A stretch of 64,000 bases of DNA, taken from positions 1-64,000 of the IMG/VR virus record IMGVR_UViG_3300034061_001913; one strand, 5' to 3'. Source of the DNA: a virus. How positions within the stretch are numbered: position 1 is the first letter of the stretch; each line of letters starts with the position of its first letter. Below are positions 1 to 64,000 of the stretch, one piece after another. The notes under the pieces are model-generated. The model saw only the letters and a list, made by a program, of their open reading frames with translations. It did no database searches and was not told the DNA's origin. The position numbers and the translations under genes are program-made.

Positions 1-67
1 GTAAAGGCATAGGCTGTTTTTGCTTTTAAATCGAAAATATTAACAAAAAAACTATAAACTATAAAAT

Positions 68-253
68 ATGAAAAAGTTTGCAACAATCATGGCAGCATTG
101 TCTGCTTCATTTTGTGTTTTAAGCATCAGACAATTTTCTCTAGAAGGCATGGCTTATTCTGGAGTTTATCTTTTTCTTTCATTCATCACTGCAGCGACTA
201 CTGTGCTTTACATAGCTGCTGCAATTAATATGTATCTTGACGAAAAAGATTAA
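68..253 (+). CDS. small membrane protein, unknown function
   Basis: This 61-residue protein has a basic N-terminus (M-K-K-F) followed by a hydrophobic stretch at about residues 4-19 and a second one at about 30-55, ending in an acidic tail. It is therefore probably a two-helix inner-membrane protein or a signal-peptide protein with one helix. The upstream 20 bases are A-rich, as for other genes in this window. I do not recognise the family. It is the first gene of the window, and no promoter is visible in the 67 bases before it. Confidence 0.5.
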   Translation: MKKFATIMAALSASFCVLSIRQFSLEGMAYSGVYLFLSFITAATTVLYIAAAINMYLDEKD

Positions 254-364
254 AGACTATTCTCTATGTCATTAGTTTGGGGTAGAGGATCTAAGCAATA
301 TTCAAAGGACAAGAAATATTGCCGTTTCCATTTTGAGTTTTTGTTTTCATATCTAGGAAAAAAG

Positions 365-390
365 CCTGCTCCCGTAGTCCAGGGAGTAGG
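365..390 (+). terminator. 9-bp hairpin, possible terminator or translational control hairpin
   Basis: Bases 365-373 pair with 382-390 (nine pairs including one G-T) around an 8-nt loop, followed by TTACTTTT. It lies between the first small membrane gene and the small ORF starting at 402. The T-tract is interrupted, so termination is only a possibility. Confidence 0.35.
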
Positions 391-401
391 TTACTTTTAC
401 A

Positions 402-551
402 ATGAACTACAAACTATATATCAGAATCAGGAAACAAGCTCCAGTTTTTACAGTTACCAGACTAGCTAGTAATGAAATCAGAGATTATTACTACAAACTT
501 CAAAAGATAATCAAACTAACAAAATCACAAAAAAAACTAATAATACTCTAG
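402..551 (+). CDS. hypothetical 49-residue basic protein
   Basis: An open frame of 49 codons starts at ATG 402 just after a hairpin and ends two bases before the next small gene. The product is Lys/Arg/Tyr-rich (starts M-N-Y-K-L-Y-I-R) with no recognisable domain. I prefer it to the overlapping frame 266-469, whose product has less natural composition and whose stop leaves a gap. Function unknown; a coding role is plausible but unproven. Confidence 0.4.
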   Translation: MNYKLYIRIRKQAPVFTVTRLASNEIRDYYYKLQKIIKLTKSQKKLIIL

Positions 552-553
552 AA

Positions 554-715
554 ATGAACAAGACAAATTACCACACACAGAAAAACATTTCTTCTATCTC
601 AGCTAGAAGAGCATCAGACAATGAAATAGCAGTAGCTACTTCAAGCAAGTCTAAAAAGTCAGACAAAAAACTTACAGATTCATTTGTAAGTAAATCAGGA
701 ATTCGCTATTTTTAA
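554..715 (+). CDS. hypothetical 53-residue Ser/Lys-rich protein
   Basis: This 53-codon frame begins two bases after the stop of the preceding small ORF and ends three bases before the start of the next gene, so it fits the tight packing of the region. The product is rich in Ser, Lys and Asp, with no hydrophobic segment, and looks disordered. No family recognised. Confidence 0.45.
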   Translation: MNKTNYHTQKNISSISARRASDNEIAVATSSKSKKSDKKLTDSFVSKSGIRYF

Positions 716-718
716 ACC

Positions 719-1087
719 ATGAAAAAGACCTTAATGATCGTTGTCATCTCTATGATGATGGATTTAGTTAGTGCTCAGTTTATAAGACAGGACCATTTGC
801 TACATGCAAGTGGTTCTGCTTGTCTTTCTGGCTTAACGTATTGTGCCGTATTTAAAGCAACAAATAACATCACACTATCTACTGTATCCTCTATTGGATT
901 ATCTTTAAGTGTAGGGGCTCTAAAAGAGTTTCATGACATGAAAAAGTACAATTCAACATGGAAACAAAGTGGTGGAGATATGGCTTTTAACATATTAGGT
1001 ACTTTAGGAAGTGTTTACACTATACGTTATACTTTTAAAGGATATAAAAAGCCGGTTAGGCAATTTGTTCCTTTAAGATATAATTAA
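719..1087 (+). CDS. exported small protein resembling the YfiM/DUF2279 group
   Basis: The 122-residue product starts with a clear signal peptide (M-K-K-T followed by a hydrophobic stretch, ending V-S-A-Q near residue 20). The mature part has the spacing D-H-L-L-H, a small-residue helix, G-A-L-K-E-F-H-D, then S-G-G-D-M-A-F-N and G-T-L-G-S. That order resembles the YfiM/DUF2279 group of small periplasmic or membrane proteins, in which a KE-D and an S-D-N cluster are conserved. The family assignment is by eye. The biochemical role is unknown; a phage copy may act in the envelope of the infected cell. Confidence 0.6.
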   Translation: MKKTLMIVVISMMMDLVSAQFIRQDHLLHASGSACLSGLTYCAVFKATNNITLSTVSSIGLSLSVGALKEFHDMKKYNSTWKQSGGDMAFNILGTLGSVYTIRYTFKGYKKPVRQFVPLRYN

Positions 1088-1096
1088 TAAAACAAA

Positions 1097-1195
1097 TAGT
1101 CAGGTGGCGGGGTCGCCAATGGAGACTCGTTAAAAGGAAAGATACCACATTGAGACGGTGGTAAATGCCATACAGTTTCGAATCTTGTCCGACTA
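1097..1195 (+). other. tRNA-Leu-like relic or structured RNA (uncertain)
   Basis: Bases 1098-1104 can pair with 1188-1194 (one mismatch, one G-T). Bases 1106-1109 pair with 1114-1117. Bases 1143-1148 pair perfectly with 1158-1163 around a loop containing TTGAGAC, which could be an anticodon loop reading GAG. Near the 3' end TTCGAAT sits in a T-loop position between imperfect stems. It is about 12-20 nt too long for a tRNA, with the excess between the first two arms, and has no CCA. It may be a decayed or interrupted tRNA or another structured RNA, and is followed by a terminator hairpin at 1207. Confidence 0.25.
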
Positions 1196-1206
1196 GGTAA
1201 AAGATA

Positions 1207-1245
1207 AGGAGAGATGAAATACTCTCTCCTACTTTTGCTTTTTAA
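1207..1245 (+). terminator. intrinsic terminator
   Basis: Bases 1207-1214 pair perfectly with 1223-1230 (8 bp, 8-nt loop), followed by the T-rich run ACTTTTGCTTTTT. It ends transcription coming from the left just before the promoter of the HNH gene; the promoter's upstream element sits in the T-rich tail. Confidence 0.7.
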
Positions 1246-1265
1246 TTTGAAAGTTCGTATATTTG
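1234..1265 (+). promoter_or_regulatory. Bacteroidetes-type promoter of the HNH gene
   Basis: TTTG at 1234-1237, 20 nt of spacer, then TATATTTG at 1258-1265 match the Bacteroidetes housekeeping promoter (-33 TTTG, -7 TAnnTTTG). The expected start of transcription is only a few bases before ATG 1274, so the message would be nearly leaderless. Confidence 0.75.
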
Positions 1266-1273
1266 TGACTACA

Positions 1274-1684
1274 ATGGAAAGATTTTTTAACAAAGTAGAA
1301 AAAACAGAGTCTTGCTGGCTATGGACAGCAGGATTAAGAGGTAAAACAGGATATGGTGCTTTTAAATTAAATGGTAAAGTTGTAGATGCACATAGAATTT
1401 CTTATGAACTTCACAACGGAATAATACCGAAGGGAATGCACGTATGTCACATTTGTGATAATAGAAAATGTGTTAATCCTAATCATTTGTTTTTAGGAAC
1501 TCCTAAAGATAATTGGAAAGATGCCTTTAATAAAGAAAGAATAAAACTTTTGGGAGGAATTGATATTGAAAAACTTAAAAAACATCCAAGCAGAGGTGCT
1601 TATTTGAGAGGGTGTAGATGTGATGAATGTAAGGCTATCAATAATATGATGGTTAAAAGATATAGACAAGGGTTAAAAAAATAA
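1274..1684 (+). CDS. free-standing HNH homing-type endonuclease
   Basis: The 136-residue product has the HNH_3-type layout: C-W-L-W-T near residue 14, A-H-R at 39-41, then [17 protein letters not shown] at 56-72 with the catalytic and zinc-binding His/Cys/Asn. A second Cys/His cluster follows near the C-terminus. Such proteins make strand breaks in DNA and spread their own gene. An in-frame codon at 1214 would extend the protein, but it lies inside the terminator and upstream of the promoter, so ATG 1274 is preferred. The gene sits between a terminator and the next operon with its own host-type promoter, typical of a selfish insertion. Confidence 0.88.
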
Positions 1685-1725
1685 TCCTGTCCTGACTACA
1701 TTATTAACTTTAAAACCAAAACAAT

Positions 1726-2514
1726 ATGAAAAACATACATATATTACCAACAGAAAAACCAAGTTACTTATACAAAATGAGTGACAATAAATTACGTTTA
1801 TCTGATTTACTTGAAAAAGGAAGTTCTGCTTGGATAAACCAACACATCTACATCACTTCTGATGAAGAAATTAAAGAAGGTGATTGGTTTTTTAATGGTG
1901 AACATATATTACAATGTTCAGATGTTACTGACATTATTATAGATACAGAAGGTCAATGGAGTACTATTGAAGACTGTAAAAAAATTATCCTAACAACAGA
2001 CCAAGACTTAATTGCAGATGGTGTTCAAGCTATTGATGATGAGTTCTTAAAATGGTTTGTTCAGAATCCAAGTTGTGAGTGGGTTGAGGTTGAAAAAGGT
2101 TATTTGGGTATGTGCGGTTTTGTAAAATCAAGTGAACCAATATCAAAAGATAAATTACATTACAAAATAATCATTCCACAAGAAGAACCTAAACAAGAAA
2201 CTCTTGAAGAAGCTGCTCAAAAGCATTTAAATGAAAAGTATCGAGGGGGTGGTTATTTAGGTAATTTGTTCATCGCGGGTGCTAAATGGCAAGCTGAAAA
2301 TATGCCTATTCACATATTAGATGTTGAAAACACTTATGTACACATTAAAGATGGTGTAATAATAGTTGAAAAAAATGACAAAACTGAAAGAATGTATAGT
2401 GAGGAAGACATGATTTCTTTTGCGATATTTTATTATACACATCAAGGTAAAGCTACTGAATACTGGGGTAAAGATTTATTTAAAGAATGGTTTGAACAAT
2501 TTAAAAAGAAATAA
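1726..2514 (+). CDS. phage hypothetical protein, TEKPS family (copy 1)
   Basis: This 262-residue protein shares a run of motifs with the gene at 14200: P-T-E-K-P-S near the N-terminus, I-Y-I-T-S-D-E-E-I-K-E-G, I-L-T-T-D-x-D-L-I, Q-A-I-D-D-x-F-L, N-P-S-C-E and Y-K-I-I-I-P-Q-E. The two are therefore paralogues within one genome. The C-terminal part (K-W-Q-A-E, then an acidic stretch) is less alike. No catalytic motif is evident. Proteins of this style are common in phages of Bacteroidetes, and none I know of has an assigned function. Confidence 0.75.
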   Translation: MKNIHILPTEKPSYLYKMSDNKLRLSDLLEKGSSAWINQHIYITSDEEIKEGDWFFNGEHILQCSDVTDIIIDTEGQWSTIEDCKKIILTTDQDLIADGVQAIDDEFLKWFVQNPSCEWVEVEKGYLGMCGFVKSSEPISKDKLHYKIIIPQEEPKQETLEEAAQKHLNEKYRGGGYLGNLFIAGAKWQAENMPIHILDVENTYVHIKDGVIIVEKNDKTERMYSEEDMISFAIFYYTHQGKATEYWGKDLFKEWFEQFKKK

Positions 2515-2515
2515 T

Positions 2516-2650
2516 ATGAAAACAGTATTTATCATCTTTGCAATTTTATTTATAATCAGCATGCTTTGTATGTATTTAGTAGAAGACTATAGAAAAGGAA
2601 TTGTTTATAAAGGATTTTTAGGAAGATTGCAAAACATAATTAAACATTAA
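2516..2650 (+). CDS. small single-span membrane protein
   Basis: ATG 2516 follows the preceding stop by one base and opens a 44-residue frame. Residues 3-19 form a hydrophobic helix (V-F-I-I-F-A-I-L-F-I-I), followed by a basic tail, so the protein is expected in the inner membrane. A longer frame from 2420 exists but overlaps the previous gene by 95 bases and is less likely. Function unknown. Confidence 0.55.
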   Translation: MKTVFIIFAILFIISMLCMYLVEDYRKGIVYKGFLGRLQNIIKH

Positions 2651-2667
2651 ACAAAAAAAGAAATACT

Positions 2668-3009
2668 ATGGAAAAAAGAAAATTCACACAAAAGGAAGAC
2701 ACTGTAATTTTGAAAAACATTGCAATGTATCCTAACAATTTAGCTGCGTCTTTTGACAAATCTTCTGAAGATTTGGGAAGAAGCGCAAGCTCTTGTTCTG
2801 GTAGGTATTATTCTACACTTAGAAATGAATCAACTGTTATAGCGGTTGCTTCTAAAGGAGGAATGCATACCTTAAACAACCAGAAAAATTCACGAAGAGT
2901 TTCCGATACAAAACTAAGCCAAGAAGACCGCTTGGAATTAGTTAAGGAAATGATTCAAACAATGAACCGGTCTATGAAAAAAGAGATCGTGAAGATCTTG
3001 TTTTATTAA
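2668..3009 (+). CDS. putative small DNA-binding protein (Myb/HTH-like)
   Basis: The 113-residue protein opens with F-T-Q-K-E-D-T-V-I-L and, some 30 residues on, L-G-R-S-A-S-S-C-S-G-R-Y-Y-S. This spacing resembles Myb/SANT-like or small helix-turn-helix DNA-binding domains, where the second segment is the recognition helix. A basic C-terminal helix follows. The match is weak and made by eye. It starts after an A-rich leader ending AATACT-ATG and is followed after one base by the next gene, so the two are probably cotranscribed. Confidence 0.55.
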   Translation: MEKRKFTQKEDTVILKNIAMYPNNLAASFDKSSEDLGRSASSCSGRYYSTLRNESTVIAVASKGGMHTLNNQKNSRRVSDTKLSQEDRLELVKEMIQTMNRSMKKEIVKILFY

Positions 3010-3010
3010 A

Positions 3011-4420
3011 ATGGCAAGTGTAGACTTAAAGTTTGAGGTTGGGGATCTAGTTATCCCCAACTCTTGTGTTTTTAAAAATGATGAGTGTAGAATTGTAATA
3101 GCTTATTCAGCTTCGGCATTTATTGAAACTTTTAATTCTGATAAATTTGGTAGAGGACATACAGGAGGTGGCACAATCTCTGAAAACAATGGTTGGAACT
3201 ATAATTTAACTGATTTAGTTCATTCTTTTAGATATGGCTTTAAAATAGGAGACAGAGTAAAAACTCCTAACGGTATAGGAATTATCAAGTGTTTTTACAA
3301 ACAATTTGGCACTCTTGGTGTAGCACATGATGAAGTTGTCAGAGGTGGCCATACTATAAATGGCTATTGTGATCAAGGTTATGGACGTTTCTATGCTAAA
3401 GACGAGTTAAGCCACTTTACAGAAGAACCTAAAACAACTAAAGAATCAGAACTTCCATTTAAAGTTGGAGATAGGGTAGAAATAAAGCCTGGTTACAAGA
3501 ATGGATCCTCTGTAGGAGTGGTTAAAAAAATAAAAAACCAATTATTTACATCACCTAGTTATGGAATTGAATTTTCTCAATATGATTCATTTCGTCATGA
3601 TTTAGATGGTGATTGTGCAACAGGTTATGGTTGGTATTATCATGAGCATGAATTAAAACTAGTAACACCAGAAAAAAGATTTAGTGTAGGCCAAAAAGTA
3701 ACTTACAAATCAGACTCATCATTACCAAGAGGTTACAGATATGGAGGTGAAGACCAAGGAGGATTTGTAGGAGAAATTAAAAACTATGTAGAGTTTGTAT
3801 CAGACTATAACTGTTATAAGATTGGCGTAACAGAAAAAAAAGGAAGTGTTTACTCTATGCTTGAAAGTGAGTTTGAAGATTATCTTGATCCTACTTTTAC
3901 TGCTAAAAAAGTATCTATTTCTGCATCTGCATCTAAACCTACAGAAAGATTTAAAATAGGCGATAAGGTTACTTATAAACCTACAAAAAGTCTTCCTGGT
4001 AGTTGCTACCATTTTGGTGGATACGATGAAGGTCTCTTTGTAGGTACTATAAAATACTATGGTTCTTATTATCCAGAGTACGGTTGTTACTCAATAGACG
4101 TAAGTACTAAATACGATGGTATTTATACTATGCTTGAATCTGAGTTCTTTGAGTATGATAGTATTGTTACTAGTTACACAACTATAGGTAGCGATTCTGT
4201 ATCATATTATGGAACTACTGGAGTTTTTGGAGCTACTGGAGCTGTTGTAGGTACTGGAAGTACTGAAGTAAGTGCAAGTATGTGGGGTGGAATAATGGAA
4301 GAAGATTTTAAGAAACGTGACGAAGCCAAAAAACAAGATTTATCAGACTATATTCAGGCTCCTAGTGTGCCAAAGAAGAAAAGCACAAAAAGAAAATTAG
4401 TTATCGTTGACAGATTTTAA
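3011..4420 (+). CDS. protein of five SH3-like (KOW-type) repeats
   Basis: The 469-residue protein contains five copies of an F-x-(I/V)-G-D-x-V beta-barrel opening at about residues 8, 77, 150, 224 and 314. Each is followed 20-40 residues later by a G-x-V/I strand. Copies 4 and 5 are the most alike (T-Y-K-x-(x)-S-L-P and the M-L-E-S-E-F closing motif). Such SH3-like repeats usually bind proteins, peptides or nucleic acid. A low-complexity Gly/Thr/Ser segment and a basic tail (K-K-K-S-T-K-R-K) end the protein. No enzyme motif is visible; the specific partner is unknown. Confidence 0.65.
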   Translation: MASVDLKFEVGDLVIPNSCVFKNDECRIVIAYSASAFIETFNSDKFGRGHTGGGTISENNGWNYNLTDLVHSFRYGFKIGDRVKTPNGIGIIKCFYKQFGTLGVAHDEVVRGGHTINGYCDQGYGRFYAKDELSHFTEEPKTTKESELPFKVGDRVEIKPGYKNGSSVGVVKKIKNQLFTSPSYGIEFSQYDSFRHDLDGDCATGYGWYYHEHELKLVTPEKRFSVGQKVTYKSDSSLPRGYRYGGEDQGGFVGEIKNYVEFVSDYNCYKIGVTEKKGSVYSMLESEFEDYLDPTFTAKKVSISASASKPTERFKIGDKVTYKPTKSLPGSCYHFGGYDEGLFVGTIKYYGSYYPEYGCYSIDVSTKYDGIYTMLESEFFEYDSIVTSYTTIGSDSVSYYGTTGVFGATGAVVGTGSTEVSASMWGGIMEEDFKKRDEAKKQDLSDYIQAPSVPKKKSTKRKLVIVDRF

Positions 4421-4474
4421 TTTACTAGAAAACAAAAAAACAAACAAAAACTTAAAAAACAAAAAACAAAAATC
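4421..4474 (+). promoter_or_regulatory. A-rich translation leader
   Basis: These 54 bases consist mostly of repeated A-runs with single C, and contain no Shine-Dalgarno motif. Similar leaders precede the genes at 2668, 5111, 7087, 20818 and 24178. In Bacteroidetes, A-rich unstructured leaders favour initiation, so this probably marks strongly translated genes. Confidence 0.5.
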
Positions 4475-4816
4475 ATGAACAAAGTATCAAATTTCATCAA
4501 AGAAGTAACTGCCCGTTTGAAGGGTGACGAAGCAGGTGTCGTAGCTGCAAAAGTTGAACGTAAAGCACAAAGTGCTATTAACGGCCAATTGGCTGCTCTT
4601 AGAGCAAAATTGGTTGACGATGAGACTGCAGTAGAAGACGCTGAAGAAGCTTTCAACACAGCAGTATTCCCAACTAGTGTGTTTACGGACAACCGTCACT
4701 ATGTGACTCAAATCCAATCAGCAAACACTAAATTGGAAGAAGCGAAGGACCAACTTGAAGCTACCAAAGAAGCTATTGCTTTCTTTGAAAAGCTTGTAGC
4801 TGAGAACTTCGACTAA
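4475..4816 (+). CDS. small coiled-coil protein, probably highly expressed
   Basis: The 113-residue product is Ala/Glu/Lys-rich and predicted to be almost entirely helical, with heptad-like patterns at about 10-60 and 80-110. It uses more C-ending codons than its neighbours and is preceded by a 54-base leader made nearly only of A and C, then followed by a strong terminator. All three point to high expression as its own unit. Function unknown; a small structural or DNA-organising role is only a guess. Confidence 0.7.
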   Translation: MNKVSNFIKEVTARLKGDEAGVVAAKVERKAQSAINGQLAALRAKLVDDETAVEDAEEAFNTAVFPTSVFTDNRHYVTQIQSANTKLEEAKDQLEATKEAIAFFEKLVAENFD

Positions 4817-4850
4817 TCATTGACCGGTTTTTATTTTATTATTTAGTAGG

Positions 4851-4887
4851 TATGGGGATTTCTTCGGAGGTCCCCATATTTTTATTT
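4851..4887 (+). terminator. strong intrinsic terminator
   Basis: Bases 4851-4858 (TATGGGGA) pair perfectly with 4871-4878 (TCCCCATA), with a 12-nt loop, followed by a T run at 4879-4883. It ends the coiled-coil gene transcript immediately before the tRNA-shaped RNA. Confidence 0.85.
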
Positions 4888-4974
4888 GGTCAGATAGCTA
4901 CTATGTAGCAGTACATCCTGATTGTACTATAAAACTTTAGTTTTATGTGGGGGAGGAACCCACTCTGATCACCA
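4888..4974 (+). ncRNA. non-canonical tRNA-shaped RNA with encoded CCA
   Basis: The 87 bases fold exactly as a class II tRNA. The acceptor stem is 4888-4894 with 4964-4970 (7 bp, one G-T), then discriminator A and encoded CCA. The D-arm is 4897-4901/4905-4909 and the anticodon arm 4911-4915/4923-4927 around a 7-nt loop TCCTGAT (CTG in the anticodon position). The variable arm is long (4929-4936/4939-4946) and the T-arm is 4947-4951/4959-4963 with a 7-nt loop. However, the T-loop is GGAGGAA instead of TTCRANY, the D-loop lacks GG, and position 33 is C. It therefore looks like a tRNA mimic or a highly diverged tRNA rather than a standard one. Confidence 0.6.
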
Positions 4975-5060
4975 ATTTATTTCTCAAAAATCTTGCAAGA
5001 CTTGGTAAACCCAAAAATGCCCTCTTGTAAGACACGATACCCTTAACCCTAATAGAAAAA

Positions 5061-5110
5061 AACAAACACTAAAACACTAAAACACTAAAAAACTAAAACA
5101 CTAAAACACT
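5061..5110 (+). repeat. CACTAAAA tandem repeat leader
   Basis: Five to six copies of an 8-base unit CACTAAAA (one copy altered) run directly up to ATG 5111. Slippage-prone short repeats in the leader could vary translation of the next gene. No promoter motif is seen in this stretch. Confidence 0.7.
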
Positions 5111-5524
5111 ATGAAGAACAAATACAGAAAACCAAAGAAAATCGTTATCATTAACGGTAAAAAACATTTAGCAATCAGAGAAAGAAACTTTATTCCTCCT
5201 AAAGAGGAACCAACAAGAGCTACTCAAGAGTATGCTCTTCCTAAACATACTTCTCTTTTTGTAAAGATTCTAGAAGGAACCATTGAACAGAACTTAGAAT
5301 TCTATTTTAAAAAGATAGAAGTTAACTATAATTTGTTCAGAGAAGAAGCTTCAGCTAAATTACTAGCTGGAGACTATGAAGGTGCTAAACTTCTAGTAGA
5401 AAAATCTAAAGACCTAGAGAAAATACTTAAATCTTCTGCAAGCAAAGCAAAGATTACTTTAATGAGTATTCTTTTTTTGAACTTTGACAAACTAACTAGC
5501 GAAATCGTAAGCCGGTTAGATTAA
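5111..5524 (+). CDS. hypothetical basic/helical protein
   Basis: The 137-residue protein has a very basic N-terminus (K-N-K-Y-R-K-P-K-K), a Pro-rich linker near residue 40, and a helical C-terminal half with charged heptads. No enzymatic motif is seen and I do not recognise the family. It forms its own unit, with a tandem-repeat leader in front and a hairpin terminator behind. Confidence 0.6.
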   Translation: MKNKYRKPKKIVIINGKKHLAIRERNFIPPKEEPTRATQEYALPKHTSLFVKILEGTIEQNLEFYFKKIEVNYNLFREEASAKLLAGDYEGAKLLVEKSKDLEKILKSSASKAKITLMSILFLNFDKLTSEIVSRLD

Positions 5525-5536
5525 CAATCTTTCATA

Positions 5537-5575
5537 GTTACCCCTTTCAGGTAGTGCTGGGGGGTAACAATTTAA
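5537..5575 (+). terminator. probable intrinsic terminator
   Basis: GTTACCCC at 5537-5544 pairs with GGGGTAAC at 5561-5568 around a 16-nt loop; a weak AATTTAATTT tail follows. It closes the transcript of the gene ending at 5524. Confidence 0.6.
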
Positions 5576-5647
5576 TTTAAAAACGAATGTTAAACCGAAG
5601 AACAACAGTTGATATTAGCACCAAACCGCCACTTTTGGCAATCTGCT

Positions 5648-5882
5648 GTTATACGCTGTTTTTCTTCACAAATTAAAATAAGATGCCAGATATTACAATG
5701 TGTACTAATAAAGAATGTCCGCTTTCATATAGTTGTTGGCGGTTTAATTGTCCACCGAGCCAATATGCTCAAAGCTATCAAAAGTTTGAACCGCAGATTG
5801 ATGAAGTGTTGGACGAAGTAGAATGTAAGTTTTACATTAAACCACCTGATGAAGTATGGTCGTCTGCAAAATAGCGTATAAT
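5648..5882 (+). repeat. small gene unit bounded by inverted ends (cassette-like unit 1)
   Basis: GTTATACGCT at 5648-5657 and AGCGTATAAT at 5873-5882 are inverted repeats (9 of 10 pair). They bracket the single gene 5683-5874 and almost touch its stop. In integron cassettes the 5' end of an integrated cassette complements the first element of its own 3' attC site in this way. GTTATAC matches the core G-T-T-R-R-R-Y at six of seven positions. Confidence 0.5.
5683..5874 (+). CDS. small Cys-rich hypothetical protein
   Basis: The 63-residue product contains C-T-N-K-E-C-P-L-S-Y-S-C and C-P-P, then a mostly acidic helix and K-F-Y-I-K-P-P. The Cys spacing suggests a small metal-binding knuckle. It is the only gene of a unit bounded by inverted repeats and has different codon use from the flanking operons. 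I do not know its function. Confidence 0.65.
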   Translation: MPDITMCTNKECPLSYSCWRFNCPPSQYAQSYQKFEPQIDEVLDEVECKFYIKPPDEVWSSAK

Positions 5883-5887
5883 GTTAT

Positions 5888-5992
5888 CGGGCTTGGCGAT
5901 GTTGCCGAACACAAATGTTATTAGGATTACAAAACTTTAAATTATAGATAAAATGTCAAACGAAGAACTGAACGGCAATATTGCCAAACCCG
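5888..5992 (+). repeat. attC-like imperfect palindrome
   Basis: Bases 5888-5907 pair with 5973-5992: 17 Watson-Crick pairs, two G-T pairs and one mismatch out of 20, separated by 65 bases. It sits between the two cassette-like units. A related right half, with the shared block AAACGAAGAAC or AAACCGAAGAAC, occurs at about 5589-5658 before unit 1. The size and position match an integron attC recombination site. The loop contains a 20-codon ORF (5954-6016) that is probably not a gene. Confidence 0.55.
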
Positions 5993-6070
5993 TGTTATAT
6001 GAAGTGCCGAGTTATTAAAAACAAAACTTAATTAGATGAACGAAACAGAAAAACAAAAAGAAAAAAAGCG

Positions 6071-6400
6071 ATGGAAAATACACTGAAAATACCAACTAAT
6101 TGCCCTTATTGCGGACAATTAGTAAATTACTTAAACCATAAACATCATTTGTATATGTATTGTACAAATGAAAAACCAAAAACACTACTTGATGGATTAG
6201 TAAAGAAAGAAATATTGAAAATTAAATACGATTACAACTGCAAACATTACTTTGGTATTGTATCTGCCGAAAGCGAAGAAGAAGCAAAAAAAATATTGCA
6301 TAAAGACCATACTGGGAATGGGGATAAGCTATGTAATTGGAGTAAAACAACAAAAAACGATTGTCAAACAAAATGTCAACTAACTTTAAAAATAAAATAA
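6071..6400 (+). CDS. zinc-ribbon hypothetical protein
   Basis: The 109-residue product has C-P-Y-C-G near residue 12 and further Cys/His residues (H-K-H-H, Y-C, C-K-H-Y, C-N-W), suggesting one zinc ribbon at the N-terminus and a second metal site further on. The middle segment F-G-I-V-S-A-E-S-E-E-E-A resembles a small alpha/beta fold. Function unknown. It belongs to cassette-like unit 2 and is followed after one base by the next gene. Confidence 0.6.
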   Translation: MENTLKIPTNCPYCGQLVNYLNHKHHLYMYCTNEKPKTLLDGLVKKEILKIKYDYNCKHYFGIVSAESEEEAKKILHKDHTGNGDKLCNWSKTTKNDCQTKCQLTLKIK

Positions 6401-6401
6401 T

Positions 6402-6800
6402 ATGAAAACAAGTGAATTAAGAATTGGTAATTACATTAAATTGATGCTGAACGATGAAGATTTTGCAATCGTTCAAGTTACTTTGAATGACTTAGAAGCT
6501 GTCGATAATAAAAAAGGTGTTTATGAGCCAATGCCATTAAAAGAAGAATGGTTATTAAAGAATAAATTTTTTGTAGAAAAATTTGATTATAGCATACCTA
6601 TTTCAGATTGTGAAGTCGTATGGCTTACTTTGATACCACAGGATGAAGAGTGTACTGCGTATTCAGTTTGCGTTACCCAAACAGATGAAGATGAACTTGA
6701 CCAAAATGTATTTTTATCCGACATAAGCTATGTTCATCAATTACAAAACTTATACTTTGCATTAACTGGTAAAGAATTAGACTATGAAGAAGAATTTTAA
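6402..6800 (+). CDS. uncharacterised phage/prophage protein (ELRIGNY family)
   Basis: The 132-residue protein begins E-L-R-I-G-N-Y, has M-P-L-K-E-E-W-L-L-K-N-K-F-F in the middle, and ends V-H-Q-L-Q-N-L-Y-F-A-L-T-G-K-E-L. This N-to-C signature is shared by a widespread family of small proteins in Bacteroidetes genomes and their phages that has no assigned role. The last motif is predicted to be an amphipathic helix. It is the second gene of cassette-like unit 2. Confidence 0.75.
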   Translation: MKTSELRIGNYIKLMLNDEDFAIVQVTLNDLEAVDNKKGVYEPMPLKEEWLLKNKFFVEKFDYSIPISDCEVVWLTLIPQDEECTAYSVCVTQTDEDELDQNVFLSDISYVHQLQNLYFALTGKELDYEEEF

Positions 6801-7086
6801 AAGTGCGGTGGCTTTTTTCTTTTTGTTTTTCCTTCACGGAACTTCAATTGGAACACGTCAGCAAGGCATTTCATATAACTTGCGGCTTTGCGCTACCCCC
6901 TCTTTTTCTATCATTATAAAAGAAATAAAAAATAAATGAAAACGAACTTTAAAAAACCGCTAATCATTGTTTTAATAGCAATATGAAAGTAGAAGAAAAA
7001 GAAGTATGGAAAGAATGGCAAAAAAGTGACAAAAGAGAACAATAATAAATCAAACAAACAATTAAAAACAATTAAAAACAAGTATT
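6801..7086 (+). other. intergenic region with cassette end and A-rich leader
   Basis: This 286-base gap holds the right inverted end of cassette-like unit 2 (6865-6879) and a GC-richer block (TTGCGGCTTTGCGC) that could be a decayed attC arm. Two tiny open frames follow (15 codons from 6936, 20 codons from 6983) that I would not call genes, and then an A-rich leader before the next gene. No promoter is evident. Confidence 0.4.
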
Positions 7087-7644
7087 ATGACAAACACAAC
7101 AAACACACAAAACCCAGTAGTTGCTATCGGAGCATGGATTAACCCTAATGCAACTCTTCGTCCCGTAAGCGTGATGATGGAACAAAAAGGCGAACCTACT
7201 AACCTTATTGGTTTTATGCTAGGTCAAAAGAATCGCAGAGTAGTTACTGTTTCTTTCACAGAAGAAGTAGCTAATGCTATTGGTATTAACGTTGACGACT
7301 TAGGCAACGGTTACGATAACGTAACTCCAATTAATATCAACATGAGTGCTATTCTTCCTTTCCCAGTTAAAATTCGTATCGTAGAATCTACAGATGCGAA
7401 ATGGGCCGAAGAAAACTATGCTTCTATCAAGAAAGCAGGTAAAGACGGTGCAGAACTAATTACTGCTGATGGAGAAAACATCTATCGTAAGCAGGAATTT
7501 GTTCAAGTTGCAGAAGACGGTTCTAGCGATGACATTCTTGTTTCTCACATTCCTGTGAAAGACATGAACATTGACTTGAAAGAGTCTACTGTAAAAGCTA
7601 CCGGTAAAGCTACAGCTAAGCTTGAGCCAAGTCCAGTATTTTAA
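7087..7644 (+). CDS. hypothetical phage protein, probably highly expressed
   Basis: The 185-residue soluble, acidic protein is expressed from its own A-rich leader (ending AAGTATT-ATG, as at 20818) and closed by a 12-bp terminator, which suggests strong expression. The sequence (T-N-L-I-G-F-M-L-G, V-T-V-S-F-T-E-E-V-A, K-I-R-I-V-E-S-T-D) looks like a beta-rich domain. A nucleic-acid-binding role is possible but unsupported by any motif. Family not recognised. Confidence 0.65.
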   Translation: MTNTTNTQNPVVAIGAWINPNATLRPVSVMMEQKGEPTNLIGFMLGQKNRRVVTVSFTEEVANAIGINVDDLGNGYDNVTPININMSAILPFPVKIRIVESTDAKWAEENYASIKKAGKDGAELITADGENIYRKQEFVQVAEDGSSDDILVSHIPVKDMNIDLKESTVKATGKATAKLEPSPVF

Positions 7645-7672
7645 TCTAACCTTATTAGATTAACCAATTAAC

Positions 7673-7710
7673 ATAGCTACTGTAGTCTTTTGATTACAGT
7701 AGCTATTTTA
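7673..7710 (+). terminator. strong intrinsic terminator
   Basis: A perfect 12-bp stem (7673-7684 with 7695-7706), 10-nt loop and TTTT tail follow the gene ending at 7644. A second small hairpin (TTAATCT/AGATTAA) overlaps the stop codon just upstream. Confidence 0.85.
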
Positions 7711-7741
7711 ACCCTAAACAATAAAACATTTCATAGTGTTT

Positions 7742-7775
7742 AAGATAGTAGTAGTAATTTTGCTACTACTATCTT
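7742..7775 (+). other. 13-bp perfect hairpin without T-tract
   Basis: Bases 7742-7754 pair perfectly with 7763-7775 around the 8-nt loop TAATTTTG. No T run follows, so it is not a typical terminator. It lies 22 bases upstream of the small gene at 7797 and could act in message stability or as a processing site. Confidence 0.5.
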
Positions 7776-7796
7776 CCTGTGTAAAAATCTTATATA

Positions 7797-7961
7797 ATGT
7801 TTACTTTACAGATAACAAAAGAAACCAAAAAGGCTATAGAAAAAGAAATTTTATCTTTAGAAGATAAGATTCGCTATAGACCTGTAGAGTTCGTAAGAGA
7901 ACAAATTGCTAAAAAAGAACTCTTACAAGAGTTGCTAATACATGCTATTATTTTAGATTAA
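7797..7961 (+). CDS. small helical hypothetical protein
   Basis: The 54-residue frame encodes a charged, probably all-helical protein (K-E-T-K-K-A-I-E-K-E-I-L-S-L-E-D-K-I). It lies between a large hairpin and the gene at 7973 with 11 bases to spare, consistent with an operon. No family recognised. Confidence 0.5.
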   Translation: MFTLQITKETKKAIEKEILSLEDKIRYRPVEFVREQIAKKELLQELLIHAIILD

Positions 7962-7972
7962 AAACTAATGTT

Positions 7973-8182
7973 ATGCTAAATAAATTGATTAAAAACAACC
8001 CAATAATACAAAAGCTTAAGTTTTTTGGTAAAAAGCCAGAAATCAAAGAAGCTGAAAAATTTGAAGATTGGTTTTCTCGTTTAAACCCAGACTACAATTT
8101 TGAACAAGGTCAGTTTAATGAATTCCAACTTAACATAAGAAAACAGACTTATAAAAATTATGGTAATACAGAAGATAACTAA
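7973..8182 (+). CDS. small hypothetical protein
   Basis: The 69-residue protein has a basic N-terminus (L-N-K-L-I-K-N-N-P-I-I-Q-K-L-K) and an acidic or aromatic middle (F-E-D-W-F-S-R-L-N-P-D-Y-N-F). Its 3' end overlaps the start of the glucosaminidase-like gene by 23 bases, suggesting translational coupling. Function unknown. Confidence 0.55.
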   Translation: MLNKLIKNNPIIQKLKFFGKKPEIKEAEKFEDWFSRLNPDYNFEQGQFNEFQLNIRKQTYKNYGNTEDN

Positions 8183-8747
8183 AAACTTAGAGGTTAAAGA
8201 TATTACTTCGGGTTGGAAATGGAAAAACAGACTAATTTGGTTCCTAATAGGAGCCATTTTTGTTTTATCCTCTCATACTGTTTACAGGGCTTTTAATCCT
8301 GTGGTGTGTAGGACTGTAGAAAAAGACAAGTTAATGCTTCAAATGTATGATTCTATGGCTTTACAGCTTAAAGTTCGTAGCTTTAGAGACTCTGATTTAA
8401 CAGAGAAAAGTCTTTTTACTTATGTTGAGCTAATCGGTTGTACTCATCCTTATGAAACTACAGCTCAAGCTTTGTATGAGTCAGGAAATTTCTCGCTTAA
8501 AAGTTCTGCTAGGTACAACAATCTGTTTGGATTTAGAGATCAAGATTATTTAGTATTCAAACATTGGACTTATTGTGTAGATTTTATGGTTAAAAACTAT
8601 CAGGTCAAGCACAGATTAACTAAAGATTTAGATTATTATGCCTGGATACCTAAATCCTACCATGGAGTAGAAAGAGCTGTTTATAACAAAGGAGTTCATT
8701 ATATTGAACTCAAACTAAGACAAAAATATGGAAAAATCCTGGATTGA
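8160..8747 (+). CDS. membrane-anchored glucosaminidase-like protein
   Basis: The 195-residue protein has a transmembrane helix at about residues 22-38 and then a domain like the FlgJ/endo-beta-N-acetylglucosaminidase fold. This shows T-A-Q-A-L-Y-E-S-G-N-F with the likely catalytic Glu107, Y-N-N-L-F-G-F at 119-125, and an F-K-H-W segment. Such enzymes cleave the glycan strands of peptidoglycan. The topology (N-in, catalytic domain outside) places it at the periplasmic face of the inner membrane. It lies in the early half, far from the lysis cassette at 38-39.5 kb, so it may remodel the wall during infection rather than lyse. Activity is inferred. Confidence 0.7.
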   Translation: MVIQKITKNLEVKDITSGWKWKNRLIWFLIGAIFVLSSHTVYRAFNPVVCRTVEKDKLMLQMYDSMALQLKVRSFRDSDLTEKSLFTYVELIGCTHPYETTAQALYESGNFSLKSSARYNNLFGFRDQDYLVFKHWTYCVDFMVKNYQVKHRLTKDLDYYAWIPKSYHGVERAVYNKGVHYIELKLRQKYGKILD

Positions 8748-8919
8748 CCTCAACGAAGAATTAAGACTAGAAATAGAAAGCCTACATAACCCTGTATTTG
8801 AATCAATATTGATTCCGGTATCTTCGGAAATTTTGCAAGAAGCTGTTTACGAGCCAGAAGTACTAGAAGAAATACTAGAAGAAAACAAAGAAACCTTACA
8901 AACAATCAAACAAGACTAG
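8728..8919 (+). CDS. small acidic hypothetical protein
   Basis: The 63-residue, strongly acidic and helical protein (L-E-E-I-L-E-E-N-K-E-T) overlaps the end of the glucosaminidase-like gene by 20 bases and is followed after two bases by the next gene. Translational coupling is likely. An interaction with the enzyme encoded upstream is a guess from position only. Confidence 0.55.
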   Translation: MEKSWIDLNEELRLEIESLHNPVFESILIPVSSEILQEAVYEPEVLEEILEENKETLQTIKQD

Positions 8920-8921
8920 AA

Positions 8922-9119
8922 ATGTTAAAATATTCAGATAATCCCTTATACTGTATGCTTACAGAGGGGGATTTAATCTTACAAAAAGACCAGTATTACG
9001 ATTACAGTAACGACCAATGGGTAGATGTAGAAGCTGAGTTTATCGGACTTCTTTACAACGGTCCTTATGGTTATTATCATTTTTTAGTAATTAGAAGAAA
9101 AAACAAAAAGAAAAAATAA
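8922..9119 (+). CDS. small hypothetical protein with aromatic motif
   Basis: The 65-residue product has G-D-L-I-L-Q-K-D-Q-Y-Y-D-Y followed by W-V-D-V and F-I-G-L-L-Y-N-G-P, and ends in a run of Lys/Arg. It resembles short beta-barrel proteins common in phages of Bacteroidetes with the pattern G-D-x-I-Q-x-x-D-x-Y then W. No function is known to me. Confidence 0.55.
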   Translation: MLKYSDNPLYCMLTEGDLILQKDQYYDYSNDQWVDVEAEFIGLLYNGPYGYYHFLVIRRKNKKKK

Positions 9120-9121
9120 TT

Positions 9122-9289
9122 ATGGTTTACGTAGAACTAAGTGCTGACAGTGAACAGCAACTATTAGTAAAAATACAAGAATATTTGAAAGAGTATCCTA
9201 CAGCAGGTTATGGAACCCTTGCTGGGAAAATAATCGTTTACAACGATAAACACACTTGCGTAGTATCAAGAAACAACTCATCTGACTAA
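9122..9289 (+). CDS. small alpha/beta hypothetical protein
   Basis: This 55-residue frame starts two bases after the previous stop and ends one base before the next gene. The product (V-Y-V-E-L-S, L-L-V-K-I-Q-E-Y-L, G-K-I-I-V-Y-N-D, T-C-V-V-S-R) has a beta-alpha-beta-beta pattern. No family recognised. Confidence 0.55.
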   Translation: MVYVELSADSEQQLLVKIQEYLKEYPTAGYGTLAGKIIVYNDKHTCVVSRNNSSD

Positions 9290-9290
9290 A

Positions 9291-11087
9291 ATGGAAAAGA
9301 ACTTAATAATTGACTCTTTACTAATTAGCAAATTGGAGAGAATCAACTCTCCAATTTCTACACATTTACTTAATTTAAGAGAATCGGAACAAGATATTGA
9401 AAATTTATCTATTAATTACCTAGGTATTAGCTCAGAGAATCCTTCTTTTATCAGTTACTTAAATGAAGACCGCTACGAAAAGATAAAAAATACCAATAAA
9501 AGAGCTATAACTGATTTTACTTACACTTTTAAAGATAGTGCTTTTTATCCACCAGATATAGATGAGCTTAATATACCAGCAGATCTTTTTGACAATATTT
9601 TGTATTATCAGGAAGACTCAGATTTTCCTAAATACAAAAAAACGTTTAATTCAGAATTAGTGGGTACTTTTATTCTTCCGATTTTAGTATATTATACAGA
9701 CGGTCCAGAAATAGACTTAAAAGAAGTTTTAAAGTTTAAATTTGATGAACACGGATTAAATAGATTTTCTTTATGGCCTAGCAATTTTAATTATAATTTT
9801 ATAACCATTAGATGTAGTATTAGAGCTAATAAATTTCTTGATTACATAGATATTCAAGACATAAACACTATAGAAATTAATGATAATGATTTTTACAATC
9901 CTAAGTTAAGATACCACAGTTCTATAGGAAAGCTGTTAAAAAAAATCATTCCAAAAGTAGATTCTTTGTATGGGCAGAAAGAACTAGCAAATTTTATTAC
10001 TTTGTTTAAATCAGAGTCTTACAAAGAGTTAGGAACTAATCATGAGTTTATTTTTGAAGAAGCAACAGAAGATAGGATTCTTTGGGGCTACCACACAGAA
10101 AATTATTATCAAGATAGTAATACTCTAGGTAGTTCTTGTATGCGTTATAACCATTGTCAAGAGTATTTGCATATTTACTCAGAGAATCCAGACAAGATTA
10201 GTTTAGGTATGCTTCTTAAAGAAAATAAAGTTGCAGCAAGAGCTCTTATTTGGCGAATAGGAGATGATGTTTGGTTTGATCGTATCTATGCTATAAACCA
10301 TGACACAGAGATTATCTTAAAAAATCATTTAGAAGAGCTAAACATGAACAACTGCTATGACGAAGACTACAAATTGTTTGTTAATTTAAAAAACACTTAC
10401 TTTGACTATTATCCTTATATGGATACTTTCCGTTACTTAGTATTGGGTTCAGGCTTATGTAGTGATACGACTGTGACCTATGACAAAGAATTAACTGATG
10501 CAGAGGGTAATGTTGATGGCAGCGAATGCAGCAATTGCGGAAGTCACGAAGATTCAGATGATCTACACGAGATTACTGTGGGTCGTTACACAGGACATAT
10601 GATGTGTTCTGACTGTTGTACTCTTACAAAGGATGACGAGTGTATTGTATGTAGTGATGCTGTTTATTGTGAGTATGTAAATGGTCATTATCACCGAGAG
10701 GACGTAACAAGACTTCACGACGGAAATTACGTCCATAATTATGATGTAGTTGAAAGTTATGAAGGCAACTATTACATAAAAGATGATATTTCCGACTATG
10801 CAGTTAAGTACAAAGATCAGTGGTATGAGTTTACTGGAGATTACACAGTAGAAGTAAACGGAGAATGGTATCACAGAGACTCTGAAGATATTGAATATAT
10901 TGAAGGAGAATATGTTGAAGCCGAGTCAGAACGTTACTATGAATTATTAGAACAAGTTAAATTAAGAGAAAATCTCCAAGAAACGAAAGAAGAAGTTAAA
11001 CTACAAGAAAACAAAACAAATGACGAACAAAGCAAAGAAATCAATACCATCTCAGCAGAAGAAGACTTTTACCCCTTCCCCCTCTAA
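9291..11087 (+). CDS. large phage protein with S-C-M-R-Y domain and C-terminal zinc fingers
   Basis: The 598-residue protein has three parts. Residues 1-240 are an unrecognised helical region. Around 250-350 comes a domain with S-S-C-M-R-Y-N-H-C (Cys283), Y-S-E-N-P-D-K-I-S-L-G-M-L and A-R-A-L-I-W-R; I have seen this pattern in large-phage hypothetical proteins, and its function is unknown to me. Residues 413-460 contain C-x-x-C-G, C-S-D-C-C and C-I-V-C pairs, i.e. one or two zinc fingers, followed by short repeats with W-Y-x-F and G-E-Y motifs. The last 68 bases overlap exon 1 of the metallopeptidase gene, so the two are probably coupled. Confidence 0.6.
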   Translation: MEKNLIIDSLLISKLERINSPISTHLLNLRESEQDIENLSINYLGISSENPSFISYLNEDRYEKIKNTNKRAITDFTYTFKDSAFYPPDIDELNIPADLFDNILYYQEDSDFPKYKKTFNSELVGTFILPILVYYTDGPEIDLKEVLKFKFDEHGLNRFSLWPSNFNYNFITIRCSIRANKFLDYIDIQDINTIEINDNDFYNPKLRYHSSIGKLLKKIIPKVDSLYGQKELANFITLFKSESYKELGTNHEFIFEEATEDRILWGYHTENYYQDSNTLGSSCMRYNHCQEYLHIYSENPDKISLGMLLKENKVAARALIWRIGDDVWFDRIYAINHDTEIILKNHLEELNMNNCYDEDYKLFVNLKNTYFDYYPYMDTFRYLVLGSGLCSDTTVTYDKELTDAEGNVDGSECSNCGSHEDSDDLHEITVGRYTGHMMCSDCCTLTKDDECIVCSDAVYCEYVNGHYHREDVTRLHDGNYVHNYDVVESYEGNYYIKDDISDYAVKYKDQWYEFTGDYTVEVNGEWYHRDSEDIEYIEGEYVEAESERYYELLEQVKLRENLQETKEEVKLQENKTNDEQSKEINTISAEEDFYPFPL

Positions 11088-11487
11088 AAAAAAAGAAAAG
11101 TATTATGATGCTTCTGATACCTCTAATTCCTATAGAAGCTATTACGAGAACAAGCCTTCTTTTCCTGTATTAGACAATGAAATTAAAATTGATTGGGATT
11201 TATTTTATAATTTACTAGAACAGCAAACCCCTAGCAGAAGTATTCAACAAGAAAGGTTCTTAGAATGGTTGGTACAATATCTTACTAAAGTTCCTGGAGT
11301 AGAAGTTACAAGAGACAATTTTGGTAACATCTATGCAGTTAAAGGAGAAGCAGAGTTTTATCCTTGTGTCATAGCGCATACTGACATTAACCAAGACTAT
11401 ACTACTCATTTGAAAATAGTAAGAAACGAAAAGTGGGTTTATGGTATGGATATGGATACTGGGCTACAATGCGGTGTCGGTTTCGAT
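11020..11487 (+). CDS. M20-like metallopeptidase, exon 1 (5' part of split gene)
   Basis: Exon 1 codes for residues 1-156 of a gene interrupted by an intron. After a Lys/Ser-rich N-terminus it contains the metal-binding A-H-T-D motif (His120, Asp122) and ends G-V-G-F-D (Asp156). Joined to exon 2 this gives G-V-G-F-D-D-K-N-G, the G-x-D-D-K block typical of M20/M28-type zinc aminopeptidases. Without splicing the frame would read 8 more codons into the intron and stop at 11511. The full spliced protein would be 411 residues. The start overlaps the preceding gene by 68 bases. Confidence 0.8.
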
Positions 11488-11558
11488 AAATGTTGTCGCG
11501 TAGTACAGTAATGTACTAATGAAAATTGGGTAAAATCGGAGAAAGCTAAACGAAACTA

Positions 11559-11589
11559 TTGACTTTTATTTTTTAATTTTGTATTTTTG
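11559..11589 (+). promoter_or_regulatory. Bacteroidetes-type promoter inside the intron
   Basis: TTG at 11559-11561, 20 nt, then TATTTTTG at 11582-11589 match the -33/-7 consensus. The predicted start of transcription coincides with ATG 11594, so the endonuclease message would be leaderless. Confidence 0.7.
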
Positions 11590-11593
11590 TCAA

Positions 11594-12610
11594 ATGAGTA
11601 CAAGGTTAGATGATATAAAAATAAAAGAAATGTTTGAAGAGTACGAAAACTGTGCTGAAATAAACATTTCTCAGTTGGCTAAAAAATATGGAATTTGCAG
11701 AAGCTCTTTTCATAAACTAAGAGAATTATATAATATCTCTGAAAAAGATAGATTAGATACAAAATATCCTAAACTTCTTATACAGGAAATACATAACAAG
11801 TACTTAAATGAGGGTACTAGTTTAGTAGCATTGTACAAAGAGTATAAAATCAAACCTTTTAGGTTAAAAGAAAGGTTTGAGAAATATGGATTTAAAGTAA
11901 AAAACCCTAAACAAGGGTTAAATCTAAACTTTTTTGATAATATTGATTCTGAAATTAAAGCCTATTTACTAGGATTTATTGTAGGAGATGGTTCTGTTTC
12001 AGATGAAGGATTGCATATCAGAGTGGCTTATAATGATATTTATATCATAAAGTTATTTCAAAAGTATATTAATCCAGAAGTTGAAATAAAACATCTCCCC
12101 TTAGAAAACCAACAAGATCAAGTCATAATAAACTTTTATAGCGTTGAATTAATAAAAAAATTAGAAAATTACGGTATAGTACAGAATAAAACGTATGTAC
12201 CTATGTGTATTCCTGAGATGCCAAAAGACTTAGTGAGGCATTTTATAAGAGGATATTACGATGCAGATGGTACTGCAAGTTTTGGGGTTAAAATAAATCC
12301 TAAGACTCAAAATACAAAAGGAACTACTTTTAAAGCTGCTTTTACTTCACATCTTCCCAATTTACTGGAAGATATAGTAAAAAACTTAGCTATAAAGAAT
12401 ATTTCAAGTTCTTTAAATTATTATAGGAATAACAAACAAAACTATTACTACTCCTTAGTAATTAGTATGAGGTGTTTAGATTTGTTTGAGAACTACCTGT
12501 ACCAAGATTCTAATTTTTATTTATTAAGAAAACGAGAAAAGTTTTTGTTGCGCATGCTAACACCGAGGGAAGCCTTGATATTAAAAAATCAAGTGCCCCG
12601 TAACGCATAG
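11594..12610 (+). CDS. LAGLIDADG homing endonuclease (intron-encoded)
   Basis: The 338-residue protein carries two LAGLIDADG motifs, L-L-G-F-I-V-G-D-G-S-V at 125-135 and H-F-I-R-G-Y-Y-D-A-D-G-T-A at 216-228. Asp134 region and Asp226 region provide the metal-binding acidic residues, so it is a single-chain two-motif enzyme. The N-terminal 110 residues look like one or two helix-turn-helix segments (I-S-Q-L-A-K-K-Y-G-I-C-R-S-S-F), probably for DNA recognition. It cleaves intronless alleles and spreads the intron. A TTG at 11579 could extend the frame by five codons, but it lies inside the promoter, so ATG 11594 is preferred. Confidence 0.92.
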   Translation: MSTRLDDIKIKEMFEEYENCAEINISQLAKKYGICRSSFHKLRELYNISEKDRLDTKYPKLLIQEIHNKYLNEGTSLVALYKEYKIKPFRLKERFEKYGFKVKNPKQGLNLNFFDNIDSEIKAYLLGFIVGDGSVSDEGLHIRVAYNDIYIIKLFQKYINPEVEIKHLPLENQQDQVIINFYSVELIKKLENYGIVQNKTYVPMCIPEMPKDLVRHFIRGYYDADGTASFGVKINPKTQNTKGTTFKAAFTSHLPNLLEDIVKNLAIKNISSSLNYYRNNKQNYYYSLVISMRCLDLFENYLYQDSNFYLLRKREKFLLRMLTPREALILKNQVPRNA

Positions 12611-12742
12611 GGATTGAACCTCTAACGAGAATATAACATCCCCACGAGTATCCGACACCCTTAGTCAAGGGTGATAATGTATGCTGAACTTATGGGAAAC
12701 CATAAGAACTATAGGATAAAAAGCCTATAGGATAACATAATG

Positions 12743-13510
12743 GACAAAAATGGCTGTTTGTTTGCTTTGACTATGCTAAAACACTTAGACGCTATTAAGA
12801 TAGCTTTCTTTAAAGACGAGGAGATTGGAGCTGTAGGTAGCAAAAAAGCAGATCCTACTTTTTTCTATGACTGTTCAATGATTTTTCAAATGGACAGAAA
12901 TTCCTACAAAGGCTTAGAGCTAATAACCTATACTAATGGGGTTACTAGTTGCTCTAAGGAATTTGTAGAGGCTGCACAACCCTTAATGACTAAATATTCT
13001 GTTACAGAAGGAAACGGTATCTTTACAGATGTTGGAGAAATTGTAAAATTAGCAGGAGTTGATTGTATCGGTTGCAATATTGGAGCTGGTTATTTTGACG
13101 AGCATTCTGAAAGAGAAATCACTTCTATTCAAGCTCTAGAAAATTCTATTAACTTTGGCTATGAATGTCTACTTACTCTTGGGAGTACTAAATGGTATCA
13201 CAGAACAGGTAACTCTCAAAGAAAAGATAAAAGAAGTTACAGAGACGAAATGTACGATGCATACTTTGTAGAACAATCTGCACAACTTCAAATGCCAGAT
13301 TACGAGTACAGGCACGTCTTTTCTGAATTAACAGATGAGGATTATTTAAGTGATACAGACATCCTTTATGACTTAAATGATGGTTTTTGTCCTTGTTGCG
13401 GTAGTCAGGATTTATGTCAAGAAGGTTATTCACATGCTAGTATTTCTTGTTTTGACTGTGGATCTCTTTATTTTGTACCTACACACTATTTAAAAGAACA
13501 ACTTAATTAA
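12743..13510 (+). CDS. M20-like metallopeptidase, exon 2 (3' part of split gene)
   Basis: Exon 2 supplies residues 157-411. It completes the active site with Asp157 (bridging Asp of D-D-K), the catalytic/metal pair Glu182-Glu183 in F-K-D-E-E-I-G, Asp207 in M-D-R-N, and the last metal ligand His277 in F-D-E-H-S-E-R-E. About 95 residues beyond the peptidase core, C-P-C-C-G and C-F-D-C-G (372-396) form a zinc ribbon not usual in this family. The ATG at 12740 is an artefact of the exon border: T-G belongs to the intron. The protein should act as a cytoplasmic exo- or dipeptidase; the substrate is unknown. Confidence 0.82.
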   Translation, partial: DKNGCLFALTMLKHLDAIKIAFFKDEEIGAVGSKKADPTFFYDCSMIFQMDRNSYKGLELITYTNGVTSCSKEFVEAAQPLMTKYSVTEGNGIFTDVGEIVKLAGVDCIGCNIGAGYFDEHSEREITSIQALENSINFGYECLLTLGSTKWYHRTGNSQRKDKRSYRDEMYDAYFVEQSAQLQMPDYEYRHVFSELTDEDYLSDTDILYDLNDGFCPCCGSQDLCQEGYSHASISCFDCGSLYFVPTHYLKEQLN

Positions 13511-13518
13511 CCTATAAG

Positions 13519-13550
13519 AGAAGGGGACTAGTTCCCCTTCTTTTTAATTT
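13519..13550 (+). terminator. intrinsic terminator
   Basis: AGAAGGGGA (13519-13527) pairs with TCCCCTTCT (13533-13541), 5-nt loop, then TTTTT. It closes the transcript containing the zinc-finger and metallopeptidase genes. Confidence 0.85.
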
Positions 13551-13565
13551 AAAAACAAATTTAAA

Positions 13566-13940
13566 ATGACACAACAAGAAATACAAGAACGTAATGAGAA
13601 GATAGCAATTATGCTTGGATGGAAAACTATTTCACAATTAGAGGAAATAAACGAAGAAAATGAACATCTGAAAGATTGTTATTTTTTACCACATACAGAA
13701 TTAGTTTTTTGGTCTGTGGAAAATTTAAAATTTCATTCAGATTGGAATTGGCTTATGGAAGCAGTTGAGTTTATTGAAAGTAGGGGTTACGAAATTGATA
13801 TATTTGCAAATTGTGTTGAAATTTGTACAACTCCTGATGAAGATTATGTATCTGAAGCTGTAGGTAAAACTAAAAAAGAAGCCGTATTCATAGCCGTATC
13901 TGATTTTGCTAAACTCCATAACGAAATAAAAGCAAACTAA
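13566..13940 (+). CDS. phage ABA-sandwich domain protein
   Basis: The 124-residue protein starts with N-E-K-I-A-I-M-L-G-W and has L-K-F-H-S-D-W-N-W-L-M-E-A-V-E-F-I-E in the middle. This is the pattern of the small Phage_ABA_S family found in many phages. The C-terminal part (K-T-K-K-E-A-V-F-I-A-V) forms the last helix. The family has a predicted alpha-beta-alpha sandwich and no established role. It begins a run of small genes after the terminator at 13519. Confidence 0.75.
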   Translation: MTQQEIQERNEKIAIMLGWKTISQLEEINEENEHLKDCYFLPHTELVFWSVENLKFHSDWNWLMEAVEFIESRGYEIDIFANCVEICTTPDEDYVSEAVGKTKKEAVFIAVSDFAKLHNEIKAN

Positions 13941-13942
13941 AT

Positions 13943-14167
13943 ATGAGTAAAATATGGAAAACTCCTATGGACAAACCTTTAAGGTCAGCTCAATTAGTAA
14001 AAAGAGTCATCATTGACGAACAGTTACCTGCTGGTTGGCCTGTTAAGTGGGGAAAACAATGGGACATTACTATTAATAATAAACTTATTCCTACTGGTTT
14101 AACTAGTCTTACTTGGACAGGAAATCAATGGAAAGAGTTTATCTTAAAACACTCAAACAAAGTATGA
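13943..14167 (+). CDS. small hypothetical protein
   Basis: The 74-residue product is rich in Trp and Lys (W-P-V-K-W-G-K-Q-W-D-I-T, L-T-W-T-G-N-Q-W-K) and probably a small beta fold. It starts two bases after the previous stop. Its stop overlaps an ATG at 14164 (ATGA), hinting at coupling to the next gene. Function unknown. Confidence 0.6.
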   Translation: MSKIWKTPMDKPLRSAQLVKRVIIDEQLPAGWPVKWGKQWDITINNKLIPTGLTSLTWTGNQWKEFILKHSNKV

Positions 14168-14199
14168 AAAAACTATTATTAGCAATTATGTCTATTTAT

Positions 14200-15036
14200 A
14201 TGAAAAAGAAAAGAAATTTATGGGTAATACCAACAGAAAAACCAAGTCGATTATACGAATTTGGCGGTCAATTCCACATTGAAGCAAGTTTACAAGAAAA
14301 TTTCAGGAGCTATAATATCTATATCACTTCTGATGAAGAAATTAAAGAAGGAGTTGACCAATGGTATTTAGATAAAGTACTAAATAAACCTTATAATTCA
14401 GGAGGGGCGCAATATTCATCTAATCAAGATGTAATCATATTAACAACAGACCCAGACTTAATCAAAAATGGCATACAAGCTATTGATGATACATTTCTTG
14501 AATGGTTTATTAAGAATCCAAGTTGTGAGGAAGTTGAAGTTGAAACTACTAGAGAAAGGAATGGTTACCATAGTAAACATAAAAAAAGATACAAAATCAT
14601 CATTCCACAAGAAAAACCTAAAACATACTCCTGTTGTGGTAGATGTAATGGTGTAGATGATATATGTATTCTTGATAGAGAAGAAGCTAAACAAAGAGCT
14701 GCAAACTATATGCGTTTAAAAGGTGCATTAGAAGTAAAGGAAGAACCACTTGAAGAAGCTGATAAATGGTCATTAGAAAAGGCTGAAGAATTTGCGTTAG
14801 AAAGATTTAAAAGTGACCATAAAAAAGGTATAGTTACATGGGATTTAATTTTAGAAGTGTTAAAAGTAGGGGTTAAAACAGGACATAAATTTGGTTCTAA
14901 ATGGCAACAAGAGCAAGACAAGATAATGTATAGTGAGTTATCTATTTATTTACAAGAATTAGCAGATAAAGATAGATTAAAATCACTAACTTCTAATCAA
15001 ATAAGAACAGCTATTGAACAATTTAAAAAAAAATAA
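14200..15036 (+). CDS. phage hypothetical protein, TEKPS family (copy 2)
   Basis: This is a paralogue of the gene at 1726: P-T-E-K-P-S-R-L-Y, I-Y-I-T-S-D-E-E-I-K-E-G, I-L-T-T-D-P-D-L-I, Q-A-I-D-D-T-F-L-E-W-F and N-P-S-C-E-E-V-E-V-E appear in the same order. It adds a Cys-containing segment (C-C-G-R-C-N) near residue 145. I choose ATG 14200 because it aligns with the start of copy 1; in-frame ATGs at 14164, 14188 and 14113 would extend the protein. The C-terminus is charged and helical. Function unknown. Confidence 0.72.
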   Translation: MKKKRNLWVIPTEKPSRLYEFGGQFHIEASLQENFRSYNIYITSDEEIKEGVDQWYLDKVLNKPYNSGGAQYSSNQDVIILTTDPDLIKNGIQAIDDTFLEWFIKNPSCEEVEVETTRERNGYHSKHKKRYKIIIPQEKPKTYSCCGRCNGVDDICILDREEAKQRAANYMRLKGALEVKEEPLEEADKWSLEKAEEFALERFKSDHKKGIVTWDLILEVLKVGVKTGHKFGSKWQQEQDKIMYSELSIYLQELADKDRLKSLTSNQIRTAIEQFKKK

Positions 15037-15037
15037 T

Positions 15038-15214
15038 ATGACAGTAAAAGAATTTTCAGATAAAACAAGTGAGTTAATTAAAATGCATCCAAATCAATCA
15101 GATTTATTATGTATTGCTACAACAGATGCTTTTGATGAAGAAGATGAATCACCAATGTTAGACCAACTAATGGATTGGTGTTTAGAAATATGTGCAAATA
15201 ATGTTACAATTTAA
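15038..15214 (+). CDS. small acidic hypothetical protein
   Basis: ATG 15038 directly follows the previous stop and opens a 58-codon frame (M-T-V-K-E-F-S-D-K-T). The product is acidic (D-A-F-D-E-E-D-E-S) and mostly helical. A start at 15014 would overlap the previous gene and is less likely. No family recognised. Confidence 0.55.
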   Translation: MTVKEFSDKTSELIKMHPNQSDLLCIATTDAFDEEDESPMLDQLMDWCLEICANNVTI

Positions 15215-15225
15215 AAAGAAGTAAT

Positions 15226-15531
15226 ATGGAAACACCTGAAAGCTGGGTAATATTAAAACTACCAAACAACTGCTATAAAGTTTTTGGAACTTGGGCTGGT
15301 GGTTATCTAGACGGGGATAGATGGAAGTTAAACTCTGGAATAGAAAAAGTTGAACAAGAAGATGATTACTATTATTTTATAGGATTTAGTGGGAGTTGTT
15401 ATAAGTGTCACAAGAAAGGATATGGAACAGCAACATCCTATGGATTAGGCATTCTGAATAAAATAATAGAGGAAGGAAATGGTCAGATTGAACTAATGGA
15501 AGATAGTGGTGATTGGTCAAATGTAATATAA
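15226..15531 (+). CDS. hypothetical phage protein (SGSCYKC motif)
   Basis: The 101-residue protein contains Y-K-V-F-G-T-W-A-G-G-Y-L-D-G-D-R-W-K-L-N-S-G-I and then F-I-G-F-S-G-S-C-Y-K-C-H-K-K-G-Y-G. I recognise the arrangement as that of a small family seen in Bacteroidetes and phage genomes, with no assigned function. The stop is followed by AACGGTTGCAGG, a block that resembles the cassette ends seen at 5.6-6.9 kb but without a visible partner. Confidence 0.6.
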   Translation: METPESWVILKLPNNCYKVFGTWAGGYLDGDRWKLNSGIEKVEQEDDYYYFIGFSGSCYKCHKKGYGTATSYGLGILNKIIEEGNGQIELMEDSGDWSNVI

Positions 15532-15588
15532 CGGTTGCAGGTATATTTAGTCCCGAATTTAAAAACGAAAAACAATGAATAACTAAAA

Positions 15589-15888
15589 ATGATAAAAGCA
15601 ACATTAGATTATTGGAACCCACGAAACGAAACGGTTGTAACTGAATCGGGATTCTGTTATCTTGATACCACATCGGTTATCACCAGAACGAAAGATATAT
15701 CGGATAATACCGAGATAGGTTTGTTTGAGCAATTCTACAAACTTAATAATAGTTTGCGGTATTGCAATGGCTCATACTATACGTTCCAAGATAAACAATG
15801 GGAAAACAAGTATAAAGAGTGGTTAAAGTCAGATGACTACAAGAAGAAATCGTTTGAACTTTATTACGGAAACGGAGTAGTTGATTAA
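15589..15888 (+). CDS. hypothetical protein
   Basis: The 99-residue product has an aromatic-rich beta-like N-terminal half and a charged helical C-terminal half (W-E-N-K-Y-K-E-W-L-K-S-D-D-Y-K-K-K). It sits between the small-gene cluster and the helicase gene, 57 bases after the previous stop. Function unknown. Confidence 0.55.
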   Translation: MIKATLDYWNPRNETVVTESGFCYLDTTSVITRTKDISDNTEIGLFEQFYKLNNSLRYCNGSYYTFQDKQWENKYKEWLKSDDYKKKSFELYYGNGVVD

Positions 15889-15899
15889 TTAAATTAAAA

Positions 15900-16949
15900 A
15901 TGAGTAATGACGTAAGAAAACAGTACCAACAAGAAGCTTTTGAAGCTTTAAAAGCAAGAAGCGGAGTTGCTGTTATGCCCGTTAGAACCGGTAAAACTGT
16001 TGTAGGTTTACACCTAGCTAATTACTATAATGATGTTCTTGTGGCCTATCCTAGTAAATCTATTCTAGAGTCTTGGAAGAGTGACGCTGAGAAATTTAAT
16101 ATCAACATAGACCATGTTACCTTTACTACTTTTAGTAGTTTAGTTAAACATGATTTGTCAAAGTTTGATGCAGTCATTTTGGATGAAATCGACCAAATTT
16201 CAGAAGCAAAGTGGCAATTTATTTGTCAAAATCGTCCCAAAATTCTAAACGGCTTAACAGCTACTCTTCCTAGAAAAGGAACCCGTAAAAGATTCTACAT
16301 AGAAAGTTATGCCCCTATTAGATATGAAATCAGAATAGATCAGACTGTAGGAGTTTTAAACAAACCCTATCATATCTATGTACATCTAGTAAATCCTTCT
16401 GAAGCAAGAGATATACCTAAACAGTCTGGCGGTTTCTGGAGTGAGAAAGCAAAGATTAACTTCTTTGAGAATCATTCCGGAGACAGCTTTGCTATGATGC
16501 TTAGACTTATACAGACTATTTCAGGCAGTCCTACTAAATGGAACAAGCTAAGAGAGCTGTTGAGTGACTTTAAAAGATGTTTAGTCTTTGTAGAGACTAT
16601 CCAACAATGCGGAGAGATATGTCGTTACAGTTATCATTCTAAGAACTCTGAAGAAGTAAATAAAGAGAACTTAAGAATGTTTAATACAGGTGAGATTAAC
16701 TTTCTGGCTACTGTTAACCAGTTAAATGCTGGTATTACTTTTCCTAATCTAAACAAAGCAGTTATTCTACATGCTTATGCTTCTAGTTCAAAAGCAGCAC
16801 AAAGAATAGGAAGAGCCTTAAACTACCTAGAAGGAGAAAAAGCTGAACTTCATATAATCTGCATGAACAACACTAGAGACATAGTTTGGACCCGTAAAGG
16901 TCTAGAATACTATGGAGCAGAAAACATCACTTGGATTGAACCAAAATAA
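15900..16949 (+). CDS. SF2 DNA helicase
   Basis: The 349-residue protein has the superfamily 2 motifs in order: Walker A P-V-R-T-G-K-T (Lys32), motif II D-E-I-D (95-98), motif III T-A-T near 121, and motif VI Q-R-I-G-R-A (301-306) with the arginine finger. It is a compact ATP-driven DNA translocase or helicase without extra domains. It begins the replication block. Helicases of this SNF2/UvsW-like size in phages process replication and recombination intermediates. The neighbours downstream lead to the DnaB-like helicase with small overlaps, so one operon is likely. Confidence 0.88.
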   Translation: MSNDVRKQYQQEAFEALKARSGVAVMPVRTGKTVVGLHLANYYNDVLVAYPSKSILESWKSDAEKFNINIDHVTFTTFSSLVKHDLSKFDAVILDEIDQISEAKWQFICQNRPKILNGLTATLPRKGTRKRFYIESYAPIRYEIRIDQTVGVLNKPYHIYVHLVNPSEARDIPKQSGGFWSEKAKINFFENHSGDSFAMMLRLIQTISGSPTKWNKLRELLSDFKRCLVFVETIQQCGEICRYSYHSKNSEEVNKENLRMFNTGEINFLATVNQLNAGITFPNLNKAVILHAYASSSKAAQRIGRALNYLEGEKAELHIICMNNTRDIVWTRKGLEYYGAENITWIEPK

Positions 16950-16959
16950 TACTTAACTT

Positions 16960-17151
16960 ATGAATAACGAAGAGTTATACTATTACTTAAAGGAGCAAGA
17001 AAAAACTGAAAAAGCAAAAAAAACTCCTCAAGAACACTTGACAAGGTTATGTTATATACGTAACTTTGATACCCCTAAAATTAAAAACATAAAACAAAAT
17101 GAAGTTGACATTTTACGAAGTCCTCTGGAAAATGCTGGAGAAGGAACGTAA
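16960..17151 (+). CDS. small hypothetical protein
   Basis: The 63-residue charged protein (Y-Y-L-K-E-Q-E-K-T-E-K-A-K-K) lies ten bases after the helicase gene and overlaps the next gene by 53 bases. The long overlap and low complexity make it the least certain gene of this block, but the gap it fills would otherwise be empty. Function unknown. Confidence 0.45.
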   Translation: MNNEELYYYLKEQEKTEKAKKTPQEHLTRLCYIRNFDTPKIKNIKQNEVDILRSPLENAGEGT

Positions 17152-17602
17152 GCTAGAAGAGTGGGTAGCCCTAGGATTATTAGTAGAAAAGCAGAATGAA
17201 TGGTATTGGACTATAGAGGCTCTAGACTCTTTAGGAGTTGAAAGTGCTTTGAGTCTTACCACTAATTTAGATTGGGTTAAACTATACGCTGAGAAGTTTT
17301 CTAAAAAGAACATAGGTATTATAGGCAAAACAAGTACTCCTAAGCAAATTGCTGAAAAGCTAGACAGGTTTATAAAAGAATATCCTGAATTTGACAAAGA
17401 GACTATTCTTAATGCCACAGATATGTATGTATCTTTTTGGAAGAAACAAGGCAAATCACAATTCATAAGAGAGGCTCACTACTTTATCTTTAAAAAAACA
17501 GAAAGAGGTAGCGAAACTTCTGATTTGGCTACTTGGTGTCAAAACTATTTATCAGAAGGAAACACTCCTAAGAAAGAAGATCGTTTTGGGGGAGACCTAT
17601 AA
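17099..17602 (+). CDS. hypothetical protein between two helicases (possible loader)
   Basis: The 167-residue, mainly helical protein contains a regular helical segment around 60-120 (T-S-T-P-K-Q-I-A-E-K-L-D-R-F-I-K, F-I-R-E-A-H-Y-F-I-F-K-K). It lies between the SF2 helicase and the DnaB-like helicase genes and ends two bases before the latter. That position, and its size, fit a helicase-loading or helicase-associated factor, but no ATPase motif or known family signature is visible, so this is inference from context only. Confidence 0.6.
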   Translation: MKLTFYEVLWKMLEKERKLEEWVALGLLVEKQNEWYWTIEALDSLGVESALSLTTNLDWVKLYAEKFSKKNIGIIGKTSTPKQIAEKLDRFIKEYPEFDKETILNATDMYVSFWKKQGKSQFIREAHYFIFKKTERGSETSDLATWCQNYLSEGNTPKKEDRFGGDL

Positions 17603-17604
17603 TT

Positions 17605-18741
17605 ATGCCGGGGAAGTTTGAAGAGATATACAAAAAGATTGAAGAGCACAGACAGAATAGATTAGAAAACAAATACAACTCTATTCCATGGGCACTAGAT
17701 CGCCTAACAGATGAATACAATTACCCAGGTTGGGTTAAAGGTAAAATGTATCTCATTACAGCTTCTTCGGGTATAGGTAAGTCTAAGCTTTCTAAATGGC
17801 TTACTATCATTTCTACTTATATGAAATGGAAAGACAATCCTTTTAATACAAGAATCTTTTGGTTTGCCTTAGAGGAATCAAAAGAAAAACTGTACCTAGA
17901 AGCGGTTTCTGTGTGTATTTATTACACTCATAATGTAGTTGTTACTCCAGAAATGATGTTGAGTTACGGTAAGTATGTGGTTTCCTCTAAAATCTTAGAA
18001 TGGATACAAGAGGCCAAAGAATCTAAGTTTCTTAAGTTCTTTGAGAATCATGTAGAAGTTATAGACCACATTTCTAATCCTACCGGTATAAAAAAACATA
18101 TCGAAAGATATTTTGATGACCCCTCTAAAGGTCAAATGGTGTACGAAGAAAGAGAAGAAAAGAAGTATCCCTTATACTATAACCATAAGATAGATGCTTA
18201 TTACTTTGTAGTAGTGGATCATATCTCTCTTTTACACACGGAGACAGTAAGAGGGGTTAACTTTGACTTAAGAGAAACTCTTAGCTTTTTTGTAGACCAG
18301 TATGGTTTAGAGGTATTCTGTAAGAGGTACAATTTGATATTTGTACCTATCCAACAACAAGCCTCTAGCGGTGAATCTCAAATGTTCACTAATAGAGGAG
18401 AATTAGTAGAGGCTAAATTAGAGCCGTCCTTAGCAGATTTAGCAGACTGTAAAACAACTCAACGGTCTGCAGATGTAGTTTTGGGTATCTTCGCACCTTT
18501 TAGATACGACATAGAGGTACATCAGGGTTATGATATAAACTACATGCAAGACAATTATAGAAGTGTTAGATTTTTAAAAGACCGTCTAGCTGGTTTATCA
18601 GGTAGATTAGGTATGTATTTTGCTAGAGGAGTCCCTCACTTTGAAGAGTTACCTAAAGCTCAGAATATGGGTGGACCTAAATATAACTATGAATATTACG
18701 TAAAAAAGAGTAAAAACGAACAGTTTAACTTGGAAAGTTAA
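17605..18741 (+). CDS. DnaB-like replicative helicase
   Basis: The 378-residue protein has the RecA-fold core of DnaB helicases: Walker A A-S-S-G-I-G-K-S (53-60), a Walker B-like V-V-V-D-H-I near 208, and V-P-I-Q-Q-Q further on (DnaB motif H3/H4 region). The N-terminal primase-interaction domain of bacterial DnaB is absent, which is common in phages. It unwinds the fork and pairs with the TOPRIM primase at 21723. A long insertion (about 160-200) carries charged residues. Confidence 0.82.
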   Translation: MPGKFEEIYKKIEEHRQNRLENKYNSIPWALDRLTDEYNYPGWVKGKMYLITASSGIGKSKLSKWLTIISTYMKWKDNPFNTRIFWFALEESKEKLYLEAVSVCIYYTHNVVVTPEMMLSYGKYVVSSKILEWIQEAKESKFLKFFENHVEVIDHISNPTGIKKHIERYFDDPSKGQMVYEEREEKKYPLYYNHKIDAYYFVVVDHISLLHTETVRGVNFDLRETLSFFVDQYGLEVFCKRYNLIFVPIQQQASSGESQMFTNRGELVEAKLEPSLADLADCKTTQRSADVVLGIFAPFRYDIEVHQGYDINYMQDNYRSVRFLKDRLAGLSGRLGMYFARGVPHFEELPKAQNMGGPKYNYEYYVKKSKNEQFNLES

Positions 18742-18764
18742 TATTAGTGATTTAAATTTGAATA

Positions 18765-19073
18765 ATGCAGAAAAAACAGATAAGTATACATCTTAGAATT
18801 ATATTACAAAAAATGTTTGAGAATACCAGCATTGAGTATTCTGACGAGTATGTACAGTCTGACAATTGGTATTTAGACTATCAATGGACAGAAGAACAAG
18901 AACAAGAATTTATAAACTGGTTAGCTAATTACCTATCAGAAAATGCAGATGCTAGAAAAGAACTTTTATACTCAAAAGTTAAAAGTAAAAAAATGTGTGG
19001 TCTTGCTGCTAAACAATTTGTAACTTTTTTTGGATGGACAATGGACTTAAAAAAAGAAAAACAAGAACTATGA
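18765..19073 (+). CDS. hypothetical phage protein
   Basis: The 102-residue protein has the stretch Y-Q-W-T-E-E-Q-E-Q-E-F-I-N-W-L followed by a helical region and F-G-W near the end. I have seen this small-protein pattern in Bacteroidetes phages without a known role. Its stop overlaps the start of the QTAVEWL array (ATGA), so the array is probably translated by coupling from here. Confidence 0.6.
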   Translation: MQKKQISIHLRIILQKMFENTSIEYSDEYVQSDNWYLDYQWTEEQEQEFINWLANYLSENADARKELLYSKVKSKKMCGLAAKQFVTFFGWTMDLKKEKQEL

Positions 19074-19288
19074 AACAAACAGCAGTAGAGTGGTTGATTC
19101 AAAAATTAACGAATAGGCAAAATGGAGTGTTTGATGGGTTGTTACATTTGTCAGTTGATGAAATTTATAACCAAGCCAAACAAATGGAAAAGGAGCAACA
19201 TGAAAATACTTGGTATGCAGGAGATGAAGATGGGGCAATACATGAATTTGAGTATTATTGGGAAGAAACATACGGAGGTAACAAATGA
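19070..19288 (+). CDS. QTAVEWL-family small protein (copy 1)
   Basis: ATG 19070 gives a 72-residue protein beginning K-Q-T-A-V-E-W-L-I-Q-K-L, with N-Q-A-K-Q-M-E-K-E-Q in the middle and Y-Y-W-E-E-T-Y-G-G-N-K at the end. These three blocks recur in the genes at 19637 and 19861. The family is common in phages and prophages of Bacteroidetes and has no assigned function. A start at 19034 lies inside the previous gene and is not needed. The stop overlaps the next start (ATGA). Confidence 0.75.
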   Translation: MKQTAVEWLIQKLTNRQNGVFDGLLHLSVDEIYNQAKQMEKEQHENTWYAGDEDGAIHEFEYYWEETYGGNK

Positions 19289-19437
19289 TAATAGCAGTTT
19301 TACTTATATTTTTTTTGATGTGTGTTATTACTGAAAAATCAGATTTTCAACGGATGAAAGATGCAGATGAGTTGCCTCCGTTTACAAAAGAAGAAGCATT
19401 TAATTACTACGAAGAAAATTACGGAGGTAACAAATGA
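19285..19437 (+). CDS. small single-span membrane protein with QTAVEWL-type tail
   Basis: This 50-residue frame links copy 1 to the next gene through ATGA overlaps on both sides. It has a hydrophobic helix at residues 2-15 and ends Y-Y-E-E-N-Y-G-G-N-K, almost the same tail as copy 1. It looks like a tail fragment fused to a membrane helix, or a degenerate family member. Confidence 0.6.
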   Translation: MIIAVLLIFFLMCVITEKSDFQRMKDADELPPFTKEEAFNYYEENYGGNK

Positions 19438-19640
19438 AATGTAAATGTTGCAACAGAGAACAAGATTTAAGATTTGGATTTTGTTTTGATTGTGCTAATG
19501 CAGAATCTATTATTACTGAAGGGGTTGATATGTGGGATGAAGAAGTTACTAAAGAAGAAGGTATGTCAATTATACTTTCAAAACTAAAAAAAATACTTAC
19601 AATTTACGGAGTAGTAAAAATACAAGGAGATGAACAATGA
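19434..19640 (+). CDS. small zinc-finger protein
   Basis: The 68-residue product opens M-K-C-K-C-C-N-R-E-Q and has F-C-F-D-C-A-N, giving a C-x-C-C...C-x-x-C zinc knuckle in the first 22 residues, followed by a helix (M-S-I-I-L-S-K-L-K-K-I-L). ATGA overlaps join it to both neighbours. Its role is unknown. Confidence 0.65.
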   Translation: MKCKCCNREQDLRFGFCFDCANAESIITEGVDMWDEEVTKEEGMSIILSKLKKILTIYGVVKIQGDEQ

Positions 19641-19864
19641 CAAACAATAAACAACAAACAGCAGTAGAGTGGCTTATTAAAATATATCTACAAACAAACA
19701 AGATAGATAATTTTGATATTGAACAAGCCAAAGAAATGGAAAAGCAAAGAATTGAAACTGCATACAACAAAGGAACAGTTCATGGGATTGATTATCCTGA
19801 AAGTACGCTACCACTAACTGGCGAACAATACTACGAACAAACCTACGGAGGAGGTGAGCAATGA
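19637..19864 (+). CDS. QTAVEWL-family small protein (copy 2)
   Basis: The 75-residue protein shows N-K-Q-Q-T-A-V-E-W-L-I, E-Q-A-K-E-M-E-K-Q-R-I and E-Q-Y-Y-E-Q-T-Y-G-G at the same relative positions as copies 1 and 3. The first 20 bases of the frame are the same as those of copy 3, indicating a recent duplication. Confidence 0.72.
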   Translation: MTNNKQQTAVEWLIKIYLQTNKIDNFDIEQAKEMEKQRIETAYNKGTVHGIDYPESTLPLTGEQYYEQTYGGGEQ

Positions 19865-20094
19865 CAAACAATAAACAACAAACAGCGGTTCAAAGATTGA
19901 TAGAACAATTAAGATTTACCCATAAAGAAGCGTATAATGATTTATATGAGGTAATTCAGCAAGCCTTAGAAATGGAAAAGGAACAGATAGTTGAAGCGTA
20001 TAAAGAAGGTTATAGCGATGGTGATTTTTACGAAGATGAACGCTTAGATAAAGAGTTAGCAGAACAATACTACAAAGAAACTTATAAAAAATAA
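19861..20094 (+). CDS. QTAVEWL-family small protein (copy 3)
   Basis: The 77-residue protein begins M-T-N-N-K-Q-Q-T-A-V-Q-R-L-I like copy 2, with Q-A-L-E-M-E-K-E-Q-I-V-E-A-Y and a final A-E-Q-Y-Y-K-E-T-Y. The Trp of the signature is replaced by Gln-Arg. It overlaps copy 2 by four bases (ATGA) and is followed after three bases by the Sak4-like gene. Confidence 0.72.
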   Translation: MTNNKQQTAVQRLIEQLRFTHKEAYNDLYEVIQQALEMEKEQIVEAYKEGYSDGDFYEDERLDKELAEQYYKETYKK

Positions 20095-20097
20095 AAT

Positions 20098-20763
20098 ATG
20101 GCACTATTAGTAGGAGTAATCGGTCCTTCAGGCGAAGGAAAATCAACCAGTATTAGAACATTAAATCCGGAAGAAACCATTATCATTGGTGTAGCCGGTA
20201 AGGAGCTACCGTTCAAAGGAGCTTCTAAAATGTACAGTTTAGACAAAAAGAATTATCTAGAAATCTCTACGTCTAAAGAAATTGTAGACTTGCTTAAAAA
20301 CATAAGCGAGAAAGGTAAACACGTTAAGAATATTGTTATTGACGATATTCAGTATGTTATGGGTTTTGAATTTATGAAAAGAGCTACTGAGATTGGTTAT
20401 ACCAAATTCTCTCAGATAGGTCAAAACATGTTCAACATTCTACACGCAGCTAGAGGTTTAAGAGCAGATCTTAAAGTATTTTGCTTAGGTCACTCAGAAA
20501 CCGTAGAAGATGGCGGAGAGATTGTTGCTTATCAAATGAAGACAATTGGCAAAATGTTAACAAATAACATTAATTTAGAAGGTTTATTCACCATTTGTCT
20601 TTACACCTTTGCAGAAGAAGGTAAAAATGGTATGGAATATCACTTCCTTACAAATCGTTACAAGAAGCGTCCTGCAAAATCTCCTATGGGAATGTTTGAT
20701 GATACAATGATTCCTAATGATTTGCAACTTGTTTCAAATAAAATTGAAGAATATTACTCTTAA
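20098..20763 (+). CDS. Sak4-like RecA-fold ATPase
   Basis: The 221-residue protein has Walker A G-P-S-G-E-G-K-S-T at 9-17 and Walker B N-I-V-I-D-D at 78-83, in the short single-domain RecA/AAA_24 layout typical of phage Sak4-type annealing/recombination ATPases. The following gene encodes a likely single-strand DNA-binding protein, the usual partner of Sak4. It probably promotes strand annealing or recombination-dependent replication in the cytoplasm. Other ATP-binding phage proteins share this layout, so the Sak4 label is a best guess. Confidence 0.72.
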   Translation: MALLVGVIGPSGEGKSTSIRTLNPEETIIIGVAGKELPFKGASKMYSLDKKNYLEISTSKEIVDLLKNISEKGKHVKNIVIDDIQYVMGFEFMKRATEIGYTKFSQIGQNMFNILHAARGLRADLKVFCLGHSETVEDGGEIVAYQMKTIGKMLTNNINLEGLFTICLYTFAEEGKNGMEYHFLTNRYKKRPAKSPMGMFDDTMIPNDLQLVSNKIEEYYS

Positions 20764-20817
20764 TGAGAAATCACCAAAGACAACTAAATAACACAAACAA
20801 AAAAACAAAAAAGTATT

Positions 20818-21651
20818 ATGGCAATTAATGTAAATGACGTAGAAGAAAACCAAGGTGGGTTTGAGAAAAAACTTTACACCGGTTATGCACCTGTTCAGAT
20901 TGTAGCAGTTAACCCCAACGAAAAAGCACTAGCTAAATTATTCGATGTTGACGTAGAAAAAATCAAAGACCCTGCTTATGATAAGACTGAGGGCAAAATG
21001 AGACTAGATTTCTGGTACAAGAATCATTCTTCTTGTGATACCGAACTCCTAGGCAAATTCAGCCTATGGGTAAACAATGATAGCGTTGTTGGCCAAAATA
21101 GCGGTAAAAAACAGTATATAGATAATTATACTAAAACCGCTTGGGCTATCGACTTGGCATCTTTAAGCCAAGACCAACAAACAAAAGACCCTATGTATCG
21201 CCTAGATACAAAGACAATCAGAGAAGCTAAAACTGGCGAAGAGGATGTTTACGAACTCCTTAAAGCTTATGCTAATGCTAGACCAAAAGAAAAGCCATTT
21301 GTGCTTGACTCTTGGGAAAGTATATCTAAAGGTAAAGTAGGAGAGTTGAAAGACTTCTTCGATGCCTTTAACCAAAAAGGTTCAGGTATCAAAGTTCCGC
21401 TAACTATCCGTGACGGAAAATATCAAAGTGTATTCACTAAAGGTATTATTCCTTTGAGCTCACCTGTAACCGACTATGTGAAGAAGAAGTTCCAAGGTCA
21501 GTATGGTTGTAAAGATTTCTACGGAGATTCTTTTATCTTGAAAGAATTCGTGGATGATGATAACCCATTTTTTGCACCTGATGAGGAGCCAAACTACTCA
21601 CCATCAAGTTCAGAAAACAACTCAGCACCTGGAAGCACAGGATTGTTTTAA
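20818..21651 (+). CDS. probable single-strand DNA-binding protein
   Basis: The 277-residue soluble protein has a mixed beta-rich body and an acidic, Ser-rich C-terminal tail that ends in a hydrophobic residue (D-D-D-N-P-F-F then S-S-E-N-N and final G-L-F). Such tails are characteristic of single-strand DNA-binding proteins that recruit replication partners. It has its own A-rich leader (ending AAGTATT-ATG), enriched codons and a strong terminator, consistent with the high expression an SSB needs. It follows the Sak4-like gene. The fold itself is not recognisable by eye. Confidence 0.62.
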   Translation: MAINVNDVEENQGGFEKKLYTGYAPVQIVAVNPNEKALAKLFDVDVEKIKDPAYDKTEGKMRLDFWYKNHSSCDTELLGKFSLWVNNDSVVGQNSGKKQYIDNYTKTAWAIDLASLSQDQQTKDPMYRLDTKTIREAKTGEEDVYELLKAYANARPKEKPFVLDSWESISKGKVGELKDFFDAFNQKGSGIKVPLTIRDGKYQSVFTKGIIPLSSPVTDYVKKKFQGQYGCKDFYGDSFILKEFVDDDNPFFAPDEEPNYSPSSSENNSAPGSTGLF

Positions 21652-21666
21652 GTTTTATTTAGGAAT

Positions 21667-21700
21667 AAAAGGGAAAGTCTTGTACTTTCCCTTTTTATTT
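21667..21700 (+). terminator. strong intrinsic terminator
   Basis: Perfect 11-bp stem (21667-21677 with 21685-21695), 7-nt loop, continuing into a T run. It ends the SSB transcript. Confidence 0.9.
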
Positions 21701-21722
21701 AACCCAACACCAACTTTGTTTT

Positions 21723-22685
21723 ATGGATATAAATAGTATAGAAACGCTACCCACTATTCAAAAGGTTTATGACTTAATAGGACAAGAGAACATTATGTCT
21801 TTTTACTTGGAGTCTGTTAAGATAGGTAAGAGGTATGTCAATCCTTTTAGAGACGATAGAAACCCTAGTTGCTTTTTTAAGTGGACAAGTAAAGGCAATC
21901 TTTACTTTGTAGACTATGCAACTGAGAAAGTGTATTTTAGTCCTTTAGACGTAGCTCAGCTTAAGACCGGTTATGAATTTCCAGAAGTCCTCTATAAGAT
22001 AGAGTCTGACTTTAGGATTAATGACTTGTCTATGCACGAGCTAGAATCTTTGAAACTAAAAGAAAAGGAACCTATAATCTTAGAACCTGCAGATATTAGA
22101 ACAACTGGTTCTTACTTTAAGACAAAAGACTTAGAGTATTGGGAACAGTTTGGTATAACCCCTGATATTCTAAGCTTATATGACGTAAAGAAAGTTGAAA
22201 AGGCTTGGATAAATGGAAAGCTATGGTACATTAGAAATGATTTTGACCCTTGTTATCGTTACTTAGAAAAAGATAAGATTAAGCTTTATAGGCCATTTGC
22301 AGACAAGAAAATTAAGTTTCGTACTAACTTCTTTGGAGGCATGCTGGAAGGCTGGAATCAGCTTCCTGAACATGGAGACGAGCTAATTATTACAAAAGGA
22401 ACTAAAGACGTAATGTGCCTGAAAAGTTGTGGAGTAAATGCTGTAGCTGTTAGAAGTGAGAACACTCCTATTAGCGAGAATGCATTTAATCTTCTAAAGT
22501 CTAGATTCAAAAACATAAAAATATGGTACGATAACGATGGACCGGGACAAAAAGCTTGTAAAAAAATGGTAGAGATGTATGACTTGGAATGCATAATGCA
22601 CGACACAAGTTTACCAAAAGACCCTTCAGATATATACAAAGAGTTGGGCAAAGAAAAAGTACTCGAATTAATAAAACATGGATAA
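21723..22685 (+). CDS. DnaG-type TOPRIM primase
   Basis: The 320-residue protein has an N-terminal region like a reduced CHC2 domain (N-P-F-R-D-D-R-N-P-S-C-F-F at 40-55, with few Cys) and a TOPRIM domain. In the latter, I-I-T-K-G-T-K-D-V-M (222-231) stands in the place of the usual E-G-x-x-D, and W-Y-D-N-D-G (268-273) supplies the two metal-binding Asp. The Lys225 in place of Glu is unusual compared with bacterial DnaG. It should make primers at the fork for the DNA polymerase at 26065. It overlaps the next gene by eight bases. Confidence 0.82.
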   Translation: MDINSIETLPTIQKVYDLIGQENIMSFYLESVKIGKRYVNPFRDDRNPSCFFKWTSKGNLYFVDYATEKVYFSPLDVAQLKTGYEFPEVLYKIESDFRINDLSMHELESLKLKEKEPIILEPADIRTTGSYFKTKDLEYWEQFGITPDILSLYDVKKVEKAWINGKLWYIRNDFDPCYRYLEKDKIKLYRPFADKKIKFRTNFFGGMLEGWNQLPEHGDELIITKGTKDVMCLKSCGVNAVAVRSENTPISENAFNLLKSRFKNIKIWYDNDGPGQKACKKMVEMYDLECIMHDTSLPKDPSDIYKELGKEKVLELIKHG

Positions 22686-23301
22686 CACAGTTGTAAAAGA
22701 AAATTCCGCAGTCGTGGAAAGAGAAATACCAGGATACTTAAAAGAAAAAGACCTTATACGAAAAGTTTCTAGTAAAGTTAAAAAAGAACTAAACCTAGAT
22801 GTACTGAACGAAGATCTAACAGATTGCCTATACGGTGTACTAAAAGAATGCATGGCTGAGAACCTAGCTTTTATGTATTTTCAACCAGAAAAGTATGAAG
22901 AGTTTACATTACCACATGGAATAAGTCTAGACATGATGCTCTTAAATCTAAAAGATTATGAAGCAAAGCGAAATTTTGAGAAGCTTGTAGAGTTTTTCTT
23001 TAAGGTAAAGTGGCTAAGAATTGCTTCAAAAACAAGAAAGAGAGAAATAGTTATCCCTAGACAGTTTGTAGAAACATGGCTTGTAGACAACACTAATTGG
23101 AGCCTAAAAGAAGTAGGCGCATTTATGGGCAACAGAGACCATTCTACAGTAATACACTCTTCGATGGCAGTAAGAGATAGTATTAGTGTAGATAGAAAGC
23201 AACTTAACTATTGGAATAACTTTAATGAATTTTTAAATGTCTATATTAAACCAGATACTTCCGAAAGAGTGGGCCAACCTCATCACAGAGCAAGAAAATG
23301 A
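22678..23301 (+). CDS. DnaA domain IV-like origin-binding protein
   Basis: The 207-residue protein ends in a region closely matching the DNA-binding domain IV of DnaA: R-K-R-E-I-V-I-P-R-Q near 118-130, a helix S-L-K-E-V-G, then G-N-R-D-H-S-T-V-I-H (151-160), which is the DnaA signature for contacting the DnaA box. No ATPase domain is present. The N-terminal 110 residues are helical and unrecognised. Placed between primase and uracil-DNA glycosylase, it probably binds an origin or competes with host DnaA. Specific site unknown. Confidence 0.8.
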   Translation: MDNTVVKENSAVVEREIPGYLKEKDLIRKVSSKVKKELNLDVLNEDLTDCLYGVLKECMAENLAFMYFQPEKYEEFTLPHGISLDMMLLNLKDYEAKRNFEKLVEFFFKVKWLRIASKTRKREIVIPRQFVETWLVDNTNWSLKEVGAFMGNRDHSTVIHSSMAVRDSISVDRKQLNYWNNFNEFLNVYIKPDTSERVGQPHHRARK

Positions 23302-23923
23302 GCTTCTTAAAATAGGAACTTATATAGCTGAGAGAAGAACTCAGTGTAATGTCTTTCCTAAATCTGAAGAAGTGTTTAGAGCTTTCTGGGAAACCCCTCT
23401 AGATAAAGTAAGAGTAATTATGCTCTCAATGGACCCTTATCCTAACTTGTATAAAGGAGAGCCAGTAGCTTGCGGATTATCGTTTGCTCCTAGGAATCCT
23501 AGTTATGTACCACCTTCTCTTAGAATCATATCTAGGTGTATCCAAGAAGACCTAGGAGAAGGAGAACTTGATTGGCAAAATTTACCAAAAGAGGGAGTGC
23601 TTTTACTAAATGCAGCTTTGACTGTAGAAGAGAAGTCGCCAGGCTCACACTTAAAACTTTGGGAAAACTTTACTCTAGGTGTTATAAAAGCACTACAGCA
23701 GTACAACACTGGGCTAATCTTTGTCTTGTTAGGCAAGGATGCTCAGAAGTTTAAACCTGCTATCAACTCTTCCTTTAATTACGTATTAGAAAGACCACAT
23801 CCTGTATCAGAAGTGTACTCAGGAACTAAGTGGCAACACAATAATCTTTGGTCCGAAATTAACAATATAACAAAAGGACTAAATGGAGAAACAGTACAAT
23901 GGTTGAAACCTGTAGAAGGTTAG
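23237..23923 (+). CDS. uracil-DNA glycosylase
   Basis: The 228-residue protein matches family 1 uracil-DNA glycosylase: water-activating D-P-Y (66-68) in M-D-P-Y-P, G-L-S-F-A near 82, L-L-L-N-A-A-L-T-V near 124, L-G-K-D-A near 167 and H-P-V-S (188-191) at the place of the leucine-loop H-P-S-P. The first motif is altered (usual G-Q-D-P-Y-H). The enzyme removes uracil from DNA. The start at 23237 overlaps the DnaA-like gene by 65 bases; an in-frame ATG inside the protein would remove the N-terminal helix. Confidence 0.85.
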   Translation: MSILNQILPKEWANLITEQENELLKIGTYIAERRTQCNVFPKSEEVFRAFWETPLDKVRVIMLSMDPYPNLYKGEPVACGLSFAPRNPSYVPPSLRIISRCIQEDLGEGELDWQNLPKEGVLLLNAALTVEEKSPGSHLKLWENFTLGVIKALQQYNTGLIFVLLGKDAQKFKPAINSSFNYVLERPHPVSEVYSGTKWQHNNLWSEINNITKGLNGETVQWLKPVEG

Positions 23924-23945
23924 TCTGTACTAAAATAAGTTTTAT

Positions 23946-24149
23946 ATGAAATACTTAGCAATTTGTCACGATTGCGGAAAACTCTTAGGAGAGACTAAAG
24001 AGTTCCAAGAAGAAGAACTCAAAGATAATATGGGGCAAGTAATGAAACTTGCTTCATTCTCTTTTAAAGAATGTCCTCGTTGTGGCTCAGAGAAAATTAA
24101 TCTAAAAAAAGATTATTTTAACCTTGAAAATGAAGAAAAAGAAACTTAA
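23946..24149 (+). CDS. small zinc-ribbon protein
   Basis: The 67-residue product has C-H-D-C-G near residue 8 and C-P-R-C-G near 46, giving one complete C-x-x-C...C-x-x-C zinc ribbon. Such proteins are common small nucleic-acid- or protein-binding adaptors in phages. It lies between the uracil-DNA glycosylase and DUF932 genes; no specific function can be stated. Confidence 0.65.
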   Translation: MKYLAICHDCGKLLGETKEFQEEELKDNMGQVMKLASFSFKECPRCGSEKINLKKDYFNLENEEKET

Positions 24150-24177
24150 CTTTGAAAATTAAAAACAAAAAAAACTA

Positions 24178-25038
24178 ATGGCAATCGCAAATTTTAAACA
24201 AGTAGAAGGTACTATTTCAGTAGATGAAATGCTTACTGCATCCGGAACCAACTGGAACGTAGTAAAGAAACCTTTAGTAACACAAGAGGGTTGGACAACA
24301 GACTCTTATGGAGTCTTTAGAGAAGATACAGGAGCTTATCTAGCTACTGTAGGTAATCGCTATACCCCTACACAAAACAGAGACTTATTGAGTCTTTTAC
24401 ATCAAGCAGCAGAACATGCTCACATAACCATTTCTAGAGGAGGTACAATTTCTCAAGGCAAAAGGGTGTTTTATCAATTGAGCCTGGGAGAAGATAAAAT
24501 CGGAAACAGCGTACTTAAGCGTTGGTTGACAGCTTTGAACTCTCATGACGGACAAACTCCTTTGGGCTTTGGTACTACTAACGTAGTTGTAGTTTGTCAA
24601 AATACTTTCTTTAAATCTCTTTCTGAGGTTAACAAAGTAAGACACACTCCCGGAAGCTACGATAGAATTTCTATTATTGTGCAATCAATGTCTGATGCTA
24701 TCCTACAAGAAACCTTGCTAGTAGAGCAATTTAAAACTATGAGTGGTGTTTATGTACCTTCAAAGGTTGATGATGATTTCCTAAGAGCTATTCTAGGTGT
24801 AAACGAAAACACTAGAAGTGATAACAGACTTATCACTTTAAAAGAGTCTATTGCTAAGGACATTAATATTCATGGCAGTACTCAATGGGGATTGTTTAAC
24901 GGAGTAACTAGATTTACTACTCACCACGATAACGTAAAGGATCGTGCTAGAAGTGTAATGGAAGGCTCTGGTTTTAAAATCAATAACAATGCTCTTGAGT
25001 TGGTATCTGCTATGTCTAGCTTTTCTACTTCAATGTAA
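24178..25038 (+). CDS. DUF932 phage/plasmid-like protein
   Basis: The 286-residue protein has the DUF932 layout: Y-L-A-T-V-G-N-R-Y-T-P near 57, a central region with N-S-H-D-G near 121 and V-V-C-Q-N-T near 140, then a long helix and W-G-L-F-N-G-V-T-R-F. The family is widespread on plasmids and phages, and its role is unproven, with suggested links to DNA recombination or repair. It follows an A-rich leader. Its position in the replication block agrees with a DNA-related role. Confidence 0.8.
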   Translation: MAIANFKQVEGTISVDEMLTASGTNWNVVKKPLVTQEGWTTDSYGVFREDTGAYLATVGNRYTPTQNRDLLSLLHQAAEHAHITISRGGTISQGKRVFYQLSLGEDKIGNSVLKRWLTALNSHDGQTPLGFGTTNVVVVCQNTFFKSLSEVNKVRHTPGSYDRISIIVQSMSDAILQETLLVEQFKTMSGVYVPSKVDDDFLRAILGVNENTRSDNRLITLKESIAKDINIHGSTQWGLFNGVTRFTTHHDNVKDRARSVMEGSGFKINNNALELVSAMSSFSTSM

Positions 25039-25043
25039 GTACT

Positions 25044-25325
25044 GTGGCAAAAAGTTATTATTTTATTTTTGGCGAAGAGGCTTCAGATATTATTGCTAGA
25101 GCTGGTTTTAGTTACTTTCTAGAAAATATGGAAGATATTCCACACGGTATCTATCACTTTAAAGATGGAGACTCTCCTTTTAAACTTCTTGATAGTTACA
25201 CAGGATGGAATGACTTTTATATAATAACTGAGTCAGAGTGGGAACAATACCACGAAGAATTAAATAGTAAAGCATCTCAGGAAACTGAACAGCCTATAAA
25301 TAGAGAAGATAATTTCATTATCTGA
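25044..25325 (+). CDS. hypothetical protein with GTG start
   Basis: The 93-residue acidic protein starts at GTG 25044 five bases after the previous stop. No in-frame ATG gives a better start. The sequence (Y-Y-F-I-F-G-E-E-A-S-D-I-I, G-I-Y-H-F-K-D-G-D) suggests a small alpha/beta fold. It ends before a strong terminator, so it is the last gene of its operon. Function unknown. Confidence 0.6.
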   Translation: MAKSYYFIFGEEASDIIARAGFSYFLENMEDIPHGIYHFKDGDSPFKLLDSYTGWNDFYIITESEWEQYHEELNSKASQETEQPINREDNFII

Positions 25326-25335
25326 TTTAAATGTG

Positions 25336-25370
25336 AAAAAGGGGAGAAGCAATTCTCCCTTTTTTCTTGT
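25336..25370 (+). terminator. strong intrinsic terminator
   Basis: Bases 25336-25348 pair with 25353-25365 (13 pairs, one G-T) around the tetraloop GCAA, with the T run forming the end of the stem and beyond. Confidence 0.9.
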
Positions 25371-25382
25371 TATGCCTTTACA

Positions 25383-25390
25383 TATATTTG
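25383..25390 (+). promoter_or_regulatory. TATATTTG -7 element before the NinG-like gene
   Basis: TATATTTG lies 17 bases before ATG 25407 and just after a terminator, where a new promoter is expected. No TTTG is present at the ideal spacing (a TTG is 13 nt upstream), so only the -7 element is well supported. Confidence 0.5.
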
Positions 25391-25406
25391 CCTCAACTAA
25401 TAAGCT

Positions 25407-26057
25407 ATGCTTAATAAAACAGTAAAACCCAAAAAAACTCCTATCAAAGGAGAGATTATAAAACACAAAGAACAGAAACCTTGTTCAGATTGTGGTAAAA
25501 TAAAACCTTTAGCCAATAAGACAAAAAGGTTATGTGCTACTTGTCTTGTAAAGCAAAGAAAAGAAAAACAAAAATCTCGCAAGGAATACAAGAAAAGAAT
25601 CAAACAAGAGACCATAACTCAAAGTAGATTAGACCAAGTAACCTCTTGGTTAGTTAGAGCTGCACATGAAGAAAAGTGTCACTCTTGCGAAATTCCACTA
25701 GACCCTAAGCAAAGCCAATGTTGTCACTTTGTAGGAAGAACTAAAGGCCCTACTCGCTACAATCTATTAAATTTACTTCCAGGATGTAGGACTTGTAATT
25801 TATTTACTCCTCATCACGTTTGGAACTTAGGTAAGACTTTAAATAAACTATGGGGAGACGACACTACTGAGAAAATGTTACAACTCTCAACTAGACATTT
25901 AAAACTGAGTAACAACGACAGAAAAATGATTTACGACATCTTCAAACATTATTTAGATAAAATTCATGACGGTAATTACTCTCAAGACGAGAAGTATTCA
26001 CTAATCCTTGAAGCTCAATCTAAATACGAGAAGATTGTCAATTCACTTATTTCATGA
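25407..26057 (+). CDS. NinG-like recombination protein
   Basis: The 216-residue protein has two zinc-binding parts. The first is C26-x-x-C29 with C43-x-x-C46. The second is an HNH-like region: C91-x-x-C94, C-C-H-F-V-G-R-T-K around 105-113, and P-G-C-R-T-C-N at 125-131. This is the pattern of NinG (Rap), the lambda-family Holliday-junction-processing endonuclease. The basic linker at 48-68 could bind DNA. It starts a new transcript between the terminator at 25336 and the DNA polymerase gene. Confidence 0.75.
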   Translation: MLNKTVKPKKTPIKGEIIKHKEQKPCSDCGKIKPLANKTKRLCATCLVKQRKEKQKSRKEYKKRIKQETITQSRLDQVTSWLVRAAHEEKCHSCEIPLDPKQSQCCHFVGRTKGPTRYNLLNLLPGCRTCNLFTPHHVWNLGKTLNKLWGDDTTEKMLQLSTRHLKLSNNDRKMIYDIFKHYLDKIHDGNYSQDEKYSLILEAQSKYEKIVNSLIS

Positions 26058-26064
26058 AACCTTT

Positions 26065-28050
26065 ATGAGGTATTTAATTTCAGCACAACAACAACTACCT
26101 TCACCTAATTACCAGACATGCACAGTAAAAGAAAGTTTAGATTATCTTAATAGTTTAGACGAAATAGCCGTAGATACCGAAACTCTTGGCTTTGATCCTT
26201 ATACTTGTGCACTTATAAGTATTCAATTAGGTGATAGGAATAATCAGTATTTTATTGACACAGGAACTATTAATATTCAACAATACAAAACGTTACTGGA
26301 AACTAAGCTGCTTGTCATGCAGAATGGCAAGTTTGACCTTAGATTTCTTTATCATAATCGTATTGTACCGTCACGCATTTATGACACTTATTTAGCAGAA
26401 AGAACTCTTTATCTTGGTATTGACTCACACAGAGCTGGTTTAGACAGCTTATGTATGGAGTATCTAGGAATTATGTTAGATAAAGAAGAACGCAAGAACA
26501 TTTCTGCTCGTCTTACCGAATCTTTAATAGTCTATGGCTGTAAAGATGTAGAATATCTTCTAGAGATCAAAAGGATTCAACAAGGATTCATTAAAGAAAA
26601 AGGACTAGAAGTCTCAATTGAACTGGATAATCGCTTTGTAAAAGTTCTAGCTTATATAGAGTATTGCGGAATCAAACTAGACGCAGAGAAATGGAAAGCT
26701 AAGATTGAATCCGCTAAGAAAGAAATGGTCAATTATAAAAATCTCTTAGATGAGTTTATCCGAGAGAACAATATGAAAGAATTCATTAACTTTCAAGGCG
26801 ACTTATTTAATTCAGAACTCTCCGTAGTTATTAATTGGAACTCACCTAAACAGGTTATTCGTTTCTTTAACTTAATTGGAGTAAACACTAAAGTTAAAGA
26901 CAAAGGCGAATACAAGGATACAGTAGAACAAGGACATCTTATTAAATTTGCAAAGAAGTTTCCAATTATAGAAACTTACTGCAAGTATAAGGAATGTCAA
27001 AAGGACTTAAGTACCTACGGTGAAAACTGGTTCAAACTAATTAACCCTGTTAGCGGAAGAGTACATACTCAGTTTAAACAACTGATGAATACTGGTCGAC
27101 TATCTTCTGGCGGTAAAGATAAAATAATGAAAGTAGAACTACCTAATATGCAAAATATTCCTTCTGACGAAGAAACAAGAAGTTGTTTCGTAGCAGATAA
27201 AGGTAACTTGCTTATAGGGGTAGACTATTCTGGTCAAGAACAAGTAGTTCTAGCTAATCGTTCTATGGATAGAAACCTTTTAGAATTCTATGATAAGGGT
27301 CTTGGAGACATGCATTCGTTTGTTGCTTCAAAGATGCACAGAGAACTAGAAGGACTAACTCTAGATGAGATTAAGAAAAAACATAAGGATAAAAGACAAG
27401 CAGCTAAGGTTGCTGGCTTTGCAATCGGTTATGGCGGCTCTCCAACTGCTATAGCAGATCAACTACAAGTAAGTGAAGAACAAGCTCAAGAAGTTTACAA
27501 CGGATACTTTGAGGCTTTTCCAGGACTCAAAGAATATTTCGATAAAACAAAACAAGAAGGACTTAAAAATGGTTATGTACTAATCTCTCCAGAAACAGGA
27601 AAGAAATGTTACATAAATTATTATGAAGAGTTCTTAGAAGTACAGAAAGAATTCACTAAAGACTTTTGGACAAGATACAAAAAGCTAAAAGAAAAAGGTT
27701 TTGAGTCTCCTACCTTTTTAGAAATGAAAGACAAGGTATCTAAGTATTTCACAAAGAAAGGTGAAATAGAAAGGATGTCTCTCAACTATCCTATTCAGGG
27801 TTCCTCAGCAGAAATTACAAAACTCTCAGCAGTTTATTTTTGGGATGAATATCTTGTGCCTAATAATTTGCTTTTTATCGTTAAATTTGTGAATGTCATT
27901 CACGATGAAAACCTTATTGAAGCACCTGAAGAACTTACTGAAGAAGCTTGTAAGGAACTTATTAGATGTATGGAAAAATCAGGAGAAAAGTTCTGCAAAA
28001 GAGTTCCTCTTAAAGCAGAACCAGCCATTGCAACATTTTGGCGGAAATAA
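26065..28050 (+). CDS. family A DNA polymerase with 3'-5' exonuclease
   Basis: The 661-residue protein has a DnaQ-like proofreading domain (D37-T-E39 in A-V-D-T-E-T and later Asp motifs) followed by a family A polymerase core. Motif A is V-D-Y-S-G-Q-E (Asp387), motif B R-Q-A-A-K...Y-G (Arg444, Lys448, Tyr456) and motif C V-I-H-D-E (613-615). It is the replicative polymerase of this phage. ATG 26065 is preferred; an earlier in-frame start at 26008 would overlap the NinG-like gene. About 60 residues between motifs B and C (540-595) are an extra charged insertion compared with T7-type enzymes. Confidence 0.93.
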   Translation: MRYLISAQQQLPSPNYQTCTVKESLDYLNSLDEIAVDTETLGFDPYTCALISIQLGDRNNQYFIDTGTINIQQYKTLLETKLLVMQNGKFDLRFLYHNRIVPSRIYDTYLAERTLYLGIDSHRAGLDSLCMEYLGIMLDKEERKNISARLTESLIVYGCKDVEYLLEIKRIQQGFIKEKGLEVSIELDNRFVKVLAYIEYCGIKLDAEKWKAKIESAKKEMVNYKNLLDEFIRENNMKEFINFQGDLFNSELSVVINWNSPKQVIRFFNLIGVNTKVKDKGEYKDTVEQGHLIKFAKKFPIIETYCKYKECQKDLSTYGENWFKLINPVSGRVHTQFKQLMNTGRLSSGGKDKIMKVELPNMQNIPSDEETRSCFVADKGNLLIGVDYSGQEQVVLANRSMDRNLLEFYDKGLGDMHSFVASKMHRELEGLTLDEIKKKHKDKRQAAKVAGFAIGYGGSPTAIADQLQVSEEQAQEVYNGYFEAFPGLKEYFDKTKQEGLKNGYVLISPETGKKCYINYYEEFLEVQKEFTKDFWTRYKKLKEKGFESPTFLEMKDKVSKYFTKKGEIERMSLNYPIQGSSAEITKLSAVYFWDEYLVPNNLLFIVKFVNVIHDENLIEAPEELTEEACKELIRCMEKSGEKFCKRVPLKAEPAIATFWRK

Positions 28051-28073
28051 TAATTGTTGGAAAAAATAAAAAT

Positions 28074-28328
28074 ATGAACATTACAGTACTAGGACAAACC
28101 GTATGTATGGAAGGAATTAGAGTGATTAGAAAAGAACTAAAAGTTTACACTCTATTCTTTCCAGACGAAGAAACAGAAAGCAGCTATGAAAACGCTGAAA
28201 AGACTTACTTACCTACCGGATTATTAATTGATAAGATAGTCGGTAAAACTTTTCATGGAGAAGAGTATGAAGACTTTGTAGAAGTCAACCTTAACAAAAT
28301 AATAGAATATGGAATTCAATCTAGATAG
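28074..28328 (+). CDS. small hypothetical protein
   Basis: ATG 28074 gives an 84-residue acidic protein (N-I-T-V-L-G-Q-T-V-C-M-E-G-I-R-V). An in-frame TTG at 28038 exists but lies inside the polymerase gene. The sequence looks like a small beta-rich fold. It overlaps the next small frame by 20 bases. Function unknown. Confidence 0.55.
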   Translation: MNITVLGQTVCMEGIRVIRKELKVYTLFFPDEETESSYENAEKTYLPTGLLIDKIVGKTFHGEEYEDFVEVNLNKIIEYGIQSR

Positions 28329-28452
28329 TTTCAAGATAAAAATAATTGAAACAGCCGAACACATTACTTTCTATATATACAACAGAGCAGGTACTTACTT
28401 ACTAAAGAAAGAAACCTACGACAAAAAGAAGTTGCTATATGAAGACTCCTAA
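28309..28452 (+). CDS. small hypothetical protein
   Basis: This 47-residue frame overlaps the genes on both sides (20 and 14 bases), in the packed style of the region. The product (M-E-F-N-L-D-S-F-K-I-K-I-I-E) reads as a beta hairpin plus a charged tail. No family recognised. Confidence 0.45.
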   Translation: MEFNLDSFKIKIIETAEHITFYIYNRAGTYLLKKETYDKKKLLYEDS

Positions 28453-28729
28453 CTTAACAGATAAAGACCAACAAGCCCTTAAAGACATAAGAAAAGCTTA
28501 CTTGTTGGCTAAAACCGCAGCAACCATGCTTGAATATATCAAACACGATATAAGTAAAGAGCTAAGGACTGCTGCTTTAGAGGCCAAAGCAAAAAACAAT
28601 TACTTTGTAAAGTTAGTTGACGAGGCTTTTGTAAAAAACAAAGTACCAAAAACATTTATAGAGTCAGAAGACGAGCTAAGTTTTGACTTCCTAGAAACTC
28701 TATACGAACCTAAAGTAAAAATGTCATGA
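28439..28729 (+). CDS. hypothetical helical protein
   Basis: The 96-residue protein is mostly helical (Q-Q-A-L-K-D-I-R-K-A-Y-L-L-A-K-T-A-A) with an acidic C-terminal part. Its stop overlaps the next start (ATGA). Function unknown. Confidence 0.6.
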   Translation: MKTPNLTDKDQQALKDIRKAYLLAKTAATMLEYIKHDISKELRTAALEAKAKNNYFVKLVDEAFVKNKVPKTFIESEDELSFDFLETLYEPKVKMS

Positions 28730-28869
28730 CACTAAAAGAATATATTGACCACTTAAACAATATTATTGAAAATAATCCCCAAGCTGGGGATTTTTTAGTC
28801 ATTTACGCTTGTGATGATGAAGGTAACTCTTTCCACAAGACAAACTTTCCTCCTGCAATAATGCCGTAA
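28726..28869 (+). CDS. small hypothetical phage protein (DDEGN motif)
   Basis: The 47-residue frame starts in an ATGA overlap. The product has a helix (L-K-E-Y-I-D-H-L-N-N-I-I) and then F-L-V-I-Y-A-C-D-D-E-G-N-S and F-P-P. This short helix-strand pattern with a D-D-E-G-N turn is common in small phage proteins of Bacteroidetes. No function known. Confidence 0.6.
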   Translation: MTLKEYIDHLNNIIENNPQAGDFLVIYACDDEGNSFHKTNFPPAIMP

Positions 28870-28944
28870 AAGACACTGAGACACTATACGATCTACAACT
28901 TGATAGGTCGGCTGAACCAAATGTAATATGCATAAATTAAAAGT

Positions 28945-29202
28945 ATGGACAATAAAGAAGAATTAGAAGACAACAGCATGGACAGTGTAACAATTGCAGA
29001 TTGTGTATTCATGCTATTAACCATCTTACCAGATGGCAATATTCATTACGTAGATGTAAATTCAGACGACTTAGCTGAATTTCTAAGAGAAAAAAAAGAA
29101 TTTAAAGTATTAGAAGGTGCTATAGGCTACGTCCAAGAAGTAGATTCAGACCCTTCTATTTCTTTTCCTACTTCACCAAAAGACCGTAGAGATATTAACT
29201 AA
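28945..29202 (+). CDS. small acidic hypothetical protein
   Basis: The 85-residue acidic protein (T-I-A-D-C-V-F-M-L-L-T-I-L-P-D-G-N) follows a 75-base gap that shows no clear promoter, terminator or RNA. It ends one base before the next gene. No family recognised. Confidence 0.55.
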   Translation: MDNKEELEDNSMDSVTIADCVFMLLTILPDGNIHYVDVNSDDLAEFLREKKEFKVLEGAIGYVQEVDSDPSISFPTSPKDRRDIN

Positions 29203-29203
29203 T

Positions 29204-29650
29204 ATGCCTAACTGGTGTTCTAATTTTATACAAACAGATAACGAAGACGTTATTGTTGTATTTAACTATTTAGCAAAGAAAGAAAAAGAAGAAGGTCGAG
29301 GACAAACTTTGGACTACTTTGCAGATGATAGACTTTTGTTTAGTATTGTAGTAGAAGACAGCTATATTAACTGTGAAACAAGGTGGAGTCCTCCTATAGA
29401 CACAATTCTTAATTTATCTAAAAGATTTGATTGTAGGGTTGAACTAGATTATGATGAGCCAGGTTGTCTTCTTTTTGGTAAATACATAGCTGACAAAGGT
29501 GAAGAAACAGCCTACTTCTTAACAGACAAGGATTTTGATTTATTCGAATATGACGAAGACAAAAACAGTTATATGTTTGAAGGAGAAGAATGGGAGTCAG
29601 ACTCAGACATTAAAGAGTTATTACTAGAAAGGAAAATGAATGGAAATTGA
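29204..29650 (+). CDS. Api92-like / DUF1281-type phage protein
   Basis: The 148-residue protein opens M-P-N-W-C-S-N-F, has T-R-W-S-P-P-I near 65 and the segment Y-D-E-P-G-C-L-L-F-G near 87. This is the signature of the Api92/DUF1281 ferredoxin-like family found in many phages and plasmids. Its role is unknown; the conserved Trp/Cys N-terminus forms part of the fold. The C-terminal third is very acidic. It overlaps the next gene by 11 bases. Confidence 0.75.
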   Translation: MPNWCSNFIQTDNEDVIVVFNYLAKKEKEEGRGQTLDYFADDRLLFSIVVEDSYINCETRWSPPIDTILNLSKRFDCRVELDYDEPGCLLFGKYIADKGEETAYFLTDKDFDLFEYDEDKNSYMFEGEEWESDSDIKELLLERKMNGN

Positions 29651-29855
29651 TAAAGCTAAAAAAGTTCTAGAAGAAGCTGGATACTACGTAAACAACCTAT
29701 GGCATGTTGATGACGTGCATTCTAGATTTGATTGTTCTAAAGATGAAGCAATGAATGTTTTAGAAGAAGCTTTAACTTCAGATTCTACTTTTGAAGCAAT
29801 CTGGTTTAATATAGATTATTTCGGAAAAGAAGAAGGATTAGTAAGAAATGATTAA
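29640..29855 (+). CDS. small phage protein of the GYYVNNLW type
   Basis: The 71-residue protein has A-K-K-V-L-E-E-A-G-Y-Y-V-N-N-L-W-H-V-D-D-V and then a helix with E-A-M-N-V-L-E-E-A. It belongs to a recurring family of small phage and prophage proteins with the pattern G-Y-x-V-x-N-L-W-x-x-x-D-V, function unknown. It overlaps its neighbours on both sides by 8-11 bases. Confidence 0.68.
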   Translation: MEIDKAKKVLEEAGYYVNNLWHVDDVHSRFDCSKDEAMNVLEEALTSDSTFEAIWFNIDYFGKEEGLVRND

Positions 29856-30315
29856 TAGAATTTACATACCGGGAACTCTTGTTAAAAAGATAGACGGTAC
29901 TATACAACTCGATGGAGACCGTGATTTAATGCAAAGTTATTTCACGGAACTCCTTCGGGGAGATAACTACTGTGATGTAGAGATTTGTTTTATTAGAAAC
30001 GAAGACAAGAAGAGTAATCCACAGCTGCGTTATTTCTTTGGTATTGTTCTTCCTATCATTAAGCAAGCATTTGAAGAAATGCAAGGTGAGAGCTATTCTA
30101 AAGATGAGGTAGTTAACTTGCTTAAGGATATGTACTTTTATGAAGAAAAGTATTCTCCTATTAGCCAAGACACTATCAAAGTACCTATGAGTTTAGAGCA
30201 TGCTAAAAAAGCAGAGTTGGCTAAATTTATAGAGAAGTGTGTTACTTTTGCAACAGAGATACTTAATGTAAGTATCCCAGACTCCGCTAATTACATTAAG
30301 AAAGATGGCTTTTGA
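29848..30315 (+). CDS. hypothetical phage protein (possible recombination-associated family)
   Basis: The 155-residue protein contains P-Q-L-R-Y-F-F-G-I-V-L-P-I-I near 55, an E-V-V-N-L-L-K-D-M-Y-F helix near 90, and a final helical segment ending I-P-D-S-A-N-Y. The order resembles small proteins encoded near recombination genes in Bacteroidetes phages, loosely like NinB. No catalytic residue can be named. The gene directly precedes the DUF5664 and exonuclease genes with overlaps, so it is probably cotranscribed with them. Confidence 0.55.
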   Translation: MINRIYIPGTLVKKIDGTIQLDGDRDLMQSYFTELLRGDNYCDVEICFIRNEDKKSNPQLRYFFGIVLPIIKQAFEEMQGESYSKDEVVNLLKDMYFYEEKYSPISQDTIKVPMSLEHAKKAELAKFIEKCVTFATEILNVSIPDSANYIKKDGF

Positions 30316-30709
30316 AGATTCACCTAAAACTACAACTAAAAAGATTATAACTCCTATGATTCCTAGGACTCCTATGACTCCTAAAAACAATGCTTTAAAA
30401 TTTGATGACGGTAAGCTTCCTTACTTTACAGTCTTGACTACTCAGTTTCCTCTTGCGGTTAAAGAAGTAGTAAGAAGAAGTCTAGAAGGCCACATCAAGT
30501 ATGAAAAGCCTGGAGAATGGGACAATTGGTTTAAAGTAGCAGAAGAGAGAGGTGTCTTGGCTTACAATAATGCTTTAATGAGACACTTATTCCAAGACGG
30601 AGAGGATACAGAACTACAGCATGATGCAGCAGTTGCTTGGAATGCTCTAGCTAAACTAGAGTACAAACTAAGAAAAGGTATGTATCCAGAATTAAACAAA
30701 GAAAAATGA
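30305..30709 (+). CDS. DUF5664 (MazZ-type) nucleotide pyrophosphohydrolase-like protein
   Basis: The 134-residue protein has a Pro/Thr-rich head, then K-F-D-D-G-K-L-P-Y (32-40), H-I-K-Y-E-K-P-G-E-W-D-N-W (63-75) and R-H-L-F-Q-D-G-E-D-T-E-L-Q-H-D-A-A-V-A-W-N-A-L (93-115). This is the signature of the DUF5664 family, whose MazZ members hydrolyse dATP/dGTP-type nucleotides in phages with modified purines. No purine-modifying enzyme is seen in the window, so the substrate is unknown. Acidic residues of the last block would bind metal. Confidence 0.7.
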   Translation: MAFEDSPKTTTKKIITPMIPRTPMTPKNNALKFDDGKLPYFTVLTTQFPLAVKEVVRRSLEGHIKYEKPGEWDNWFKVAEERGVLAYNNALMRHLFQDGEDTELQHDAAVAWNALAKLEYKLRKGMYPELNKEK

Positions 30710-31695
30710 TTATAGATAACACTTATTTAGAAAACAAGGCTTTAAACCAAAGCCTATTAAAAAAGATACTAATACACCCTTCTTTATTCCTTAAGAGATT
30801 ACAAGAACAAGAAGGGCAAGAATTACTAGATGACGAAGAGCCTAGTGAGAATATAATGATAGGAGATGCTTGCGATCTTATCTTAACCCAAGGAGAGTTT
30901 GTATTCCACGATCAATTTGTAGTTACCGATATAGTTAAGCCTAGTGGACAAGTAGGTGACTATGCTTGGTATTTATTCATTACCGGTAGCGAAGAGCTAG
31001 CTTATCAAAAAACAGGAGCCAAGATTACTCACCTAGCTTTAAAAGCTAAATTTGACAAAGACGGAAAAGACTATTATGAAGCTTTATGTAACAACAAAGA
31101 CAAAAAGATTATAACTACTGAACAGTTTAACAAAATCCAAACAGTGGTAGAGAGTCTTCGTTATAATGAGTTTGTAAAACACTACTTTACTAATACTCCG
31201 AATTGTGAAAACTTCTACCAAGTAGAACTTAGTTTTAACTATGATGGAGAAGAGTGCAAAGGTTTGATGGATTTAATCCATATAAACCATAGCCAGAAAC
31301 GTATAATCCCCGTAGATTTAAAAGTAACAGAGAGTCCTACTGATAGCTGGGAATGGATATTCTGGAAGATGGGATACTACTTTCAATCGGCTTTTTACAG
31401 TAAAGGTTTAGAGCTTAATCCTCCTAGTCAAATTAAATCCTTATTAAAAGAAGGATACACACTAGAAAACTTTTCTTTTGTGGTTGAGTCTTTCAGGTAT
31501 CCTGGAAGTCCTCAAGAATATATCTGTTCTGACAGCATCTTACAATTAGGAGAGCTTGGAGGCAAGAAAGATAACCGACATTACTTTGGGTTCCAAGAAG
31601 CTATCAAAAGATATAAGTGGCATACAGAAACTAATATATGGCACTATCCTATGGAAGTTTACATTAACAAAGGAAGAAAAATATTAGATATATGA
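30706..31695 (+). CDS. PD-(D/E)XK exonuclease (RecE/exonuclease VIII-like)
   Basis: The 329-residue protein has an N-terminal L-N-Q-S-L-L-K-K-I-L...H-P-S-L-F segment, I-G-D-A-C-D-L-I-L near 52 and the nuclease core G-L-M-D-L (Asp189) followed by P-V-D-L-K-V-T (Asp204, Lys206). After it comes a helix with M-G-Y-Y-F-Q-S-A-F-Y. This order matches RecE/exonuclease VIII-like PD-(D/E)XK exonucleases that resect double-stranded DNA ends for recombination. It would cooperate with the Sak4-like ATPase and SSB-like protein encoded upstream. Confidence 0.8.
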   Translation: MIIDNTYLENKALNQSLLKKILIHPSLFLKRLQEQEGQELLDDEEPSENIMIGDACDLILTQGEFVFHDQFVVTDIVKPSGQVGDYAWYLFITGSEELAYQKTGAKITHLALKAKFDKDGKDYYEALCNNKDKKIITTEQFNKIQTVVESLRYNEFVKHYFTNTPNCENFYQVELSFNYDGEECKGLMDLIHINHSQKRIIPVDLKVTESPTDSWEWIFWKMGYYFQSAFYSKGLELNPPSQIKSLLKEGYTLENFSFVVESFRYPGSPQEYICSDSILQLGELGGKKDNRHYFGFQEAIKRYKWHTETNIWHYPMEVYINKGRKILDI

Positions 31696-32150
31696 GCTTT
31701 AACAAGACAACTCTTATTCTGCACTCTTTGATTTTTGAGAAAGGAAGTCTTAACTTGTTAAAGAAAGTAGGTCTACATAATATATACTTAGATGACCATG
31801 GTTCAAGAAAGAAATACAGAAACTGTATATTCTTTTTGTTTAATATTAATGTAGACTTTGTTATTAAGTCTGATAAGCACGGCCTTAATATAATAGCGTT
31901 CTTAGATAGTATAGCTAGCTTTAGTTCTTATCACGACTATTACGAGACAGAGGACGGCTGGATGTTTGTATTTAGATACAATACAGTGTTTAAGCCTGAT
32001 ATAAAGGCTTTTAGGGAGAGTAAGTTCTCTGAACTCTCTACTGTCTTTAAGGAAGCAGTTTGTCCAAACGCAGAAGAAATATTAAAGGAATCTTCTAAGG
32101 TGAATTTAGAAGAAGAGATTTATAGATATAATAAAAAGGGGAGTTTTTAA
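31692..32150 (+). CDS. hypothetical protein at end of the plus-strand operon
   Basis: The 152-residue protein overlaps the exonuclease gene by four bases (ATGA) and its stop lies within a bidirectional terminator. The sequence is of mixed alpha/beta type (N-C-I-F-F-L-F-N-I-N-V-D-F-V-I, D-G-W-M-F-V-F-R-Y) with a charged helical tail. No family recognised. Confidence 0.6.
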   Translation: MSFNKTTLILHSLIFEKGSLNLLKKVGLHNIYLDDHGSRKKYRNCIFFLFNINVDFVIKSDKHGLNIIAFLDSIASFSSYHDYYETEDGWMFVFRYNTVFKPDIKAFRESKFSELSTVFKEAVCPNAEEILKESSKVNLEEEIYRYNKKGSF

Positions 32151-32160
32151 CTCTCCTTTT
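32134..32160. terminator. bidirectional terminator between convergent operons
   Basis: Bases 32134-32145 pair with 32149-32160 (12 pairs, one G-T) with a 3-nt loop. A runs on one side and T runs on the other allow it to work in both directions. The stops of the plus gene (32150) and the minus holin gene (32147) lie inside it. Confidence 0.85.
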
Positions 32161-32575
32161 CTTCTCTTTTTTGTATTTTATGAGTGTCTATCTTTTCTAG
32201 AATTATAGTGAGAAGTTCGTTCTCAATCAATCCTGCTCTCTTTGCGTTCTTCAAAGCAGAGATAAGCTGGAAAAGAATGAATGGAGCACACACAGTTTCG
32301 CTAAGCCAAGATGTTCCGGGGAAACCTTTTTCTATCAAAAGCACTCCGGTTAGGATTAGAATCCAAACAAACAAAGTAGTTAATACTTTAACTGCTTTCT
32401 TAGTTTGGAAACCTTCTGTTTTAGATCCAGCCCAAATTCCAAAGAAGCCATCAATCATAATCACGGAAACAACAGCTAGGTACTGTTCAGCATTATCTGC
32501 ACCAAGTTTAAAAAAGTAAGTACCTATTAAGGCAAAGAATGTAGTAACCATGTATAATAGTGAAGTAGTTTTCAT
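32147..32575 (-). CDS. phage holin
   Basis: The 142-residue protein has three likely membrane helices (about 5-22, 34-50 and 65-85) followed by a partly hydrophobic segment and a charged C-terminal tail (H-K-I-Q-K-R-E-E-K). The pattern M-I-D-G-F-F-G-I-W between helices resembles the phage_holin_4 group, which shows M-x-x-D-x-x-x-G and a positively charged tail. Holins open the inner membrane for the endolysin at lysis. The gene is not beside the endolysin (39 kb) but shares the minus-strand late region. Confidence 0.7.
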   Translation of the reverse strand: MKTTSLLYMVTTFFALIGTYFFKLGADNAEQYLAVVSVIMIDGFFGIWAGSKTEGFQTKKAVKVLTTLFVWILILTGVLLIEKGFPGTSWLSETVCAPFILFQLISALKNAKRAGLIENELLTIILEKIDTHKIQKREEKES

Positions 32576-32590
32576 TTTTAAATTAATAGT

Positions 32591-32884
32591 TTAGATTTCT
32601 CCTTCTGAAACAAGTTTAAGAACGTAATACTCAACCAAGTCTGCAACGTTTTCAGCAACAGTCTTTGTTGGGTCTCCCATTGTGCTTTCTAAGTCAGCAG
32701 TGTCTAGTGGCCCACTAACAACATTAAAGTGAAGTTCTTGAATATCTGAAATTGGGTTTCCGTTTGAATCTACGCAGTATTTAAAACCGATAAGCTGATA
32801 GCCTATTTCTGGAGTAATTAATTTACATTTTACTTTTTGGTTATAACCGTGTCTAGTTTGATTTATGCTAATAATATATTTCAT
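32591..32884 (-). CDS. hypothetical protein of fibre operon
   Basis: The 97-residue protein (I-S-I-N-Q-T-R-H-G-Y-N-Q-K-V-K-C-K-L) is beta-rich with an acidic C-terminus. It lies between the fibre-like and holin genes with short gaps, so it is probably cotranscribed. A role as a small tail or assembly protein is a guess. Confidence 0.6.
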   Translation of the reverse strand: MKYIISINQTRHGYNQKVKCKLITPEIGYQLIGFKYCVDSNGNPISDIQELHFNVVSGPLDTADLESTMGDPTKTVAENVADLVEYYVLKLVSEGEI

Positions 32885-32899
32885 GATTTATTTTTAATT

Positions 32900-33946
32900 T
32901 TAGTATTTAACTTGTGTTAATTCAACAGTTGCAACTACTCTAAAAGTAGTAGTAGTACCTGCAGTTGAAGGAGGAGTAAACTGAACTCTTAAAGCTTCGT
33001 TAGTATCGTCTGCAGTAATAGTCACTACAGAGGTACTCATAGTTGCATCTGCTTGTGCTGTTCCAATAGTTTGAACAGAGCCAACAAGAGAAGTAGTTGT
33101 GTTAAGTCTCTTTATACCTGCATGTCTTTCAGTTACATAAGATGCTCCAACAACAGTTGTTCCGTTACCAGTTGCAGTACAAATAGCTACAAGTTGAATT
33201 CTTACCATCCATAGTGTATTTGTTGCAGGAAGAATTGCTTGTATACTTGAACCGTCAAGAAACAAATCAGCAATTGCGGTTCCGGTAATAGCTCTACGCA
33301 TTTGAATAGTTCCCATTTGAGCATCAGCAAGTGCAGAAAACTGACCTGCTGAGTATGCTTGCATTGCATAAAGAGTAGCGTTTGCTTGTCTACCCCCAAC
33401 TATAGAACCAAAACTTGCATTTATTTGATTTAAATAACCACCTGTTAAAGTAGCCCAATCTCCATTTAAATAGTTTGATTCTCCAGCACCTATAAATGCG
33501 TTTGCACCTGATTGTATATTATTTGAAGTACCACCCCCTATAAAAGAATATGTACCCCCATTAGTGTTATCATATCCGCCACAGATTACAAATCCGTTAT
33601 TAAAACCGTAGTTAGAAAATCCTGAGCCTATAAATGACCAAACACCTCCTGCTTGATTATCTTGACCACCTCCAATAACTGAGTAGTTTCCACCTGCTAC
33701 CATAGCTGCAGTAGAACGAGCTCTTTGAAGGTCTACTGCATATTGACCACGAGAGTTACCACCAGCAGCAGTTGCGTCAGGTATAGTACAAACTAAAGCA
33801 CCAGTACCTTTTGGTCTTATTGCAGCGTTTACATTAGTAGCACTTACTTTAGGAGTAAATGAAACTGTATCTTGAGTAGTAGTAGAGGAGGCTTCTATCC
33901 AAAATTTAAGACCTCCACCTGTAAATGAAACTGTAGCGCAACTCAT
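32900..33946 (-). CDS. tail fibre with adhesin-head-like repeats
   Basis: The 348-residue protein contains a run of short Gly/Ser/Asn repeats at about 85-170 of the type (S/A)-x-I-G-G-G-x-x-N-x-x-x-G (for example S-V-I-G-G-G-Q-D-N and S-F-I-G-G-G-T-S-N). This is as in the left-handed beta-roll heads of trimeric autotransporter adhesins and some phage fibres. The N-terminus is Thr-rich and the C-terminal 150 residues are beta-rich. It probably forms a trimeric receptor-binding fibre on the virion. Confidence 0.72.
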   Translation of the reverse strand: MSCATVSFTGGGLKFWIEASSTTTQDTVSFTPKVSATNVNAAIRPKGTGALVCTIPDATAAGGNSRGQYAVDLQRARSTAAMVAGGNYSVIGGGQDNQAGGVWSFIGSGFSNYGFNNGFVICGGYDNTNGGTYSFIGGGTSNNIQSGANAFIGAGESNYLNGDWATLTGGYLNQINASFGSIVGGRQANATLYAMQAYSAGQFSALADAQMGTIQMRRAITGTAIADLFLDGSSIQAILPATNTLWMVRIQLVAICTATGNGTTVVGASYVTERHAGIKRLNTTTSLVGSVQTIGTAQADATMSTSVVTITADDTNEALRVQFTPPSTAGTTTTFRVVATVELTQVKY

Positions 33947-33948
33947 AA

Positions 33949-34299
33949 TTAATAAATGTAAATTAGTTTAACTGTACCACCAACTGCAGTAATTGTAAGA
34001 GTCTGTGTGTTGGTAGTTGAAAAGCTTAGATTCCCGTTAGTCTCAAAGGTGTTAGTACTTGTTCCGTTTGCTACTTGAATAGTAGCACCAGATCCTAGTT
34101 CCCAAGCAAAGCTATGTACTGTACCTGGAGTAAATACTTGAGTTCCAGCAGCAGCTATGGAGACGCTATCCATCTCATTGTATGTAACTAAGGGAGCAAT
34201 GTTTGTGTTTATGCAGCATAGTTGCTCGTGGATAGCTCTTAGCTTTTTGTTTGACTCGTTAATCCCATCTGTAGGGTTAGTCATCTTTTTATTTTGCAT
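33949..34299 (-). CDS. small tail/fibre protein sharing an N-terminal anchor
   Basis: The 116-residue protein begins K-K-M-T-N-P-T-D-G-I-N-E-S-N-K-K-L-R-A-I-H-E and has Q-L-C-C shortly after. This opening is shared with the 442-residue protein encoded just upstream (K-K-M-T-N-P-T-D-G-I-N-Q-S-N-K-Q-L-Q-A-I-E...Q-L-C-C). The rest is a beta-rich domain rich in Thr and Gly. The shared block probably anchors both to the same tail component. Confidence 0.68.
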   Translation of the reverse strand: MQNKKMTNPTDGINESNKKLRAIHEQLCCINTNIAPLVTYNEMDSVSIAAAGTQVFTPGTVHSFAWELGSGATIQVANGTSTNTFETNGNLSFSTTNTQTLTITAVGGTVKLIYIY

Positions 34300-34334
34300 T
34301 TCTATACAATTTTAATATTTTACATTAATTTAAA

Positions 34335-35663
34335 TTATCGGCTTATTTCTTCCCAGTCCATTGATGCGAGAACATTACCACCCCCACCTCCAGCATCAGA
34401 AGCAACTAAAATAGTAAGTTCAAAAGGAGTTGATGTGAATGAATTTCTTTCAAGCTGTGTTTTAAATAGTGCTTCTTTAAGAATATCAACTTGGGTTGAT
34501 CCTTGGTTTGATACACCAAAAAATCCACTTGCAAGTATTCTACCTCCTGTAAATGAAGTTCCTGTTATATTATACTGAACAGAAGAACCACCAGGAGCAT
34601 CAACCCAACTACCTGCTGCAGTAGTTCCTGATGCTACAACTTGCCAGTTATAATGACCTGATGTAGTTGCTATTACAGAAATTGCTGTGCATATTACTAT
34701 AGCATCTAATCTATTAGGCGATGTTTTAAGACGTAAACTTACTACGGGGTAAAATGTTCCAGCTACGGATAAGTTCTTTGGAGTAGTTACAGGAATACCA
34801 ACCGCTTGTTGCAATCCATTAAGTTGATACCCTCCTTCAGACAGTACAGTAGAACATATTTGTTTTAATGTACTTGCTCCACTTGTAGCTCCTGTGTTTG
34901 TTATTTCATATCTAAGTGGTAATGAAGCTGTAGTTATATATGTAGAAGTAATAATGTTAGCATGATGAAACTTATGGCAAACATAAAAGTTGCCATCTAT
35001 AACAAAACCTATCCTAACTGTTCCTACTCCTAACCACTCTAAATCCATAAACAGAATCTGAGCCTTTGTTAAATTAAGGGTTATTCCACTAGGTCCTGAA
35101 CCATCCATAGGATCCACATTCCAACTTGCTTGAGCAACTGGAGTGTCCACTAATGAACCTGAAACAGAACTTCTTTCAACAAAACTCACTGTGTTGTTGT
35201 TTAGTTCTAAATAATACCCATTAGCTGCTCCATAATACCCAACTCTTTGTCTAAGACCTGTTTTAGCAGCAGACAGTACAAAAGTATTTAAAATAAGAAG
35301 AGATTTACCCGGTTGATAAGCAAACACTTTAGTAGTTTCTCTTAATACGGAAGAACCAGAGGCTGCTGTAACATTTAAGTCAACAAGTCCTTGGCTAGAA
35401 TTAAACACAGCAGTACCACTAGTAGCAGTTGATGTTGACCAAAGTCCGTTATCTGCAAATCTATGACTAGAATCAAATAATGTAAAAGGAGAAGATGTTC
35501 TTAATCTGCCAAAAGAATCTAACTGAGAAGTACCGGCTAAGATAACAGATGCTCCAGTATTTAAGGTAGCATTGGCACAACAGAGTTGTTGTTCTATTGC
35601 TTGTAATTGTTTATTACTTTGGTTAATCCCGTCTGTAGGATTTGTCATCTTCTTATAAGTCAT
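34335..35663 (-). CDS. fibre/tail-tip protein with shared N-terminal anchor
   Basis: The 442-residue protein opens with the K-M-T-N-P-T-D-G-I-N...Q-L-C-C block also present in the next gene. It then has a Ser/Thr/Gly-rich beta body (for example F-V-E-R-S-S-V-S-G-S-L and Y-H-H-type segments), typical of virion surface proteins. It is the first gene of the operon, with its own promoter at 35708-35737 and a short leader containing a GAAA-capped hairpin. Likely a receptor-binding or tail-tip protein; specificity unknown. Confidence 0.65.
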   Translation of the reverse strand: MTYKKMTNPTDGINQSNKQLQAIEQQLCCANATLNTGASVILAGTSQLDSFGRLRTSSPFTLFDSSHRFADNGLWSTSTATSGTAVFNSSQGLVDLNVTAASGSSVLRETTKVFAYQPGKSLLILNTFVLSAAKTGLRQRVGYYGAANGYYLELNNNTVSFVERSSVSGSLVDTPVAQASWNVDPMDGSGPSGITLNLTKAQILFMDLEWLGVGTVRIGFVIDGNFYVCHKFHHANIITSTYITTASLPLRYEITNTGATSGASTLKQICSTVLSEGGYQLNGLQQAVGIPVTTPKNLSVAGTFYPVVSLRLKTSPNRLDAIVICTAISVIATTSGHYNWQVVASGTTAAGSWVDAPGGSSVQYNITGTSFTGGRILASGFFGVSNQGSTQVDILKEALFKTQLERNSFTSTPFELTILVASDAGGGGGNVLASMDWEEISR

Positions 35664-35707
35664 AACTATACGGATTAGAAAATCCCGTCCTTTCGGACCA
35701 ATAACTT

Positions 35708-35737
35708 CAAATATAAACTTTTTTTAAAATTTGTCAA
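35708..35737 (-). promoter_or_regulatory. Bacteroidetes-type promoter for the fibre operon
   Basis: On the minus strand TTG (35737-35735), 19 nt, then TATATTTG (35715-35708). The predicted leader of about 40 bases includes a small hairpin GTCC-GAAA-GGAC before ATG 35663. Confidence 0.75.
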
Positions 35738-35738
35738 C

Positions 35739-35767
35739 AAAAAAAATCCCACTGGTTAGGTGGGATT
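35739..35767 (-). terminator. intrinsic terminator, minus strand
   Basis: On the minus strand an 8-bp stem (35767-35760 with 35752-35745, 7-nt loop) is followed by eight T (A run at 35739-35746). It ends the transcript of the gene at 35824-36090 just before the fibre promoter. Confidence 0.85.
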
Positions 35768-35823
35768 AAATGGAAATTAAAAACAAGTAACGGGTTATCG
35801 AAAGATTATAGCGGTTTTATTGG

Positions 35824-36090
35824 TTACTCAGGATCGTTTTTAAGAACTGTAAAGTCTTCTGTAGACTCTGAAGGAAATTCTCCTTTAATAGCAATTCCTT
35901 CGTCCAACATTCTTTTTAGAATGTCTTGACTAACTTGTACTGCAGGGAAAAACAACTCTTGATAGTCCTTAATACTAAGTTGATTTAGAGGAATCTCAAA
36001 CATAGATACAAGTCTTGCTAGAAATTCAAACTCTCTACCAGTTACTTTAATCTTTGCTTCGGGAGACCATGATATTTTTTCTTGTTCCAT
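35824..36090 (-). CDS. small hypothetical protein under divergent promoter
   Basis: The 88-residue protein (K-V-T-G-R-E-F-E-F-L-A-R-L-V-S-M-F) is helical in the N-terminal half and acidic at the C-terminus. It is the only gene on a short transcript between the divergent promoter at 36108-36142 and the terminator at 35739. Function unknown. Confidence 0.65.
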   Translation of the reverse strand: MEQEKISWSPEAKIKVTGREFEFLARLVSMFEIPLNQLSIKDYQELFFPAVQVSQDILKRMLDEGIAIKGEFPSESTEDFTVLKNDPE

Positions 36091-36107
36091 AAAAATTTGT
36101 TATGTTG

Positions 36108-36142
36108 TTTGCAAATATAGTGCCGTGGTTTTATATTTGCAA
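36108..36142. promoter_or_regulatory. palindromic divergent promoter
   Basis: Plus strand: TTTG 36108-36111, 20 nt, TATATTTG 36132-36139. Minus strand: TTG within 36139-36142, 20 nt, TATATTTG reading 36119-36112. The -33 of each direction overlaps the -7 of the other, forming an 11-bp perfect inverted repeat (36109/36110-36120 with 36132-36142). It serves the GroES operon to the right and the small gene to the left. Confidence 0.8.
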
Positions 36143-36154
36143 GTATACATATAC

Positions 36155-36526
36155 ATGGAAAATAAAAATTTATTTTGGTATCACGAAGAGTTTGAAAGGG
36201 AAGTCGAGAAACGTATTCAACATGAAGACGAGATGGAATTTATTCCACAGAAAGAGAAAACACTAGTAGTTAAAGGTGCTTTTAACATAGAGCACATATC
36301 TGCATGTCGTATTGTTGAAGGCGGAAACATCGAAATCTATCTTAACCTAGCACACGATCAAATGATTCCAGACCCCAGCAAGCCTAAGTACAAAATGATT
36401 GACGGTCAAAAGCAGATTATCGGCTTTGAGCAAAAAGTATTTGTTATGCCAATGGGTGTCAGTTTGACAGTAGCAGAAGATAAGGAACGCTTTTTGAAAC
36501 TAACTGGAGGAGAACAACATGTTTAA
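36155..36526 (+). CDS. hypothetical protein cotranscribed with GroES-like gene
   Basis: The 123-residue protein starts at ATG 36155, about ten bases after the predicted transcription start. An in-frame GTG at 36125 lies within the promoter and is rejected. The sequence (K-T-L-V-V-K-G-A-F-N-I-E-H-I-S-A-C-R-I-V-E-G-G) is soluble and of mixed type. Its last bases overlap the GroES-like gene, so the two products are probably functionally linked. Confidence 0.65.
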   Translation: MENKNLFWYHEEFEREVEKRIQHEDEMEFIPQKEKTLVVKGAFNIEHISACRIVEGGNIEIYLNLAHDQMIPDPSKPKYKMIDGQKQIIGFEQKVFVMPMGVSLTVAEDKERFLKLTGGEQHV

Positions 36527-36770
36527 GCCATTAGGAAATAGAATCCTGGTTAAGCCAAATGAAAAAGAAGATATGGTTAATGGCTTATATATTCCGGACC
36601 AAATAAAAACCAATCCTCCACGAGGTGTCGTTGAGGCAGTTGGTCCAGAGTGTAAAGACTTGGAACCAGGACTCTTTGTTTACTATAGTGAGCATAGTGG
36701 TTCTCCTCTTAAATTAGATAAAGAAGAATATCTGATTATGAGAGAAACTGACATATTCGGAATTGAATAG
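36519..36770 (+). CDS. GroES-like co-chaperonin
   Basis: The 83-residue protein matches GroES: P-L-G-N-R-I-L-V-K-P near the N-terminus, a shortened mobile loop around residues 20-35 (M-V-N-G-L-Y-I-P-D), G-V-V-E-A-V-G-P in the middle and Y-L-I-M-R-E-T-D-I-F-G-I-E at the end. Phage co-chaperonins such as T4 gp31 retarget host GroEL to fold phage proteins, and here the very large virion proteins are plausible clients. It is about 12 residues shorter than bacterial GroES. Confidence 0.85.
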   Translation: MFKPLGNRILVKPNEKEDMVNGLYIPDQIKTNPPRGVVEAVGPECKDLEPGLFVYYSEHSGSPLKLDKEEYLIMRETDIFGIE

Positions 36771-36798
36771 TCATAACTGTTTTTCAAAAACCAATAAA

Positions 36799-36830
36799 AA
36801 AAGGGAGTTTATGACTCCCTTTTCTTTTTT
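36799..36830. terminator. bidirectional terminator
   Basis: Bases 36799-36808 pair with 36814-36823 around TTATG, flanked by an A run and by CTTTTTT. It separates the GroES operon from the convergent minus-strand gene ending at 36829. Confidence 0.85.
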
Positions 36831-37068
36831 ATAACGACAAAACTCTAGGGTTATCTAGAGGTACATTTGTTAACATAACTGTAAGACCATAGAGTTCAGT
36901 CCAAGTTTCTTTCATGTTTTTAGTATTGATTCCTATACTGTTTAGGATAGCATCGTAATGCTCACGATTTAAAAGCAGGTGAGTTGGTTTTTTACGAACT
37001 AACTCGCCAAGCTCATTGACATAAGTTTGGTTTTCTATTTCCATACACTGTTCTACTATATTAAACAT
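36829..37068 (-). CDS. small hypothetical protein
   Basis: The 79-residue protein (L-V-R-K-K-P-T-H-L-L-L-N-R-E-H-Y-D-A-I-L) overlaps the 3' end of the metallophosphoesterase gene by eight bases and ends at a terminator. Mixed alpha/beta, no family recognised; cotranscribed with the phosphoesterase. Confidence 0.62.
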   Translation of the reverse strand: MFNIVEQCMEIENQTYVNELGELVRKKPTHLLLNREHYDAILNSIGINTKNMKETWTELYGLTVMLTNVPLDNPRVLSL

Positions 37069-38317
37069 ACAATCTCTCCTCTACGGTCATTGATACTCCA
37101 TATTCTTTATCGTAAACAATAGCTTGTGCAGCCTTAATAGCGTTTACAAAGTTGGATTGGTTGTGCCAATTATCTTCTTTTGACAGCGAAGGTAATTGTT
37201 TTATGCGAACTCCTTGTATTTCTTTTTCAAACACATGGTGTTTATCACCGGTAAGGATTTCATGGTAGGAACACTCTCCCCACTCTTTAGTAAATTCTTT
37301 AGCAAATATTAAAGGTAGGTCAGCAATCTTACAGTCTCCATGGTGCATACCTATGAAAGTAGAACCGTAAGTAAATATCTTGCGAGGTGCAGGGTTCGTA
37401 TCGAATAATATATTAGTTTGTTTTTCAAAGTATTTCTCCAAGGCATAAGCTAGATAAAACTCTTTTGTTCTTGCGTGGTTCCCAGAAACTAAAATGATAT
37501 TTAAAGTATCGCAAAACTGAACTAGTATATTAATAACAGTAGCGTAAATATCAAATCCTTCTACAAAAGCTTTATCCCAAGTAGTGTTTACATTCTGAGG
37601 AGTTTGGTTAGTAGTTGTTCCTTGGTAAGTGTCGGTGTGTAACATATCACTTCCTAAAACAAATACAATCTGCTCTATATAGTTAGATTGGTAGGCTCTA
37701 AAAAGAAGTCTCTTAGTTATATTAAAGAACTGTTCTTTCTTTTCTTCTAGAGTAGTTCCGTAAATGTCTAATTTGTCTAAGTGAAAATCGGTCAAGTGAA
37801 GGAACAAACAAGTCGGCCTGGTTAGCTGGCTATTCTTGAGAACGTTACTTTCTGTAATTACTTTGTAATTACTTTTATAACCTTCAAGAGCTTTTACAAA
37901 GTCTTCTGCTTCTGCTGTTTCTACTGTTTTTTTAACAGCAAACACACTAGAAGTAAAAGAGCCATTAGGTTGTTTCTTACTCCAGTAGTTTTTAATTATG
38001 TAAAGATTAGGGTTGATCTTGTGCTCTTTGTAAAGTTCCTCTACTGACTTAGGTTGAAAGTTTATACTAATTGTACTTTCTAGTGTACCCTTGGCAAAGT
38101 TTTCTTTTACGCTAGTTGTAGGGTCATGCTTATCAAACCTAGCATTACTTCTTCTACCAAAGGCAACCCTTTTTAAATCTCTTACGTGCTTGGCAGTTTT
38201 TTCTGGGTTCTTTAGAAAGAAATTAAATTTCTTTGCTACTTCTAAAGCCTTTAAATCCGTGTTAGGATTTTGTTTGTAGAACTCTACAATTGCTTTTTCT
38301 ATGTTTAATATGTCCAT
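37061..38317 (-). CDS. calcineurin-like metallophosphoesterase
   Basis: The 418-residue protein has a helical N-terminal part (1-165, with R-D-L-K-R-V-A-F-G-R-R, possibly DNA-binding) and a complete calcineurin-type active site: D177-F-H179, G-S-D224 with H227, G-N280-H281, H326-G-D, and G-D-K-H360-H361. Two metal ions would be bound. The layout (long N-terminus, then phosphoesterase) recalls SbcD/Mre11-like nucleases but no partner ATPase is nearby. It may process DNA or nucleotides late in infection. Confidence 0.82.
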   Translation of the reverse strand: MDILNIEKAIVEFYKQNPNTDLKALEVAKKFNFFLKNPEKTAKHVRDLKRVAFGRRSNARFDKHDPTTSVKENFAKGTLESTISINFQPKSVEELYKEHKINPNLYIIKNYWSKKQPNGSFTSSVFAVKKTVETAEAEDFVKALEGYKSNYKVITESNVLKNSQLTRPTCLFLHLTDFHLDKLDIYGTTLEEKKEQFFNITKRLLFRAYQSNYIEQIVFVLGSDMLHTDTYQGTTTNQTPQNVNTTWDKAFVEGFDIYATVINILVQFCDTLNIILVSGNHARTKEFYLAYALEKYFEKQTNILFDTNPAPRKIFTYGSTFIGMHHGDCKIADLPLIFAKEFTKEWGECSYHEILTGDKHHVFEKEIQGVRIKQLPSLSKEDNWHNQSNFVNAIKAAQAIVYDKEYGVSMTVEERLYV

Positions 38318-38330
38318 ATATTAGACTATA

Positions 38331-38367
38331 TGGAATACAAATCTAAGTGCTCGGATTTGTAATTCCT
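38331..38367 (-). other. inverted repeat upstream of the phosphoesterase gene
   Basis: GGAATACAAATC and GATTTGTAATTCC pair along 12 bases with one bulge around a 10-nt loop. It lies between the spanin-like gene and the phosphoesterase start, with no T run on the minus strand; it may be a processing or regulatory hairpin. Confidence 0.4.
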
Positions 38368-38379
38368 AATTTTTAAATT

Positions 38380-38814
38380 TTACTTAGTAACGAAGAGTGT
38401 AAAAAAGACAAGTGTAGTTCCCTGGAATATCTTTTTCCAAAGTGATTCTATTTGTTCTTTTTTGATAGCATCAGCTAGTTCTTTTTCTTTTCCTTTAAAC
38501 TTATCGGCCCATTCTTTGTCAAGGATTTGATACTTGACAATAGTTGTATCCTTAGCAGCTATGATTTGAGAATCTAAAGAGATTCTTTCTCTAAGTACAA
38601 ATACAAGCTTTCTAGCCTCTAAGCCTTTAGCTAAGTATATATTGATTGTTTTCTTAGAAATGGTATCTACTTGCTTGATAGTATCAGCTGTGATAGTATC
38701 ATTTGATAGCTGAATCCAAGGCTTTGTGTTCCCGGATAAGCTCTTCGGTAATAATATGCTGACTACTGTCAGCAGTAAGTATAATCCTTTCAATGGTTTT
38801 AAGATGTTCTTCAT
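38380..38814 (-). CDS. spanin-like exported protein, overlapping the next gene
   Basis: The 144-residue protein has a hydrophobic signal-like N-terminus (about residues 9-25, L-Y-L-L-L-T-V-V-S-I-L-L), a long charged helical middle and a hydrophobic C-terminal helix (about 127-143). No lipobox Cys follows the signal, so it is not a clear lipoprotein. Its first 116 bases lie inside the preceding gene in another frame, the arrangement known for Rz/Rz1 spanin pairs. Its likely role is fusion of inner and outer membranes at lysis. Confidence 0.6.
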   Translation of the reverse strand: MKNILKPLKGLYLLLTVVSILLPKSLSGNTKPWIQLSNDTITADTIKQVDTISKKTINIYLAKGLEARKLVFVLRERISLDSQIIAAKDTTIVKYQILDKEWADKFKGKEKELADAIKKEQIESLWKKIFQGTTLVFFTLFVTK

Positions 38815-39052
38815 GTATTGTTTTTTCTTTTACTAACAAAGTCTTTTTCTGGACTTGAAGCGAATCGACTTTTGTGTTTAACTTATTTATCTCTGAGTAG
38901 ATAGAGTCTAATTTAGTATCACGGACAGATGTCTCGTAGTTCTGTGAGCAAGATTTAAAAATTAAAACCAAGCCTAAAAAAAGAACAATCAAGGATACAG
39001 TATCCAAGAGTATAGTAAAGTTAGTCTTTAGTACAGAGTTTAATTTCTTCAT
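38699..39052 (-). CDS. Rz-like membrane protein with coiled coil
   Basis: The 117-residue protein has an N-terminal hydrophobic helix (about 14-33, ending L-I-F-K-S-C) and then a coiled coil (K-L-D-S-I-Y-S-E-I-N-K-L-N-T-K-V-D-S-L). This is the layout of inner-membrane spanins. It lies directly after the endolysin gene, overlapping its last base, and contains the start of the next spanin-like gene. The Cys at the end of the helix lacks a good lipobox. Confidence 0.62.
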   Translation of the reverse strand: MKKLNSVLKTNFTILLDTVSLIVLFLGLVLIFKSCSQNYETSVRDTKLDSIYSEINKLNTKVDSLQVQKKTLLVKEKTIHEEHLKTIERIILTADSSQHIITEELIREHKALDSAIK

Positions 39053-39519
39053 TAGTCTTTTACCTCAAAATGCATAAAATCTCGATTTTGCTCTCTACCT
39101 AAAGATGTTAAGCCGTTCTTATAAGCTATGTCAATCATAGCTTTATATTCTGGTCTTGCAAATCTTGCAGTCTTGCTAGTTTCTTTAAGTTGGTTTCTTT
39201 CTGGGTCCAAGTCAATTGCAATTCCCCAAGAATGGCGACTAAATTCTGTACCGCCTCTCATAGCTCTGTAATTGAAACATCCGCCAAAAATATCTATGCC
39301 CAGCTCTACTAGCTTTTCATATCCGTAATGGGCCAAGAGTTCATTAAAGAATCCTGTGAATCTATCAGCAGCTAGTCTATGGCATTTCATCTTAGTTACT
39401 TTAACAGACTTATCCCAGGCTAGTCGCATAGGATAAGGTAAGTTGATAGTAACAAGGTATGGTTTTCCGTCTTGAGTTGGTTTACCATATTTCTCAAAAC
39501 ATTGTTTTTGGGTTATCAT
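39052..39519 (-). CDS. M15-type peptidoglycan peptidase (endolysin)
   Basis: The 155-residue protein has the zinc-peptidase motif of M15 carboxypeptidase/endopeptidases: F-S-R-H96-S-W-G-I-A-I-D103-L-D, and H150 in M-H-F-E at the C-terminus. Asn/Arg-rich loops precede the first His. It would cut peptide stems of peptidoglycan at lysis. No signal peptide is seen, so it needs the holin to reach the wall. A host-type promoter lies only a few bases before its ATG. Confidence 0.85.
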   Translation of the reverse strand: MITQKQCFEKYGKPTQDGKPYLVTINLPYPMRLAWDKSVKVTKMKCHRLAADRFTGFFNELLAHYGYEKLVELGIDIFGGCFNYRAMRGGTEFSRHSWGIAIDLDPERNQLKETSKTARFARPEYKAMIDIAYKNGLTSLGREQNRDFMHFEVKD

Positions 39520-39526
39520 GGTTTGG

Positions 39527-39556
39527 CAAAAATAGATTTTTAAAAAATTAAGTCAA
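39527..39556 (-). promoter_or_regulatory. Bacteroidetes-type promoter of the lysis cassette
   Basis: On the minus strand TTG (39556-39554), 19 nt, then TATTTTTG (39534-39527). The start of transcription should fall within a few bases of ATG 39519, giving a nearly leaderless message. Confidence 0.75.
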
Positions 39557-39561
39557 TACTC

Positions 39562-42500
39562 CTATTCAATCACGTTGTCTTCCATCTCATTTAGTAGTGC
39601 CCTTTGTTCTGAGCCTTTCCAATACAGTTCACTTTGTTTTTGCTCAATCAATCTTCTTAGAGATGTTCTGTATTCAACGTCGTCAGTTTGGCTTGCTTCA
39701 ATACTCAAAGCTTTGATTGCTTTTTTAAGCTGCTTCATGCCCTTTCGTGTTTCTTGTAGATCTTCCTCAGTAGATTGTAAATAGTATTTTGGGTTATAGT
39801 GAGTAAAGGTTCTATATCTATATTCCGGATTAAGGAAGTAGTTCATAGACCCAGCTAGTTTACTTTGTTCTAGGAATAAAGCAACTATATTAGAGTGTCC
39901 TTTTAAAGCAGGGTTAATTGGAACATCTTTACGATTTGATATATAACCATCTTTGTCTCTTTGTACGTATTCGTCAAATAGGTTATAAGTTTCTTGTGTA
40001 GCAAAACTATAACCCTCTCTCAACAAATCATAACTTGCTTGGTAAGGAAGCAGTACATTCTTACTAGTGTAATATTGAACTATGTTTACTTGAGTATTCT
40101 TATCAGTAACTCTTCCGTAGTATATAGAAGCAGGACTAGCAATAGGATGCAAAGTCTCTATTTCATCTATAAGATATACTAAGTTGTAGAGTGCAAAGTA
40201 AGTACCCCAGTTATCTTCGTCATCACCTGAATCTCCTTTAACTAAACCAGACAAAGCATAAGCTATAGACATAAGAGTTACAATTGCTAGTGTGTCATAC
40301 AAAGCACCTCTTAATGCTCTTCTTGATGTACGATCTAAGGTTAACATATAAGCTTGTATACCTTCTTTTCCTTGGGTAAGAGCTTTAAGGAATTTATAAG
40401 ACTGTTCAACAACAGCTCTATAAAAACCTTCATACTCATAACCTCCGCCATAAGAAATTCTTCTACCACCAAAACGTCTAATAGCTTGATAAGCTAACCA
40501 GCTTCTCATGTAACCGGCTAGTCTACCTAGAGCAAATCTTTTGTATTCTCCTTGGTCCATTTTTGCATAAGCTCCATTTACAACTGCTGTTATGCTATGA
40601 AGCTTTTTCATAAAGTAAGACTCTTGAGCTTTTACTTCGGCCTCATCAAACTCAGGCTTTATTCTAATCTCTCCATCTACTATTTCATAGGCATCTTTTA
40701 AGGTTCTTTGCTCACCTGACGTATTCTTGATAAAAGTCTTTTTCAAAAGGGCCTCATAGATACCAATAGTAGTTTCCATTTCAAGGAAGCTTCTTCCAAA
40801 TCTAAGCAAGCTTAATGGGCTATAAGTTTTACCTTCTCTGAAAGGATTGTTAACAATGTTTCTTAGCTTTTCATTCTGTTCTTTTGGGAACACATGGAAG
40901 TAATCAAGCATCTTAACATAATCAGATTCTCTTCCTACACGAGTATCTCTATCGGCCAAGAACAAGTCTTTAATATGTAGTGCGCCTTCTCCCATTCCAG
41001 CAAATATGTCTCCAGGGGATAAATCAAATTCTCCTGCTTGGATTAGTGTATTTTGTAAGTTACTGAAAAAGTTCTTTATTGCAGAAGGTACGTTATAGTT
41101 CAAAGAAAGCTTTCTTCCTGCACTAAGTAATGGGTCAGACAATAAACCTATAAGTCTACCAAACTTACCGTCTCTAGTGTTTATTCCAAAGAGTTGTTTT
41201 TCATAAAGATTCTCAATCATCTTTATGGTGTACTGTCCTTTTTCTTCTTTGCCTATTTTCTTAGAAGACAGAATATCTTCTAGACCGAATAGAGTTGGTG
41301 CGTTCTTGAGAGCTATTTTAAACTTTTCAGCTTCGTGGTTGAACATAGTTAAAGAGGCAAATACGTTTCTGCTCTTTAAGCCTCTGTCCATATTAGAAGA
41401 GTACTTTAAATAAAGTTTTCTGTGTACTCTACTAGAAGTTTTTACACCGGCCAAGGAATCTTCGTCTTCTTCGTTAACACCTAAAACATTATCTCTAACA
41501 TCTAAGTATTTTAGCCTTAATTGTTCTACAGGATTTAAAGTCAAGCCAAAGTTTGTAAACTTATCTTTTCTTACAGAAGGAAGCACTAGTCCTCTTCTTA
41601 AAGAAGCTGGCAAGTCTTGCTGGCTTTTCTGATTCATCTCAGTCAACTCTGCTAAGATTTCTCTTTCTGCAGGGTCAAGATTGTTGTATGATTCATTTAC
41701 ATACTGAGAAGTTGGTCTTAACTGTACTCTTCCTGGAATATATTTATAATCAGGATTAACAAACAAAGGCTTACCTGTTTGAGGATTTAGTACTTGATCG
41801 TTTACCCGGTATGAATTCCAACGGAAAGAAGGAGTAGTTCTATTGATATATCTTTCGTCTACAACTTCATTAATAGAATCCCAAGGAAGTATCTCATTCC
41901 AGAAGTAAAGAGGTTCAAAACTCTTTATTTTTCTTCTAACCATAGGATCAAACTTCTCTACAGGAATGTGGTTAGCTTTAAACCAAGGAGACTTTTGGAA
42001 AGCAATCATTACCTCTCTATCAATAGCTGATGTGTTAAGCAAAGATTCTTTTTCATACAAAACGTTAAGGGCTTCTCTAGCTGCCATTTCTCCTATCTCT
42101 AATGCTGTTAAGTTAGGATACTTCTTTTGAGTAGCTAAGGTTGCTTCTTTTAGATACTTTTCATAGTTTAAAGCAAGGTCCGGATTTAACTGCATAAACT
42201 CAACAACTACTTGAGCCCTAGTTTGTGACAAGGCATTATTATAAGCAGCCGTATAATAATCAGTTGATTGTCTAGTTTGAATGTCATTTAACTGAGCAAA
42301 CAAATCTGCAAGGATAGCTTTGTCTTCTTTAGAAACTAGCTTTGCTTTTTTGAACTCATCCATGTTAGAGTTAAGCTCTTCTTGGAGTTCCTTAATTCTA
42401 GTGCTTATATCTAAAGGAATGTTAGTACCTACATAAATACCGTTTGAATCTCTATAACCTTTAAGTAGGTTAAAGATTTCGTCCCAGATTTCTGAAGCAG

Positions 42501-44490
42501 TTCTAATATTTACATTCTCTTCTTGGAAAACTTCTAAGTAATCTGCTTGAATTTCAGATATAGCATCTAAGATTTCTCTTCTTTGTTTGTACCAATCAGG
42601 GTCAATAGTACGTCTTACGTTTGCTTTAGACCAAGAATCAAGATTTTGTTTGGCTACATAAATAGCTCTTTTTGCGTCAGACAAACTGGCTGCAGTAACT
42701 TCTCCTTTATTATATAAGTCTAGTATCTCTTCGTAAGACTTTTCTGCTTTAGTTACTGCACTTGTATACTCATCTAGTTTGGCTTTCCATTGGTTTAATT
42801 TATCTTCGTCTGGTTCATAGGTAAAGAGTTGAGCAGCTCTTGTAGATTCTTTCCACTTTTTAATGTCCTCAGCTATAGCTAAATCCTCACCTACTTTAGG
42901 TGTACCATCTAAGTAAACAAAAGACTCTAATCTTTCTAGTTGAAAGCGAAGGTCTTCTATCTGTTCCATAACCATATCATTCAAAATGTCTCCACGATCT
43001 CTAGATTCTAGAAGTTTCATTTTGTCTATGATAGCTTTACGGGCTCTCTTTGCTCTCAAGGAAAGAGAACTCATTACTTGATAGTACTCTTCTGTTAATC
43101 CTCTGTCTTCGTTGGCTTCAACAAAACGAGCTAGGTTTTCTTCATCTTCAAAAGTATCCTCACCATTTAGTTTCTTTTGAGCTATAGCGTGTTCTTTTCT
43201 TACTCTTTCGTTTTTGTAACCAATCTCATCCATCTCAGACTGAAGAGCTAAGTCTTGTCTTGTTTCAAGTTCACCATTTTGATTTACAAAAACTACATCT
43301 ACTTCTCTTACGTATGTGTCAAAGAAACTATCCTCGTTTAAACTTGTTAGGAAGTTTCCTCCTTTGCTTCTATAGTGGTCTAGTGCTTTTTTAACAAGCT
43401 TAGACATTTGGTTTTGAAACTTCTGAGAGTTCTGGTCTGCAGTTGTTTGCATATCCCAGATAAAATTACCTGTAGAACCAGTTAATATGTTGGAAGACAA
43501 CTGAGCAGATTCAAGCCAATAAGACCACCAGTTTACATGGTCTTGGTTTTCAAACCCTTCCTCTTCTAAAGCCTTTTGAATATTCTCTTTAGTTGCATAT
43601 TGTTGGGCTCTCTTTTCTAATTTAACTATAGCTTGCTTTAGAGTGTCTATTACTTGCTTTCTATTTTTTGTAGGACCTTGTTCTTGTAATCTTTCAAGCC
43701 TTTGTTTTTCTGCTCTTAGCTTCTCTAGTTCTTTTTGGTTATTGGCAAGAAGCTCTTGAGACTGTTTATGTATAACAGTAGCAAGTTCTGCAGCTACTCT
43801 AGGTATTGAAAACTTTTCATTCTTTTCTTTGATAGCCTTAGCACTTGATTCTATACTAGCCATAACTTCTTTTAAGAAGTTGGTTCCAGTACTATCCATC
43901 ATAGATTTAAAGTAAGGCTTCCAATCATTTATACTGTTCTTTAGTTGGTTTGCTAGTTGAGTAGCAAAGTATGCAGTGCTTGCTCTTTCTTTTTCCGGAA
44001 TACTCTCATCAGCTAAGTGGGCCGATAAAGCTTCTTCCATTGCTTTTAAGTATGTAGAGTTTTCATACAAGTAACTAAGTATGCCTTCTGCTATCTTTTT
44101 AATATCGGTTTCAGAAGCAAGGTCCTCTAGAATTCTAGAAGAACCTATCAAAGATATATTTTTAATCTGTGCCCTCTTTGCCAAGTCTATAATAGCTGGC
44201 CAATTTGTGCTTTCTATTAAACCACGTAGTTTACTATAAAAGTCGTCAGTCTTTTCTAACTCATCTTTAAGTTGGTCTAACGAGTCTAGGTTCCTAGCAA
44301 TAGCTGGGTGGATATAAGACTGTTTTTCTAGTCTTATCTGATTGTATATACTTGTTGCTAGTTCCGGAGTTAAAGGACGATTAGTATACTTTTCATTGTA
44401 TACCTCAAGAATCTTAGAGGTAGCTACCTCATTAAAAAGAAGTACTATTGCTTTAACTTCTGGATCGTTTATATTTAGACAAGTTGCCAT
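39562..44490 (-). CDS. giant virion protein with C-terminal membrane segment
   Basis: The 1642-residue protein is dominated by long charged helices (coiled-coil-like stretches at about 225-300 and 480-760). It has a short hydrophobic segment at about 1392-1417 (T-L-A-I-V-T-L-M-S-I-A-Y-A-L), one or two membrane spans, followed by an acidic and then a helical tail. No enzyme motif is evident. Its size, strand and position beside the RNA polymerase gene fit the proteins that crAss-like phages pack into the tail or capsid and inject. Its membrane segment could form part of a DNA-entry channel. Confidence 0.7.
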   Translation of the reverse strand: MATCLNINDPEVKAIVLLFNEVATSKILEVYNEKYTNRPLTPELATSIYNQIRLEKQSYIHPAIARNLDSLDQLKDELEKTDDFYSKLRGLIESTNWPAIIDLAKRAQIKNISLIGSSRILEDLASETDIKKIAEGILSYLYENSTYLKAMEEALSAHLADESIPEKERASTAYFATQLANQLKNSINDWKPYFKSMMDSTGTNFLKEVMASIESSAKAIKEKNEKFSIPRVAAELATVIHKQSQELLANNQKELEKLRAEKQRLERLQEQGPTKNRKQVIDTLKQAIVKLEKRAQQYATKENIQKALEEEGFENQDHVNWWSYWLESAQLSSNILTGSTGNFIWDMQTTADQNSQKFQNQMSKLVKKALDHYRSKGGNFLTSLNEDSFFDTYVREVDVVFVNQNGELETRQDLALQSEMDEIGYKNERVRKEHAIAQKKLNGEDTFEDEENLARFVEANEDRGLTEEYYQVMSSLSLRAKRARKAIIDKMKLLESRDRGDILNDMVMEQIEDLRFQLERLESFVYLDGTPKVGEDLAIAEDIKKWKESTRAAQLFTYEPDEDKLNQWKAKLDEYTSAVTKAEKSYEEILDLYNKGEVTAASLSDAKRAIYVAKQNLDSWSKANVRRTIDPDWYKQRREILDAISEIQADYLEVFQEENVNIRTASEIWDEIFNLLKGYRDSNGIYVGTNIPLDISTRIKELQEELNSNMDEFKKAKLVSKEDKAILADLFAQLNDIQTRQSTDYYTAAYNNALSQTRAQVVVEFMQLNPDLALNYEKYLKEATLATQKKYPNLTALEIGEMAAREALNVLYEKESLLNTSAIDREVMIAFQKSPWFKANHIPVEKFDPMVRRKIKSFEPLYFWNEILPWDSINEVVDERYINRTTPSFRWNSYRVNDQVLNPQTGKPLFVNPDYKYIPGRVQLRPTSQYVNESYNNLDPAEREILAELTEMNQKSQQDLPASLRRGLVLPSVRKDKFTNFGLTLNPVEQLRLKYLDVRDNVLGVNEEDEDSLAGVKTSSRVHRKLYLKYSSNMDRGLKSRNVFASLTMFNHEAEKFKIALKNAPTLFGLEDILSSKKIGKEEKGQYTIKMIENLYEKQLFGINTRDGKFGRLIGLLSDPLLSAGRKLSLNYNVPSAIKNFFSNLQNTLIQAGEFDLSPGDIFAGMGEGALHIKDLFLADRDTRVGRESDYVKMLDYFHVFPKEQNEKLRNIVNNPFREGKTYSPLSLLRFGRSFLEMETTIGIYEALLKKTFIKNTSGEQRTLKDAYEIVDGEIRIKPEFDEAEVKAQESYFMKKLHSITAVVNGAYAKMDQGEYKRFALGRLAGYMRSWLAYQAIRRFGGRRISYGGGYEYEGFYRAVVEQSYKFLKALTQGKEGIQAYMLTLDRTSRRALRGALYDTLAIVTLMSIAYALSGLVKGDSGDDEDNWGTYFALYNLVYLIDEIETLHPIASPASIYYGRVTDKNTQVNIVQYYTSKNVLLPYQASYDLLREGYSFATQETYNLFDEYVQRDKDGYISNRKDVPINPALKGHSNIVALFLEQSKLAGSMNYFLNPEYRYRTFTHYNPKYYLQSTEEDLQETRKGMKQLKKAIKALSIEASQTDDVEYRTSLRRLIEQKQSELYWKGSEQRALLNEMEDNVIE

Positions 44491-44516
44491 GTATTTTTTT
44501 GTGTTTATTTTTCGGT

Positions 44517-44786
44517 TTACAATTTACAGCTAAGGAAGTATTCTTTTGCATCTTCCTCTGGCATATTTGGGTTTTCTTCAATAAAGTCTTCTAGCTGGTC
44601 TTCTATGGAAGGTTCCATAGTTGTTTCTGTGGCGGTAGGTTGAGATTTAAGAAACTGTTTAAATCCTTCTATATCTTCTTTATTACCTAAAAAATTACCA
44701 GCAAACTCAAAAAAATGAGATTTAAAATACTCATTAAATTCTGGTTGAGAGTATTTTTTATTATTATATGTTATTGTGCAAGCCAT
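44517..44786 (-). CDS. small acidic protein between giant genes
   Basis: The 89-residue protein starts [17 protein letters not shown] and has [11 protein letters not shown], similar to [10 protein letters not shown] at the end of the 1146-residue protein; the rest is acidic. Its start overlaps the GIY-YIG gene by 16 bases. It may be a separate virion protein or a part that was once fused to its neighbour. Confidence 0.6.
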
Positions 44787-45418
44787 ATTTGATTGTTCTT
44801 TATTTTGTAAATTGTTGTAATTGAAACATTAAATTTATTAGCTAATTCTTTTACTGATTTATTAGAACTTCTAATAAAAGAAACACTATCCCAATTCAAT
44901 TTAGCAGAATTATTATTCTGCCCTTTTTTAGATTCTGATAATTCTTTAGCTCTCTTTTGAGCAGCTAATTTAAGATTTAATTTATGTTCTTCTGAAAATA
45001 TTTTTCCCTTACCAGATTCAGACATTTTGTTTTTAGTTTCTTCTGAAACAGTAAATCCATAACCTCTTACAGCTTTACCTTTTCTTTTTTCTGACATTTT
45101 TTGTTTAGTTTCATCTGATGCTTTTAAACCGTAATTACTTTCTGCAATCAATCTAATGTTAAATTTATTGCTGTACTGTTTTAAAAACCATTGTTCTAAT
45201 TTAATACAATATTCAGAAGGACATGTTGCTAATATTTTAAAATCTACATTTTCAATTCCATATTTATTTACAAAGTTTTGTAAGGGTTTATTTACATGAA
45301 AATTAGACCTTAATTTATCAAAATGTGTTTTCTTTCTTAAACAAAAATTGGTTGCAGAGCCTATATAAACCCTATTATCTATTTTAGAAAATATTCCGTA
45401 AACTCCTGAATTTAACAT
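44771..45418 (-). CDS. GIY-YIG homing endonuclease with NUMOD motifs
   Basis: The 215-residue protein has G-V-Y-G-I-F and R-V-Y-I-G-S-A at its N-terminus, the GIY and YIG blocks. Two or three NUMOD3-type repeats of the form S-(D/E)-E-T-K-x-K-M-S-E...G-K (about 98-150) follow, then a C-terminal helix-turn-helix ([12 protein letters not shown]) for DNA binding. It overlaps the gene before by seven bases and the gene after by 16. Unlike the HNH and LAGLIDADG genes it has no visible promoter and seems to rely on readthrough from the giant operon. Confidence 0.88.
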
Positions 45419-48400
45419 ACTCTATCTATTTTACCAGTTTCTATTAATCTGTTTTCTATTTCCATAGAAGACTTGTTTATAATAAATTGTCTGAATTGTT
45501 CATAAGTTCCATATTTAGCAAATTCGCTATTTTCAAAAGCCATGTAATTTTTGAAACCTTGAATATCAGTTTTAGATAAAAGTATATGTATTTGTTCTGG
45601 TTCAAATACTATAATTTGTTCTTCGTTAATTCCAAAAGTTTCTTTTTCATCCACATCTTTTGCAATTACCGCATCATGAACCTTTATCCATTTTTGTACA
45701 TTCTGCTTATTCCAATTATTTATCCATTCTGGGTTTTCCTTAGTATTAATCTGTTCTTCCGCTACTATTTGTCCTATTTCCTTCCAATGAGTTTCTTCTT
45801 TTATTATTCTTGGATTTTTAATATTAAGCAAAATAGGATAAATAGTTTCTTTATATTTATCTTTTACACTTTTTTGATATTCTTTATTTGATGCAATTTC
45901 TTCATTTTCATCGTATTTTTCTGAAATTTCAGTGTCTATTCTGTCTTGTGTTCTAAAAGAAGAGTATCTTTCAGCAGTTTCTTTATTTCCAAACCAATAT
46001 CCTCTAATATTATTTGGAGCTTTAAAATTTTCAATATTAGGATTACTTGTACCATGATAAACAATATCTTTTACTTGACTATCAGGAAAGATAGTATCTA
46101 AATACTGAGAGTATGCTTGTAAAGCTTGTTGTTTTTGCTCTGGGGTTATTGAAGAAAAGACTTCGTTATTACCATCAAAGACTCCTACAGTTCCTTGTAT
46201 GGTATCAGTTAATGGTTGTACTTTGTCTAGATTCTTTTGTATCTCTTCGTTGCTTTCAAAAGGTTTTACTCCTTTAGCAGTTGATAGTGTGATGTGAGGG
46301 AATCTGTTTTTAGACAAAGGATTGTCTACAAGTAAAACATCTACTTTATATGTGGTAAGTCTTCCTACTATCTTAATCTCTTTGTTTTGTCCTATAGGAA
46401 GTCCGGTTAGATCACTTGGTTTAAATTCAATAGTAGAATGATGTGAGTACAGATTAGGATGAACTTGTTTGTATTTTGAAACTACATCATTTGTATCAAA
46501 GAACACAGCACTATATACAACGTTAGTTGCTTTAGGTTTAAACCCTAATGCTTCGTACACTTGATTAGCCAACTCAAAGTCAGAGTCAAATAGCTCTTCT
46601 AGTCCTGGTTTGATGATTACAGATTCTTTTTTTGTAGGAAGCTGGTAATACATTAATCGACTCTTTAAGTCAACAGGTGCTTCTATAGTGTCGCTAAACG
46701 GTTTCCACTTTTGGTAATCGTAGGAATCTTTAGGTCTGCCCATAGTAGATTGCTTTTCATAAAAAGACTCCGAGAAGTGATTGAGGGTTAATCCATACTC
46801 TTTCTCTGCTATAACAGTATACTCGCTAGAATCTCTAGGAGACAAGAAGAAGTCAAACAAGTACATCTTGGCAAGTTCTTCTTCGGTGTAGTTAGAAAGT
46901 CTTTTATTAAAAGAACCAGTATAGCTTTTAAAACGGTCTTTGAGGCTTTGGTCTTCTGACCATATTGCATTTATTGTAACGTAGTTAACACCAGCTTTGT
47001 TATTGTTGTAAGCATAAAGAAACTCGGTGTCTGGGTACTGTTGTTTAAGTTCTCTTAAAACAGGAATTTTTTGTGCTAGTTTTTCAGCGTTTATTCTTAC
47101 GTAGCCAAGGTTGCCTCTGATTTCAGAAATGTCTTTTGTTAACTCAACAAAATCTTCTATATCTAAAGAAATGCCGTGAATGTTTTGAGGAACTACATTA
47201 TCTATATCATGTAAAGCATCTATATTAGGTCTGTATGTTTCTCCTTGGTAACGGTAAGACAAGCTTCCAGTAATGATCATGCCGTGGTCTGAAAACCATT
47301 TCATGAATTTTAACGCTTTTCCACCATCTTTTTTATTCTGTTGTTTTATAGTTTCAGAATAAGAGAGCAGATTGTAGTTAGCAGTACTTCTTTGAATCCT
47401 GTCTAGCTTTTTGTAGTTGTTATTAAGAATGTCTCTAGCAATAGAATCTGCTGCAGTGTTCAAAGAAACATAAGGAACAGTGTCTAACAAGCTAAACACA
47501 TAGTCAATAAGCTCTTTTACTTTGGCCCAGAAGGTTTTTGATTTATCCATACCTTCATAGTTTCTTACTAGAGCCAAACCAATAACTTGTCCTATAGCTT
47601 CTTTTTTAATCCTAAAGTAATCAGGATTGCCTAGAGGTGTAACATACAAATTCTTATAGTCATTAACGACTCTTTCATATCCTTCCCAAGATTCTATGTT
47701 ATCAAATAGATATGTAATCAAAGGGTTCTCTGATTTTTTACCTGGGATGGCTCCTAGTAGTTCAACAAAGACGTGACCGTATTCTTCTGGCACAGTAAGA
47801 AGGTTTCGATTTTTTGCATAATAAACCGCTTTATTCAAAACGTCAAATACACCAGTGCTGTCTACACCAAACCTATCTTTTAGGCTTTCTATTTCTTCGT
47901 TTTTAATGTGGAACCTTTCAAAGTATTTGATAAGCAAGTTTTCCAACTCTTTGTTAATAGGTTCTAGAATTGCTTTATAATACTGTTCGTTAGAGTTTTT
48001 TTCAAACTGTTTTATGTAAAAGTTTAAAATTTCAGAAACCTTTAAGGTTCTAAGCTGTGGGTTATTATTTACCAACTCTAAGAACTCTTGTCTTAGTTTA
48101 GTATCAACCCCTGCTTTCTTTAAGACCTCGTTTAGATTTTTTTCGGAACCTATACCTAGTACAGATTTGTTTATTGACCGAAGTTTAGTGTTTAATTCAT
48201 CAATACTATTAAAGAGATTTCTAATTTGAAAGAATTTCATTTGGCCGGTTTCATCCATAATAGGCCCAATCTTTTGTTCAGTACCTCTAACTTCAGAACT
48301 TTCTACTAACTCTTGTGCTGGAGGAAACAGATCTAAAGCAATATCAGCAATCTCTTGACCTACCATACTCAAAGCAGTTGTTGCTTCACTAGGGGAAGCT

Positions 48401-48852
48401 GTTAACTGTTGGGACAATTCAAGTAAACCTTCCTCTACAGTAGAGGGGTCTTTTAATGCAACAGCTCCTATAGCATTGATGTTCTGTGCTAACTTAACTA
48501 CTTTATCTAGCTTTTCTTGTTTAATACTCTCTAGCTTTACCACTTCTTTTCTTCTTTTCTCTAGAGCATCAACCACAGAGTTGTTGTAAACCCAACGAGT
48601 TGTTGTGTATGTTTTACTAAAACCATATACATCAGGCCTTAAACCCTTTACCTCTGAAGTTTGAGTAGTAAGAACTTCTCCTTCTATAGATACTCCAAGC
48701 TGTTCTTTTAGCTTACGAGAAAACTCTTGGTTGAATAAACCAAAGTATTTTCTATCTAAGATAATGTTGCCATCGACTATAGGCTTTTGTCTATCATTTA
48801 CATAACTTTTTATATTGTCTGATATTACAGTATGTATGTTACATTCTTTCAT
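45412..48852 (-). CDS. giant polyvalent protein: NTase-like, 2H phosphoesterase and ADP-ribosyltransferase domains
   Basis: In this 1146-residue protein three enzyme-like regions can be picked out. At about 525-555, T-G-S-L-S-Y (G529-S530) followed by D549-I-D551 resembles a nucleotidyltransferase (GS...DxD). At about 780-860, H805-S-T-I and H853-I-T-L are the paired H-x-T-x motifs of 2H phosphoesterases. At about 930-1100, V-Y-H933-G-T, G-Y-W-F-G-N and a final F-E-P-E-Q-I-H-I match ADP-ribosyltransferases of phage polyvalent proteins. A degenerate zincin-like E-E-Y-G-H-V-F-V-E segment lies near 360. Such multi-domain proteins are injected to modify host components; targets here are unknown. 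Confidence 0.68.
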
Positions 48853-48871
48853 TCTTTTGTTGCTTTATTAC

Positions 48872-51800
48872 TTAGGAAGGTTTTTTGCCTTTATTACAAG
48901 AGATTTTATCTTTATCTTCAATGTTGTTTAGGCTTTGACCTAAACTTGCGTCACTGAGTTTTAATTTACCTCGACTAGGTTGCTTACGTTCATCAGCTTT
49001 TTTTTCTTTGCCAGGTAAAGTAAGTTTTTGTTTAGGGCTAGCTGGTTGTTGACCAAGTTCTGATTCTGGAATAAACCAAACATCATCAAAGCTTTGTCCA
49101 TAATCACCTTGGAAGTTTTCATCATACTCTTCACCAAAGTCTTCAAAAAACTCAAATTCATCTGTAGACACTTCAGATTGTAGAACATTGTTAACTTGGT
49201 CTAAACCAAAGTTTTTAATATACAGAGAAGAAACTTTTTTACGTTCTAACTGATCGTATTCGTTCTCTAGAAAACTAATAATGTACTCTTGAAACTTCTT
49301 GTCGTTATCTGTATTTTTTTCAGCATTAATGTATGGCAAGAAATTTTGAATTGCATTGTTAAAATAAGGAGCACTTATACTAGCTGAGATAATACTTTGG
49401 AGAGTGTTACGTTGAAGTTTGAATCCTTGGTGAGCCATAACTCCCATAGCCAACTCAAAGAAGAACTTGCGAACATCTTGAGTTATCTCTTCAGTATCTC
49501 CTTGGAAGTTATTTATAAGACCAGTTAGTTCGTTGTTAAACGCATCTACCGCATCGTTAGAACCAGTTTGGATAAGAACAGGATAGTAGTAAGTTTTAAC
49601 TCTTTTGTTCTTAGGATTAGTTATGTCTACTTTTCTAAAGAATAGATATTTAGCAAAACTGATATTTTCCATTATCCAAGTATAGCTTTCCTCTTTAGAT
49701 TCAGTCATTTTAATCCAACGATCCATCAAAGAGTTTGGATTATTCTTTTGTAGTAGGCTAATTGGCAATGCTTGTTCAACAGACAAGTCTCCTACTCCTC
49801 CATAATTCCAGAACAAAGATAATATAAAATCGTCGTTAAAGTTCCTAATATAACTTTCAGCTTTCTTACCTCTAACTAGGTATCTGTATTTAGTCGCTAG
49901 TAAAGCTTCCATGTGAGAAGCAACCACTTCTTTATACTTTGGATTACCGGTAATAGCTAACACGTTTTCTAATACGGTATTACCAAAGTTAGAAACGTTA
50001 AAAGGAGAAACTACAGATTCTTTTACAATGTAATCTAGAGCCTTTTGGTTAAATATCTCATTAACAGGTTGATTTTCTATTGTCCCTTCTTTGATAAACT
50101 TATACTGGTTGTACATTGCTTGTCCAGATTGGAATGTGGTTGTATTCAAATCTAGATTTTGGTTCAAGGTAACTACTGCAGAGTTTTGTTTTTCTACAAC
50201 ATAGTATTGAGCCAAAGTAACAAGTTGTTTTAATAAGAAGTCTTTATCCTCTGCTGTAAGTTCTCTCTTGGCAAGAGTTGTGCTAAATTTAGTTTCAGCT
50301 ACGTTCTTAATTGACGGAGGCATTCTTGTGAAGGCAGTTTCAAAGTTAAGGTCAGAAAGTATTTTTGGCCCATGATTAGTAAGTATTTTAGATATAGTTG
50401 CTTTTAAGTCAAGAACCGGTCTACCTTTTTCTGACTTCTTCATCACCTTTAACTTTGAGTCAACTCTTGCAATAGTCTTCTCTAAAAAGTCTACAAACAT
50501 AGCATCTTTGCTACTTAATTTTCCTGACACAGCTTGTTTGAATTTACCTTGTTTAGATTCTCTAAAGAACTCATTCATAACAGGCTGAAGCAAAAGAACT
50601 ACAGCAGATTCCATACTAGAACCATTTAATGTAACCATTTGGTGATACAAAGCAGTTCTAACTTTATCCGCAAAAATGCGGTTAATCCAGTCTTCTTTCT
50701 CCGCATCCACACTACCATTAATGAACTGACTACCAACATCGCTAATCAAAACATTATCTACTGTGTATCTATTACCCAAAGTAATAAAGTTATTCTCATC
50801 TCTTCTGGCCGGTAAGAAATAAAGGTTATAGAATGGGTCCACAAATCGTAATCCGCTTTGCTGGAATAGTTTGTGCATCGCATTAATCTTAGCAGAGATA
50901 CCCAAAGGACTCTTAGCTCCAACTACTTCTCTTTGAATCCTGGTTGAAGTCATTGGCATAAATATCTCGGCTCCTCTAATCTTTTTAGAAATGTCTTCTA
51001 CGTTAGTGTACCTTTTGCTAGAACCTTTTTGTTCTTCTACTCTATTATAAAAGTCTACAATAAAAGAGTGCAAGTAGTCATTGTTGTTAGGTGCAGTCAA
51101 AGACTTAAACATAATAGGCTGAGACATCATGTTAGAAACCGCTTTAACAAAGTTATTATGCGAAGTGGCTAACATTCCTTCCGGAACCTTTTTAAGATCT
51201 TTAATAAAGCCTACTAACTCTTTGTAAGAAGCCTGAAGCTTTTCAAACTTAGCAAAGAATAATGTATCTAGGTCGCCTTCTTTTCTAGCTTCTGCTGCTG
51301 CTTTCTTAGCTTCAATTATGTCTTGTTTAAATATTGCTATTCTTTCTTTTACTTCTTTGCCTTTTTGTGTAGTAGGTTTAAACTTTAAGTTATATAGCTT
51401 GTGAAGAATTGCTTTGTCTTTTGCATAGAGTGTGTTATAAAACTTGTATGAGTCAAAGTATGAGTTGTTACGCATCTCTACCTCTAACGCATCCATCTGT
51501 TCTACTACAACAGATATAAGTTCCTGGTATCCTTCTAGTGCTTTAAGGTTTTTGTTGTACTCCTCTACAGAGTAAGGTATATCAAACAACTGTCCATCTT
51601 CATTATAAGAAGGTTCATACATGAACAGTTTGTCAATATCAAAGTCAGATCCAGACTTAGTAACAATGTCTGGGTTAACTATAATAACTGGACCTGCAGA
51701 AGTAGGCAAGAATTCTCTAACTCTAAACATCTCAATAGAGTTGTGACCCTGTACAGGGATACGCACACCTACAATTGTGATTTTTTCTTTGTTAGCTTCT

Positions 51801-54800
51801 ACCCACGCATCATCCATTAACGCTTCATTCAAACGTTTGAGGTCAGCAATCTTTGCTCCTTTATAGTTTAGGTTAAGTAAGGCTGCATGTTTATTAGGAT
51901 TAAAAGCAATCTTAACATCTGCAGGTTGAACTTTACCGTTTTCTATTCTGTAGTTTCTAAGGTTGTTAACTCCAAACTCTTCTAGTTGCTCAGGGGTTGG
52001 GTTTTTAAATCGGCCACCCTTTTGGCTATAACCAGTAGAAGCTGTTTGGATATAAGGCTCTCCGTTTAATTTTGGTCTAATGAGTTTTTTGTTAAGAGCA
52101 GAAACAAAGATTCTTTCAGCTACGTTTCTGTAACTCAAACTATCCAAAGACAACGGATCTTCTTTCTCAGATTCTGTCTGCAGGAAAGAGAAGAAGTCTT
52201 CTCGTATATCTTGTTTCTCTGCTTCTTTCTGTAGCCATTTGTAGAATTTATTTTTGTCAACACCAACTACTTTTCCTTTGTCTAGAGTGATGCCCATTGC
52301 TTTGGCCATATCTAGTTGTTCTAGTTCTACTGTGTGACGAATAGAATCAACAAATGCTTTTCTAGCTTCTTCTACTATTGGAGCAAACTCTTCAGGATAA
52401 TCTTCAGAAAATTCTCCATTCTCAAAGAAGTCACCAAACAACAGCTTAACAAGCTGAGTAGACAAAGTAGCTTCTTCTTTGAATTTAGGTGCTATGTACT
52501 GCTGCTCTCTTAATCCTTCTATAGAGTATGTACCTACGATGTTAGGGCTAATCTTGTTAACCTTCATGTCTTTGTCGTAAATTTCATACTCCGGATAAGG
52601 GAATGCCATCTTTTGTCCAGAACCAAAGGTGATAATATCTGTTCCAGATTCAAACATGCTTTCCATTACATCCGCTAAGTCAGTGCTTCCTAAACCTGCT
52701 CCGATAACAACAGAAGGCAACAAGGTATGCAAAGAGAACTTACCTAGTAGAGTGTCTTCTGGGTTATTTAGTTCTGCTCCATACAAACCAGTTTTTAAAG
52801 AAGGAATCAAACCTATACCAACACTATTAATAAGGTCTTCTAGGCGAGCTTGTTTTCCTTCTAATGTTTCTCCTAAATCTTCAAAACTTGTTATTCTTCC
52901 TGAAGCTTTTTTCTTTCCTCTGCTTTCTTTAATCTCTTTGTAGAGTCTGTAAATCTCAACCTCTTTCTTATAGGCCTCTTCTAGAGTAGGAGACCATCTG
53001 TCAATAGATTTTAGATATACTCTAACAAAGTCCAAGTTACCCCAAGCTTGTGCATCTGCTTCTTTCTTTTGGTTAGCATAATCCTGGTATCTAGCTTTAA
53101 CTAAGTCTTTTAGTTTGTTAGATTTTGTGTTTGATAATTCTTTATACTCTTTAGAGTCTATGCCTTTAGTAGCTTCTACTTCTTTGAGAATTTGTATCTC
53201 AAAGTATTTCATAACAGACTCTTTGTTGTTTTGGTGAGGACCAAGATCTTTTGCAACAACAACTTTGATTTCTGAATTGTAAGCTCTTTCTGCTTGAGTT
53301 GATATTTGTTCAAGCTCTCTAGTTATTCCTAAAGTTTGTAGCTTATTAAAGAACTCTTGACTAACTAGAGGCTGTCTTCCTGGAGAAGAGGTAAAGCCCA
53401 AACGTTTAAACACTTCTTTGTAGCCTTTACCTTTAGTCTGATAGTTTCTTGGGTTGCCCACAAATAAGTGTACAATTTCTGTCTGGTGGACAAAGTAGTT
53501 TGTTAGGTAGAACTTTAGTTTGTCTTTAATCCATTGAGCATTTGTAATGTTTTCATTAGGCATCAACTTAGCAAAGGCTCTAACCATCTCTTTGTCTTGA
53601 TTTTCTGGAGAGAGTGTGTTAAAGTTTTTAAGCAAAGAATACTTCAAAGCTTCGTAGTGTTTATCTATAGCATTGTTAAAGTAATCAGCTATTTCCTCTC
53701 TTACGGCTTTTCCGTAATCTCTAAACCCTTTGCCTTCAATTGCATTTTGCTTTAGTTGGCTCTCAAGCTCAGGAGACAAGATACCATCAAAGATTACAAA
53801 CTTTCTGTCTTCTTCTCTTCTTGCGTTTTTAATTTGATCCATCTCATACCGCAAGTAGCCAATCATAGCACTCATAAATTCTGGTGCATATTCTTCTGTA
53901 AAAGACTCTTCCGGAAAGAGAGTAATGTTTTTCTTGTTTCCTTTAAACTGAATTGAGTAAGCAGAAGACTTGGCTCCAAATCTTAGGTTCTCAACTAATC
54001 GTATTTTAAGGAAAGAAAAGAAGTCATAGGCCAATTTATCTTCTGGGGATAGGTCAACTGCTTTACTACCTCTAGTAGTATCTGAGTTCCCTTGAATAGA
54101 CATACCTTGCCAACCTAATAGAGACAGTTCTTCTTTCTCGTTCTCTACACCTCTGTTACGTTTTTTACCGTTCTCTCCAAATAACTTCTTCATAAATACA
54201 GAAGAAGTGAAGAAACCGTTAGTAACCATAGAACGAGTCTGTTCATTCTCTTGCAAGTCTTCTACGGTCTTTGCAGCATTGATACGGTTAATCTTATAAG
54301 ACAACTCATTCCATTGATGCATACCCCACTGAAGTTCTCCTTCAATGTTAATGTAAGATTGGTCTCCATAGAATTGTTTTAGGTCATCGTAAAGAGAAAG
54401 AATGTTATTGGCTGTAGATTTTATATTTTGTATTTTAAACTTATCTTCTTTCTGTACTAGGGAAGTGTTTATTCCCATGCTTTGAAACACAGAAAGTACT
54501 GCTTTGCTATAGTTAGTTGTTAGTCTACCTAAAGGACGAAGTATTCCCTCAACCTTATTTGCTGAATATAAAGTCTCTTGTGCTATAATTCTTGCAAAGG
54601 TTTGAATAGCCAACTCAGACAAATCAGCTTTTCTGCTTTTTAGTTTAGCAGTTTCAGCATAAGGAGTAAAGTCCATGTTAAACACATCGTTAAAGAAAGT
54701 GTATATAGTTTTACCGTCTACACTTAATACATCTGGATAAGAGTCAAAGAACTTGGTATAGTCTTGCACAATAGCTTTTGTGTTCAATATAATCTCTCCA

Positions 54801-56944
54801 GTTTTTGGATCTTCTATCCTATACTTTCTGTTAGCGTCTACTGCAAACTGGTTGTCTAGTTGTTCTTTTACTTTAGCTCCTCCAGTAGTATTAAGCTCAA
54901 ACAAGTCCATTTCATAAACGGTAACAGGGCCACCTTTACTTGCAACTGTTTTAGCTTTAACTCTTAGTCCCCAAGGAACAATTCTTGGAAGAGACATAGA
55001 CTGTTTAAAGGCTTGGATAAGTTGTAGGTCTTGGTCAGTAGTTGCTTTCTCAGTACTCTCTGGTAACTGTTTTAATAAGTAACTAAACTGAGGAAACTCT
55101 TTTGACAACTCTTTTACCTTTTCTATCATTTCCTCATAGGAAACTTTTCCTGACAAGGCATTCAATAGAATGTTGTAGTTAGTGTTGTATTCTCCAGAAA
55201 GAGGAAGCATAAACTCGCTACCTCTAGCTAAAGCTGGAGTTCCATCTACAGACATATCAGGGTCTATTTTAGGCAGACCTTTAATGATAGAAATAATAAT
55301 AGGAGATGCTACCTCTTTAGGGTTTATATCTGCTGCGGTTTTGTTTTCAAAATCTTTTGAAGAACGGCCTCTCTCGTTTTCATCTTCAGGAGTCATTGCA
55401 GACTCTACCATGTTTTCATAGTCGGCCAGTTCTTTATTTAGAAACTTACCATGCCATGATTTAATGTCATTCCACATATTGATGACATTAAAAAGATTCA
55501 CTAGCTCGTTTCCAACACTATCAGGATCTTCTAGGTATAAAGCTTTTCTTTCCTCAAACAAAGCAGTTAGAGAATCTTTCATTCTATCATACACTTGTTT
55601 TTTGTACTCTCCTCGATTAAGAGACAAGAGGTCAGAAACTTTTAAGCCTAAATCATTTAAAGCTTGGTAGAACATATAGTTCAAAGAACTTACTAGTTCT
55701 GCACCTTCAAGAGAGTCAAACTCTAACTTATCTATAACTGCTACTCTATAGTTGTTGTTGCCTAGGTTAACTAAACGAACTACAGTATCATCTAAAAGTT
55801 TATATACACCGTCTTTGTAGTTTTGGTCTAACTGTATTTCTCGAAGACCATTCTTAATTGCCAGATTAATACTGTCATCTAGTCTAAGTATCATATCTGT
55901 ATAGAACTCTTCTGAGAAAGATTTAGACAAATTTAGACTTGCCCATTCATTATGTTCGAAGTTTTGTTGGGCGTTTATTTTACCGGTTTTAAGAACACTA
56001 AACCATTCTTCAACTATACCCTTAGACTCTTGTGCTGTTTTTCCTTTAAAGATGTAGTTAAATAGATCAACAATCTTTTTGAATAGCTTTTCAAGAAACG
56101 TCCTTTGTGGAGTATACTCGTCTTTAGCATTCAACATATACTCTCTAAACTCTTCTGCTAAAACTTCTTCTGCTTGCTTTCTAGTTAGTTGACGATATGG
56201 AATCTCAACCCCATTAAAGCTATAAGTTCCTACTCTGTTTCGAACCTCTGCATAGATAACGTTTCTTTGTGCTTGAGTTAAATAAGTCTGAGTAAAGTTG
56301 TGCCAGGCTTCATGATACAAATCAGTATAGTCGGAACCATTATATAGAATAGTAGCATTTGCAGTCCACTGAGCTAAAGAATTGTTATTAGCAATTCTTG
56401 TTGCTACAACAAGAGGAGTAGCTTTAGATAACTCATTAGTTCTGAACCACATTAAACCCCTAGCTTGTTGTGCTGCTGTGGGTTTCATACGTTTACGATA
56501 CTCTCTTTCTTCTTTTATGTTTCTTTTGTCTGAAGCGTTTAAATCGACTTTGATAGTCTGAAGACTTTCCATGTCCTTAAAAGCACTCTCCAAAAGATTC
56601 TCTACAGTCTTTTTGTTGTTTTGTTCCAAGAAAGACTGCATAACAGAAAACTGACTAGGCTTAGGTAGTTTGTTTTGTTTGGCTTCAGAAAACACTTTTT
56701 CAGAATAAGCCTTATAGTTGTCACCTAAAGCAACTGCTTTTAGCTGTAAAGCTTTAGCTCTACTTCCAGTATTATCATAAAGGTCTTCAAAGAAAAAATC
56801 TCTTTCCCCGGTAGGAGTTTTATCTAAGGAGTGTCCGTTATTGACATCCCAAAAATAATATGCAAGAGATTCACCTACTACATTTTCTAACTCAGAGAAT
56901 TCTTTTTTGATTTGAGGATCACTGAGTAAAGGACATATCGACAT
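48872..56944 (-). CDS. giant virion RNA polymerase with N-terminal zincin
   Basis: The 2690-residue protein carries the DxDxD catalytic loop of crAss-like virion RNA polymerases, S-G-S-D1767-F-D1769-I-D1771, preceded by R-I-P-V-Q-G-H-N about 40 residues earlier. This is equivalent to the R-x-P block of the beta-prime subunit. The homologue phi14:2 gp66 is a single-chain, virion-carried transcriptase for early genes. At the N-terminus H211-E-A-W-H215 with A-E-E-F at 263-266 is a complete zincin protease motif, perhaps for self-processing. The last 60 residues are basic and Pro-rich with G-K-L-K-L-S-D-A (2659-2666). The long flanks are helical. Confidence 0.85.
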   Translation of the reverse strand: MSICPLLSDPQIKKEFSELENVVGESLAYYFWDVNNGHSLDKTPTGERDFFFEDLYDNTGSRAKALQLKAVALGDNYKAYSEKVFSEAKQNKLPKPSQFSVMQSFLEQNNKKTVENLLESAFKDMESLQTIKVDLNASDKRNIKEEREYRKRMKPTAAQQARGLMWFRTNELSKATPLVVATRIANNNSLAQWTANATILYNGSDYTDLYHEAWHNFTQTYLTQAQRNVIYAEVRNRVGTYSFNGVEIPYRQLTRKQAEEVLAEEFREYMLNAKDEYTPQRTFLEKLFKKIVDLFNYIFKGKTAQESKGIVEEWFSVLKTGKINAQQNFEHNEWASLNLSKSFSEEFYTDMILRLDDSINLAIKNGLREIQLDQNYKDGVYKLLDDTVVRLVNLGNNNYRVAVIDKLEFDSLEGAELVSSLNYMFYQALNDLGLKVSDLLSLNRGEYKKQVYDRMKDSLTALFEERKALYLEDPDSVGNELVNLFNVINMWNDIKSWHGKFLNKELADYENMVESAMTPEDENERGRSSKDFENKTAADINPKEVASPIIISIIKGLPKIDPDMSVDGTPALARGSEFMLPLSGEYNTNYNILLNALSGKVSYEEMIEKVKELSKEFPQFSYLLKQLPESTEKATTDQDLQLIQAFKQSMSLPRIVPWGLRVKAKTVASKGGPVTVYEMDLFELNTTGGAKVKEQLDNQFAVDANRKYRIEDPKTGEIILNTKAIVQDYTKFFDSYPDVLSVDGKTIYTFFNDVFNMDFTPYAETAKLKSRKADLSELAIQTFARIIAQETLYSANKVEGILRPLGRLTTNYSKAVLSVFQSMGINTSLVQKEDKFKIQNIKSTANNILSLYDDLKQFYGDQSYINIEGELQWGMHQWNELSYKINRINAAKTVEDLQENEQTRSMVTNGFFTSSVFMKKLFGENGKKRNRGVENEKEELSLLGWQGMSIQGNSDTTRGSKAVDLSPEDKLAYDFFSFLKIRLVENLRFGAKSSAYSIQFKGNKKNITLFPEESFTEEYAPEFMSAMIGYLRYEMDQIKNARREEDRKFVIFDGILSPELESQLKQNAIEGKGFRDYGKAVREEIADYFNNAIDKHYEALKYSLLKNFNTLSPENQDKEMVRAFAKLMPNENITNAQWIKDKLKFYLTNYFVHQTEIVHLFVGNPRNYQTKGKGYKEVFKRLGFTSSPGRQPLVSQEFFNKLQTLGITRELEQISTQAERAYNSEIKVVVAKDLGPHQNNKESVMKYFEIQILKEVEATKGIDSKEYKELSNTKSNKLKDLVKARYQDYANQKKEADAQAWGNLDFVRVYLKSIDRWSPTLEEAYKKEVEIYRLYKEIKESRGKKKASGRITSFEDLGETLEGKQARLEDLINSVGIGLIPSLKTGLYGAELNNPEDTLLGKFSLHTLLPSVVIGAGLGSTDLADVMESMFESGTDIITFGSGQKMAFPYPEYEIYDKDMKVNKISPNIVGTYSIEGLREQQYIAPKFKEEATLSTQLVKLLFGDFFENGEFSEDYPEEFAPIVEEARKAFVDSIRHTVELEQLDMAKAMGITLDKGKVVGVDKNKFYKWLQKEAEKQDIREDFFSFLQTESEKEDPLSLDSLSYRNVAERIFVSALNKKLIRPKLNGEPYIQTASTGYSQKGGRFKNPTPEQLEEFGVNNLRNYRIENGKVQPADVKIAFNPNKHAALLNLNYKGAKIADLKRLNEALMDDAWVEANKEKITIVGVRIPVQGHNSIEMFRVREFLPTSAGPVIIVNPDIVTKSGSDFDIDKLFMYEPSYNEDGQLFDIPYSVEEYNKNLKALEGYQELISVVVEQMDALEVEMRNNSYFDSYKFYNTLYAKDKAILHKLYNLKFKPTTQKGKEVKERIAIFKQDIIEAKKAAAEARKEGDLDTLFFAKFEKLQASYKELVGFIKDLKKVPEGMLATSHNNFVKAVSNMMSQPIMFKSLTAPNNNDYLHSFIVDFYNRVEEQKGSSKRYTNVEDISKKIRGAEIFMPMTSTRIQREVVGAKSPLGISAKINAMHKLFQQSGLRFVDPFYNLYFLPARRDENNFITLGNRYTVDNVLISDVGSQFINGSVDAEKEDWINRIFADKVRTALYHQMVTLNGSSMESAVVLLLQPVMNEFFRESKQGKFKQAVSGKLSSKDAMFVDFLEKTIARVDSKLKVMKKSEKGRPVLDLKATISKILTNHGPKILSDLNFETAFTRMPPSIKNVAETKFSTTLAKRELTAEDKDFLLKQLVTLAQYYVVEKQNSAVVTLNQNLDLNTTTFQSGQAMYNQYKFIKEGTIENQPVNEIFNQKALDYIVKESVVSPFNVSNFGNTVLENVLAITGNPKYKEVVASHMEALLATKYRYLVRGKKAESYIRNFNDDFILSLFWNYGGVGDLSVEQALPISLLQKNNPNSLMDRWIKMTESKEESYTWIMENISFAKYLFFRKVDITNPKNKRVKTYYYPVLIQTGSNDAVDAFNNELTGLINNFQGDTEEITQDVRKFFFELAMGVMAHQGFKLQRNTLQSIISASISAPYFNNAIQNFLPYINAEKNTDNDKKFQEYIISFLENEYDQLERKKVSSLYIKNFGLDQVNNVLQSEVSTDEFEFFEDFGEEYDENFQGDYGQSFDDVWFIPESELGQQPASPKQKLTLPGKEKKADERKQPSRGKLKLSDASLGQSLNNIEDKDKISCNKGKKPS

Positions 56945-56970
56945 ATTTATTAGTTATTTACTTTGTAAAG

Positions 56971-59900
56971 TTATATTGTATTTGACTTTTTTCGTATCCT
57001 GCTTTGATTATTTTTTGCGTTTTTCTCACAATTGTTTTTCTGCTTTTCAGCAGCTTCAATTTGCTGTACGGTAAGACTAGCAGCAAGTGGACTATAGTTT
57101 TCTTTTTCCTCTTGACTTAGTTCAGGTTCGGCTTCTTGTGTAGGTGCAACTTCTAAAGCATTTAATTCTGTAAACAGCGCATTCACAAAGTCTTTTATAC
57201 CTTTAGATTTAAGTTGACTTGGTGCTCTATTGAACGAGTCTTTACCTTCATAAAGAGTGCTTATCATATCATATAAAGCAGATATAACACTTTCCTTAGC
57301 CTGCTCAAACGCTTGAGGAGTATTGCCAAACTGAGAAGCTAACAATTTTATTCCTGCTTCTACACTTGTATTTTTAAAAATACTCTCTTTATTGTTTTCT
57401 AGATATTCTTTTAATCCAAGATTAAACAGTACTTCTTTCTTATTATAAGTTTTTACTTGATCTGCTTTATTTAAGAAAGAAGGGAAGCTAGTAGTCACTT
57501 CAACTTTAGTATCTGTTTCTTTAGTTATTGTACCTAGTTCGTATTTTAATCCTACTAATGAACCAGAAGTAGAAGCAGCTTTTTGTTCAACAGGTTCACT
57601 TTTTTTACCAGCTAACTCTTGTTCAATCAAATAGCTAATTCCTGCAAAAAACCTAATATCACTTCCTGGGTCTGTAAGATACTTACTTAATCCTGTAAAA
57701 GAACCGCCATCAGGATAGATAGTTGTTGTTTCTCCATTTTCAAAGGTAACATCAAATGTGTGTTGAGGTTTTGCATCTTTTAGTCCTTCTCTTGTAACAA
57801 TTTGTGTTTCTTCAACATTGATCTTTATTTCTTTTATTCCTCCAAGTGTATCAATTACTTTTTTTGCAAACTCTTTTCTTTTGCTTTCTTCAATTCTTGT
57901 AGGATTAAAGTCTGTTACAATAGTTTCAGCAGGTTTAGCTTCTACAGGAACTATGTCATAAACATATAGCTTTCCTTTTCCATTAACCCAGTCTTTAGTT
58001 TGTTTGTACATAAAATCATTTTCAGACTTTACACCCTCAGACTTAATTATTGCATCTTTACCACCAGCTTCTTCAATTGTAAGGGCCCCTCTATTTGTTA
58101 CCTTAAAATCTTGACCGTCAAAATTTACAATAGCAGATTGACCTACAGGTATATTAATTTGTTTAGCTTGAGCAGCACTTCTTACAGTAGTTGTTTTTAC
58201 TCCCGCTTTTATTTTTTTAATGTTGTCTGGTTGCATTTGTATTTCAACCTTACTTTCTGTAGCGGGGGCAACAGTTTCTAGAGCAGCTAGTTCTGCATCA
58301 TACTTAGCATTAATTTCTTCTGTAGAAGGTAGTAATTCTTTCCAATTAGGTAATAAATCATTCAGCTCTTCTATTGAGTAAGCACCTCTTCTTATTAATG
58401 TGTCTAATGTTTGGTAATTAGCCCCTTCTCTATCATCATTATTATATGCTTTTTCAACTATCTCTCTTGTTACATATCTTTGAATGTCTCCTCTAACTTT
58501 AGCTCTATTATCTCTAAGTATTGGTATAGAATATACTTCATTTTTAACTGTAGAACCATTATTGTTTTTTAATTCCTCTTGTCTTCTTTCTTCAATAGCA
58601 GCTTTAGCATCTGTAGAAACAGGAGCAGGAGCTTCTTCTGCAGGTTGAAGAGTGACTACTTGTTTTGTGCGAAGTTTTGGTTTTGCGTTTTCTTGCAAAG
58701 AAGGAATAACAAGAGTTTTATCTACCGGTATTGGAAGTGCAGGTTGTCCATTTTCTGTAAGAATGGTTGCTGAAGTAACATTAAAGGTTTCTTCATCCTT
58801 AAAGGACAACTTTATGTACATTATATTCAAACCAGGAGTAATACCATACTGTCTAGCAAACATTACACCATAGGAGTTCTGTTGGCTTATGTGTTCTGAT
58901 TTAGGATTCTCTGCCATACTAACATAACCATTGGCTTCACTGCTATAACCTAGTATATTTTCTTTAACCTTCTTATACCACTTAGATGTTTTAAAGTCAA
59001 CTATATCCACTTCTCCGGTTTCTTTGTTGATGAGAAGCATATCTATTGCACCAGCAATTTTAGCATCTTCATCCCAAAGAATAATTTCATCAGTGTTTAT
59101 AATGTAGTTGTCTTTTAACGCATTGTAAATAACAGTAGCTTGGTTTGTTATAAACTTAAAAGCAGCTGCAGATAATAAATCTGGTTTAGTTGGAGTCCTA
59201 CCTGCAAAAACATCTCTAAGAATTGTGTCTATAGCTCTACCAACTGTAGTTGCTCTCTTTGTAGCAAAAGACTCTTTGTCTCCTCCAAAGTCTATCTCAG
59301 AAGAAACTCTTTCGTAACGGTTTCCGTCAATTAAATAATAAGAAACTTCTTTACCGTTTTCGTCTACCTCTTCAACTAGTTCTGCTCTTTTTTTGTTTTT
59401 AGCTATCTTGTCTAGCAACTCTTGGTTTCCTGGAGCTTGTCTCTTACTATCAAGAATAGCAAGAGCTTCGTCGGTTTGGTCCTCAGTCAATTGCTCTTCT
59501 GCATCTTTTAGACTTAGTTTACCTGCAGGACCTTTCTTTTTAGCTGGTGTTTGTTGAGGTCCTGTTTTAGCTTTTGGTTGAGGAGCAGCTTTTGTCTTAG
59601 AAATAGAAACCCCCATATCAAATATGATTCTTTGGTTTCTTCTTACACCCGGAGTGTTTCCTGTCATGTAAACTTTGTTGGTTGATTTAACAAAGTCTAC
59701 ATAAGTTTGGTCTTTAACCTTTACTACTTCACCTTCTTGCATAGAGAATCTAGGGACCATAGAGTTTACTTCTCCTTTAGATACGTTATAATACAACTCT
59801 TTAAATAACTTGGTGAGTTGTTCTTGGTTAAGTTGTGAGCCACTAACTCCAGGAATAAAAGGAACAAGTTCTTGAGTTTCTTGGTCAAAAGCAAAAACTA

Positions 59901-62900
59901 CTTTTCTTCCTTGCTTTTGATATATGTTAAGTGTCTTAGCAATGTGTTGTTTAAGTTTTTCAGCTTCTTCTGCTGCATCTTCTCCTGGAAAAAACTGTTC
60001 TCTAAGAGTCTTGTCAAATACCATAGCAGCTAAAGCTTCTGCTTCTAGCTCATCTACTTTGTCGTTCATCAAAACAACTGGGCTATCATTAACTACAATA
60101 AAGGTTTGTCCAGGAACACCTGCTATAGTTTCATTGCCTAGTTTTTGTTTTGCATTCTTTAAAACCTGTATGTTCTCTTCTGTTACTTCTAGTCCACTTT
60201 CTTGTAAAGGAACTAGAGTTTCTGTTGCAGTTATAAAAGTTCCCTGAGTAATTCTGCTGATAGGGAAGTCTTCTGAATGGGTAGGATCTGTTTTAATTTT
60301 TTTGGCTAATTTTACAACAGCCTCTTTTATAGGAACAAATTGTTGAAGTTCTGCTACTCTTTCACCTAAGATGTTTTCCCAATAAGGAAGTCGCTTAGTG
60401 TCTTCTTTTTCTAGAATCTGAGGATCGCTATCTATGTTAGTATAGAAGGGATAACCGTCAAACGATTGTATAGCTCCTGCAGAGTTAACAATTGTTAAGA
60501 TTGGGTCCGAAAGATTGGCTCCATTCCTTTCTACCATATACAATAACTCTGGAAGGTTTCTTCCGGAGCTAAGAGTTTGTTCAAAGAAGTCTTCTCCAAA
60601 GAAGTCGTTTAGTTGTTTAAGCATAGGAGCAATCTGCTCTGCTTTTTTTGCTGGAGAACCTTTAATTGCTTTGTAAGCTTCATGAGCTTCATTAAGTAAG
60701 TTTACAAAGTCTTGGAAGTCTAAACCTTGGTTGGCAGCAAGCTGTTGTAGGAAGTTTAGCCTAGAAGTGATTCTTACTTTAAATGTACTGTAATCTTGTT
60801 GAACAAGAAACCTTAAAATGTTTGCATTTCTTTGAATCGCAGGATCTTTGGAAAGTTCGTTATTCTCAGGCACTTCAAAACCATAAGTAGAAGAAGGTAT
60901 CTGCAATTGTATTACAGCATTCTGTCTTTCTACTAACGCTTTCTCTTTTGGAGTTGCTTCTGCATTGGCTTGTTGTTGTAGTGGGGTTTGCGGAGGAGCA
61001 TCTTCTAATGTTAGTTTAGAAGATTTTTTTGGAGACGGAGCTTCTTCTTCCTCTGTTTTTGGTTGAATGCTTTTTCTCTTTTTATTAACTAGAAAGAACT
61101 TTGCAGCATATTTGGCCAAATCAAAAACACCAGTTATTTTATCTCTATACTGAGAAGGTACAGCATCTAATATAGCTTTACTTTCAGAAAGCATTTTATT
61201 AGAGTCATAAACTCCAGTTACAGTATTTGATATAAACTCTACTATCTTAGCCCAAATAACCGGGTCAGCTTTAATCTTAGCTAACTCTAACATGTCTTTT
61301 GTCTTCCTAATAAGTTTATTAGCAAAAGCTTCTTTAGATAAAGTGCTAGTTTTGTCGTTTGTCTTATTGTGTTTTTCAAAAAGGTTTGCAATAAACGTAT
61401 CGTCGAATTTACCATCCTCACCTACATTTTGTCTAGTCTCTAAACCTTTCTGTTCTTCTGGAGTAAAAGCATCCCTTTCCTGGTCCTCTGTTTCTACTTC
61501 AACTGGGGCTTCGCTAGCAGCAGCTTGTTGTTTTCTTTCTTCTACTCTTTTTCCTAATGCTTTTTCTTTTGCAGCATCAAAAGTTTCTTGACTAATCTCT
61601 GGCACAAGTACCTCTCCAGTCTGTGGATTTTGTAAAGTAAAGGCTTTTTTTAGAGTCTCTAATTCAAATAAAGAGTCAAGGTTGGTATCTGCAGCTTCTT
61701 TCAAGATTTCAACAAGAGCTTCCTCTTTTTGTTCTTGAGGCAATTGTACAAAGTCATAAATCTTTTGAACTCTATTCTGTTCATAGCTAGCCATTAATTG
61801 TGCATAGTCTTCTTCATTGACAAAATCTGCATTGGCTTTTAGGTTTTTAATTCTATTTTGGCTTTGAAATACAGAGTCACCAGAAACATCTTCTTCCAAA
61901 AGGTCTTCCGTAAATTTGTTTCTTCCGGTCTCAGGATTAATTGCTATCTCTTGACCTAGTTTTTCTTCCAAAGCCTGAATCAAAGCTTGTCTACCAGTTT
62001 GCTCTGTTTTGTATTTAGGAGGCATGGTTTTTACAAACTCTAACTGCTGCGTAATTTCTACTATACGGTCACTTATAACTTTAGGGTTACTTAGAGTTTG
62101 TACAGAATCAATTTGTTCTTGGAAAAGCTTTGCAACAGTTTTTTCCTTTTCCTCATCTGTCATATTAACAAACTGGTCAACTCTCTTCTTATTTTTTAAG
62201 ATGCTCTTGTCTACACTTTTAATCTCTTCTAAAAGGTCTTCTGGAGAGTTTTTAAAGTTGTCCTCTTTTAAGATACCTAGATCTACTAACTTTTTCTTTT
62301 CAGCCTGAGTAAACTCATGGGTAGAGACAAATGTAACATTCTTCATAGTCTCTAAATAAGCTTTTTCTTGTTGGTCCTCTTTAGTTAAAGTTTCTTGCTT
62401 AGATAGTTCTTCTAACCGTTCATTTGCTGACTCTTCAAAAAGTTTAATGAGTCTTGTATTTTTTAACGCTTTCTTTTGCTCATCGTTCAGTTCTTCATAG
62501 TTTATACTCTGTAGTTTGTTTTTGTACAAAACATCATGGAAGTATTTTTTCTGTGCATCTTTATCTGAGAGAAGAGTTCTTAAATCTTTTATGTTTGCAA
62601 ATTCTGGAATAGAATCTAAGATAGACTTAGCCTCTGCAACAACCTGCAAAGCTTGAGCTGCTTGTTCCGGAGTGTATTTCTTTTTATTAAGTAACTCTTT
62701 AATTTTAACTTTATAGTGGTCTGGGTTATTAGCCATATCCCACAAAGTCTCATGTTCAGGTCCTAATTTATTTCTAGCAGCAGCTTGCTGTATTCCTACC
62801 CCTAAAAGACTATAGGGAGCCATACCTGCTAAAGAGTCTAGAAAAGTTTGTACTACATCTGTTGGTGTAAACTCATCTTCTTTTTTATAACTTTCATCCC

Positions 62901-64000
62901 CAGACTTTATCATTTTCCCTAGAAGGTAGTTTCCATAAAGAGACATCTCTTCTTCTAAAGATTCAGTAATACTTTGAGTTGCAGCTAACTTTCCTACTCT
63001 AGCACTATTCAACATAAAGTTTGTAAGCTTTTGAGTTGTAGTTGCTCCAAGAGGAGTAAACATACTTAAAAGTCCTCTAGCTACAGATTGGTCAAATCTT
63101 GTAGCACTAAACATACCTACTTCAGGAGCACCTATAGCTTCTGTTAATCCTTCTACTACAGATCTACCAAAAGCACGTTTAGAAGCAACATCTCTGTCTT
63201 TAGTCCACCTAAGTTCATCTTGGTACATATTACTATAAACACTTCCGGTAACTAGACCAAAAGTACTTACTCTATCTGCAAGTCTTAGTCCATTCCAAGC
63301 ATTTACTGCATTCCATCGTTTTCCAAAAGAAGAAGCAAATTTTCCTGCAGTTCCTAAAAAACCAGCAGCTTTACTAGCTCTTGCTAACTTACCCCCAACA
63401 CCTTTAGTTACTGCATCAAGTATTAAGATAGGAGCCATTTGTCCTATTACTGCAGCAGAAAGTTCTGGAATAGCTCCAGAGTTAAAACCTAAACTACCAT
63501 CTTTTTTTGTATAAGTAAATTGGTTTGAAAGAATTAAGTTTCCATACTTATCAATGTCTAATGTGCCGTCTTTGTTTAAGTCTACTGGAACAGGACCATA
63601 TTTTATATCATTACCAAGATGCTGTGCGTCTGGTTCATATTCATAAAAAGGAGTATAATAACTAACTATAGAACGAAACCCTCTACCAATTTGTATCCTA
63701 AATTGAGCTATAGACCTTTCAAACTTGTTATAAGTATCAATGTCGTAATCTTTGTTGCTGTTAGATACTCTTTTGTTTATGTTATCTAAGGCAGTTTCAT
63801 AGTCTTTGATAGCTTCTACATTTCCAGTATCTGCTAGAGTCTTCATTTCTTTGTAGAAATAGTTAGCTATTCCATTTAAAGTTCTGTCCTCTAAACTTTT
63901 TGCAACAACTCTTTCAGACTCTGTAAGGTCTGCACCTGATAATATTTTTTCTCTGTCTTCTGGTTTTAATGTGTATATGTCTTCACCAGGTGAAGCATTC
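56971..64000 (-). CDS. giant polyvalent virion protein (partial) with PD-(D/E)XK and ASCH-like domains
   Basis: The frame is open to the right edge, so the 5' end is missing; at least 2342 residues are encoded. Residues below are counted from the first in-window Met at 63846. A hydrophobic/Ala-Gly-rich region lies at about 120-370, possibly membrane-active. Acidic and Pro-rich linkers with repeated K-L-x-L-x-D-A (944-950, 1443-1449) join the domains. At about 1520-1690, G-A-I-D-M-L-L and I-V-D1617-F-K1619-T form a PD-(D/E)XK nuclease core. At about 1868-1975, M-Q-P-D-N-I-K-K-I-K-A-G resembles an ASCH domain. Expected to be a virion or injected protein like its neighbours. Confidence 0.72.
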   Translation of the reverse strand, partial: NASPGEDIYTLKPEDREKILSGADLTESERVVAKSLEDRTLNGIANYFYKEMKTLADTGNVEAIKDYETALDNINKRVSNSNKDYDIDTYNKFERSIAQFRIQIGRGFRSIVSYYTPFYEYEPDAQHLGNDIKYGPVPVDLNKDGTLDIDKYGNLILSNQFTYTKKDGSLGFNSGAIPELSAAVIGQMAPILILDAVTKGVGGKLARASKAAGFLGTAGKFASSFGKRWNAVNAWNGLRLADRVSTFGLVTGSVYSNMYQDELRWTKDRDVASKRAFGRSVVEGLTEAIGAPEVGMFSATRFDQSVARGLLSMFTPLGATTTQKLTNFMLNSARVGKLAATQSITESLEEEMSLYGNYLLGKMIKSGDESYKKEDEFTPTDVVQTFLDSLAGMAPYSLLGVGIQQAAARNKLGPEHETLWDMANNPDHYKVKIKELLNKKKYTPEQAAQALQVVAEAKSILDSIPEFANIKDLRTLLSDKDAQKKYFHDVLYKNKLQSINYEELNDEQKKALKNTRLIKLFEESANERLEELSKQETLTKEDQQEKAYLETMKNVTFVSTHEFTQAEKKKLVDLGILKEDNFKNSPEDLLEEIKSVDKSILKNKKRVDQFVNMTDEEKEKTVAKLFQEQIDSVQTLSNPKVISDRIVEITQQLEFVKTMPPKYKTEQTGRQALIQALEEKLGQEIAINPETGRNKFTEDLLEEDVSGDSVFQSQNRIKNLKANADFVNEEDYAQLMASYEQNRVQKIYDFVQLPQEQKEEALVEILKEAADTNLDSLFELETLKKAFTLQNPQTGEVLVPEISQETFDAAKEKALGKRVEERKQQAAASEAPVEVETEDQERDAFTPEEQKGLETRQNVGEDGKFDDTFIANLFEKHNKTNDKTSTLSKEAFANKLIRKTKDMLELAKIKADPVIWAKIVEFISNTVTGVYDSNKMLSESKAILDAVPSQYRDKITGVFDLAKYAAKFFLVNKKRKSIQPKTEEEEAPSPKKSSKLTLEDAPPQTPLQQQANAEATPKEKALVERQNAVIQLQIPSSTYGFEVPENNELSKDPAIQRNANILRFLVQQDYSTFKVRITSRLNFLQQLAANQGLDFQDFVNLLNEAHEAYKAIKGSPAKKAEQIAPMLKQLNDFFGEDFFEQTLSSGRNLPELLYMVERNGANLSDPILTIVNSAGAIQSFDGYPFYTNIDSDPQILEKEDTKRLPYWENILGERVAELQQFVPIKEAVVKLAKKIKTDPTHSEDFPISRITQGTFITATETLVPLQESGLEVTEENIQVLKNAKQKLGNETIAGVPGQTFIVVNDSPVVLMNDKVDELEAEALAAMVFDKTLREQFFPGEDAAEEAEKLKQHIAKTLNIYQKQGRKVVFAFDQETQELVPFIPGVSGSQLNQEQLTKLFKELYYNVSKGEVNSMVPRFSMQEGEVVKVKDQTYVDFVKSTNKVYMTGNTPGVRRNQRIIFDMGVSISKTKAAPQPKAKTGPQQTPAKKKGPAGKLSLKDAEEQLTEDQTDEALAILDSKRQAPGNQELLDKIAKNKKRAELVEEVDENGKEVSYYLIDGNRYERVSSEIDFGGDKESFATKRATTVGRAIDTILRDVFAGRTPTKPDLLSAAAFKFITNQATVIYNALKDNYIINTDEIILWDEDAKIAGAIDMLLINKETGEVDIVDFKTSKWYKKVKENILGYSSEANGYVSMAENPKSEHISQQNSYGVMFARQYGITPGLNIMYIKLSFKDEETFNVTSATILTENGQPALPIPVDKTLVIPSLQENAKPKLRTKQVVTLQPAEEAPAPVSTDAKAAIEERRQEELKNNNGSTVKNEVYSIPILRDNRAKVRGDIQRYVTREIVEKAYNNDDREGANYQTLDTLIRRGAYSIEELNDLLPNWKELLPSTEEINAKYDAELAALETVAPATESKVEIQMQPDNIKKIKAGVKTTTVRSAAQAKQINIPVGQSAIVNFDGQDFKVTNRGALTIEEAGGKDAIIKSEGVKSENDFMYKQTKDWVNGKGKLYVYDIVPVEAKPAETIVTDFNPTRIEESKRKEFAKKVIDTLGGIKEIKINVEETQIVTREGLKDAKPQHTFDVTFENGETTTIYPDGGSFTGLSKYLTDPGSDIRFFAGISYLIEQELAGKKSEPVEQKAASTSGSLVGLKYELGTITKETDTKVEVTTSFPSFLNKADQVKTYNKKEVLFNLGLKEYLENNKESIFKNTSVEAGIKLLASQFGNTPQAFEQAKESVISALYDMISTLYEGKDSFNRAPSQLKSKGIKDFVNALFTELNALEVAPTQEAEPELSQEEKENYSPLAASLTVQQIEAAEKQKNNCEKNAKNNQSRIRKKSNTI

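What the first reader, a model, noticed from the sequence alone, without database searches (positions are those of the whole stretch)
4888..4974. tRNA-shaped RNA with encoded CCA but none of the usual loop consensus
All arms have tRNA geometry (7-bp acceptor, 5/7/5 anticodon arm, long variable arm, 5/7/5 T-arm, discriminator plus CCA). However, the T-loop is GGAGGAA, the D-loop has only 3-5 nt without GG, and position 33 is C. Perfect stems with broken loops suggest selection for shape rather than for translation: a tRNA mimic, decoy for tRNA-cleaving defences, or a processing signal for RNase P. It lies between a strong terminator and a gene with a repeat leader.
Basis: seen in the sequence. 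Interest (0 to 1): 0.78.

Follow-up and report, generated by a model that had tools for sequence, protein, structure and literature searches.

The report
Non-decoding tRNA-shaped RNA in phage
A freshwater crAss-like phage carries an 87-base RNA gene that folds as a perfect tRNA and ends in CCA but has none of the parts needed to read codons; it appears to be an extreme member of a large, apparently undescribed group of phage tRNA look-alikes that probably pass through the cell's tRNA machinery without serving translation.

Summary
Window 4888-4974 (+) folds as a complete cloverleaf (28 Watson-Crick pairs plus one G-U, encoded ACCA; -31.2 kcal/mol, z -3.8) with non-consensus T-loop (GGAGGAA), D-loop and position 33. 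It is the only such hit in the window; a matched null predicts about 0.09 per window, and none of 64 null hits had CCA. ARAGORN and Rfam do not call it a tRNA. At the syntenic site, directly after the homologue of gene 4475-4816, relatives carry real tRNA-Leu genes or odd tRNA-like genes. Following these led to at least 120 IMG/VR stretches holding a tRNA-Leu-like scaffold (usually AGTCAGG/CCTGACT acceptor) whose anticodon and variable region is replaced by hypervariable modules; the modules examined closely are pseudoknots. Three members (L104, L227, L242) also lost the T-loop consensus but keep perfect stems and ACCA, as here (acceptor GGTCAGA). Best reading: a non-decoding tRNA mimic, matured by tRNA enzymes, divergent member of that class. 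Function (decoy, or RNase P punctuation) is inferred. The class, more than this copy, is the interesting part.

The parts
4888..4974 (+). tRNA-like RNA, 87 nt, complete cloverleaf with encoded CCA
   Evidence: not called by ARAGORN or Rfam
4888..4894 (+). acceptor stem 5' strand GGTCAGA, pairs with 4964-4970 TCTGATC
   Evidence: pair probabilities 0.87-1.0; 6 of 7 letters as in the GGTCAGG acceptors of class members L084, L094, L152, L162, L204, L205
4897..4909 (+). D-arm GCTAC-TAT-GTAGC, no GG
4911..4927 (+). anticodon arm GTACA-TCCTGAT-TGTAC, position 33 = C
4929..4946 (+). long variable arm ATAAAAC-TTTA-GTTTTAT
4947..4963 (+). T-arm GTGGG-GGAGGAA-CCCAC, loop without TTCRANY
4964..4974 (+). 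acceptor 3' strand, discriminator A (4971) and CCA (4972-4974)
4848..4881 (+). terminator-like hairpin of the upstream gene, ending 6 nt before the tRNA-like RNA; same order (gene, hairpin, tRNA-like) in relative L006
   Evidence: L006
4475..4816 (+). upstream gene, 113 aa, unknown function; synteny anchor (71-79% identical homologues in 8 phage records)
5065..5110 (+). ACACTAAA-type repeat leader before the downstream gene
5111..5524 (+). downstream gene, 137 aa, no family and no IMG/VR relative found
1098..1195 (+). second, degenerate tRNA-like element of the AGTCAGG class (AGTCAGGTGGCGG...TTTCGAATCTTGTCCGACTA), one base missing in the 3' acceptor strand
   Evidence: Rfam tRNA only 9.5 bits

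Best explanation
It is a phage-encoded, non-decoding tRNA mimic, a divergent member of a class of phage tRNA-like RNAs that keep the tRNA acceptor stem, T-stem and CCA end but give up the decoding end. Transcribed by read-through of the hairpin at 4848-4881 or from an unrecognised phage promoter, it would be cut at its 5' end by host RNase P, which reads the stacked acceptor/T helix and the RCCA end, and trimmed to its encoded CCA. It then persists as a small stable CCA-ended RNA that cannot decode (C33, no D-loop/T-loop elbow) and acts in trans by occupying enzymes that recognise tRNA by shape and CCA end; the most likely target is a tRNA-attacking host defence. Shown here: anatomy, non-randomness, position in the tRNA slot of relatives, existence of the class. 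Inferred: class membership (about 0.65), RNase P maturation, trans action, decoy role.
For: Shape and rarity. Synteny: directly after the homologue of gene 4475-4816, L008 has tRNA-Leu(UAA) with CCA, L006 three odd tRNA-like genes starting right after the same kind of hairpin, and L009, L002, L005 tRNA or tRNA-like genes a little further on. The top three loop-blind model hits in L014 are its tRNA-Leu and two tRNA-like genes. Class: >=120 stretches with the scaffold; 71 distinct expanded members selected only by D- and T-arm, 63 with all 7 acceptor pairs, and 90% pairing over 21 distinct acceptor pairs against 59% in shuffles, maximum 75%; modules with compensatory changes. Members with non-consensus T-loop, perfect T-stem and ACCA: L104:8299, L227:137, L242:2583, L227 in a phage whose DNA polymerase is 52% identical to this one's. 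Acceptor GGTCAGA keeps the GTCAG core. RNase P cleaves non-tRNA folds given RCCA (PMC12710915); a Bacteroidetes Cas12a3 defence nuclease reads tRNA by T-arm backbone, acceptor and CCA with the loops dispensable (PMC12851939).
Against: D-arm, T-stem and T-loop sequence differ from the class scaffold, there is no pseudoknot, and no intermediate ties this copy to it directly. No homologue, hence no covariation for this RNA itself. No promoter found and no expression data. No tRNA-targeting defence is known for the unidentified host. Class members often lie tightly between genes or beside other structured RNAs, which fits a processing role in cis as well.
Confidence: 0.4

Rival explanations
1. Cis-acting punctuation: the tRNA shape is an RNase P (and 3' tRNase) cutting signal that separates the upstream transcript from the leader of the gene at 5111 or frees neighbouring structured RNAs; the excised piece has no job of its own.
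For: Class members lie between genes or between other structured RNAs: about 28% of 80 assessable ones have a same-strand stop within 30 nt upstream, and 28% an ATG within 30 nt downstream (examples). The parts kept in the class (acceptor, T-stem, 3' end) are those RNase P reads, and the loops are not needed.
Against: In the window a terminator-like hairpin already ends the upstream unit 6 nt before, so a cut adds little. Class interiors show compensatory changes and recur in phages with different acceptors, which pure cutting signals would not need. Here the next ATG is 136 nt away.
Confidence: 0.25
2. Relic: an ordinary phage tRNA-Leu gene, present at this site in relatives, that has lost function and is decaying.
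For: Real tRNA-Leu(UAA) genes sit at this site in L008 and nearby in L009; the T-stem GTGGG/CCCAC is identical to that of the L008 gene; a degenerate tRNA-like copy does exist at 1098-1195.
Against: All 29 pairs and CCA are intact while 7 of 7 T-loop letters and the D-loop consensus are gone; decay would break stems as fast as loops. The real relic at 1098 has a broken acceptor.
Confidence: 0.12
3. Cis-regulatory leader: the fold controls translation or stability of the gene at 5111, for example as an operator bound by a tRNA-binding protein, like the thrS operator (recalled, not tested).
For: It lies in the same-strand leader of 5111-5524; many class members precede an ATG by 15-20 nt.
Against: 136 nt and another hairpin separate it from the ATG; the downstream gene has no recognisable family or relatives; relatives carry unrelated genes after the tRNA-like genes.
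Confidence: 0.12
4. Chance or DNA-level hairpins without an RNA role.
For: Single copy, no homologue; about 0.09 loop-blind cloverleaves expected per window.
Against: None of 64 chance hits had CCA; it lies exactly in the tRNA slot of relatives; the + strand folds better than the - strand (-31.2 against -24.3) and only it has CCA.
Confidence: 0.05

Closest known systems
Phage tRNA-Leu genes (class II tRNA, Rfam RF00005)
   Same: 7/5 acceptor-T stacking, long variable arm, A73, CCA, genomic slot (L008:5412-5500)
   Different: No TTCRANY T-loop, no GG in the D-loop, C33; not detected by ARAGORN or Rfam
AGTCAGG-acceptor phage tRNA-like RNAs (found here; no published name found)
   Same: GTCAG acceptor core, A73 and CCA, non-decoding anticodon region, location; L104, L227 and L242 also lack the T-loop consensus
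   Different: Window copy lacks the TGGCGGAATTGGTA D-arm, the CAGG T-stem and any pseudoknotted insert
Defence-resistant phage tRNAs (PMC10264068; PMC11555353)
   Same: Phage tRNA genes with altered anticodon loops proposed or shown to defeat tRNA-targeting defences
   Different: Those are decoding tRNAs that replace cleaved host tRNAs; this RNA cannot decode
Plant-virus tRNA-like structures (TYMV) as RNase P substrates (PMC12710915)
   Same: Viral tRNA mimic ending in CCA; class members use pseudoknots
   Different: TYMV uses a pseudoknotted acceptor at a genome 3' end; here the acceptor is a plain 7-bp stem inside a DNA phage genome
tmRNA
   Same: tRNA acceptor and T-arm with the anticodon arm replaced (class members)
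   Different: No tag reading frame, much shorter, no Rfam or ARAGORN tmRNA hit

Membership tests
Canonical tRNA (RF00005) | Four-arm cloverleaf, 7-bp acceptor, 5/7/5 anticodon and T arms | tested here: met
Canonical tRNA (RF00005) | T-loop TTCRANY and D-loop GG (elbow) | tested here: not met
   T-loop GGAGGAA, D-loop TAT
Canonical tRNA (RF00005) | U33 in the anticodon loop | tested here: not met
   C33 in UCCUGAU
Canonical tRNA (RF00005) | Detected by ARAGORN or the Rfam tRNA model | tested here: not met
Canonical tRNA (RF00005) | Aminoacylation and decoding | not testable with these tools
   needs biochemistry
AGTCAGG-type phage tRNA-like class | Acceptor [A/G]GTCAGG paired with CCTGAC[T/C] | tested here: inconclusive
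   GGTCAGA/TCTGATC: GTCAG core kept, outer pairs changed together; other acceptors also occur in the class
AGTCAGG-type phage tRNA-like class | tRNA-Leu-like D-arm TGGCGGAATTGGTA and T-arm CAGG-TTCRA-CCTG | tested here: not met
   L104 and L242 fail on the T-arm as well, L227 keeps the T-stem but not the loop
AGTCAGG-type phage tRNA-like class | Purine discriminator then CCA or CCA-addable end | tested here: met
   ACCA 4971-4974; 31 of 167 listed members have ACCA, partly through how they were searched
AGTCAGG-type phage tRNA-like class | Same genomic place as class members in related phages | tested here: met
   after the 4475-4816 homologue in L006; further downstream in L002 and L005
AGTCAGG-type phage tRNA-like class | Pseudoknotted module in place of the anticodon arm | tested here: not met
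   plain 5/7/5 arm; several class members are also plain, e.g. L222, L228, L242
tRNA decoy against a tRNA-targeting defence | Recognised by such an enzyme and protects the host tRNA pool | not testable with these tools
   host and its defences unknown; precedent for shape/CCA recognition in PMC12851939
RNase P substrate | Cleavage at 4887/4888 | not testable with these tools
   acceptor/T stack and RCCA present

The most novel reading that the evidence does not exclude
Phages of freshwater Bacteroidota-like hosts carry a widespread, undescribed class of tRNA-scaffolded RNAs in which the decoding half of a tRNA-Leu is replaced by interchangeable, fast-diversifying folded modules (often pseudoknots); the window element is an extreme form that keeps only tRNA shape and CCA. 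They are processed as tRNAs and used against host enzymes that handle or attack tRNA.
Probability: 0.4. Interest if true: 0.9.

Novelty: new variant of a known kind. Interest (0 to 1): 0.66.

Why it matters
Why phages carry tRNA genes has been debated for decades. RNAs that keep only what tRNA-processing and tRNA-attacking enzymes see, and drop everything needed to decode, would separate the "codon supply" explanation from the "fool the tRNA machinery" explanation and can be tested with single short RNAs. The hypervariable modules of the class would also be a natural collection of compact folded RNAs on a tRNA scaffold, and tRNA finders tuned to consensus loops or normal length may miss or misname them.

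Tried and rejected
Sequence homologues of the element: exact T-arm in IMG/VR (none); loop-anchored pattern (10 hits, all chance, without stems); acceptor-anchored pattern (mostly coding chance hits and ordinary GGTCAGG tRNAs, no direct homologue); covariance model from the single sequence in 8 relatives (none; with filters off only tRNA-like genes by shape). Annotated phages: none for this region. Genome contigs for the class scaffold: none. Synechococcus T7-like phage matches to the scaffold lie beside an integrase gene and look like attachment-site tRNA fragments; set aside. Leptolyngbya phage Lbo-JY46 (51% DNA polymerase) has ordinary tRNAs and no AGTCAGG element. A UCCU/AGGA kissing contact between the anticodon loop and T-loop is possible but only 4 bp, a few per cent by chance; not used. 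tRNA-with-intron reading of the class: the inserts are short (48-78 nt) and no anticodon stem halves flank those I inspected; considered unlikely. Selenocysteine or suppressor tRNA: no U33, no consensus loops; rejected.

Full report
WHAT IS THERE. The 87 bases at 4888-4974 (+) form GGTCAGA-TA-GCTAC-TAT-GTAGC-A-GTACA-TCCTGAT-TGTAC-T-ATAAAAC-TTTA-GTTTTAT-GTGGG-GGAGGAA-CCCAC-TCTGATC-A-CCA. The minimum-energy fold is the complete cloverleaf, -31.2 kcal/mol, z -3.8; each pair has probability of at least 0.87, and the fold persists with about 100 nt of flank. One pair of 29 is G-U. The consensus letters of tRNA loops are absent: T-loop GGAGGAA, 3- to 5-nt D-loop without GG, C33. ARAGORN and Rfam do not report a tRNA. 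A loop-blind cloverleaf descriptor finds this one place in 64 kb on both strands; random sequence of the same dinucleotide make-up gives about 0.09 per window, and none of 64 random hits carried CCA. The descriptor was written after the fact, so this is a strong indication rather than a formal test.

WHERE IT IS. The window is 64 kb of a 74-kb IMG/VR record. Its DNA polymerase matches crAss-like phages (35-40%) and Leptolyngbya phage Lbo-JY46 (51%). The element follows a 113-aa gene (4475-4816) and a terminator-like hairpin (4848-4881), and precedes a repeat leader and a 137-aa gene without relatives. The upstream gene has eight relatives at 71-79% identity. Downstream of it L008 has a tRNA-Leu(UAA) with CCA right after the hairpin, L006 has three odd tRNA-like genes starting right after the same kind of hairpin, and L009, L002 and L005 have tRNA or tRNA-like genes after one small extra gene. 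The element therefore occupies a tRNA slot. The window phage itself has no standard tRNA: the Rfam tRNA model finds only a 9.5-bit stretch, inside a degenerate tRNA-like copy at 1098-1195.

FOLLOWING THE RELATIVES. The odd genes in relatives have an intact acceptor, a tRNA-Leu-type D-arm and a consensus T-arm, but no proper anticodon arm. Among 71 distinct sequences the acceptor, which was not selected for beyond its last base, pairs fully in 63; 21 distinct acceptor pairs are 90% paired against 59% (maximum 75%) in shuffles. Most use AGTCAGG/CCTGACT, others AACACAG/CTGTGTT, TCCATAG/CTATGGA, TACCGGG/CCCGGTA and so on. Interiors are mostly unrelated to one another: 123 of 208 collected elements, some ordinary tRNAs included, are singletons. 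Within small families they keep structure by paired changes: L071, L132 and L143 (96% identical) show GGTCTC/GAGACC, AGTCCC/GGGACT and GGTTTC/GAAACC plus a covarying hairpin, in an interleaved, pseudoknotted arrangement; 4 pairs changed on both sides, 98.9% of cells paired, and slid versions lose it. L109, L118 and L140 read the same way by eye. The same module occurs with different acceptors (L002, L060, L086). Many members sit tightly between genes or beside other conserved structured RNAs.

LINK TO THE WINDOW ELEMENT. To be blind to the loops I searched by acceptor and CCA only. Besides canonical-loop members this gave three elements with perfect T-stems, non-consensus T-loops and ACCA: L104:8299 (GTAAG-TGCAATT-CTTAC, D-loop without GG), L227:137 (GCAGG-GGTAGTT-CCTGC) and L242:2583 (ACATG-GTCAGTA-CATGT, 8-nt anticodon loop). 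L104 lies about 220 nt from a canonical-loop member, L242 about 75 nt from one, and L227 is in a phage whose polymerase is 52% identical to this one's. A generic scan of 2.25 Mb of held sequence for any cloverleaf ending in RCCA gave 73 hits; setting aside ordinary tRNAs with mildly variant loops, the only grossly non-canonical ones were the window element, L104 and L242. Most of this sequence was collected for tRNA-like scaffolds, so the count is not an unbiased survey. The window acceptor GGTCAGA differs by one letter from GGTCAGG, used by L084, L094, L152, L162, L204 and L205, and keeps pairing through changes on both strands. I rate membership at about 0.65: place, shape, acceptor core and end fit; D-arm, T-stem sequence and pseudoknot do not.

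HOW IT PROBABLY WORKS. Shown: structure, rarity, slot, class. Inferred: transcription (no promoter match), RNase P cutting at 4887/4888, persistence as a CCA-ended RNA. It cannot decode. What remains is what RNase P and other shape- and CCA-reading enzymes see. RNase P cuts a non-tRNA fold when RCCA is present (PMC12710915). A recently described Bacteroidetes defence nuclease, Cas12a3, grips T-arm backbone, acceptor and CCA, and loop removal did not impair cleavage (PMC12851939). Phage tRNAs with altered anticodon loops have been proposed, and in other systems shown, to counter tRNA-cutting defences (PMC10264068; PMC11555353, abstract). A trans-acting mimic or decoy is my first choice (0.4); RNase P punctuation in cis is second (0.25). 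The hairpin before the element argues mildly against punctuation here; the recurring modules argue that at least the class does more than mark cut sites.

NOVELTY. I found no description of such RNAs in ten open-access literature searches; subscription papers and most preprints were not covered. The window element alone is a new variant of phage tRNA-like RNA; the class would be new in its own right if confirmed.

LIMITS. No direct homologue, so no covariation for this RNA. Host unknown; the Bacteroidota assignment rests on crAss-like relatives and A-rich leaders.

Noticed in passing
L044-L163 and L002-L009 (e.g. L071:4417, L104:7977, L006:5552, L002:6067): At least 120 IMG/VR stretches hold a tRNA-Leu-like scaffold (mostly AGTCAGG/CCTGACT) whose anticodon and variable region is replaced by hypervariable 48-78-nt modules; modules examined in small families are pseudoknotted with compensatory changes.
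   Followed up: partly
window 1098-1195: Degenerate AGTCAGG-type tRNA-like element just before an HNH endonuclease gene (1214-1684); its D-arm reads as a perfect hairpin GGCG-GGGT-CGCC and one base is missing in the 3' acceptor strand.
   Followed up: partly
L006:5702 and L222 (reverse strand 2686): The same 8-nt loop TAATGAAT sits on different, covarying anticodon stems (ATACCAC/GTGGTA and ACCTTGC/GCAAGG) in tRNA-like genes of different phages, as if the loop were the selected part.
   Followed up: no
L006:5372, L204, L228: A tRNA-like module with a 6-bp anticodon stem and 5-nt loop (TCGCT/TAGCT) recurs with three different acceptors (ACCAGAG, GGTCAGG, AGTCAGG).
   Followed up: no
upstream of elements in L002, L004, L006, L090, L095, L101, L117, L118: Conserved spacer hairpin TTGACAGCTNGGAAAGACNAGCAA with varying, mostly matched stem letters precedes many tRNA-like elements; a longer spacer CCAAGAGCATTTTACATGAACACTGG recurs between elements.
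   Followed up: no
L002, L005, L006, L008 downstream of the 4475-gene homologue: Hairpin with conserved loop sequence CATACCG(T)AAGATCTG closed by varying stems and followed by a T-run; looks like a further phage structured RNA or terminator.
   Followed up: no
L002, L003, L004, L007, L008: Rfam freshwater-1 RNA (RF02979) lies in these relatives, in L008 right after the tRNA-Leu, and L008:2520-2582 has a Pistol ribozyme; neither is found in the window.
   Followed up: no
window 11020-13510: A LAGLIDADG-type endonuclease ORF (11579-12610) lies between 11020-11511 and 12740-13510; the latter matches the rest of a peptidase family (phrog_4191, positions 101-251), so the gene may be split by an intron.
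   Followed up: no
L166 1172-1272 (reverse strand), Leptolyngbya phage Lbo-JY46: Unannotated 101-nt tRNA-like gene with consensus T-arm and an expanded anticodon/variable region (TATCAGA acceptor) in a cultured phage.
   Followed up: no
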